Shown in pieces: positions 1 to 33,444 of a stretch of 33,444 bases of DNA (position 1 is the first letter of the stretch; each line of letters opens with the position of its first letter). A program made the position numbers and the translations under genes. This DNA is from Armatimonadota bacterium. Lineage in GTDB: Bacteria > Armatimonadota > JAAZEB01. The notes under the pieces were generated by a model. That model was not told the DNA's origin. It was given only the letters and a program-made list of their open reading frames with translations, and ran no database searches. The stretch is from assembly GCA_012512505.1 (NCBI GenBank), contig JAAZEB010000311.1, forward strand, positions 1 to 33,444. Reading direction: 5' to 3'.

Positions 1-2
1 CG

Positions 3-2102
3 ATTGCCTTCGAGATCCGCGGCGAGATGTGGAGCATCCCCACCGAGAAGCCGAAGAAGCGCAACCCCGACCATGCCACCCGCCTCACCGACCACGCCGG
101 CTACGACGGTGACTTCTGGTGGACGCACGACGGCAAGAAGCTGATCTTCACCTCCGACCGGGCGGGCAGCCTGGGCCTCTACGAACTGGAGGTGCAGACG
201 CGAGCGGTGAAGCCCCTCTGGCAGGGCACCGGCGATGCCTACCGCCCCCAGGTGACTCCCGATGGGAAGCAGATCGCCTTCTGGGTGGCCGGCAGCGACG
301 ACGGTGGCCTCTACACCATGCCGGTAGGCGGAGGACCAGCCACCCGCCTGGTGGCGATCCCGGGCGCTGGCGCCTGGCAGGCCAACGACAACGAGGCCGC
401 CTTCTCGCCGGACATGCAGTGGCTGGCCTACACGCGCCGCAGTGAGCGCGGGGGAGTGAACGTCTGGATCGTGCCGGCACAAGGTGGCGAGGCGGTGAAC
501 GTCACCCGCCTGAACGCCCACCACAGCTCCCTGCGCTGGTCGCCCGATGGACGCTATCTCTTCTTCCGCAGCAACCGGGCCGGCTGGGGCATCTACGCGC
601 TGCCGCTCAAGCGGGAGGATGCCCGTGCCGATGAACTGGAGCTGCAGTTCGCGCTGCCTAAAGAGACCCCCAGGGTGGAGATCGATTTCGAGGACGCTCA
701 CCTGCGCATCCGCAGGCTCACCTCCCAGAATGCCCAAAGCGAGCTCTACCTTGGCGCCGATGGCACCTTCTACTTCCTGCAGAACGGCGATGTCTGGTCG
801 GTGAGCTACGACGGCAAGGAGGCGAAACAGCTCACCGTTGGTGGCGGCTACACGATCCTGCGGCAGCAGGGTGACCGCAAGAGGCTCCTGCTGGTCAAGG
901 GCGGCCAGCTTTTCCTCCTGACGCTGGGGCCGGGCAACCCGGTGGCGCCGGTGACGTTCGTGGCCGAGTGGGAGCATGACATCGCCGAGGAGCGGCGCGC
1001 GGCGTTCAACCAGTTCTGGCGCGGCTACAACCGCACTTTCTACGACCCCAACTTCCATGGGCGCGACTGGGCTGCCATTCGCGCGCGCTACGAGCCGCTG
1101 CTGGATGCCGTGGGCACGCGGGAGGAGTTCGCCACGGTGCTGAGCATGATGGTGGGCGAACTGGAAACCTCCCACAGCGAGGTCACGCCCGCGCCGGGCC
1201 CGGCGGGGCCAAGCACGGCTCATCCCGGCTTCTCGTTTGACTACACCTACTCCGGCCCGGGCCTGCGGATCAAGGAGGTGCCGAAGCACTCGCCCGGCTC
1301 CTATCCCAAAACGCGTCTGACGCCCGGCGAGTACGTCCTGGCGATCAACGGCAAGGAGGTGCGCCTCGATGAGCACCTCTGGCAGACGCTCAACTACTTG
1401 GAGGGGAAGGACCTGGAGCTGCTGGTGAACGCCAATCCGGTGAAGGAGGGGGCGCGCAAGGTAACCTACAAGGCGCTCTCCTGGGGCGAGTGGAGCGCGA
1501 TCCACTATCGCAACCGGATCGAGCGGCTGCGCGCGGAGGTGGAGCAGCGCAGCGGCGGCAAGATCGCCTACGTTCATCTCAGCGGCATGGGCGGCGGCAA
1601 CTACGAGCAGTTCGAGCGGGAGTTCTACGAGTACACTCTCGGCAAGGAGGCCGTGATCGTCGATGTGCGCTTCAACGGCGGCGGCAACATCGCCGACAGC
1701 CTCACCCGCAACCTGGCGCTCCCGCCCTACGCCTACTACCGGGCGCGCGGCGGCCTGGTGGAGCCGGTGCCAAACAACTCCTGGGACAAGCCGATGGTGG
1801 TCCTGCTCAACGAGTTGAGCCTGTCGAACGCCGAGATGTTCCCCTATAACATGAAGCAGACCGGCCTGGCCACCCTGATCGGCCAGCCGACCCCCGGCTA
1901 CGTCATCTGGACCACCAGCTTTCCCCTGCTGGACGGCACGCGCGCGCGCATGCCCGGCTCCGGTGTCTGGCGCCATGACGGCACTCCCCTGGAGAACAAC
2001 GGCCAGCAGCCGGACATCGTGGTTGAGATGACGGCGGAGGACTGGCTCGCGCAGCGTGACCCGCAACTGGAGGCCGCCGTCGACCACCTGCTGAAGCGGT
2101 GA
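3..2102 (+). CDS. Tricorn-like S41 family peptidase (beta-propeller + PDZ + S41 core), 5' end truncated by window
   Basis: Frame is open from nt 3 (IAFEIRGEMWSIP...) upstream of the listed ATG at 27; WD40/TolB-like repeats (TSDRAGSLGLYEL, SPDGRYLFFRSNR), PDZ-like segment and S41 C-terminus (VDVRFNGGGNIAD, NELSLSNAEMFPYNMK). Confidence 0.9.
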   Translation: MAFEIRGEMWSIPTEKPKKRNPDHATRLTDHAGYDGDFWWTHDGKKLIFTSDRAGSLGLYELEVQTRAVKPLWQGTGDAYRPQVTPDGKQIAFWVAGSDDGGLYTMPVGGGPATRLVAIPGAGAWQANDNEAAFSPDMQWLAYTRRSERGGVNVWIVPAQGGEAVNVTRLNAHHSSLRWSPDGRYLFFRSNRAGWGIYALPLKREDARADELELQFALPKETPRVEIDFEDAHLRIRRLTSQNAQSELYLGADGTFYFLQNGDVWSVSYDGKEAKQLTVGGGYTILRQQGDRKRLLLVKGGQLFLLTLGPGNPVAPVTFVAEWEHDIAEERRAAFNQFWRGYNRTFYDPNFHGRDWAAIRARYEPLLDAVGTREEFATVLSMMVGELETSHSEVTPAPGPAGPSTAHPGFSFDYTYSGPGLRIKEVPKHSPGSYPKTRLTPGEYVLAINGKEVRLDEHLWQTLNYLEGKDLELLVNANPVKEGARKVTYKALSWGEWSAIHYRNRIERLRAEVEQRSGGKIAYVHLSGMGGGNYEQFEREFYEYTLGKEAVIVDVRFNGGGNIADSLTRNLALPPYAYYRARGGLVEPVPNNSWDKPMVVLLNELSLSNAEMFPYNMKQTGLATLIGQPTPGYVIWTTSFPLLDGTRARMPGSGVWRHDGTPLENNGQQPDIVVEMTAEDWLAQRDPQLEAAVDHLLKR

Positions 2103-2117
2103 GCCCCCGATGCGAGG

Positions 2118-3251
2118 GTGAGTAGGATGCGCAAGCATATTGATGAGAACACCGGTCGTCAAGTCCGCGTGCTCACCAGCGCGGCCGCTGGCGCGCAGGT
2201 GCCCTACTTCCGCTGCCCGCGGCGTCTGCCGGATGGCCGGGTGATCGCCCTCAGCCAGCATGAGCACGGCAGCCTGCTGGCGGTTGACCCGGAAAGCGGC
2301 GACGTGCAGCCGATCCACAGCAGTGCCGGCCGGCTGCTGCGCCTGCGCGAGGCAGACGGCCGGGCGTGGTTCGTTCAGGACGAGGCGCGCGCGGTGTGGT
2401 CGGCGCTGCTGCCGGACGGCGAGCCGGAGCCGGTGGGGTCGGTGCCCGAGGAGGTGCCGGGCGGGATCGCCGACATCACCTGCGACGGCAGCACCCTCAT
2501 CCTGGCGGACTGCCGCGATAGCGCGGGCGACGCTTCCGGGCTCTATTCAGGCCGGCCGGCCAGCTTCTGGCGCTGGATCTACCGCCCGCGCAGCGCCACC
2601 TTGTGGGCGTACCACCTGCCTGCCCGGCGTGCCACGCGCCTCCTCGACCTGGAGGAGTACTCCTTCCAGCACATCGACACCTCACCCACCGACCCGGACC
2701 TGCTCAAGTACGCCCAGGATGGCCTGGCCGTCTTCGACCAGCGCATCCACCTGCTGCGTACTGATGGGTCCGGGTGGCTGCCGGTGCGCCCCCAGGCCAA
2801 GGGAGAGTGGGTGCATCACGAGTTTTGGTGGCCCGGCGGCCAGCTCGTCGGCTACAAGTACATGAACCGTGTGGGCGACTGGACCATCCACGAGCTGCCC
2901 TGGGGCGAGTACGCCCCCCGCCCCCTACAGCTCGGCATTGCCAACCTGCAGGGGGAAGAGATCTACCTGTCGGATCCCCTCAACTGCTATCACTCCCACC
3001 TCAACGTGTCGGCGGATGGGCAGTGGGTCTGCGGCGAGGGCACCCACAATCACTGCTTCGTCAGCGCCGCGCCCTTCTCGCTGCGGGAGACGCACATTCC
3101 GTTGATGGACCTGGCGACCATCCACACGCCCTACGTGCCCGGCGCCGCCCAGGGCGTGGAGACCGGGTTCAGTGCCGACAACCGCTGGCTCATCTACAAC
3201 GACACGGTCGACGGAGTGAAGCAGGTCTGCGCCGTGCGTGTGGAAGGGTAG
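2118..3251 (+). CDS. Oligogalacturonate-lyase-like / TolB-type beta-propeller protein
   Basis: 377 aa ORF 15 nt after the peptidase stop; propeller-like repeats and the CYHSHLNVSADGQWVCGEGTHNH region resemble oligogalacturonate lyase domain proteins. Start GTG 2118 or ATG 2127. Confidence 0.75.
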   Translation: MSRMRKHIDENTGRQVRVLTSAAAGAQVPYFRCPRRLPDGRVIALSQHEHGSLLAVDPESGDVQPIHSSAGRLLRLREADGRAWFVQDEARAVWSALLPDGEPEPVGSVPEEVPGGIADITCDGSTLILADCRDSAGDASGLYSGRPASFWRWIYRPRSATLWAYHLPARRATRLLDLEEYSFQHIDTSPTDPDLLKYAQDGLAVFDQRIHLLRTDGSGWLPVRPQAKGEWVHHEFWWPGGQLVGYKYMNRVGDWTIHELPWGEYAPRPLQLGIANLQGEEIYLSDPLNCYHSHLNVSADGQWVCGEGTHNHCFVSAAPFSLRETHIPLMDLATIHTPYVPGAAQGVETGFSADNRWLIYNDTVDGVKQVCAVRVEG

Positions 3252-3256
3252 GGGAG

Positions 3257-3327
3257 CGGCCCCCCTCTCCCCCCGAACCCGGGGGAATCCACCAAGTCAC
3301 AAGCGGTTCCCCGGGTTCGGGGGGCCG
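3257..3327. repeat. Large GC-rich inverted repeat (palindromic repeat unit) after the propeller gene
   Basis: CCCCCCGAACCCGGGG(G)AA at 3269-3287 pairs with TTCCCCGGGTTCGGGGGG at 3307-3324; outer CGGCCCCCC / GGGGGGCCG also complementary. Confidence 0.85.
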
Positions 3328-3346
3328 TTCCCCGCGCCCGGTGCCG

Positions 3347-4195
3347 CTACGGGCGGCGCTGCCACGCCCGGGCCGGTGCGCGATCTGGCGCGGCTGGTAG
3401 CGCCTCTGCTACACGGCGCGCAAAGCCCATGATGTGGTGCTGCCGGCCCATGTGGTAGTGATCCCCTTCGCCGACGGCTACCTCGTCGCGCCAGCCGGCA
3501 TACTCGCGCACCACCTTCAGCGCGGCCTCCGGCAGCATGGGGTGGTCCGACGCGAGCTCTGCAAGCATGAACTGCTCACAGACCCAGGCCATCTGGGCGC
3601 CGAAGGAGCATCGGTATCCGCCTCCAATCTGCTTCCCCTTCTCGATCTCGTGGCGATCCTCTGGGTGCGTCTGGAGCTCCATCTTCTCCCCGAGGTGGGC
3701 CCACGCCTCCACAGCGCGACACGCCGCCAGCAGCGCCTGCCGCCCGCCGGCGGGAAGGCGCTGCTGCCGCGCCAACTCCAGGAGGATGTGGGTGCCAACG
3801 ACGAGCCCGTGCCCTGGCTGCGTGCCGAACTCCCAACTCCGCTTGCGCAGGACGGCTTCGTCAATGGCCGCGCCGGGCCCGAACTGGGTGGTGAACGCGT
3901 CGACAGCGGAGAGGATAGTACCCGCCAGGGCCGCGGCATTTTGGTCGCCCGCCGCACCCCATCTGACGACAGCCTCTATCCTGCCTCGGTGGGCCGCCAT
4001 GCTGCGCTCCATGTCAGACGACGGGGTGCCGAACCCAACGGTGCCATGAAACCGCTTGTCGAGGATGTCCAGCGCCTCACGGACATCGCGCGGCAACTCC
4101 GTACCCTGTACCCCCTTGGCGCTGAAGGCCAGCGCGACGCCGACCGCCATCAGCCAACGCAGCCACCCACCCCTGCGACAGATCATAGTTCCCAT
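3347..4195 (-). CDS. Secreted protein of unknown function (cassette gene 2)
   Basis: 282 aa; N-terminal basic + hydrophobic signal-like segment (MGTMICRRGGWLRWLMAVGVALAFSAKG); GGAGGAG upstream of the ATG; starts 23 nt after the end of the upstream minus-strand gene. Confidence 0.7.
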   Translation of the reverse strand: MGTMICRRGGWLRWLMAVGVALAFSAKGVQGTELPRDVREALDILDKRFHGTVGFGTPSSDMERSMAAHRGRIEAVVRWGAAGDQNAAALAGTILSAVDAFTTQFGPGAAIDEAVLRKRSWEFGTQPGHGLVVGTHILLELARQQRLPAGGRQALLAACRAVEAWAHLGEKMELQTHPEDRHEIEKGKQIGGGYRCSFGAQMAWVCEQFMLAELASDHPMLPEAALKVVREYAGWRDEVAVGEGDHYHMGRQHHIMGFARRVAEALPAAPDRAPARAWQRRP

Positions 4196-4218
4196 GTCGA
4201 TTGGCTCCTCCGGCTGGA

Positions 4219-4851
4219 TCAGTTGTGCTCATAGCGTCCGGTCGGGCCGCCGTAGATGGCCGGGCTCGACTCGTACCGGCCCCACCCACCCCACTTGGAG
4301 ATAACCTTCGTGATGACGTAGCCCATCGGCCCTTGCTGCACTCCCGAGATGATGGACGAGTGGTCGTGGGCGTGCTTCATCACCTGGCCTACCGCAGGGG
4401 GCCCGGTGGCGAAATGGTAGTCATCGAACAGAACGAGGGCCTGGTTCACAACCCAGATGTCCGTTCTGCCTGTTAGCGCCATGGCGTGGCAGTTGTAGTC
4501 CGTCGTTGGAAGCGTGAGCGTGTCCCCAATGATGTACTGGCTGTCCGGATTCACCTCGCGCAGGTAGAGCTCCGCCCGGTCGCGCTCCTGGGTGGTGAAG
4601 TCTTGGGTGAAGTGGTAGTGCCCGACATCGCTGTTCTGCGATGTACGGACGCACCAGTCCTGACCACCGTAGCACACGTCAGGGCCGGTGATGCTGTAGT
4701 TCTGGTACGTCTTGTAGACCACGCCGGTGTGTTGGACATCGCCCTCATACCATCGCTGTCCGAATGCCATCATGTCGGCTCTGCTCGGCGGCGATGTTGT
4801 CGCTATCACGGCAAACACCGCCACCAGTAGCCACCGCCTGAGTCCTAGCAT
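4219..4851 (-). CDS. Secreted predicted papain-fold (NCH-type) cysteine hydrolase (cassette gene 1)
   Basis: Signal peptide MLGLRRWLLVAVFAVIATTSPPSRA; DYNCHAMAL, HDHSSIISGV and SKWGGWGRYESSP..YGGPTGRYEHN match the order of the Cys / His / SKWG..G.Y blocks of YNCHG-type papain-like proteins; RBS AGGAGGG before ATG 4851. Confidence 0.65.
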   Translation of the reverse strand: MLGLRRWLLVAVFAVIATTSPPSRADMMAFGQRWYEGDVQHTGVVYKTYQNYSITGPDVCYGGQDWCVRTSQNSDVGHYHFTQDFTTQERDRAELYLREVNPDSQYIIGDTLTLPTTDYNCHAMALTGRTDIWVVNQALVLFDDYHFATGPPAVGQVMKHAHDHSSIISGVQQGPMGYVITKVISKWGGWGRYESSPAIYGGPTGRYEHN

Positions 4852-5246
4852 GTCTTGGCCCTCCTCCTGCTGATCGCCCCTGGGGCGGGCCAAAGAGCCC
4901 CAGGGCCATCATGTGCAATCCCGCAGCACGAATCGCCCTCTCAGGTCATCCCTGACAGCCGACTAGCGCACCATGGAGCGATGGAGGTGGAGGTCCTCGG
5001 GGGGGGGACGGGGACATGGCAGAAGGCCACGCCGACGCAGGAGGTCTACAGTCGCTGGCGAGGCCCAAGGGCCTATGCGCCGGTGGTCTGGCGTTGCCGA
5101 GTACGCGTGCTGGCATGAGCCTCTCCCCCGGGGCACGAGAAACACGCGACTTGCACGCCCTGGATGATCATCCGTGTGAGAAGCTTTGAGGCATGACTAC
5201 AACCGCCCTGAGAGCCCGCGCCGGATGACCAGCCTCAGCAATCTTT

Positions 5247-5276
5247 AGAATAGCATATCGCGTGCTACCCTGTCAA
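5247..5276 (-). promoter_or_regulatory. Sigma70-like promoter for the cassette genes
   Basis: On the minus strand TTGACA-N18-TATTCT (rc of 5271-5276 and 5247-5252), in a visibly AT-richer patch; predicts a long leader of roughly 390 nt to ATG 4851. Confidence 0.6.
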
Positions 5277-5357
5277 TGACAAACCGATGTTCGTAAAGCC
5301 CGAGCGGCACAGGCGCTCGTCCTTCCCGCGTTGTTCCGTCATCCGGCCTAACAGCTT

Positions 5358-5550
5358 CGCGTGCGCCGCGCCCTTCTCGCTGCGGGAGACGCACATTCCG
5401 TTGGCGGACCTAGCGACCATCCACACGCCCTACGTGCCCGGCGCCGCCCAGGGCGTGGAGACCGGGTTCAGTGCCGACAACCGCTGGCTCATCTACAACG
5501 ACACGGTCGACGGAGTGAAGCAGGTCTGCGTCGTGTGCGTGGAGGGGTAG
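5358..5550 (+). pseudogene. Duplicated 3' fragment of the propeller gene at 2118-3251
   Basis: GCGCCGCGCCCTTCTCGCTGCGGGAGACGCACATTCCGTTG... through the stop codon is near-identical to 3065-3251 (7 differences counted by eye in the coding part); encodes only about 62 aa of the C-terminus. Confidence 0.85.
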
Positions 5551-5865
5551 GGGAGTGGCCCCCCTGTCCCCCCGAGATCGGGGGGAATTAGCGGGGATGG
5601 CCCCCCTGGCCCCCCCGATCTCGGGGGGAACCGTCTCTGCGGTGAGGGAGTGGCCCCCCCAGTATTGGGGGGGGAAGGGGGGGCTGAATGTTGGCCCCCC
5701 TAGCCCCCCGAATCCGGGGGGAACTGTCTCTGCGGTGAGTGGGTGCCCCCCCAGCATTGGGGGGGAAGGGGGGGGCTGATAGCATTGAGTTCGCGATTCG
5801 CAATTCGCGATTCGCGATAGTCTCAGGCCCCAGCATTGGGGGGAAGGGGGGCCATCGGCCCCCCG
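5551..5865. repeat. Cluster of GC-rich palindromic repeat units with a 93-bp tandem period
   Basis: Repeated CCCCCCGAGATCGGGGGG, CCCCCCCGATCTCGGGGGG, CCCCCCCAGTATTGGGGGGGG, CCCCCCGAATCCGGGGGG, CCCCAGCATTGGGGGG; GAACcGTCTCTGCGGTGAG at 5628 recurs at 5721. Confidence 0.9.
5791..5818. repeat. Four tandem 7-mers TCGC(G/A)AT
   Basis: TCGCGAT TCGCAAT TCGCGAT TCGCGAT read directly. Confidence 0.85.
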
Positions 5866-5877
5866 GGCATCCGTGTG

Positions 5878-7665
5878 CTACTCCGTCTTCTCGATGGCGG
5901 CGCGGCGCTGCTGGGCGCGGCGGAGGCGCTCCAGGTCGAACTTGGCGCGCCGGTCGAAGGTGTAGATGCCGTTCTGCTCCTGGTAGACATCAGTGAGCTG
6001 AGTGTAGCAGTAGCCGAACATGCGGGGATCCTCCAGCAGCACGGCGCAGAGGCGCTCGAAGCGCTCGTAGAACTCCTCCAGCGTCTTCGGGCGCTCGCCG
6101 TAGCCCCAGGAGTCTTCGCCCGGTTTGGCGTCTGGGTTCCACCAGATGCCGCCGAACTCACTGACGAAGAACGGCTGCCCCCGGTAAGGGATCGACCAGG
6201 GCCGATCCGCCGGGCCGTTGGCAAACGGCTTCCCCTCCGCCAGGCCGGCCTGGTTCGCGCGGAATTTCTCGGGGTTCTGCTCGTAGTCGTGGCAGTCGTA
6301 GATGTCCGCCTCGGGCACGCGGTGCGAGTAGCCGGAGGTATCCAGCACCGGCCGGCTGGTGTCCAGCGCCTTGGCGGCTAGGAACATGCCGCGGGTGACA
6401 TCATCCAGGATGGTCACCTCATCGGTGATCGCCTGGTGCGTCTCGTTGAGGGGGCACCAGCCGATCAGGCTGGGGTGCGAGTAGTCGCGCTCGATCACTT
6501 CCAGCCACTGGGTGATGTAGGTGGCGCCGGGGCGCTGGTGATCCTCGCCGGCGCCGAAGCCACCGCAGCCCCAGTCGGCAAACTCGCCCCACACCAGGTA
6601 GCCCAGTCGGTCGGCGTGGTAGAGGAAGCGCTCCTCGAACACCTTCTGGTGCAGGCGCGCGCCGTTGAAGCCGGCGGCCTGCGCCAGTTCGATGTCGCGC
6701 ACCAGCGCTTCGTCGCTGGGCGCGGTGAGGATGCCATCCGGGTAGTAGCCCTGGTCGAGCACCAGACGCTGGAAGAGGACCTGGCCGTTCAGCTTCACCG
6801 CCGGGCCATCGATGGCGATGCTGCGCAGGCCGGCGTAGCTGGTGGCGCGGTCGACGACGGCGCCGGTTTCGTCCACCAGGGTGAGCTCAACGTCATAGAG
6901 ATGGGGATTGCCGGGCGCCCAGAAGTGGCGGCGCTCCGGAGGAATCGCCAGGTCGAGGCGCGGGGCAAGGTCCAGGTCGGCACGGCATTCGGCGGTGCAG
7001 ACCACCCCGTCGGCATCGCGGAGGGTGGCGCGCAGGCGCAGGCCAGGCCGGTTGGCGCTGAGCGGCTGCTCCAGACGGATCAGGCCGTTGGCCACGTCCG
7101 GCGTGAGGCGGGGCCGCTTCAGGGCACACTCGGGCACCGGCTCCAGCCACACCGTCTGCCAGATGCCGGTCGTGCGCGTGTAGAGGCAGCCGAAGTTGCC
7201 ATAGCGCGGCGACTGCTTTCCCCGGGGCTGGGGCAGGCCGTTTCGGTCGCGGGCGCGCACCACCAGGGTCACCTCTTCGCCCGGCTGGGCCACCCCGGAG
7301 AGGTCGCAGGTGAAGGGGGAGAACCCGCCCCGGTGCCGGCCGACCTCCACGCCGTTGGCCCATACAGTGGTATCATAGTCCACCGCTTGGAAGTGAAGCA
7401 GCACCTTGCGGCCGGCCCAGGCCTCGGGGATGCGCACGATGCGGCGGTACCACACGGCGTTCATGAAATCGGTGTGCCCGATCCCGGAAAGGCGCGACTC
7501 GGGGCAGAAGGGCACGACGATGCGGGCGTGGAGAGGGCGGTCGCGCAGGCCGCGCTCCAGGCCGCTGTCGCCGGCATCGATCTCAAACTCCCACTCGCCG
7601 TTGAGGCAGAGCCAGTCGTCGCGAACGAACTGCGGGCGAGGATACTCCGGTCGTGGTATGCTCAT
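5878..7665 (-). CDS. Glycoside hydrolase family 2 protein
   Basis: 595 aa; N-terminal sugar-binding domain (LNGEWEFEID), acid/base motif WCPLNETH, nucleophile motif FFVSEFGGIWW. Confidence 0.9.
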   Translation of the reverse strand: MSIPRPEYPRPQFVRDDWLCLNGEWEFEIDAGDSGLERGLRDRPLHARIVVPFCPESRLSGIGHTDFMNAVWYRRIVRIPEAWAGRKVLLHFQAVDYDTTVWANGVEVGRHRGGFSPFTCDLSGVAQPGEEVTLVVRARDRNGLPQPRGKQSPRYGNFGCLYTRTTGIWQTVWLEPVPECALKRPRLTPDVANGLIRLEQPLSANRPGLRLRATLRDADGVVCTAECRADLDLAPRLDLAIPPERRHFWAPGNPHLYDVELTLVDETGAVVDRATSYAGLRSIAIDGPAVKLNGQVLFQRLVLDQGYYPDGILTAPSDEALVRDIELAQAAGFNGARLHQKVFEERFLYHADRLGYLVWGEFADWGCGGFGAGEDHQRPGATYITQWLEVIERDYSHPSLIGWCPLNETHQAITDEVTILDDVTRGMFLAAKALDTSRPVLDTSGYSHRVPEADIYDCHDYEQNPEKFRANQAGLAEGKPFANGPADRPWSIPYRGQPFFVSEFGGIWWNPDAKPGEDSWGYGERPKTLEEFYERFERLCAVLLEDPRMFGYCYTQLTDVYQEQNGIYTFDRRAKFDLERLRRAQQRRAAIEKTE

Positions 7666-7762
7666 GGGTGTTCCTCCCAGGTAGTCTGATCAGCCAAGGG
7701 ACGAGTTCGGCGCGGGAGGATGGCTCCCTGCCCAGGAGGGAGTAAGGAGAGGGTGACTGAAC

Positions 7763-7797
7763 GAGGGGCGGCGCTAGCCCGGATCACGCCGCCCCTC
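7763..7797. terminator. Strong hairpin in the intergenic region
   Basis: GAGGGGCGGCG ... CGCCGCCCCTC perfect inverted repeat; no clear T-tract. Confidence 0.4.
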
Positions 7798-8194
7798 GCC
7801 TGTCCTGGTGCCCCTCATCATTAGATGGGGCGACCAAGGCCCGCTGGCAGGAGGTCGAGTGCTGGCCCGATGGGGAACCGGCAGCCCGGTTCCCGCTGGC
7901 AAGTGACGCCGCGCTCTGCCGGCACGCGGCGCCCTGCCAAAGCGAGTTTCGAAGGAGGTCCGCCCCGGGCGCTGCGCGGCAGCCGATCCGGGCGCGGCAG
8001 GTGGCTGGCGTCGCGTAAGCGGCACCAGCGCGCCTCTGCACTCAAGACGCACAGCGGTGCCTCTGCGTGAAGTTGCAGGGTTTTGCGCCCTCCTCCGCCG
8101 CCAGCGATCTAAGACGACCGGATGCCCACGCCATCGGGCCTCTGCGTCGCACGCGCCCCGGCTACCCGCTGGGCAACCCAGCACGGCCGCGCTC

Positions 8195-9511
8195 TCAGCG
8201 GCCGGCCTTCAACTCCTGGACCGATTCGATGACGGCATCGGCCAGGTACTGAAGCTGCTGCTGGTCGAAGTCGTAGAGTGGCAGGTGGGTGAAGCGGTGC
8301 TGGAACGCTTCCTCGGCCACCGGGCAGCTTGCCTGCAGAGCGGCGGTGTCGTGGCCCATCTGCTGCATCACCGCGAACTTGTAGAGCGGCGCGAAGTGGG
8401 GGATGTTCACCACGCCGCGCTCAGCCAGCTTCGCCTTCAGCGCCTGGATGTCGGCCCCCACCTGATCCGGATCGATTTGCAGCAGGTAGAGGTGGTAGGT
8501 GGTCTGCACCTGATCATCGCTGAGCGGCGCGGGAAGGATCCCCGCCACCGCGCGGAAGCGCTGATCCAGGTAGCGGGCGGCCTGCTCGCGCTTGGCGATG
8601 ATCGCTTTCAGGCGCTCCATCTGGCTGGCCAGGCACACCGCCTGGATCTCCGTGGCCGAGTGGTTGCCGGGCACGAACGGACCCGTCTTCCCGGGGAGCG
8701 CCAACACGTCGTAAAGCCAGTTCGGGATCTTGCGGCTGGGGTCCACCCCGAGGAAGCGCGCCTGGGGGAAGTACTGGCCGAAGTCCAGGTTGGTGCAGAG
8801 GATGCCGCCCTCGCCCAGGGATGTGATGTTCTTCACCTCGTGGAAGCTGAACGCCCCGAAGTGGCCGATGGTGCCCGCCATCCGCCCCTTATACGCGGCC
8901 CCAAAGGCGTGCGCCGCGTCCTCCAGCACCACCAGGTCGTGCCGCGCGGCCAGCTCCATCAGCGGGTCCATATCCACCGGATAGCCGCCGAGGTGAACCG
9001 GAACGATCACCTTCGTCTTCGGGGTGATCTTGCGCGCCACGTCCCGCGGGTCCATGTTCAGGGTGCGCGGATCGACGTCGGCCAGGACCACCTTGGCGCC
9101 GATGCTCAGTGGGTAGGCGATGGTGGCGATGAAGGTGATCGCCGGGGCGATTACCTCGTCGCCCGGCTGCAGGTTGGCGTACTGGTAGGCGATCTCAAAC
9201 CCCGCCGTGGCGTTGGTGAGGAAAGAGACATAGCGCGCGCCCAGTAGCTCGCCGACCTGCGCCTCCAGCGCCTGCACCTGGCTGCCCAGGGTGAGCTTGC
9301 CTTGATAGCTGCCTACCTGCAGCAGGCCCCGCACCTCTGCCATCACGCGCTCGAACTGCGCGTCATACTCCTGTTTGCGGTCGGCGGCCGGGCGCACCAG
9401 GAATCGCAGGATGTTGGCGACCTCCTCCTGCCGGATGTTCTCGCCCACCGCCGCCCAGGCGATCCGGGCGTCGCCAGTCTCATAGCGAAAATCGGACACA
9501 CGCTTCTCCAT
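8195..9511 (-). CDS. DegT/DnrJ/EryC1/StrS family aminotransferase
   Basis: GDEVIAPAITFIATIAYPLSIGAKVVLADVD, EDAAHAFGA, PLP-lysine motif SFHEVKNITSLGEGG. Start chosen at internal ATG 9511 (MEKRVSDFRYETGD); the longer ORF to 9679 runs through a repeat. Confidence 0.88.
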   Translation of the reverse strand: MEKRVSDFRYETGDARIAWAAVGENIRQEEVANILRFLVRPAADRKQEYDAQFERVMAEVRGLLQVGSYQGKLTLGSQVQALEAQVGELLGARYVSFLTNATAGFEIAYQYANLQPGDEVIAPAITFIATIAYPLSIGAKVVLADVDPRTLNMDPRDVARKITPKTKVIVPVHLGGYPVDMDPLMELAARHDLVVLEDAAHAFGAAYKGRMAGTIGHFGAFSFHEVKNITSLGEGGILCTNLDFGQYFPQARFLGVDPSRKIPNWLYDVLALPGKTGPFVPGNHSATEIQAVCLASQMERLKAIIAKREQAARYLDQRFRAVAGILPAPLSDDQVQTTYHLYLLQIDPDQVGADIQALKAKLAERGVVNIPHFAPLYKFAVMQQMGHDTAALQASCPVAEEAFQHRFTHLPLYDFDQQQLQYLADAVIESVQELKAGR

Positions 9512-9564
9512 CTCAGCTATCTCTCCCTTCGCGGCGGATTCGCAGCGCTTGACGCCGATAGGCC

Positions 9565-9647
9565 GGATCGCCGGCGTCCTGCCGGCCCCCGCTTGAGGCG
9601 AGAAGGACGCCAACGGGCAGGGCTTGCCGGCGAGACGCCGGCGATCC
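9565..9647. repeat. Imperfect inverted-repeat element with arms of about 22 bp
   Basis: GGATCGCCGGCGTCCTGCCGGC at 9565-9586 pairs with GCCGGCGAGACGCCGGCGATCC at 9626-9647 (outer 14 bp perfect). Confidence 0.75.
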
Positions 9648-9688
9648 GACCGCGGTGGCCGGCCTTGGTGCCAGCCCATCGGTGGGGG

Positions 9689-11479
9689 CTACTCCGCCTT
9701 GTCGAGCGCCTCCATCACCTGCGCCCGGTAGCGCTCGGTGGGCAGGTTCCACTCGTTGAACATCAGCAGGCCGGTGCGGCCGGCGATGTCGAACAGTCGT
9801 TCCGCTATCTTCCGGCGCTCGGCCACCGTGCCATAGCCAAGCTGCAGGCGCGCGTACATCAGCGGCAGGCGGGCAGCCTGCACGCGCAGGAGCTGATCGG
9901 CGTTGCCTTGCACCAGGCGCTCCGCCTCGTCGAACAGCGTCTCGTAGATCGCCATCCGCTCCTCGGAGAGGTAGCCATCGCGGTGGTCGGCCGGCCCGCC
10001 GAAGATCATCAGCGTCTTGCCAGACTGCTCCAGCGCGTCGTGCATTCGGTCGATGTACTCGCGAATCTTCGGCGCCGCCGGCCCGTAGTAGCCCTCCAGG
10101 AAGTCGTTCATCACCCGGTTGAGGTCACAGTCCGGGTTCCAGAGGAGCTTGGCCAGCAGGTAAGCGCGCAGTTCGGCGAACTCGCCGCCCCGCTCGCGGT
10201 TTCCCTGGGCGAACATCCCCTTGGCGTGGTTGTCCACGAAGAAGCGCACGTTCGGCTGCAGCACGCGCAGGTTGGGGAAGGGGCTCACCAGGTTGCTGAA
10301 CTGCACCACGTAATCCCAGACGAAGACGTTGTCGCACACGCGCGCCCAGCTCTCCACGTCGTCGCGGAACGCCGCGCTGTCCGGGTCACTTTGGATCGGG
10401 CGGCTGCGGTTGCACTCGATGCTGCAGAGCATGATCAGCACGTTCTTCGCCGGGCGCAGCGTTTTCGGTGGGCGCCGGGTATACTGGTAGGCGAGGGTGG
10501 AGAGCGTCTTGTCCGGGAACTCGGCGGCGATTCGGTTGACGAACGTCAGCACCGAGCCCATCGGCGTGCCCTCGCGATCGTCAATCGCCTTGCACTCCGG
10601 GCACTGGCAATAGCGCGCCCAGTCGTTTTGGCTCACCGACCAGTAGTGCGCCTCCGGCGCGGCGGCCATCCGCTGCTTCAGGTCTTCCACGGTCAGCCGG
10701 AACACGTCCGGGTTGGTGAGGCAGAGCTGGCCGTCGGCGACCCGCTTGCCGTCCACCAGCGAGAAGTACTCGGGATGCGTGGCGAAGTAGCGGTCGGGCG
10801 GCACATGGTTGAAGAAGGTGTGGCACCACAGCCCCCAGCGGGGGTGGTACTCACGGATCAACCGGCCGTCGCGCACCTCGCTGCCATTGCCGTTGAGCTT
10901 TTGGCGGGCGGCGAAGGCGGGATCCATCGCGTCTTGGTAGTAGACCTCCCGGACCGGCAGCGCCGGCACCTGGGTATCATCCAGCGGAGCGAGGCGGAGG
11001 TCGCGCCGCTGGGGGATCACGCTCACGTCGGAGCTGAGCCAGCGGCAGCCAAGGTGCTCTTCAAGGAAGGTGTAGACCCCGTAGAGGGTGCCATTGGCCG
11101 GGCCACCGGCGATGACGAGGTGGTTGCCGACGGTGCGGATGGTGAAGCCTTCCTGCCCCAGCCGCGCGAAGTCAATCGGCCGCCGCAGCCGGGCGGTGTG
11201 ACGGTTGCGGCCCAGCAGGATCGTGCGCGGCGCCAGGCGCTCGCGGTCGGACACAATCGGCAACTCGGCGCCGGTAACCTCACGGATAAAGTGCTGCAGC
11301 TCGGACGCAGCCCGCTGTTCCGACTCCGTGGCTGTCTCCGGCACGACGATACGATAACTGCTCTTCCCGCGGCTGACCAGCGTCAGCGTCCGGTCGCTGC
11401 TGGCTGCCGTGGCCTCACTCGCCAGACAGGCGGCTGCCGCGAGGACTCCCCCCAGCACACACGCACTCCATGGACCCAT
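9689..11479 (-). CDS. DUF4838 domain-containing protein (alpha-glucuronidase-like N-terminus), secreted
   Basis: ASELQHFIREVTGAELPIV, GTLYGVYTFLEEHLGCRWLSSD, and the CQCPEC region are typical; signal peptide from MGPWSACVLGGVLAAAACLA (ORF extends to 11515). Confidence 0.8.
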   Translation of the reverse strand: MGPWSACVLGGVLAAAACLASEATAASSDRTLTLVSRGKSSYRIVVPETATESEQRAASELQHFIREVTGAELPIVSDRERLAPRTILLGRNRHTARLRRPIDFARLGQEGFTIRTVGNHLVIAGGPANGTLYGVYTFLEEHLGCRWLSSDVSVIPQRRDLRLAPLDDTQVPALPVREVYYQDAMDPAFAARQKLNGNGSEVRDGRLIREYHPRWGLWCHTFFNHVPPDRYFATHPEYFSLVDGKRVADGQLCLTNPDVFRLTVEDLKQRMAAAPEAHYWSVSQNDWARYCQCPECKAIDDREGTPMGSVLTFVNRIAAEFPDKTLSTLAYQYTRRPPKTLRPAKNVLIMLCSIECNRSRPIQSDPDSAAFRDDVESWARVCDNVFVWDYVVQFSNLVSPFPNLRVLQPNVRFFVDNHAKGMFAQGNRERGGEFAELRAYLLAKLLWNPDCDLNRVMNDFLEGYYGPAAPKIREYIDRMHDALEQSGKTLMIFGGPADHRDGYLSEERMAIYETLFDEAERLVQGNADQLLRVQAARLPLMYARLQLGYGTVAERRKIAERLFDIAGRTGLLMFNEWNLPTERYRAQVMEALDKAE

Positions 11480-11689
11480 TCTGCCCTCCAGACCGGTTGG
11501 TGGGGCAAGCGGCACGTTCGTGAACCCCGAAAGGATGGTCGGGTATGAGGCGCGGCGCGGAACCCGCGCGCGGCCAGGCGCAGCCAGACTCCGATCCCCT
11601 CTTCACGATCGGCGCGGCGTCGCGGGTGAGGCGAAGGCGTGGCTGGCCCCGGCCGGGCGGGCCGAAGCCGCCTGCTTGCTCCCACAACC

Positions 11690-11721
11690 TGATCAAGAGG
11701 TTCGCGGTCGGCTCTTGATCA
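11690..11721 (-). terminator. Inverted repeat overlapping the stop codon of the STAS-HATPase gene
   Basis: TGATCAAGAG / CTCTTGATCA, 10-bp perfect arms with a 12-nt loop; no T-tract. Confidence 0.35.
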
Positions 11722-12508
11722 TCCTCATGCAGATTCCCGGAGCGGTGTCTGGGGGTACTTCGACACGGTCCATGAGCGACTCGATGAGGAGGCGGCTGAT
11801 GGAGGACTCGTCGTCGACCGGGTCGGGCAGCGTGCCGTTGACGCCCGGAGGGGCCATCGCGTCAATCACCAGCGCCGTCGGTTCCACCTGGCAGCGCAGC
11901 GCCACCGGCGGGGGGGGGCCTCCCGGGGTAGCCGCGTTGAGGGCCACCGTGCAGGCCTCTCCAACCGCCAACTTGATGTCTTCCACTTCGTCGTAGGAGA
12001 AACCTATGCCCGAGGCGATACCGGCGATCACCAGGCGGGCAACGCCGACGTTTTCCGGCCGCCCGGGGATGGTGAGCTCGACCACGTCGGCATGGGGGGC
12101 CGGTGTCGGTTCCGGTTCCGGATCCGGCGCGCTGGCGGTTTCGCCGCACTCGTTCGTGAGGATGTCCAGCCCTTCTGCTTCGCTGTTGACCACGGCAAAG
12201 GCGCTGCTGAGGCGGGTGAGGTTGAGGATGCGCTGGATGCGCGGATGGGGAGACGCCAGCACCAGCGAGCCGCCGGCGGCGCGGGCCCGGTTCAGGCCGC
12301 CAATCAACACGCCCAGCCCGATGCTGTCAATGAAGGTGACCTGGGCCAGGTTCACCAGGATGGCATGCGTGCCGCCGCGCTCCAGACGCTGCAGTCGCTC
12401 TTTCAGCCGGGGAGCGGTATGAACGTCCAACTCACCGGCAACATCCACTACCACCGCGCGCTGGCCGTTTGCCAACCGCACTTCCCTGCCGCTGACCTCG
12501 AAACGCAT
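11693..12508 (-). CDS. STAS (anti-anti-sigma) domain fused to an RsbW/SpoIIAB-like HATPase domain with degenerate motifs
   Basis: N-terminus AVVVDVAGELDVHTAPRLKERL...VTFIDSIGLGVLIGGL (STAS); C-terminus VARLVIAGIASGIGFSYDEVEDIKLAVGEACTVAL...LIESLMDRVEV (RsbW-like). Confidence 0.85.
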   Translation of the reverse strand: MRFEVSGREVRLANGQRAVVVDVAGELDVHTAPRLKERLQRLERGGTHAILVNLAQVTFIDSIGLGVLIGGLNRARAAGGSLVLASPHPRIQRILNLTRLSSAFAVVNSEAEGLDILTNECGETASAPDPEPEPTPAPHADVVELTIPGRPENVGVARLVIAGIASGIGFSYDEVEDIKLAVGEACTVALNAATPGGPPPPVALRCQVEPTALVIDAMAPPGVNGTLPDPVDDESSISRLLIESLMDRVEVPPDTAPGICMRMIKSRPRTS

Positions 12509-12742
12509 CTGTTCCCCTCCGCGTTGGCGCGGCGTGCCATCGGGGCACCCCCACTGGTTTGGCGCGCCGCCGGTGGCGTGGTGTGTGGCCCGCCGCCCGC
12601 ATTATAGGCGAAGGAGGGCCTGCCTGTCAAACGGGTGTTGGGCACCCTGGCGCCCGTGACACCAGGGGGATCGCGGCGCCCGGCGGCGAACCGAAACGGC
12701 AACCGCGGCCCCGCCGCACAGACCCGGATTGGACGAAGCACC

Positions 12743-13912
12743 ATGAGGCTACTCGAAAAGGAACTGCTCCTCCGTCATCAGGAACGCCGGCCGGTGGCCA
12801 CCGGCTTCGTGACCTACGTGAGCGCCACCGCGCCGGTGCTGATGCACTGCTACGGGTGGGAGGACTACTCGGACGGCTACGACGACTACGCGGTGATGCT
12901 GAGCCGCGACAACGGGCAGACCTGGTCGAAGCCCGAGGTGCGCTGGCGCAGCGAAGTGGTGCCCGAGGGGCGGATCCGCTACGCCGAGCCGGCCGCCTTC
13001 TTTGATGCCGACACCGGCAAGCTGATCGTCCTCACCGACCGCGTGCTCTACCCCCAGGACACCCTCGACGTCGATCACGCCTACACGCTCGTGCTGGACA
13101 TCTACGACGCGGCGACCGAGACCTGGTCGGAGCGCCAGGAGCTCCAGTTCCCCGGCGAGCGCGGGCCGGCGGTGAGCTTCTCTTTCCCGATCAAGAGCGC
13201 GCGGGGGAGGCTCCTCTTCCCGGGGATGCGGCAGCGGGTGGACGCGAACGGCCAGGTGATCCACTTCCGCGACTGCTGGGCGCCGGTGGATGAGGTCGTC
13301 ACCATCCTCGGGGAGTACCGGCCGGATGGCTCGCTGGCCTGGCGCCTCGGCCGGCCGCTGCGGATCGCCCCGGAGGTGAGCTCCCGCGGTTTGAACGAGA
13401 ACACCCTGGTGGAACTGGCGGACGGGCGCATCGCCGCCATCTGCCGCGGCGACAACAGCATGTTTCCCGAGAAGCCGGGCTACAAGTGGCTCAGCTTCTC
13501 CAGCGACGACGGCGAAACCTGGTCCGACCCGGAGCTGCTCCCGGCCACCGGGGGCGAGCCGATTGAGTCTGGCTCCAATGGGTCGGCGCTCTTCCGCTCG
13601 ATCAAGAATGGAAAGCTGTATTGGCTTGGCAACCTCTGCCGCCCCGGCGAGCGGCCCCGCGGCAACGCCCCCCGCTCCACGCTCGTCCTCTGCGAGGTGC
13701 AGGAGGCCCCCTTCGCCCTCAAGCGCGATACCCTCTTCGTCATCGACGAGAAGGGCGCCGGCGACTCGCCCGACCTGCAGCTCTCCAACTTCCGCTACTA
13801 CCAGGACCGCCTGACCGGCGATCTGGTCCTTTTCCTGGACCGCTACTGCCAGCACGGCCTCGCCGAGTGGTGGCGGTCGGACTACTACCGCTACCGGGTG
13901 GCGCTGGAGTGA
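12743..13912 (+). CDS. Sialidase/BNR-repeat family protein (six-bladed propeller)
   Basis: Two Asp-boxes: SRDNGQTWSKP and SSDDGETWSDP; starts at ATG 12743 (ORF open from 12635). Confidence 0.85.
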   Translation: MRLLEKELLLRHQERRPVATGFVTYVSATAPVLMHCYGWEDYSDGYDDYAVMLSRDNGQTWSKPEVRWRSEVVPEGRIRYAEPAAFFDADTGKLIVLTDRVLYPQDTLDVDHAYTLVLDIYDAATETWSERQELQFPGERGPAVSFSFPIKSARGRLLFPGMRQRVDANGQVIHFRDCWAPVDEVVTILGEYRPDGSLAWRLGRPLRIAPEVSSRGLNENTLVELADGRIAAICRGDNSMFPEKPGYKWLSFSSDDGETWSDPELLPATGGEPIESGSNGSALFRSIKNGKLYWLGNLCRPGERPRGNAPRSTLVLCEVQEAPFALKRDTLFVIDEKGAGDSPDLQLSNFRYYQDRLTGDLVLFLDRYCQHGLAEWWRSDYYRYRVALE

Positions 13913-13916
13913 AGGC

Positions 13917-13947
13917 GCGCGGGCTGCCTCCTTTGCCCAGCCCGCGC
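13917..13947. terminator. Hairpin terminator between convergent genes
   Basis: GCGCGGGCTG-CCTCCTTTGCC-CAGCCCGCGC followed by TTGTT. Confidence 0.6.
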
Positions 13948-13951
13948 TTGT

Positions 13952-14803
13952 TCAGGCGCGCCGCAGCAGGCTGAGGCCGCCGGCCGCCAGCAGCAGCGCG
14001 AACGAAACGATGACGATGCAGGCGGCCGAGGGAACGTCGCGCACGTAAGAGAGGTAGAGCCCAATGCCAACCGGGAGCACGCCCAGGGCCGCGGAGACCG
14101 GGAACGCCCGCCGCAGGTGTCGGGTGAGCAGCAGCGCCGTCACCGGCGGCAGCACCAGCATGGCGAAGACCAGGAGCACGCCCGCCACCCGGATGGCAAA
14201 AGCGATCGTCACTCCCAGCGTCAGGTAGAAGAGCAGCTCCCAGCGGCGCGTTCGGTAGCCCACGGCGTCGGCGGTCTGCGGGTCAAAGGCGACGAACAGC
14301 AGCTCCTTGGCGAAGAGCAGGTGGACGAGCGCCACCGCTGCGGCGGCGGCGAGGAACTCCCAGATCTCGCGCACCGACACGTAGAGGATGTTGCCGAACA
14401 GGAGCTGCATCACGTGTGCCTCGCCCTTGGCGCTGTGCGCCATCAGCAGCAGGCCTGCCGCCGCCGCGACGGCATAGCCGACGCCGATCGTGCTTTCCGG
14501 CGGCACCCGCCGGGCCGACCAGCGCACTGAAAAGAGGAGCACCCCCACCAACATCAGCACCACGGCCCCGACCATCGTGAGGGGGTTGTGCTCCTCCATC
14601 TCCAGGCCCAGCACCCCCGCCGTCCAGAGTGCCAGCGCTACCCCGGCGGAGCTCATCTCCGCCAGCGCCACGCCCACAAACACGATGCGCTTCAGCACCA
14701 CGTAGACCCCCAGGTAGGCGCACAGCGCCCCCACGGCCATCCCCGCCAGCAGCGCGTGCTGCATGAAGTCGCTGCCAAACGCTTCTTGGATTGAGGCAAA
14801 CAT
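13952..14803 (-). CDS. znuB: Metal (Zn/Mn-type) ABC transporter permease
   Basis: ABC-3 family: MAVGALCAYLGVYVVLKRIVFVGVALAEMSSAGVALAL; adjacent to ATPase and solute-binding protein genes. Substrate not proven. Confidence 0.85.
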   Translation of the reverse strand: MFASIQEAFGSDFMQHALLAGMAVGALCAYLGVYVVLKRIVFVGVALAEMSSAGVALALWTAGVLGLEMEEHNPLTMVGAVVLMLVGVLLFSVRWSARRVPPESTIGVGYAVAAAAGLLLMAHSAKGEAHVMQLLFGNILYVSVREIWEFLAAAAAVALVHLLFAKELLFVAFDPQTADAVGYRTRRWELLFYLTLGVTIAFAIRVAGVLLVFAMLVLPPVTALLLTRHLRRAFPVSAALGVLPVGIGLYLSYVRDVPSAACIVIVSFALLLAAGGLSLLRRA

Positions 14804-14840
14804 GCAGTAGTTCTTGCTTCCTCTCGTGCGGGCGCGGTGG

Positions 14841-15629
14841 CTACCAGGTGGCCACCCGCCGACCGTTCACCTGCCCCACGGCGATCGGGATGCCGTAGAG
14901 GCGGCTCAGGTGCTCCGGGGTGGTTGCCTCCGCCACCGGCAGCACGGCGAAGTCACTGGCTCCTAGGAAGGCGATGTGGCTGACGTGGGCAATCACCACG
15001 TTCAGCAGGTGGCTCACCACCAGCACCGTCAGCCCGGACTCCCGGTGCAGCCGGTCAATCAGGTCCATCGTGGCGCGCTCCGCCGCTGGATCCATGCCGT
15101 TAGTGGGCTCGTCCAGCACCAGAATGTCCGGGTCGGCGGCGAGGGCGCGGGCCATCAGCACGCGCTGCCGCTGCCCGCCGGAGAGGTCGCGGAACAGGAG
15201 CGTGGCGCTGTCGGCCAGGCCTACTTGCTCCAGGGCGGCCAGCGACCGCGCGTGGTCCGTTTTTCCCGGCCGGCGGAAGAGGCCGACGCGCCGGTAGCGG
15301 CCCATCAGCACCACGTCGAGCGCGGTGAGGGGGTAGATCTCGTCAATCGTCTGAAGCTGGGGCACGTAGCCGAAGGTGAGCGTGCCGCCGCCGCGCCCGG
15401 GAGCGCGCGTCACCCGGCCGGCCTGGGGCCGCAGCACCCCCAGCACCGCCTTTAGCAGCGTGGTCTTGCCCACGCCGTTGGGCCCGACGATGCCCAGGTA
15501 GTCGCCGGCGTACAGGGTGAAGCTCAAGCCGGAGAGGACGCGCTTGCGCCCATAACCAAGCTCCACCCCCTCGAAGCGTATCAGCGGCGTGGCCGCTGCC
15601 GGCTCGTCCGCTGCCGAAGCCTGCTGCAT
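14841..15629 (-). CDS. znuC: Metal ABC transporter ATP-binding protein
   Basis: Walker A GPNGVGKTT, signature LSGGQRQRV, Walker B ILVLDEPTNGMD; start ATG 15629. Confidence 0.9.
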   Translation of the reverse strand: MQQASAADEPAAATPLIRFEGVELGYGRKRVLSGLSFTLYAGDYLGIVGPNGVGKTTLLKAVLGVLRPQAGRVTRAPGRGGGTLTFGYVPQLQTIDEIYPLTALDVVLMGRYRRVGLFRRPGKTDHARSLAALEQVGLADSATLLFRDLSGGQRQRVLMARALAADPDILVLDEPTNGMDPAAERATMDLIDRLHRESGLTVLVVSHLLNVVIAHVSHIAFLGASDFAVLPVAEATTPEHLSRLYGIPIAVGQVNGRRVATW

Positions 15630-15689
15630 GGGATCTCCTGTCCTCACCGAAGTGGAGTGCCGGGGCAAAGGCCCTCCACGCTCCACGGC

Positions 15690-16604
15690 CTACTGGCAGG
15701 CACGCTGGAACGCCTGCACGATCCGGTCCACGAAGCTGAGGTAATCCTGGGTGCCCAGGACGCCGATGGAGTAGGGGGCCCACTCCAGACGGGCGCCCGT
15801 CTCGCGCGCCACGAACTCCGGGAAGCGCTTGGGGTAGATCGTTTCCACCACCATCGCCTTCACTTTCTCGCGCTTCATCGAATCGATCAGCCGGCGCAGG
15901 TAAGCCGGTGACGGGGGGATCCCGGGTTTCGGCTCCAGGGTGGCGAACTCGCGCACGCCGAAGCGGTTCATGAAGTAGACCCAGTTCTTGTGGTAGGTGA
16001 CTACGGGGGTGCCCTTGCAGGCGGCCATCGCGCGCTGCCAGCGGGGCATGGCGGCATCGATCGCGGCGACGAACCGCTGGTAGTTCGCGTCGAAGGTGGC
16101 GGCATCGCCGGGGCTTACCCGGCGCAGGCCCAACAAGATGTTGTGGGCGATCACCTTGCCGCAGCCGGGGTCGTAGTAGTAGTGGGGGTTGCCCTGCGCG
16201 TGGATGTCGCCCGACGCGCCGCTGATGCGCTCGGTGGGGACCTCCAGGCGCTTGATGCGCGCCGAGGCGTCGACGTAGCCGGGCCCACCCGGGCTCACCC
16301 GCTTGTTGCGCGCGGCGCCGAGGAGGGCATCCGCCCACTGGTCAAAGTCCATGCCGACGCGCACGAACAGGTCGGCTTTGCTCAGGCGGGCCACGTCGCT
16401 GGGACGGGCCTCCACCCGGTGGTAATCCTGGTTCGGCTGGGCGATGCTGGTGACGCGCACCTTGGCGCCGCCCACCTCGCGGGCAATGGCCGCCAGCTCC
16501 GGGATTGTTGCCACCACCTCGAGGGCGGCCCGGGCTGCCACCGCCGGCGCGGCCAGCAGCGCGAACGCCAGGGCCGCGGTCACAATGTGTTTCCCGATGC
16601 TCAT
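15690..16604 (-). CDS. znuA: Metal ABC transporter periplasmic solute-binding protein
   Basis: Signal peptide; ligand-type motifs QPNQDYHRVEARPSD, NPHYYYDP, TYHKNWVYFMNRFGV typical of cluster A-I binding proteins. Confidence 0.85.
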   Translation of the reverse strand: MSIGKHIVTAALAFALLAAPAVAARAALEVVATIPELAAIAREVGGAKVRVTSIAQPNQDYHRVEARPSDVARLSKADLFVRVGMDFDQWADALLGAARNKRVSPGGPGYVDASARIKRLEVPTERISGASGDIHAQGNPHYYYDPGCGKVIAHNILLGLRRVSPGDAATFDANYQRFVAAIDAAMPRWQRAMAACKGTPVVTYHKNWVYFMNRFGVREFATLEPKPGIPPSPAYLRRLIDSMKREKVKAMVVETIYPKRFPEFVARETGARLEWAPYSIGVLGTQDYLSFVDRIVQAFQRACQ

Positions 16605-16628
16605 CTTTCTCTCCCTCCGCGGCAACCG

Positions 16629-17903
16629 TTATTCCAACTGATGGGTGTGCGGGCCCATGCCCCACACGAGCTGCAGCCACGCCTCGGAATAGCTCCCCTG
16701 GCCCGGCCGGGCCCCCTGCGTCAACTGCAGGCGGGCGTAGCTCTGCTCGCTCACCGCGTGGGTGTAGATCGCCGAAAGCGCCGACTCGTGCTGGCCTGCC
16801 GCCTCCGGGATCTCCGACCAATCGTACAGCAGGCCGAAGTCCCCATAGCGGCTGAAGCGGTAGTTGGCCAGGGCGTAGTAGCCGGTGCTGGTGCCGCCGT
16901 CCACGTCGGGGCGATAGCGGTGCCAGAGGTACTCGGCGCGCAGCAGCAGGCGGCGGGCCCCCTGGCCATAACGCCGGTAGCTGAGGTCCACGCCGGTGAC
17001 CACCAGACTGCGGTTGGCCACGCCGCCTCCGGGCAGCGTGAGAGGCTCCGTGGTGCCGCGCGCCCAGCTCCCGCCCAGCTCCAGCTCGCCCGCCCGCCCC
17101 AGGCCAAGGCCCGACCAGGCGCGCGCGGTGTAGAACTTGTCGCTGAAGTTGGCGCCGGGGCCTTCGAGGATGCCGTGGTCGTTGTCCTCCTCCTGGCGGG
17201 CGGCCAGGGTGTGCTCTTCGGCCTCCTCGTGGTGGTGGGAGTGGGAGTGGCCGGCCTGGGAGTAGGTGCCGGCATCCACCTGCAAGAAGAGGCGGCGGCC
17301 GGTGGGGGCCAGCCAGGAGAGGCTCAGCCCGTTGCCGGTGAGCGACTCGTGGCTGACCAGGTTCTGCCAGGCGAGCGGCCGGCGGACGTAGAGCCAGGAG
17401 TGTGGATGCTTCTGGTTGTCTCGCCCGAACGGCACGAAGAACTTGCCCAGGCGCCCGGAGAGCCGGAGTGGGAGCTGCTCGTGGGTGAGGTAGCCCTCCT
17501 CCAGCTCCACCTTGAACTCGCCGTGCCCGGGCGCCACCAGATACGCATCGGCGCGGAGGTGTGGGTAGACGTAGCTTTGGATGCCGATCTCGGCTTCTTC
17601 CAGCCCGATCCGGTTGCGGTCGGTGTCGCGCGGGTCGCTGCTGAGCTTACCAAGGGCGAGGCCGATGAAGCTGATGTCGGGGAGCTGCAGGTGGCGGCCG
17701 CCTCCCGCCGCGGTGGGCGGCGTGCCGTCTGGCTCCGCCGGCTCGGCCTCCGGCGGCGGGGGCGGCGGCGCTTCTGCCTGGGCGACGCGGACGCCGGGCA
17801 GCGCCAAAGCGCTCGCGCCGCCCTCTGCCAGGGCGCGTGAGCCGGCGGCCAGCAGGGCCGCCGCCGCCAGCATCACGAGCCGGGTGCTGAGGATCTGGGT
17901 CAC
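16629..17903 (-). CDS. Outer-membrane porin-like beta-barrel with His-rich loop
   Basis: Signal peptide; alternating aromatic/beta pattern (LRADAYLVAPGHGEFKVELEEGYL, LSGRLGKFFVPFGRDNQKHPHSW); loop GHSHSHHHEEAEEH. GTG start 17903 preceded by AGAAGGAGAG. Confidence 0.7.
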   Translation of the reverse strand: MTQILSTRLVMLAAAALLAAGSRALAEGGASALALPGVRVAQAEAPPPPPPEAEPAEPDGTPPTAAGGGRHLQLPDISFIGLALGKLSSDPRDTDRNRIGLEEAEIGIQSYVYPHLRADAYLVAPGHGEFKVELEEGYLTHEQLPLRLSGRLGKFFVPFGRDNQKHPHSWLYVRRPLAWQNLVSHESLTGNGLSLSWLAPTGRRLFLQVDAGTYSQAGHSHSHHHEEAEEHTLAARQEEDNDHGILEGPGANFSDKFYTARAWSGLGLGRAGELELGGSWARGTTEPLTLPGGGVANRSLVVTGVDLSYRRYGQGARRLLLRAEYLWHRYRPDVDGGTSTGYYALANYRFSRYGDFGLLYDWSEIPEAAGQHESALSAIYTHAVSEQSYARLQLTQGARPGQGSYSEAWLQLVWGMGPHTHQLE

Positions 17904-18102
17904 GGAATGCTCTCCTTCTGCCATGTTCCCACGCGCGGTCACGGCCGGGCCCCGGTTGGCGGTGGGGCAGGGCACGCCCCGCCGATACCGGAGACCCTGG
18001 CGTGGTGGCCCCCCGTCGTGGGGTGGTGCCGACCCGCGCGGGTGTTGTCGGCCGCGCGCTGCCAAAGGGCAGGCGTGCGACCGCTGGTTCTGGGGTTTGT
18101 TC

Positions 18103-18474
18103 TCAGGCAGAAGGAGTGGGGGGAGCGCGCGAGGGGCAGCCGGCAAGGGTGGGCCGGCAGGGGGGGATCGTGGCGTTGCCCGGGTGCAGCCGTACCACCA
18201 TCGGTAATGGCAGGTGCGGCCGGCCGGCGGTGACTCCGGCGGTGGCCGACCGGCTCCAGAAGCAGGCCACGCAGCTTTCCGGGGTGTCGGAGGTGGCGCC
18301 GTCGGCCGAGGTGATGGTAGGCGCGCCGGTGCTGGCGATCGGCAGGTGGTGTTCGCCGTCGGGTCCGTGTCGGTGGAAGGCCGCGAACCCGCCCATCAGC
18401 AGGAAGGCGCACGCAACCGCCAGCGCCGTGACCCGGCGCCCTCGGCTGTGTTCCCTTCCGCCGTGAGCCAACAT
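18103..18474 (-). CDS. Small membrane-anchored/secreted His- and Cys-containing protein, possibly DUF2946-like
   Basis: One hydrophobic N-terminal segment (TALAVACAFLLMGGFAAF), HRHGPDGEHH, CVAC, C-terminal SRAPPTPSA; GGAGG upstream of ATG 18474; first gene of the metal operon. Confidence 0.55.
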   Translation of the reverse strand: MLAHGGREHSRGRRVTALAVACAFLLMGGFAAFHRHGPDGEHHLPIASTGAPTITSADGATSDTPESCVACFWSRSATAGVTAGRPHLPLPMVVRLHPGNATIPPCRPTLAGCPSRAPPTPSA

Positions 18475-18633
18475 CCTGCGCTTGCCTCCGTTGTAGGAAC
18501 AGACCCGAATCTGGCGGGCGTGGTTCCCTGGCAGCGGCGCGAACCGGCCGGCCGGCGGCCGCGTGCCTGGCAAACGGGTGCCGAACGCTGCCGCGCCGAC
18601 GCGCCTGGCTGCCCGGCGCGCCGGCGGGCTGCC

Positions 18634-19731
18634 TTACTCTATCTCTACCAGTTCATAGCGCGCCTCGCCGAGGCCGGCGGCGACGGCCTGGCGCACCTGC
18701 TCGTAGGGATCCTTGCCATGGATGCGCTCGAAGAGGTGGCCTTCCTCGCCTGGGGGGCAAAGCTGGTCCGGCACGCTGCCCGGGATCAGGTTCTCCGCCC
18801 GGATCAGGTCCAGCGAGGCGGTCTCAATGGCAACGATGTTGTCGCTGGCGAGGATGCCCACGTCAGGCACCAGGGGTGGCGTGGAGAAGCCCCAGCAGTC
18901 GCACAGCGGGGTGATGTTCATCAGCACGGAGATGAAGTAAACCTGCTCCGGCGGGAAGCAGCGCAGCGTCTCTTTAACGGTGGCGGCCATGCCGGCCTGG
19001 AACTGGCGGAACTTCTCCTCTGGCTGCTCCATCTGCAGCGCGCCGGTGGGGCAGGAGCGCGTGCAGTGCATGCAGTAGCGGCAGTGGTGTTCGGTAATCG
19101 CCAGCCGGCCCTGCTCGTCGAAGTGGACGGCGCCGGTGGGGCAGCCGTGGATGCACTGCTCGCAGTGGGTACACTCCTCCGCGTCCCACTCGAAGTGGCC
19201 GGACATGAGGCCGTGAATGGCGCCGCGCGTCTTGTAGCTGACGCAGCCCATGGCGATGTTCTTGATCGCCCCGCCGAAGCCGGTGTGTCCGTGGCCTTTC
19301 CCGTGGCTCAGAACGAGGAGCGCGTCGGCATCCACGACGTTGCCGCACAGCTCCACCTCGGGCAGCCCCTCGATGCTCGTCTCGCGCTTGTAGAGGTACT
19401 TGTCGTGCTCGCCGCCGGCGCCCACCACGCGCGCCCCCAAAACCTCTGGCGTGTAGCCGCGGATCACGGCCGCGTCAGTGGAGAAGGAGCCATCCGTCAG
19501 GTAGGGGTAGCCGCCGGCCTCCTTCACCGCGTCGACCACCTGGCGTACGAACAGGGGATGAATGGTATAGAAGCCGATCCCGCTGCCGACATGCATCTTG
19601 ATCGCCACGCGCTTGTTGGCGAAGCGTCGGCCGAAGTCCGCCTGCTTCAGCAGCCGACCAAACTTGGCGGGCAGCGTCGCGTTGACATCGAGTCGCGTAA
19701 CATGCGCCGAGGCAAAGAGAACCCGGTTCAT
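18634..19731 (-). CDS. DUF362 domain 4Fe-4S protein
   Basis: Two ferredoxin clusters CTHCEQCIHGCPTGA and CRYCMHCTRSCPTGA, plus KNIAMGCVSYKTRGAIH and HVGSGIGFYTIHP; start at ATG 19731 with AAAGGG upstream. Confidence 0.88.
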   Translation of the reverse strand: MNRVLFASAHVTRLDVNATLPAKFGRLLKQADFGRRFANKRVAIKMHVGSGIGFYTIHPLFVRQVVDAVKEAGGYPYLTDGSFSTDAAVIRGYTPEVLGARVVGAGGEHDKYLYKRETSIEGLPEVELCGNVVDADALLVLSHGKGHGHTGFGGAIKNIAMGCVSYKTRGAIHGLMSGHFEWDAEECTHCEQCIHGCPTGAVHFDEQGRLAITEHHCRYCMHCTRSCPTGALQMEQPEEKFRQFQAGMAATVKETLRCFPPEQVYFISVLMNITPLCDCWGFSTPPLVPDVGILASDNIVAIETASLDLIRAENLIPGSVPDQLCPPGEEGHLFERIHGKDPYEQVRQAVAAGLGEARYELVEIE

Positions 19732-20011
19732 AGACACCCTTTCACTCATGTTGGCCAGGGCACGGCGGCAAAGGTTCGGGGCTGAAGGCGGTCGCGGTAA
19801 ACGTGCCAGACACGCCTGTACGAAGGAGCGACCCCACGTGCCACTGGGATCGGCGTTGGGCCTTCCCCGCATCCCCCGGCATCGGGGCCGCCTCCGCGAT
19901 GCGGCATCGCCCTCTGTCCTCCGCCCGCCCGGGTGCCGAATCCCCGCGGCCGTGTCTCCTGGCTAAGGATACGCCGGGCCGGCCGGCTCTCCCTGCTCCT
20001 GCCCCCGGCGC

Positions 20012-21955
20012 CTACGAACGGCGCTTCTGTAGTGCCTCCTCACAGGCGGAGACCACGCCGCGCAGGTCGTCGGGGCTGCCGTAGAACATGCCGGATGAGG
20101 CGTGCGCGCGATGGAAGGTCGAGAAGGCATCCACGGCCTGCCGCAGTGCGGCCAGCCGGGCAGGGGCCGACGGTTCCGCGGAGTTGATGGCCTGCTGGCA
20201 AGCCTGGTGCGCGCGGTCCACCTCGGCGAGCAGACAGGCATACTCGTTCTGCACCCACGCGTCCTCCACGCCTCGCCGGGCGTCCGGATCGTCCGCCTTG
20301 GCCCGGGCTTCGTCGATGAGCGCGCGGAGGCGCTTCGGGTCGCGCACGTACCGGCTGGCGAGGGACCATGTGTTCGCCACGCGCTCGACCGGCTCCTCGG
20401 CGGCGGCGCGCTCCATACCCTCCGCGATGGCCCGGTAGTAGTGCTGCATCGTCTCCGCCGCGGCCCCGTAGCGCCCCTCACAGAAGCGTCGCATCACCTG
20501 CCACACGTCCTGGTCGAGGTCCCACAGCAGCTCCGCGTTCAGGTAGGCGCTCGTCTCCGCGCTGCGGAACCAGGTGTGCGAGAGGCCCCAGATGGCCGCC
20601 CCCTCGATCCCCAGCAAGCGCAGAAAGCGGTAGTCCTCCTTCATCGTGGTGAAGGTAGGCCACCACGGCACGGGCTGGGTGATGCCGCACCAGTAGTCGG
20701 TCACCATCATCCGGCCGCCGGCTGCGCGGCGCCACCCGCGCAGCACTTCGGCATACTGGCGAGAGCGCGTGCAGCGCTGGTCGCCCAGCGAGTGCAGAGC
20801 GCACCGCCAGTAGAGCCAGACCAGCACGTTCAGGTCAGGGTCCGCTTCCGCCGCGCCCGGCGGTTCGATGGTCGGGGAGTAGGCGTCGTACCAGAGGGTC
20901 ACACCGGGCCGCTGCGAAGCGAGGGCGCGGCGCACGTCGGCCACGAAGCGGAGGAGAAGGGGCGTGGCGTCCGGCACGCCCTCTCCCGGCCAGATGCGCT
21001 CGCACGTTCCGGTGACCAGGCGCGCGCACTCCGGACATTGGCAAAACGCCCACCCGTCTCCCTGGAGCAGGCTGAGGTGCGCCAGCTCCGGGTGCTTCTC
21101 GGTGGTCGACTCCAGGGAGCGCGCCACGGCGGCCACGGTCTCCGGGTTGGTGGTGCAAAGTTGCGTCACCATCGGGTCGGTCTCGACGGCACGCGCGCCG
21201 TCGCGCAGCGCGTAGTAGTGCGGATGGGTGGCGCCATGGCGGTCGGGGGGCAGGATCGTCCCGAAGGCGTGGTTGGCGGCGCCGCTCATCAGCCCGCGCT
21301 TGCGGATCTCCGGCAGCAGGCGCGTCTCGAAGTGCGCCCACGCATAGCACCACCCCATGCGGAAGAGGTTCAGCTTGCGCTTCGCGGCCCAGTCGATCAG
21401 GGCCACGTCACCCTCGGGTTCGGTCGGGTGGGGCATCGCGTCGAAGGCGCGCAAGGGGAAGGCCGGCGCCTCCCGGCGCTCGCACGGGCGCAGCACGAGT
21501 GGGTCGTGCCGGGGGATGCGCTCGCCGTCGGGACCGGGCACTGTCCAGCGCGCCCCCAGATCCCGCTCCAGGAGGTCATAGACGCCGTAGAGGGCCGCCC
21601 GCGGCGAGCCCCCGATCACCAGCGCGCGGTCCTGCTCAACCCGGATGAGGAACCCCTCCTCGCCCAGTTGGCCGGCTCGCTCGCTCAAGGCGCGCGTCCG
21701 AAGGTACGGGGCCAGTGAGGTAGCGGTGCCGACCGCCACGAACGGCCGGTCCTGCGGCGCCCCCGACTGGACCGGGAACGGCGCGTCCGCCATGCGCGAC
21801 AGGTAGCGCGCCAGTTCCCCCGCCGCGAACTGCTCGACGGCGTCCTGCCCCGGGCAGACTATTGGCCCGAGCGCCCTGCCCGCGCGCGCGAGCGTGAGAC
21901 CTTCCGCGGCAGCACCGGTGGTCGCCATGAGCAGCACCCCCAGGATAAGGAGCAA
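20012..21955 (-). CDS. Second DUF4838 domain-containing protein, secreted
   Basis: GELARYLSRMADAPFPVQSG, AALYGVYDLLERDLGARW, CQCPECARL; signal-like LLLILGVLLMATTGAAA. The ORF to 22159 starts inside an 8-mer repeat, so a TTG near 21955 or another internal start is preferred; start uncertain. Confidence 0.75.
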   Translation of the reverse strand: MLLILGVLLMATTGAAAEGLTLARAGRALGPIVCPGQDAVEQFAAGELARYLSRMADAPFPVQSGAPQDRPFVAVGTATSLAPYLRTRALSERAGQLGEEGFLIRVEQDRALVIGGSPRAALYGVYDLLERDLGARWTVPGPDGERIPRHDPLVLRPCERREAPAFPLRAFDAMPHPTEPEGDVALIDWAAKRKLNLFRMGWCYAWAHFETRLLPEIRKRGLMSGAANHAFGTILPPDRHGATHPHYYALRDGARAVETDPMVTQLCTTNPETVAAVARSLESTTEKHPELAHLSLLQGDGWAFCQCPECARLVTGTCERIWPGEGVPDATPLLLRFVADVRRALASQRPGVTLWYDAYSPTIEPPGAAEADPDLNVLVWLYWRCALHSLGDQRCTRSRQYAEVLRGWRRAAGGRMMVTDYWCGITQPVPWWPTFTTMKEDYRFLRLLGIEGAAIWGLSHTWFRSAETSAYLNAELLWDLDQDVWQVMRRFCEGRYGAAAETMQHYYRAIAEGMERAAAEEPVERVANTWSLASRYVRDPKRLRALIDEARAKADDPDARRGVEDAWVQNEYACLLAEVDRAHQACQQAINSAEPSAPARLAALRQAVDAFSTFHRAHASSGMFYGSPDDLRGVVSACEEALQKRRS

Positions 21956-22149
21956 TGGAGTAGCGGAGTAGCGGCGGGATGGGGCGGCCGGCCGGCGGCT
22001 GCCGGTGCTCCCCTCCTGTCGCGCGTGAGTGCCCTGGCGCCGGCGTTCGGCCCCCCGAACTTGGGGAGCCAAGCCCGTCACGAGCCCTCGGACCACGGCA
22101 CGGGTTTGCTCCCATGCCGCTCGGGCAGCCCAGACGCACGAGACCTCCG

Positions 22150-22181
22150 ACTCCATCACTCGATCACTCCATCACTCACTC
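22150..22181. repeat. Four tandem 8-mers ACTC(C/G/A)(A/C)TC
   Basis: ACTCCATC ACTCGATC ACTCCATC ACTCACTC read directly. Confidence 0.85.
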
Positions 22182-22292
22182 CCTGAACCGTGCCTGGAGC
22201 GGGGTCGCCCAGGCCGCATCGCTTGATCCTACCATACGCCGGCTGGCCCAGATCCCCCTCGTGGTGCCCACGTCCGTCGGCCCGCGGGGCAT

Positions 22293-22333
22293 TCATTAGA
22301 ACTTTCTAATGATGTTTTAACCAGTTCCTAATG
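22293..22333 (+). promoter_or_regulatory. Palindromic AT-rich operator-like site plus an extra half-site upstream of the prepilin gene
   Basis: TCATTAGAACTTTCTAATGA (9-bp arms, CT centre) followed by TTCCTAATG at 22325-22333; TATACT at 22343-22348 is a candidate -10. Confidence 0.5.
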
Positions 22334-22408
22334 TTGGCGTGCTATACTAGAAGGACAGTCCTGTACCCCCCGCCTGGGATCTCGCATCTGGCAGAATGGA
22401 GGCATGGA

Positions 22409-23083
22409 GTGAGACGAAGACAAGGGTTCACCCTGATCGAGCTACTCGTCGTTATCGCGATTATCGCCATCCTGGCGGCGATCCTGTTCCCGGTCTTTGC
22501 GCGAGCGCGCGAGAACGCCCGCAAGGCGAACTGCCAGTCCAACCTGAAGCAGCTCAGCTCGTCGATCCTGATGTACGCCCAGGACTATGACGAGTGCCTG
22601 CCTCCTGCCTACTTTGGCTCGGGCACCTGGGTGGCCAAGTGGTCGGCCATCGTTGTGCCTTACGTGAAGAACGAGGGGGTGTTCCGCTGCCCGTCGGACG
22701 TCCCGAACACGGAGTGTGGCTGTGGCACCGTGCCGCGGTTCCCCTGTAGTTACGGGGTAAACCAGAACGTGATGAACCCGGTACACCACGGTGAGACGTG
22801 TAACAACACCACCGCCTTGATCTCCCATCCGGCAGACACCGTGCTGGCGCTCGATGCCTGGCAGGCGCAGCGCTTCTGCACGGTGCCGTTCGAGCCGTGG
22901 CCGGCCTGGTGCTCCGACATCACCTGCATCGGTCAGCCGGCCGGCATTCGCCCCTCCGACGGCACCAACCTCTCCCGACACAGCGAAGGCCTGAATGTCG
23001 CCTTCTGTGATGGCCACGTCAAGTGGTACAAGAGCGGCACCGTGGACTACGACAGCGCCCGCTACTGGACCCGGACGCGGTAG
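22409..23083 (+). CDS. Type IV pilin-like / DUF1559-style prepilin with H-X9-DG C-terminus
   Basis: GTG start preceded by GGAGG; RRRQGFTLIELLVVIAIIAILAAILFPVFARARENARKANCQSNLKQL; C-terminal HSEGLNVAFCDGHVKW. Confidence 0.92.
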   Translation: MRRRQGFTLIELLVVIAIIAILAAILFPVFARARENARKANCQSNLKQLSSSILMYAQDYDECLPPAYFGSGTWVAKWSAIVVPYVKNEGVFRCPSDVPNTECGCGTVPRFPCSYGVNQNVMNPVHHGETCNNTTALISHPADTVLALDAWQAQRFCTVPFEPWPAWCSDITCIGQPAGIRPSDGTNLSRHSEGLNVAFCDGHVKWYKSGTVDYDSARYWTRTR

Positions 23084-23129
23084 CCACCCACTGGCGGGCG
23101 GCCACCGCGGGCCGCCCGCTCTCTCTCCC

Positions 23130-26100
23130 TCACGCTCCCCACCGCGCCTGGAGGGGGATCACCCACGCGGCCCCCTCCTCGAAGTTGTAGACGTAGCCCT
23201 TGCGGTAGTCCATCGGGTCGCGGAAGCCGCGGATGAAGGAGACCTCGCCGCAGTCGATCCGGTAGCGGTCGCCCTCTTTAGCCACGCCTTCGATCCGGTA
23301 GCAGGCGTTCAGCCGGCGGTCGTTCTCGATGAGGATCTCGGAGCCTTTCAGTACGTCACCGAGGGGCAGGGGGGTATCCACCCAGAGGTAGCCTCGTCCT
23401 TGCAGCTCTCGCTGCAGGCGGAGGATCTTGCCCCGATAGCAGGCGGTAGGGAGCGTCAGCGAGTAGGTGCCCAGGGCGATGCGGGAGCCACGCACCAGCC
23501 ACGCCTTCTCCACCTTGCCGCCGCGCACGCGCAGGGCCGCCAGCCGGCCGGTGAAGGTGAAGCCCTCTTCCGTCTGGTAGGTCGTCTCCTCATCCGGCGC
23601 GCACGCCAAGTAGTCGGTGGTGCCGTCCGCCAGTTCCACCTTCAGGACCACCGCCTCCAGGCCCGGGCGCTGGGGGGTTACCTTCAGGCGCGTCGCCTTG
23701 CGGATGAGGGGCGCGCCCTTGAACGGCTCCACGAGCCCCACGAAGGTGGAGACAAGGCCCTCGGCGCCGGCGCGGTGCCCGAGCAGGTAGCGAAGCGTCT
23801 TCGGGGCGCCGGCGGGCTGGCCGGCCGGCACGTGTCCGTCGGCCAGGGCCACGTCATCGAAGCGGGTGAAGGCGTGGTAGCGCACGTGCAGGTCGTCTTC
23901 CGCCTTCAGGTTCCAGTAGGGCGGCGTTCCCTGGTAGTCGAGAACGAAGCTTTCCGGCGGGGCGGCATCGCGCTCCACGTTATCCAGCCAGGAGTAGCCC
24001 ATGCGCGCGCCACGTTGGGAGGTGCCATAAGGCACGTCGGCGCCGGCGTAGCTGCCGCCCTCCTGGCGTATCAGGCGCAACCCCGTGGCCGTAACGCTGC
24101 CCGGCAGCGCGTGGAAGCTGAGCAGGTGGTCTTTGCCGCCCTGCACGTGGAACACGTCGAGGGCGTAGGAAGCATTCCCGCCCACCGGCATCAGCGCCAT
24201 GGTGCGCCGGTAGGTCTGGATGCCGTAGACCTCGCGGCTGTCGACGCAGAAGCCGCCGAAGTCGGGGAACTGGGCGAAGAACTCCGGGTGACCGACGCGC
24301 ACCGTGGCTTGCGGCAGCTCGTTGACCACGACGGTATTGTAGGAGATCGTATTGTCTTCCCACTCGATCGACTTGGGCCAGTCGCCCCACAGCTCGCGGT
24401 AGCCGAGCGGCGGGCAGACGGCAAAGCCGTAGGCGTCGTAGCCGAACGCCAGTTCACTGCGGTGGCCGGCCACGCCGTTGAGGCCGTAGTACATCCAGAG
24501 GCCCTGACCGGTGTCGCGCGGGCCAAACTCGATGCTCACCAGGCCATAGCCGGCGCGGTTGCGGCCGGCAATCGGCGGCTCGGTTCCCCGCTCGCGCAGG
24601 ATGCGCGCGACTTCCTTCTCGATGCGGTCAGGATCCTTAGCGTAGAGGTCGCGGCCCAGGCCGCGCAGCCGCCCCTTGGCCGCCCACCCGGCGATCAGGG
24701 CGTACTCCGGGTCGCCCAGGTACTTGTAGCCGCGGATGATGAAGTTGGGGTCGCCATAGATCACGCCGCGGCTGCCGCAGGCGCCGGTGTCGCCGATGTG
24801 GGGGGTGTTGGCGGCCAGCACGGCCAGCCGCCAGCCGGCGGTGATCGTCTGCTTGAACTGGGGAAACTCGCGGTAGATGCTGCGGCGCGACTTGCCATAC
24901 TCCTCCAGCAGGTCGGCCGCGGCTCCTAGCGCCGCCCCCCAACTGAGGGAGTAGCCGGGCGAACCCTCGGCACCAGCGCCGTCGCGGTCGATGGTGCCCA
25001 GGATGAGCTGCGGGATGTGCCCGCCCTCCCCGGGCTTGGTTGCTCCCTGGCCGACGGTGCCTTCCTGGAAGATCCAGTCGATCCACTCGCTGGTCTGCGG
25101 CTCGCGGTTCAGCGCCACCGCGCACTCCACCACGTTCGCCTGTGGGCCGCCTTCGTTGCCGTAGATCTTGCGGCCGGTCTTGATCGCCTTCACGAACTCC
25201 GCCAGCAGGTTGGTCTCGATGTTCGCCGCAAGCTGGGCGTAGGTGCCTTTCGGCGTGGGGAGGCGGAACTGGCGTCCTTTGGCGGCCAGGAAGGCGTACA
25301 GCTCCGGGCGGTTCCACAGGCCGGAGCGGACCATGTCGTAGGCCTGGGCGAGGGTGCTGACGGTGCTGCACTCCCAGATGCTCCCCTCGATCTTGCCGCC
25401 ATCCTGGCTGCCGGAGTGAAACCACCCCTGCTGGCCGTAGACCGACCAGTCCATCGCGGGGTAGACATCGGCGATGCGGTCAAGGAGGATGCCGCACTTG
25501 TGGGCGTAGACGGGGTCGCCGGTGAAGAGGTAGGCGCGGGCGAGGGCGTGGGTGCCGCTGAGAATCTCGCGCCACAGCCGCCAGGCATAGTAGCCGATGA
25601 AGCGGTGAACCTCGCCAGGCGGGTTCCAGCCCCAACCGTCGTCCACCCCCCAGGTGTGCTTGGGGTCGTTCGGGTCGGGGTGCTCCGTGTTGAAGAGGAG
25701 GGAGCGGTCCGCCTTCTTCGGGTTGAAGCAGCCGGTCTCGTCGATGCCACTGCGGTAGTAGGCGCCGAAGTCGTTGGTGGGAAACTCGGTGCCGCACTGC
25801 GGACAGGCGATCTTCCACGGCCGGGCCCACACGTCGGTCTTCCAGGGGTACTTGTCGCGTTCGTAGATCCCCGGGCCACACACCGGGCAGCCGCCCAGAC
25901 GCTTGCCCCAGTGCATGTTCACGTCGATGGTGCGCGGCAGATCCTGCCCGGGCACCAAGCTCCACAGCTCCTCATCGGAGAGGGCGCGCCACCGTTCGGC
26001 CGCCTTTACGGCGCCTTCGTGCTGGCTGCGCGCCCAGTCGTATTTGGCAACGTTCGCTCGCAGGTTGGCGATGCGCTCTGGCGTGAAGAACCCGCCATAC

Positions 26101-26186
26101 TCGGGGCCGGCGGCGGCGTGGGCGATACTGCCCAGCCCCAACAGGGCCAGCACGCACGGCACGATCACAGTGGAACTGGTGGCCAT
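23130..26186 (-). CDS. Large secreted heparinase II/III-like (polysaccharide lyase-type) protein
   Basis: 1018 aa; signal peptide; CPVCGPGIYERDKYPWKTDVWARPWKIACPQCGTEFPTNDF followed by an alpha/alpha-toroid-like region and a beta-rich C-terminus. Confidence 0.75.
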   Translation of the reverse strand: MATSSTVIVPCVLALLGLGSIAHAAAGPEYGGFFTPERIANLRANVAKYDWARSQHEGAVKAAERWRALSDEELWSLVPGQDLPRTIDVNMHWGKRLGGCPVCGPGIYERDKYPWKTDVWARPWKIACPQCGTEFPTNDFGAYYRSGIDETGCFNPKKADRSLLFNTEHPDPNDPKHTWGVDDGWGWNPPGEVHRFIGYYAWRLWREILSGTHALARAYLFTGDPVYAHKCGILLDRIADVYPAMDWSVYGQQGWFHSGSQDGGKIEGSIWECSTVSTLAQAYDMVRSGLWNRPELYAFLAAKGRQFRLPTPKGTYAQLAANIETNLLAEFVKAIKTGRKIYGNEGGPQANVVECAVALNREPQTSEWIDWIFQEGTVGQGATKPGEGGHIPQLILGTIDRDGAGAEGSPGYSLSWGAALGAAADLLEEYGKSRRSIYREFPQFKQTITAGWRLAVLAANTPHIGDTGACGSRGVIYGDPNFIIRGYKYLGDPEYALIAGWAAKGRLRGLGRDLYAKDPDRIEKEVARILRERGTEPPIAGRNRAGYGLVSIEFGPRDTGQGLWMYYGLNGVAGHRSELAFGYDAYGFAVCPPLGYRELWGDWPKSIEWEDNTISYNTVVVNELPQATVRVGHPEFFAQFPDFGGFCVDSREVYGIQTYRRTMALMPVGGNASYALDVFHVQGGKDHLLSFHALPGSVTATGLRLIRQEGGSYAGADVPYGTSQRGARMGYSWLDNVERDAAPPESFVLDYQGTPPYWNLKAEDDLHVRYHAFTRFDDVALADGHVPAGQPAGAPKTLRYLLGHRAGAEGLVSTFVGLVEPFKGAPLIRKATRLKVTPQRPGLEAVVLKVELADGTTDYLACAPDEETTYQTEEGFTFTGRLAALRVRGGKVEKAWLVRGSRIALGTYSLTLPTACYRGKILRLQRELQGRGYLWVDTPLPLGDVLKGSEILIENDRRLNACYRIEGVAKEGDRYRIDCGEVSFIRGFRDPMDYRKGYVYNFEEGAAWVIPLQARWGA

Positions 26187-26586
26187 GGCCTCTTACCCTT
26201 CCTTCGGACGCTCGGCTGTCCTCACAAGGTTAGCCGATGGCCGGCCGGCTCCTTGTGCCGGGCGCGGGCTGATCGGACCCCGGCGCTTGCCCGACCGAAG
26301 GGCGTTCGGCGGGCCGGTGCTCATCGGATCGGCGCTTGCAGGGAACCGTTTGCCACCGGGCGATGCTCCTTACAGACAAAGGTGTGGATGCTCTAGCGGC
26401 CAGGCATGGCGGCGGAACCAGAACCGGGACGGCGTTGTTCCGAGAATGAGGGAGAAGCGCCGGCCGGCGGGCCTGACGGTCACCGGTAGCTCTCCCGGTT
26501 GAGCGTTCATCTTGATAGGCGCCTCATTGGGCACGAGCACCGGCTCGATGATACAGGGCAGCTTCGCGGAATGATGGAGGTGCGGT

Positions 26587-27240
26587 ATGGCACGGGAGCG
26601 TCTCGACAGCACACGCAGCCGACCGATGACCGAGGAAGAGTCGGCGCTGATGGAGAGCAACAGCCGCCTGGCCTGGTGGGTAGCCAACCGGGTGCTGCGC
26701 CGGGTGATGGCCCGCCAGGGGACGGACCGGAATGCCGAGGCGCTCTTTGAGGATCTGCTCGACGCGGCGTTGTTTGGCCTCTCGCTGGCGGCGAAAACGT
26801 TCAACCCGGAGCTGGGGGCGTTTTCCACCTACGCCGTCACCGTGATGACCGGCGAGTGCAACAGTTTCCTCGAGCGCAGCGGGCGTAAGCTGCCGCCAGC
26901 CGATGTGCATCTCGTCAGCCTCTCCGACCTGGTGGCGCATGAGTATGACGACGGCGACGCCCTGGGCGAGTTCGTGGCCGATCCAAGCGCGGTGGACCCG
27001 GTAGACGCCGCCTCCCGGCGCGCGCTGCCCGGGGTGCTCCACGAAGCGATCAACGCGCTTCCCGACCGCGAGGCGGAGGTGATCCGACGTCGCTTCCTGC
27101 TGGGCGAGAGCCTGGAGAAGATCGGCGCCGCCCTGGGCCGCAGCCGCCAGCGCATTTACCAGATCGAACGGCAGGCGCTGCAGCACCTGCGCCGCGCCCT
27201 TCAGCAAGAGGGCTACGCCACCGCGACCGACCTCATCTGA
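26587..27240 (+). CDS. Sigma-70 family RNA polymerase sigma factor
   Basis: Region 2 AALFGLSLAAKTFNPELGAFSTYAVTVMTGE and region 4 LPDREAEVIRRRFLLGESLEKIGAALGRSRQRIYQIERQALQHLRR; GGAGG before ATG. Confidence 0.9.
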   Translation: MARERLDSTRSRPMTEEESALMESNSRLAWWVANRVLRRVMARQGTDRNAEALFEDLLDAALFGLSLAAKTFNPELGAFSTYAVTVMTGECNSFLERSGRKLPPADVHLVSLSDLVAHEYDDGDALGEFVADPSAVDPVDAASRRALPGVLHEAINALPDREAEVIRRRFLLGESLEKIGAALGRSRQRIYQIERQALQHLRRALQQEGYATATDLI

Positions 27241-27289
27241 GGGGCATTCGCGGCGGGGCGAAGGCGAAGCAGCGGCGCCCGAAAACGCA

Positions 27290-27319
27290 GAACGCCCTCG
27301 GGCCGGCCCGAGGGCGTTC
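27290..27319. terminator. Perfect 30-nt palindromic hairpin between convergent genes
   Basis: GAACGCCCTCGGGCCGGCCCGAGGGCGTTC. Confidence 0.65.
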
Positions 27320-27424
27320 GCGCACGGAAAGTTCCGTGAGACGGACGGTTTCACCCTGACTGATCCTGGTATCGGCAGTTCCCAGCGAACACTTAAGCCC
27401 GAAACGGCAGCGCCGTTCCTGCCT

Positions 27425-27826
27425 CTACTCCTGAAAGAATTCGAGCAGTTCGCCGCACGGCCCGAGGAAGAAGGCGATGCGCACCGACTTGCCGCCGAGG
27501 TCGGCGTCTCTTGGTTCGAGGGTGACCGTCCTGCCGGCGGCGCGCACGCGGGCGATGGCGGCATCCACATCGGCGACCCGCAGCGCCAGGTGGATCATCG
27601 GGAACTGCTGCACCGGCTCCGTCGGGGCCTCGGCGGCGCCGATCACCTCGATGCAGCCGCCGTCGCCCAGGTCAAGCAGGCAAAGGCGGCGGTCGCCGCT
27701 GCCCCACTCGCGCGCCAGGCGGCAGCCCAGCACCTCGGTGTAGAAGCGCTTGGTGCCTTCGTAGTCGGTGGTTTGCAGGGCCGCGTGGTGGAACCCCAGG
27801 CCCTCGATCACAGCGTTGGTGCTCAT
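27425..27826 (-). CDS. VOC family protein (glyoxalase/epimerase-like)
   Basis: FHHAALQTTDYEGTKRFYTEVLGCRL ... IHLALRVADVDAAIARVRAAG ... FFLGPCGELLEFFQ. Confidence 0.9.
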   Translation of the reverse strand: MSTNAVIEGLGFHHAALQTTDYEGTKRFYTEVLGCRLAREWGSGDRRLCLLDLGDGGCIEVIGAAEAPTEPVQQFPMIHLALRVADVDAAIARVRAAGRTVTLEPRDADLGGKSVRIAFFLGPCGELLEFFQE

Positions 27827-27848
27827 CTGTTTCCCTCTCCGCGTGGCG

Positions 27849-29639
27849 TCAGGCGGGCGTGAGGCCGAGCGCCTGGTGCCACTCGGCCAGCTTGCGCATG
27901 CGCGCGGCCGGCTCCGCCGGAAGCTGCAGCGGGCGCCCGCGCGCGTCGATTATCAGGCCGACCACGCCGCCCTCCACGGTGGTGGTGACCGGCCGGCCCT
28001 TGCCGGCGCCGACGTTCAGGTTCCGCGCGGGGGTGATCGTCACCTGCGCCTGCTGGCCCACGCCGAGCGGCAGCAGCTTCAGCGCGCCGAACGGCACGCT
28101 CTCGCTGCCTCCCTTCATCTGCACGGTGACGGCCGGCTCGCCCTCCTTCGCCGTGCCCACCGGCGCGATCACGTGCCCCAGCTTGATCAGGCAGTCGCGC
28201 TCGAACACCTGCATCGCCGCCTCCGGCAGCACCGTGGCGAGCACCCCGAGCTGTGGCATCATGAAGATCGAATCGACCGCCAGCAGGGTGACCCCTTCCG
28301 GCTGGTAGGCATCGAGCATCATCAGGGCAGCCTCGGCGCGGCGCGGCGCGTGGGAGAGGACGCCGCCGCTCCCCACGATCAGGCCGAGATCCATCAAGCT
28401 GACGAGCGTTGCCCCGGTGGCGCTCTGCGAGAGCGCCTCGCCGATTGTGCGCACCTGCCGGACCCCCTTCAGGCCACGCGCCAGCGACTTGTGGTGCTCG
28501 AACGCCAGGCGCAGCGCCTCACGCGCCACCGCCTGCTCGATCCGCAGGTCTTCCAGGGTGTAGGGGATCGTGGTGGGGCGGATCATCTTGTTGCGCAGGC
28601 GGTTGCGCAGGTCGGCATCCTCCAGGGGGAATGGCACCCAGCGGGCGATGTTCTGCGTGCCGGCTTCCAGCAGCACGTTGCAGATCGAGTAGCTCATCCC
28701 CAGGTTGGCTGAGACGGTGCGGTTGAAGGTGCCGTCGAAAACGCTGAAGACGTCGGTCGTCGCCCCGCCGATGTCTACCGCCAGCACCGACATCCCCAAC
28801 TGCTCGGCAATCGTTTGCACCATCTTGCCGAAGGCGTTGGGGGTGGACATGATCCCGGTGGAGGTCCACCCCGACAGCTTGGAGTAGCCGGGCGCCTGCT
28901 GCATCACGTGCTGGAGGAAAAGCTCGTGGATCGCCTCGCGGGCGGGACCGAGGTTCTCCTGCTCCAGCACCGGGCGCAGGTTATCGACCACGCGCAGGTC
29001 GCACTTGCCGTCTAGCGTCTTGGCTACCGGCTCCCGGGCGGCCTTGTTGCCGGCGAAGATGACCGGGATGCGCAGGCCGATGCCCAGGCGCGGGCGCGGA
29101 TCGGCGGCCACCAGCAGTTCGGCCAGCTCCACCAGGTGCATCACCGTGCCGCCATCGGTGCCGCCAGACAGGAGGATCATGTCCGGACGCAGGCTGCGGA
29201 TACGCTCGACGCGCTGGTACTCCTTGCGGCCGTCGTCGATGGCGATCACGTCCATGATGATCGCGCCGGCGCCCAGGGCGGCGCGCTGCGCGCTCTCCCC
29301 GGACATCGAGCGCACCACCCCCGCCACCATCATCTGCAGGCCGCCGCCGGCACTGGAGGTGGAAAGGTACAGGTCGGTTCCGGTGGCCCCATCGCGCGCC
29401 GGCACGATCAGGTGGCCGTCCTCCAGGAGGCGCTTGCCGGCCACCTCTTCCAGCTCCGCGGCGGCGTTGCGCACGCCGACGGTGACGTCGTCGAACGGCG
29501 CCTCCACGGTGGTGGGGGCTTCGCCGCGCGCCACCAGGCGATACTCGTCGTCCTGCTTTTCGATCAGGATCGCCTTCGTGGTGGTGCTGCCGCAGTCAGT
29601 CGCCAGGATCGATTGCACCTGCGTTTCGTTCGTCGCCAT
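27849..29639 (-). CDS. glmL: GlmL/MutL family ASKHA ATPase (glutamate mutase accessory-type)
   Basis: ILATDCGSTTTKAILIE, LSTSSAGGGLQMMVAGVV, MILLSGGTDGG, VLAVDIGGATTDVFSVF. Confidence 0.85.
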   Translation of the reverse strand: MATNETQVQSILATDCGSTTTKAILIEKQDDEYRLVARGEAPTTVEAPFDDVTVGVRNAAAELEEVAGKRLLEDGHLIVPARDGATGTDLYLSTSSAGGGLQMMVAGVVRSMSGESAQRAALGAGAIIMDVIAIDDGRKEYQRVERIRSLRPDMILLSGGTDGGTVMHLVELAELLVAADPRPRLGIGLRIPVIFAGNKAAREPVAKTLDGKCDLRVVDNLRPVLEQENLGPAREAIHELFLQHVMQQAPGYSKLSGWTSTGIMSTPNAFGKMVQTIAEQLGMSVLAVDIGGATTDVFSVFDGTFNRTVSANLGMSYSICNVLLEAGTQNIARWVPFPLEDADLRNRLRNKMIRPTTIPYTLEDLRIEQAVAREALRLAFEHHKSLARGLKGVRQVRTIGEALSQSATGATLVSLMDLGLIVGSGGVLSHAPRRAEAALMMLDAYQPEGVTLLAVDSIFMMPQLGVLATVLPEAAMQVFERDCLIKLGHVIAPVGTAKEGEPAVTVQMKGGSESVPFGALKLLPLGVGQQAQVTITPARNLNVGAGKGRPVTTTVEGGVVGLIIDARGRPLQLPAEPAARMRKLAEWHQALGLTPA

Positions 29640-29767
29640 GGCGTCATTATATCATAGGGCCGAAAGCGGCGGCAACGCGCCGGGCGACGAACTTCGGGGT
29701 TTTGCGAGAGGCAGAGCGGGGCCGGGGATCCCAGGTGACGAACGGTTTTCCCCGGCCCCCAGGCGCG

Positions 29768-30208
29768 CTACTCTTCTTCCTCCTCGGCTTCGTCCTCTTC
29801 GCCGCTCAGCTCGCTGCCGCACATTGGGCAGCAGCCGCCACCGCCCATTCCCACCTGCCACAGCTTCCGGCGCTGCTCCGCGGTCAGCACCGCCAGCGCG
29901 TCGAGCAGGGCGTTGACCATCGTCAGCTTCAGCGCGGCGCCCTGTTGCCCCAGGTCGCGCACTGCCTGCTCTACCTTGGCGCGGTCCACGTTCTCCTCGT
30001 GCAGTAGCTGCATCAGGTCGATCTTGGCCAGCTTCAGATCGGCCCACTTGCGGATGGACTCCTTCTTGGCACTAATCTTGATCGCGTGCAGCCGCTTCCA
30101 CTGCTCCTCGCTGAGGTCCAGCCGCTTGAGCCGCCACAGCCACCCCATGCCGTGGAACCCCATGCCGTGGCCCATCATCCCGCCATGCCCGTGCCCGCAT
30201 CTGCCCAT
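29768..30208 (-). CDS. Spy/LTxxQ-like small protein, Gly/His/Met-rich N-terminus, CCPMCG near the C-terminus
   Basis: MGRCGHGHGGMMGHGMGFHGMGW, LDLSEEQWKRLHAI, LTAEQRRKLWQ, GGGGCCPMCGSELSGEEDEAEEEEE; GGAGG 8 nt before ATG 30208. Confidence 0.7.
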   Translation of the reverse strand: MGRCGHGHGGMMGHGMGFHGMGWLWRLKRLDLSEEQWKRLHAIKISAKKESIRKWADLKLAKIDLMQLLHEENVDRAKVEQAVRDLGQQGAALKLTMVNALLDALAVLTAEQRRKLWQVGMGGGGCCPMCGSELSGEEDEAEEEEE

Positions 30209-30358
30209 GGTTTCCGCCTCCTTACCGGACCTGGTCTGGCCCGACACGCGCGGCATCGCGCGCTCACCTGCCCTCCAGGTTACCACGCCGGCCTCGGCAC
30301 CAAACGCCGATCCCCGGCTCACCCGGACGCTCGGTCCCGGCGGACGAACGACCGATCT

Positions 30359-30515
30359 CGTAGGGGCAAAGCATTTGCGGGAGGGATGAATGCCCATTCC
30401 GTAGGGGCGAAGCAATTGCGGTGGGAACGGCAGATCCCGTAGGGGCGAAGCAATTGCGCGTCTAGCCGTAACGCGTTCGCTCACCGTCGATTGCGCAATT
30501 GCTTCGCCCCTACCG
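30359..30515. repeat. Repeat array: three direct and one inverted copy of CGTAGGGGCGAAGCAATTGCG
   Basis: Units at 30359-30379, 30400-30420, 30438-30458 (+) and 30494-30513 (inverted). Confidence 0.9.
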
Positions 30516-30542
30516 GGGTGTGTTTGGCCCCGCCTGGTATCT

Positions 30543-31495
30543 CTACCGGGTGACGCGGTAGACGCCATCAGCGCCCGCGGTGAGGCGGCCGCCCATGGCC
30601 TGCGTCAGATCGGCCAGCGTCATCAGCGGCTGGCCCTGGTCAATCCATAGCGGCACGGTGACCGGCTCTTCCACCTGCCCCGGCACCGCCGGCAGCACCA
30701 GCTTCTTGGCGGCAGGCCACTGTGGGTGCCTCAGCGTGAGCACGCCCTTGTCGGCATCCCACTCGCTATTCCAGCCCAACGCCGCGGCGAGCGCTAGTGG
30801 GCGCACGTAGACTTGCCCGCACACCAGGGTGGCCGCGTCTTCTGGCAGGCGCTTGCCATTCGCCTCCACCGTGGCGGGCTGGCTCTTCACGTCGCTGACC
30901 TCCGGGATGCGGCTGGCCCGGACAACGAACGCGTGGGCGGCCGCCTGTGACAGCGCCAGCGGGTAGAGATCGTTCACGCCTGCCCGGCGGGCTTCCTTGG
31001 TCAGCCCACCGTGGACCACCCCGAGAACCGCCCGGCCTGGACGAGGATGAAACCCTTACGGGACCAGGACCGGTCGCCCACCGGACCCATCGGGCCGCCT
31101 GGCTCCGTAACGGCAGCGATGACACCACGGTAGTAATCCACCTCGGCGCGCGCCGTCGCCTCGCTATCCCAGATCCTGGCAGACAGGCGGAGTTCGAAGG
31201 GGCCTTTTTCCCAGCCGCGGTCGATGCGAGTGACCACGCCGTGGTAGTTTCGATCAATGGTCCACGCTTCGAGACCCTCTGCCCTGACCCCGGGGATGGG
31301 GTGGACCGGAAAGGGGTGGCTGACCAAGGGCCACTGAATCGGGGTGAACCCGGGCAACTCCGCATCTTGAGGCAGGAGGGTCTGAACGTGCTGCTTCGTC
31401 AGTTGCACCGGATCGGCCAGGGCTTGTCCGGCCGTGCCCACGGTGGCCATGAAACCGAGAATAATGGCGGATACCGCGCGATGAAATCGGTTCAT
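30543..31495 (-). pseudogene. Secreted protein with copper-amine-oxidase-N-like (stalk) domain, interrupted by an apparent 1-nt frameshift
   Basis: N-terminal part (MNRFHRAVSAIILGFMATVGTAGQALA...) in ORF 31001-31522 and C-terminal part (VEANGKRLPEDAATLVCGQVYVRPLALAAALGWNSEWDADKGVLTLR) in ORF 30543-31019; frames join if one base is added in the CCCC run at 31019-31022. Confidence 0.7.
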
Positions 31496-31516
31496 CTCGG
31501 CAACCCTCTCTTTTCC

Positions 31517-31650
31517 CGGCAACGGCAGATCCCGTAGGGGCGAAGCGATCGCGTGAGGGATGAGCGACCCCGTGGGGGCGAAGCATTTGCAGGACAGACG
31601 GCTGGTGAACGCGGTTTGTTCGGTCTGCGATTGCTTCGCCCCTACCGTCT
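31517..31650. repeat. Second array of the CGTAGGGGCGAAGC repeat family
   Basis: Units at 31533-31553, 31571-31591 and inverted at 31627-31646; shares AACGGCAGATCCCGTAGGGGCGAAGC with the first array. Confidence 0.88.
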
Positions 31651-31953
31651 GTCGCCGTGCAGACGCTGGGCCCTACCATTTTGCGTTTTGTTCCGCCTGG
31701 CATTCCCACGCCGGCCGCGGCGCCAAGTGCCGTCAAGAGTTTGGATATCCTGTCTTATGTTTTGTTCCGCCTGGCGGGGCGGGCCAGGGCCGGTGCGTGT
31801 TGGGCGAGGCTGCCAAGCACCCGTCTGCTGAGGATATCCCATCCTACCAGGCGGTGTCGGAGGGGCCAAGGGATCGCCCCGGCGGCGGCGAAAGGAAGGG
31901 CAGAGCGGGCCACGCGGCGCCAACCGGCCGCGGGCTGTAGTCTGGAGACCACC

Positions 31954-32391
31954 GTGATCATCGCGGATCTAAAGGAGATTGAGGGGCGCGTCTACCCGGC
32001 GCGGCGGCGGACGCAGAACGTGGTCGGGGGAGCCTCGCCGATCCAGGCGCGGCACTTCAGCATCGGCTACGTGACGCTGGATCCAAACGGCGGGCAGGTG
32101 CCCTGGCACAACCAGGAGCAGGAGGAGGTCTACCTGCTCCTCGACGGCACCGCGGAGATGTGCCTGGGGGAGGAGCGCCAGCTCCTGAAGGCGGGGCAGG
32201 CGGTCTATATCCCCTCCGGCGTCTTCCACCAGCTCACCAACGTGGGCGACACGCCGGCGCACTTTCTGTATTGCTACGGCCCGGCGGGTGACGTGGCGCA
32301 CTGGCGGCAAGAGCTGGACGGCACCTTGCCCAAAGCGGGGGAAGACGCGCCGCCGCTGCCGCCGGGAGCGTGGCCGCAGCATCGGGACTGA
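31954..32391 (+). CDS. Cupin domain protein
   Basis: VPWHNQEQEEVYLLLDGTAEMCLGEERQLLKAGQAVYIPSGVFHQLTN; GTG start 31954 with GGAG upstream. Confidence 0.85.
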   Translation: MIIADLKEIEGRVYPARRRTQNVVGGASPIQARHFSIGYVTLDPNGGQVPWHNQEQEEVYLLLDGTAEMCLGEERQLLKAGQAVYIPSGVFHQLTNVGDTPAHFLYCYGPAGDVAHWRQELDGTLPKAGEDAPPLPPGAWPQHRD

Positions 32392-32426
32392 GCGGCTCGC
32401 CGCGCGCGGGGAAGGAGAGGCTTCTG

Positions 32427-33444
32427 TTGGCAGCCACCAGAGTGGGCATTATCATGAACGGCGTCACCGGCCGGATGGGCAGCAACCAGCACCTGACGCG
32501 CTCCATCCTGGCGATCCGCCGCCAGGGCGGGGTGCGGCTCAGCGAAACGGCGGTCATCCTCCCTGACCCGATTCTGGTCGGGCGCAACCCCGCCAAGTTG
32601 GAGGCGCTGGCCGCTGCCGCCGGAGGGGCGCGCTGGACTACCGACCTCGACGCGGCACTGGCGGACCCGGACTACTCTCTCTACTTCGACGCGCAGACCA
32701 CCGACCAGCGCGCCATTGCCCTGCGCCGGGCGATCGCCGCCGGCAAGCACGTCTACTGCGAGAAGCCCACCGCCCTCACCACGGAGGAGGCCCTCGATCT
32801 CTACCGCCGCGCGCGGGAGGCCGGCGTGAAGCATGGCGTGGTGCAGGACAAGCTGTGGCTGCCCGGCCTGCAGAAGCTGAAGCGGGTGATGGCCACCGGC
32901 CTGCTGGGGCGCATCCTCTCGGTGCGGGGCGAGTTTGGCTACTGGGTCTTCGCCGGTGACGACGTGCCGGCGCAGCGCCCCTCCTGGAACTACCGCCGCG
33001 AGGAGGGCGGTGGCATCATCCTCGATATGCTCTGCCACTGGCGCTACGTGCTGGACAACCTCTTTGGCGCGGTGCAGGCGGTCTCGTGCCTGGGCGTCAC
33101 CCACCTTCCCCGGCGCTGGGACGAGCGGGGCGAAGCCTACGACAGCACCGCCGAGGATGCCGCCTACGCCACCTTCCTGCTGGAGGGCGGCATCGTGGCG
33201 CACTTCAACTCCTCCTGGTGCGTGCGCGTTCGCCGCGACGACTTGCTGACGATCCAGGTGGACGGCACCGGGGGCTCGGCGGTCGCCGGGCTGCGCCAGT
33301 GCTGGATCCAGCCGGCCGCGGCCACGCCGCGCCCCGTCTGGAACCCCGATATCGACAGCCCGATCAACTTCTACGATGGCTGGCTGCCGGTGCCGGAACA
33401 GCAGCCGTGCGACAACGCCTTCAAGACGCAGTGGGAGCTGTTCC
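32427..33444 (+). CDS. Gfo/Idh/MocA family oxidoreductase, 3' end truncated by window
   Basis: Frame from TTG 32427 (RBS GGAAGGAGAGG): RVGIIMNGVTGRMGSNQHL...AIAAGKHVYCEKPTALTTEEALDLYRRAREAGVKHGVVQDKLWLPG; open to window end and absent from the ORF track. Confidence 0.9.
   Translation, partial: MAATRVGIIMNGVTGRMGSNQHLTRSILAIRRQGGVRLSETAVILPDPILVGRNPAKLEALAAAAGGARWTTDLDAALADPDYSLYFDAQTTDQRAIALRRAIAAGKHVYCEKPTALTTEEALDLYRRAREAGVKHGVVQDKLWLPGLQKLKRVMATGLLGRILSVRGEFGYWVFAGDDVPAQRPSWNYRREEGGGIILDMLCHWRYVLDNLFGAVQAVSCLGVTHLPRRWDERGEAYDSTAEDAAYATFLLEGGIVAHFNSSWCVRVRRDDLLTIQVDGTGGSAVAGLRQCWIQPAAATPRPVWNPDIDSPINFYDGWLPVPEQQPCDNAFKTQWELF

What the first reader, a model, noticed from the sequence alone, without database searches (positions are those of the whole stretch)
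3065..5600. Two-gene secreted cassette flanked by a duplicated gene 3' end
The last 187 nt of the propeller gene plus the start of the following palindromic repeat (3065-3287) recur at 5364-5587, about 95% identical by eye. Between the copies lie two divergently oriented secreted-protein genes with their own promoter. The left copy completes an intact gene and the right copy is an orphan fragment. That is the footprint expected when DNA inserts at, or recombines through, a gene end while restoring the target. The interior also looks lower in GC than the flanks (not computed). No integrase or transposase is visible, so the mechanism may be recombination at the palindromes or a trans-mobilised cassette.
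Basis: partly seen in the sequence, partly recalled or inferred. Interest (0 to 1): 0.65.

Follow-up and report, generated by a model that had tools for sequence, protein, structure and literature searches.

The report
Foreign cassette behind duplicated gene tail
A two-gene piece of DNA for secreted proteins sits between two slightly different copies of the tail end of a neighbouring gene, and the same layout at two other places in this bacterial phylum suggests that such pieces enter genomes by ordinary recombination in gene ends, leaving the target gene whole and needing no transposase or integrase of their own.

Summary
The duplication is real: 3052-3288 recurs at 5351-5588 (93% overall, 95% from 3065), and covers the last ~200 nt of the propeller gene plus the start of a palindromic repeat. 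Two details of the finding are wrong. The two enclosed genes are both on the minus strand (p2 4851->4219, then p1 4195->3347), not divergent. The interior is only mildly AT-richer (65% vs 68.5% GC), with ordinary codon usage. Beyond the finding: p1 has only five loci in 291 Armatimonadota genomes. One, in genome G265, has the same layout at an unrelated gene: cyclase tail / p1 / second cyclase tail (88%). Two same-genus genomes show the empty site there (cyclase directly followed by the SDR gene). A third case with other cargo lies in the window's own genome, behind clpB (117 nt, 92%). In all three the repeat ends 2-37 nt past the stop codon. In two the tail copies differ mainly synonymously (P=0.006 and 0.004 against neutral decay), so they look like alleles of two lineages. 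Best explanation: a small foreign circle carrying a gene tail plus cargo integrated by one homologous crossover, leaving the gene intact. No integrase was found. Mechanism and donor are inferred; no empty site exists for the window itself.

The parts
2118..3251 (+). Intact target gene: 377-aa beta-propeller-like protein (weak Pectate_lyase22/oligogalacturonate-lyase similarity)
   Evidence: ORF; Pfam E=1e-3, below cut-off; full-length homologues at 50-53% in G012, G260 and G229, one truncated by a contig end in G286
3052..3288 (+). Left copy of the duplicated gene tail (last ~200 nt of the gene plus 37 nt into the palindromic repeat)
   Evidence: 222 of 238 columns identical to 5351-5588; C-terminus VCAVRV matches homologue L061
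3252..3330 (.). Palindromic REP-type hairpin between the convergent 3' ends of the propeller gene and p1 (shared terminator or dispersed repeat)
   Evidence: fold -58.8 kcal/mol, z -3.7; the same motif class has 66 matches in the genome vs 1 for the reversed control
3347..4195 (-). Cassette gene p1: 282-aa protein with N-terminal signal-like segment, all-alpha model, no known family
   Evidence: relatives at about 32% in G265 and G061, fragments in G260 and G062; no Pfam, NCBIfam, PHROG or PADLOC family above cut-off; AF2 pLDDT 70.5, no fold match with E<=0.001
4219..4851 (-). Cassette gene p2: 210-aa protein with signal-like N-terminus and conserved NCH, HxxxHSS and KWG motifs (papain/NlpC-like reading is from memory, not tested)
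   Evidence: homologue at 33-37% directly upstream of a p1 homologue in G260, same order and strand
5247..5276 (-). Sigma-70-like promoter match upstream of p2-p1
   Evidence: TTGACA-18-TATTCT, 10 of 12, 1 found vs 0.5 expected in shuffles
5351..5588 (+). Right, orphan copy of the gene tail, in the context taken as native
   Evidence: differences fall in clusters around a 118-nt identical block (P=0.0003)
5555..5870 (.). Array of palindromic repeats between the orphan tail and the GH2 3' end
   Evidence: fold of 5551-5645 z -4.3
5878..7665 (-). Right flanking gene: glycoside hydrolase family 2, convergent with the propeller gene; orthologue at about 80% in same-family G001
   Evidence: Pfam

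Best explanation
Foreign DNA was added in the 3' end of the propeller gene by a single homologous crossover. A donor fragment carried the last ~200 nt of a related propeller allele, the palindrome that followed it there, and the p1-p2 pair. The fragment closed into a small circle (its cargo end joined to the cut edge of the gene tail) and crossed over inside the resident gene's tail. The product is intact gene with one tail, cargo, then the cut-off second tail in the resident's own downstream context. Because the fragment carried a gene end, the target gene stayed functional, and only such events survive. Host RecA-type recombination suffices; no integrase is required. SHOWN: the layout, its recurrence at three unrelated genes, the empty site in one case, the synonymous bias in two cases, repeats ending at stop codons, and no recombinase in the insert. 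INFERRED: the circular intermediate, the donor allele, RecA dependence, and which tail is the donor's. A linear version (homologous at one end, illegitimate at the other) gives nearly the same footprint and cannot be told apart here.
For: 1) Same layout, different genes: window (propeller, 238 nt); G265 (cyclase, 91 nt, 88%); G000 contig C2 (clpB, 117 nt, 92%). 2) Empty site for G265: cyclase followed 41 nt later by SDR in same-genus G264 and G048; G265 keeps second tail, 38 nt, SDR. 3) Tail copies differ by 12.6% and 7.9% in G265 and clpB, with 3 and 2 amino-acid changes where neutral decay predicts 7.0 and 6.0 (P=0.006 and 0.004); left and right G265 tails are equally far from relatives. So these copies diverged as parts of working genes in separate lineages. 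4) The repeats stop 37, 6 and 2 nt after the stop codon, as expected if donor and resident share the gene but not the downstream neighbour. 5) Experimental precedent: in E. coli, small non-replicative DNA carrying a lacZ end mostly integrated by single crossing-over of a circle, leaving partial-gene duplications of 109-950 bp (PMC3240628). 6) In the window the 11 coding differences cluster around a 118-nt identical block (P=0.0003), a sign of crossover or gene conversion within the tails. 7) Rare, patchy cargo: p1 in 5 of 291 phylum genomes.
Against: In the window itself the coding differences are not synonymous-biased (6 of 8 changed codons alter the residue, P=0.21), which fits a decaying copy as well as a foreign allele. 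No donor genome with gene tail plus cargo was found. No empty site exists for the window and none was sought for clpB. Insert codon usage is not foreign. Having the same rare p1 family in two of the three cases is not predicted by a cargo-blind mechanism.
Confidence: 0.5

Rival explanations
1. Remnant of a site-specific integrative element (or a satellite mobilised in trans) that uses gene 3' ends as attachment site and restores the gene with its own tail, as prophage e14 does in icd; the integrase was lost or acts from elsewhere.
For: The e14/icd footprint is very similar: restored gene and a displaced 163-bp icd' pseudo-copy (PMC6379469). An element-borne tail under selection also explains synonymous differences. 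p1 recurs in two cases.
Against: No integrase in any of the three inserts (1.0-2.1 kb); three unrelated target tails with no shared motif between the two compared would need different integrases, all lost; p1 and p2 match no PHROG family above chance and p1 has no relative in viral contigs.
Confidence: 0.2
2. Tandem duplication of the propeller gene, then loss of the 5' part of the second copy, with p1-p2 being original neighbours or later arrivals.
For: The window copies differ without synonymous bias, as in a decaying duplicate; no close relative exists to exclude it.
Against: In all three cases only the last 90-240 nt survive, and the repeat stops at the stop codon although a tandem duplication would copy downstream DNA too; the G265 empty site has no second cyclase in G264 or G048; G265 and clpB copies reject neutral decay.
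Confidence: 0.13
3. Assembly chimera of two co-occurring strains: one with gene tail plus cargo, another with gene tail plus the downstream region.
For: The genomes are fragmented drafts (G000 396 contigs; G265 and G061 are MAGs), and the two tails look like two alleles.
Against: The join at the start of each right copy shares only about 5-8 nt with the gene (window GCTTCG), far below any assembly k-mer; the longest identical run in the G265 tails is 14 nt while its contig name shows k=141; no runs of N; seen in independent assemblies.
Confidence: 0.09
4. One-ended or rolling-circle type capture (IS91/ISCR-like), or exchange between the dispersed palindromic repeats, brought the cassette in.
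For: The palindromic repeats are abundant (66 matches vs 1 control) and border both tails in the window.
Against: No transposase; no palindromic REP repeat in the G265 copies; recombination between repeats alone does not copy 200 nt of the gene.
Confidence: 0.05

Closest known systems
Single-crossover integration of small circularised DNA, and homology-facilitated illegitimate recombination (E. coli lacZ assay, PMC3240628; Acinetobacter, Pseudomonas stutzeri, Streptococcus pneumoniae)
   Same: Foreign DNA flanked by a partial duplication of the target gene; duplication sizes of 109-950 bp overlap the 91-238 bp here; needs only a stretch of homology at a gene end
   Different: Known from laboratory constructs; here three natural cases in Armatimonadota, with diverged tails and intact target genes; circle and RecA role are inferred
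Prophage e14 in the icd gene (integrative elements in 3' ends of protein genes)
   Same: Target gene restored by a slightly different tail, displaced tail left as a pseudo-copy on the far side (163 bp, PMC6379469)
   Different: No integrase, no phage genes, only 1-2 kb; different target gene each time
Transformation-made merodiploids (S. pneumoniae, PMC3784515)
   Same: Additive recombination that leaves duplicated chromosomal sequence
   Different: There very large tandem duplications between existing repeats; here short gene tails around new cargo

Membership tests
Site-specific integrative element in a gene 3' end (e14/icd type) | Gene tail duplicated, target gene left intact | tested here: met
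Site-specific integrative element in a gene 3' end (e14/icd type) | Tyrosine or serine recombinase in the element | tested here: not met
   p1 and p2 match no recombinase family; no Pfam recombinase among the window ORFs scanned; the other inserts encode p1 or a DUF3034-like protein
Site-specific integrative element in a gene 3' end (e14/icd type) | Common attachment core | tested here: inconclusive
   window and G265 tails no more alike than shuffled sequence; each case could have its own core
Single-crossover (Campbell-type) addition of foreign DNA | Direct duplication of a gene portion on both sides of new DNA | tested here: met
   three cases
Single-crossover (Campbell-type) addition of foreign DNA | Tails come from two lineages | tested here: inconclusive
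   supported in G265 and clpB by synonymous bias; undecided in the window (P=0.21)
Single-crossover (Campbell-type) addition of foreign DNA | RecA dependence and circular intermediate | not testable with these tools
   needs experiment
Tandem gene duplication with decay | Relatives carry a full second copy, or downstream flank is duplicated too | tested here: not met
   G265: relatives have one cyclase followed by SDR; repeats end 2-37 nt past the stop in all three; relatives test not possible for the window
Transposon or insertion sequence | Transposase, terminal inverted repeats, short target duplication | tested here: not met
   no transposase; no inverted repeat found bounding the insert; duplication is 238 nt of gene
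Integron gene cassette | attC site and integron integrase | not tested
   No integrase seen in the ORFs scanned; attC structures were not searched for

The most novel reading that the evidence does not exclude
p1-bearing units are a family of integrase-free mobile cassettes that carry the 3' end of a resident gene as a homology arm: they enter a conserved gene by host recombination, restore it with their own tail, and can leave again by recombination between the two tails. p1 (alone or with p2) would then be a trait, perhaps a secreted effector with partner, that such units repeatedly spread in Armatimonadota.
Probability: 0.18. Interest if true: 0.65.

Novelty: new variant of a known kind. 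Interest (0 to 1): 0.42.

Why it matters
Most newly arrived genes in bacteria have no visible means of entry. A readable footprint, cargo between two diverged tails of the same gene with the gene intact, would let one count recombination-driven gene gain from draft genomes and identify donors from the foreign tail. It also gives p1-p2, a protein pair without any known family, a first genomic context.

Tried and rejected
Empty site for the window by propeller homologue (60 relatives, then 291 phylum genomes): best 53%, no synteny. Empty site by GH2 orthologue: no synteny in G001, G010, G005 or G008. Third p1 locus G260 (p2-p1 seven nt after a GH35 stop, p1 frameshifted): no tail duplication above shuffled background; GH35 relatives not syntenic downstream. 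G061 and G062: contigs end beside or inside p1. G286 propeller stopping near residue 309: contig end, not truncation. p1 in viral contigs: none. Families of p1 and p2 in Pfam, NCBIfam, PHROGs and PADLOC: none above cut-off. p1 structure model (pLDDT 70) has no significant PDB or BFVD match; p2 model failed (pLDDT 36); weak PDB sequence hits for p2 are to designed propellers on a 29-residue stretch and were ignored. Other repeats in the genome sample were REP-type palindromes, prepilin or LamG-like paralogues, or tandem genes.
Full report
OBSERVATION. The window is contig C224 of a 5.66-Mb, 396-contig draft genome; its phylum relatives include records titled Armatimonadota/Armatimonadetes MAGs. 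Positions 3052-3288 align to 5351-5588 with 93.3% identity. The repeat holds the last ~200 nt of an intact 377-aa propeller-like gene and the first 37 nt of a palindromic repeat. The stretch between the copies (3289-5350) holds two genes, both on the minus strand: p2 (4851..4219, 210 aa) and p1 (4195..3347, 282 aa), 23 nt apart, with one sigma-70-like match upstream at 5276..5247. GC of the insert is 65.2% against 68.5%, and codon usage is at the 41st-45th percentile of 568 genes of the genome, so composition does not mark it as foreign.

CONTEXT. The propeller gene and p1 converge on a strong hairpin (3252-3330, z -3.7), and the orphan tail and the GH2 gene (7665..5878) converge on an array of similar hairpins (5555-5870, z -4.3). 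The motif CCCCCCGA-N(2-4)-CGGGGGGAA occurs 66 times in the genome against 1 for the reversed control, so it is a dispersed palindromic repeat. The right copy with its array and GH2 thus looks like the original downstream context. This is inference: no close relative with the propeller gene exists among 291 phylum genomes (best homologue 53%), and the ~80% GH2 orthologue in G001 is not syntenic.

A SECOND CASE. p1 has only five loci in the phylum set, three of them also in the GTDB contig collection. In G265 (JAUWOG010000288.1) the p1 homologue (32-33% identity) lies behind a cyclase gene, and the last 85 nt of that gene plus 6 nt recur after p1 (L089 326-416 and 1378-1468, 88%). Same-genus genomes G264 and G048 carry the cyclase followed after 41 nt by the SDR gene, while G265 has the second tail, 38 nt, then SDR. 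That is an empty site and a filled site. The insert there is AT-richer (55% GC against 62-67%). The two G265 tails are equally distant from three relatives (left 72, 67, 75%; right 74, 69, 75%) and 86% alike.

A THIRD CASE, OTHER CARGO. A survey of 1.1 Mb of the window's genome gave, apart from palindromic repeats and paralogues, one further clear gene-tail duplication: clpB on contig C2, whose last 115 nt (plus 2) recur at L130 905-1021 (92%). They enclose 1.43 kb with a gene for a 248-aa secreted, DUF3034-like protein and a truncated hicA-like remnant, the latter read by eye. The layout is therefore not limited to p1.

WHAT THE TAILS SAY. If the orphan tail were simply a decaying copy, changes should fall on all codon positions. 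In G265 11 nt differences give 3 amino-acid changes (7.0 expected, P=0.006), and in clpB 9 give 2 (6.0 expected, P=0.004). Both copies therefore diverged mostly while part of working genes, i.e. in two lineages. In the window 11 differences give 6 changes (P=0.21), which does not decide. There, however, the differences cluster around a 118-nt identical block (P=0.0003), and some two-base differences are explained by one step each from the residue in homologues (ATG and GCG from a valine GTG; CGT and TGC from an arginine CGC; compare). The last point is an argument from parsimony, not a test. In all three cases the repeat stops 2-37 nt after the stop codon, so the downstream flank was not copied.

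MECHANISM. A circle made of gene tail plus cargo, integrating by one crossover in the resident tail, predicts all of this: intact gene, cargo, cut-off tail, native downstream DNA; tails from two lineages; homology ending where gene order differs; no recombinase. There is direct precedent: in E. coli small DNA carrying a lacZ end mostly integrated by single crossing-over of a circle and left lacZ duplications of 109-950 bp (PMC3240628). Only fragments with a gene end leave the target intact, so selection alone can explain why gene tails are seen. The closest natural look-alike is prophage e14 in icd, with a restored gene and a 163-bp displaced tail (PMC6379469), but it carries an integrase (general knowledge); none is present here.

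HOW STRONG IS THE LINK TO p1. Of three p1 loci with both flanks readable, two have the duplication; G260, with a frameshifted p1, has none. Against a background of about one other case per 1.1 Mb, finding it at the second p1 locus by chance would be rare, but the numbers are small and the thresholds were set after the fact. I keep 'p1 units are recurrent cassettes of this kind' as the novel case at 0.18.

CARGO. p2 and p1 occur in the same order and strand in G260, so the pair is older than this insertion. p1 is predicted all-alpha without significant fold match. p2 keeps NCH, HSS and KWG motifs between the two homologues; a papain-like secreted enzyme is a guess from memory. A secreted enzyme with a partner or inhibitor is a plausible but untested reading.

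LIMITS. Draft genomes, no reads, no donor, no empty site for the window, survey of about 20% of one genome. Strain chimerism is unlikely, because the joins share only 5-8 nt with the gene and occur in independent assemblies, but it was not excluded by reads.

Noticed in passing
G000 contig C2 (L130) 905-2572: Tail of clpB duplicated around a 1.43-kb insert with a secreted DUF3034-like gene and a truncated hicA-like remnant: the third case of the same layout.
   Followed up: partly
L089 (G265, JAUWOG010000288.1) 326-1468: p1 homologue inserted between cyclase and SDR genes with duplicated cyclase tail; empty site in G264 and G048.
   Followed up: yes
window 3252-3330 and 5555-5870; 66 places in the genome: Dispersed REP-like palindrome CCCCCCGA..CGGGGGGAA, often in arrays and between gene ends, not described here as any known family.
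   Followed up: partly
L146 2781-3211 and 9712-9838; L166 4387-4595 and 14377-14515 (G000): A second dispersed palindromic repeat type (CGGAGTGCCCGAGCCATCGGGC...GCCGCAGC..TGCGGC) in the same genome.
   Followed up: no
window 13952-16625, minus strand: ABC metal-uptake operon (ABC-3 permease, ATPase, ZnuA-like binding protein) followed by a 505-aa protein without Pfam match (16629-18146).
   Followed up: no
window 9689-11515 and 20012-22159, minus strand: Two DUF4838/GH67-N proteins in one window, part of a set of glycan-related genes (GH2, BNR, tricorn-like protease).
   Followed up: no
L088 (G260) 7090-7943: p1 homologue broken by a frameshift next to an apparently intact p2 homologue, seven nt from the stop of a GH35 gene.
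   Followed up: partly
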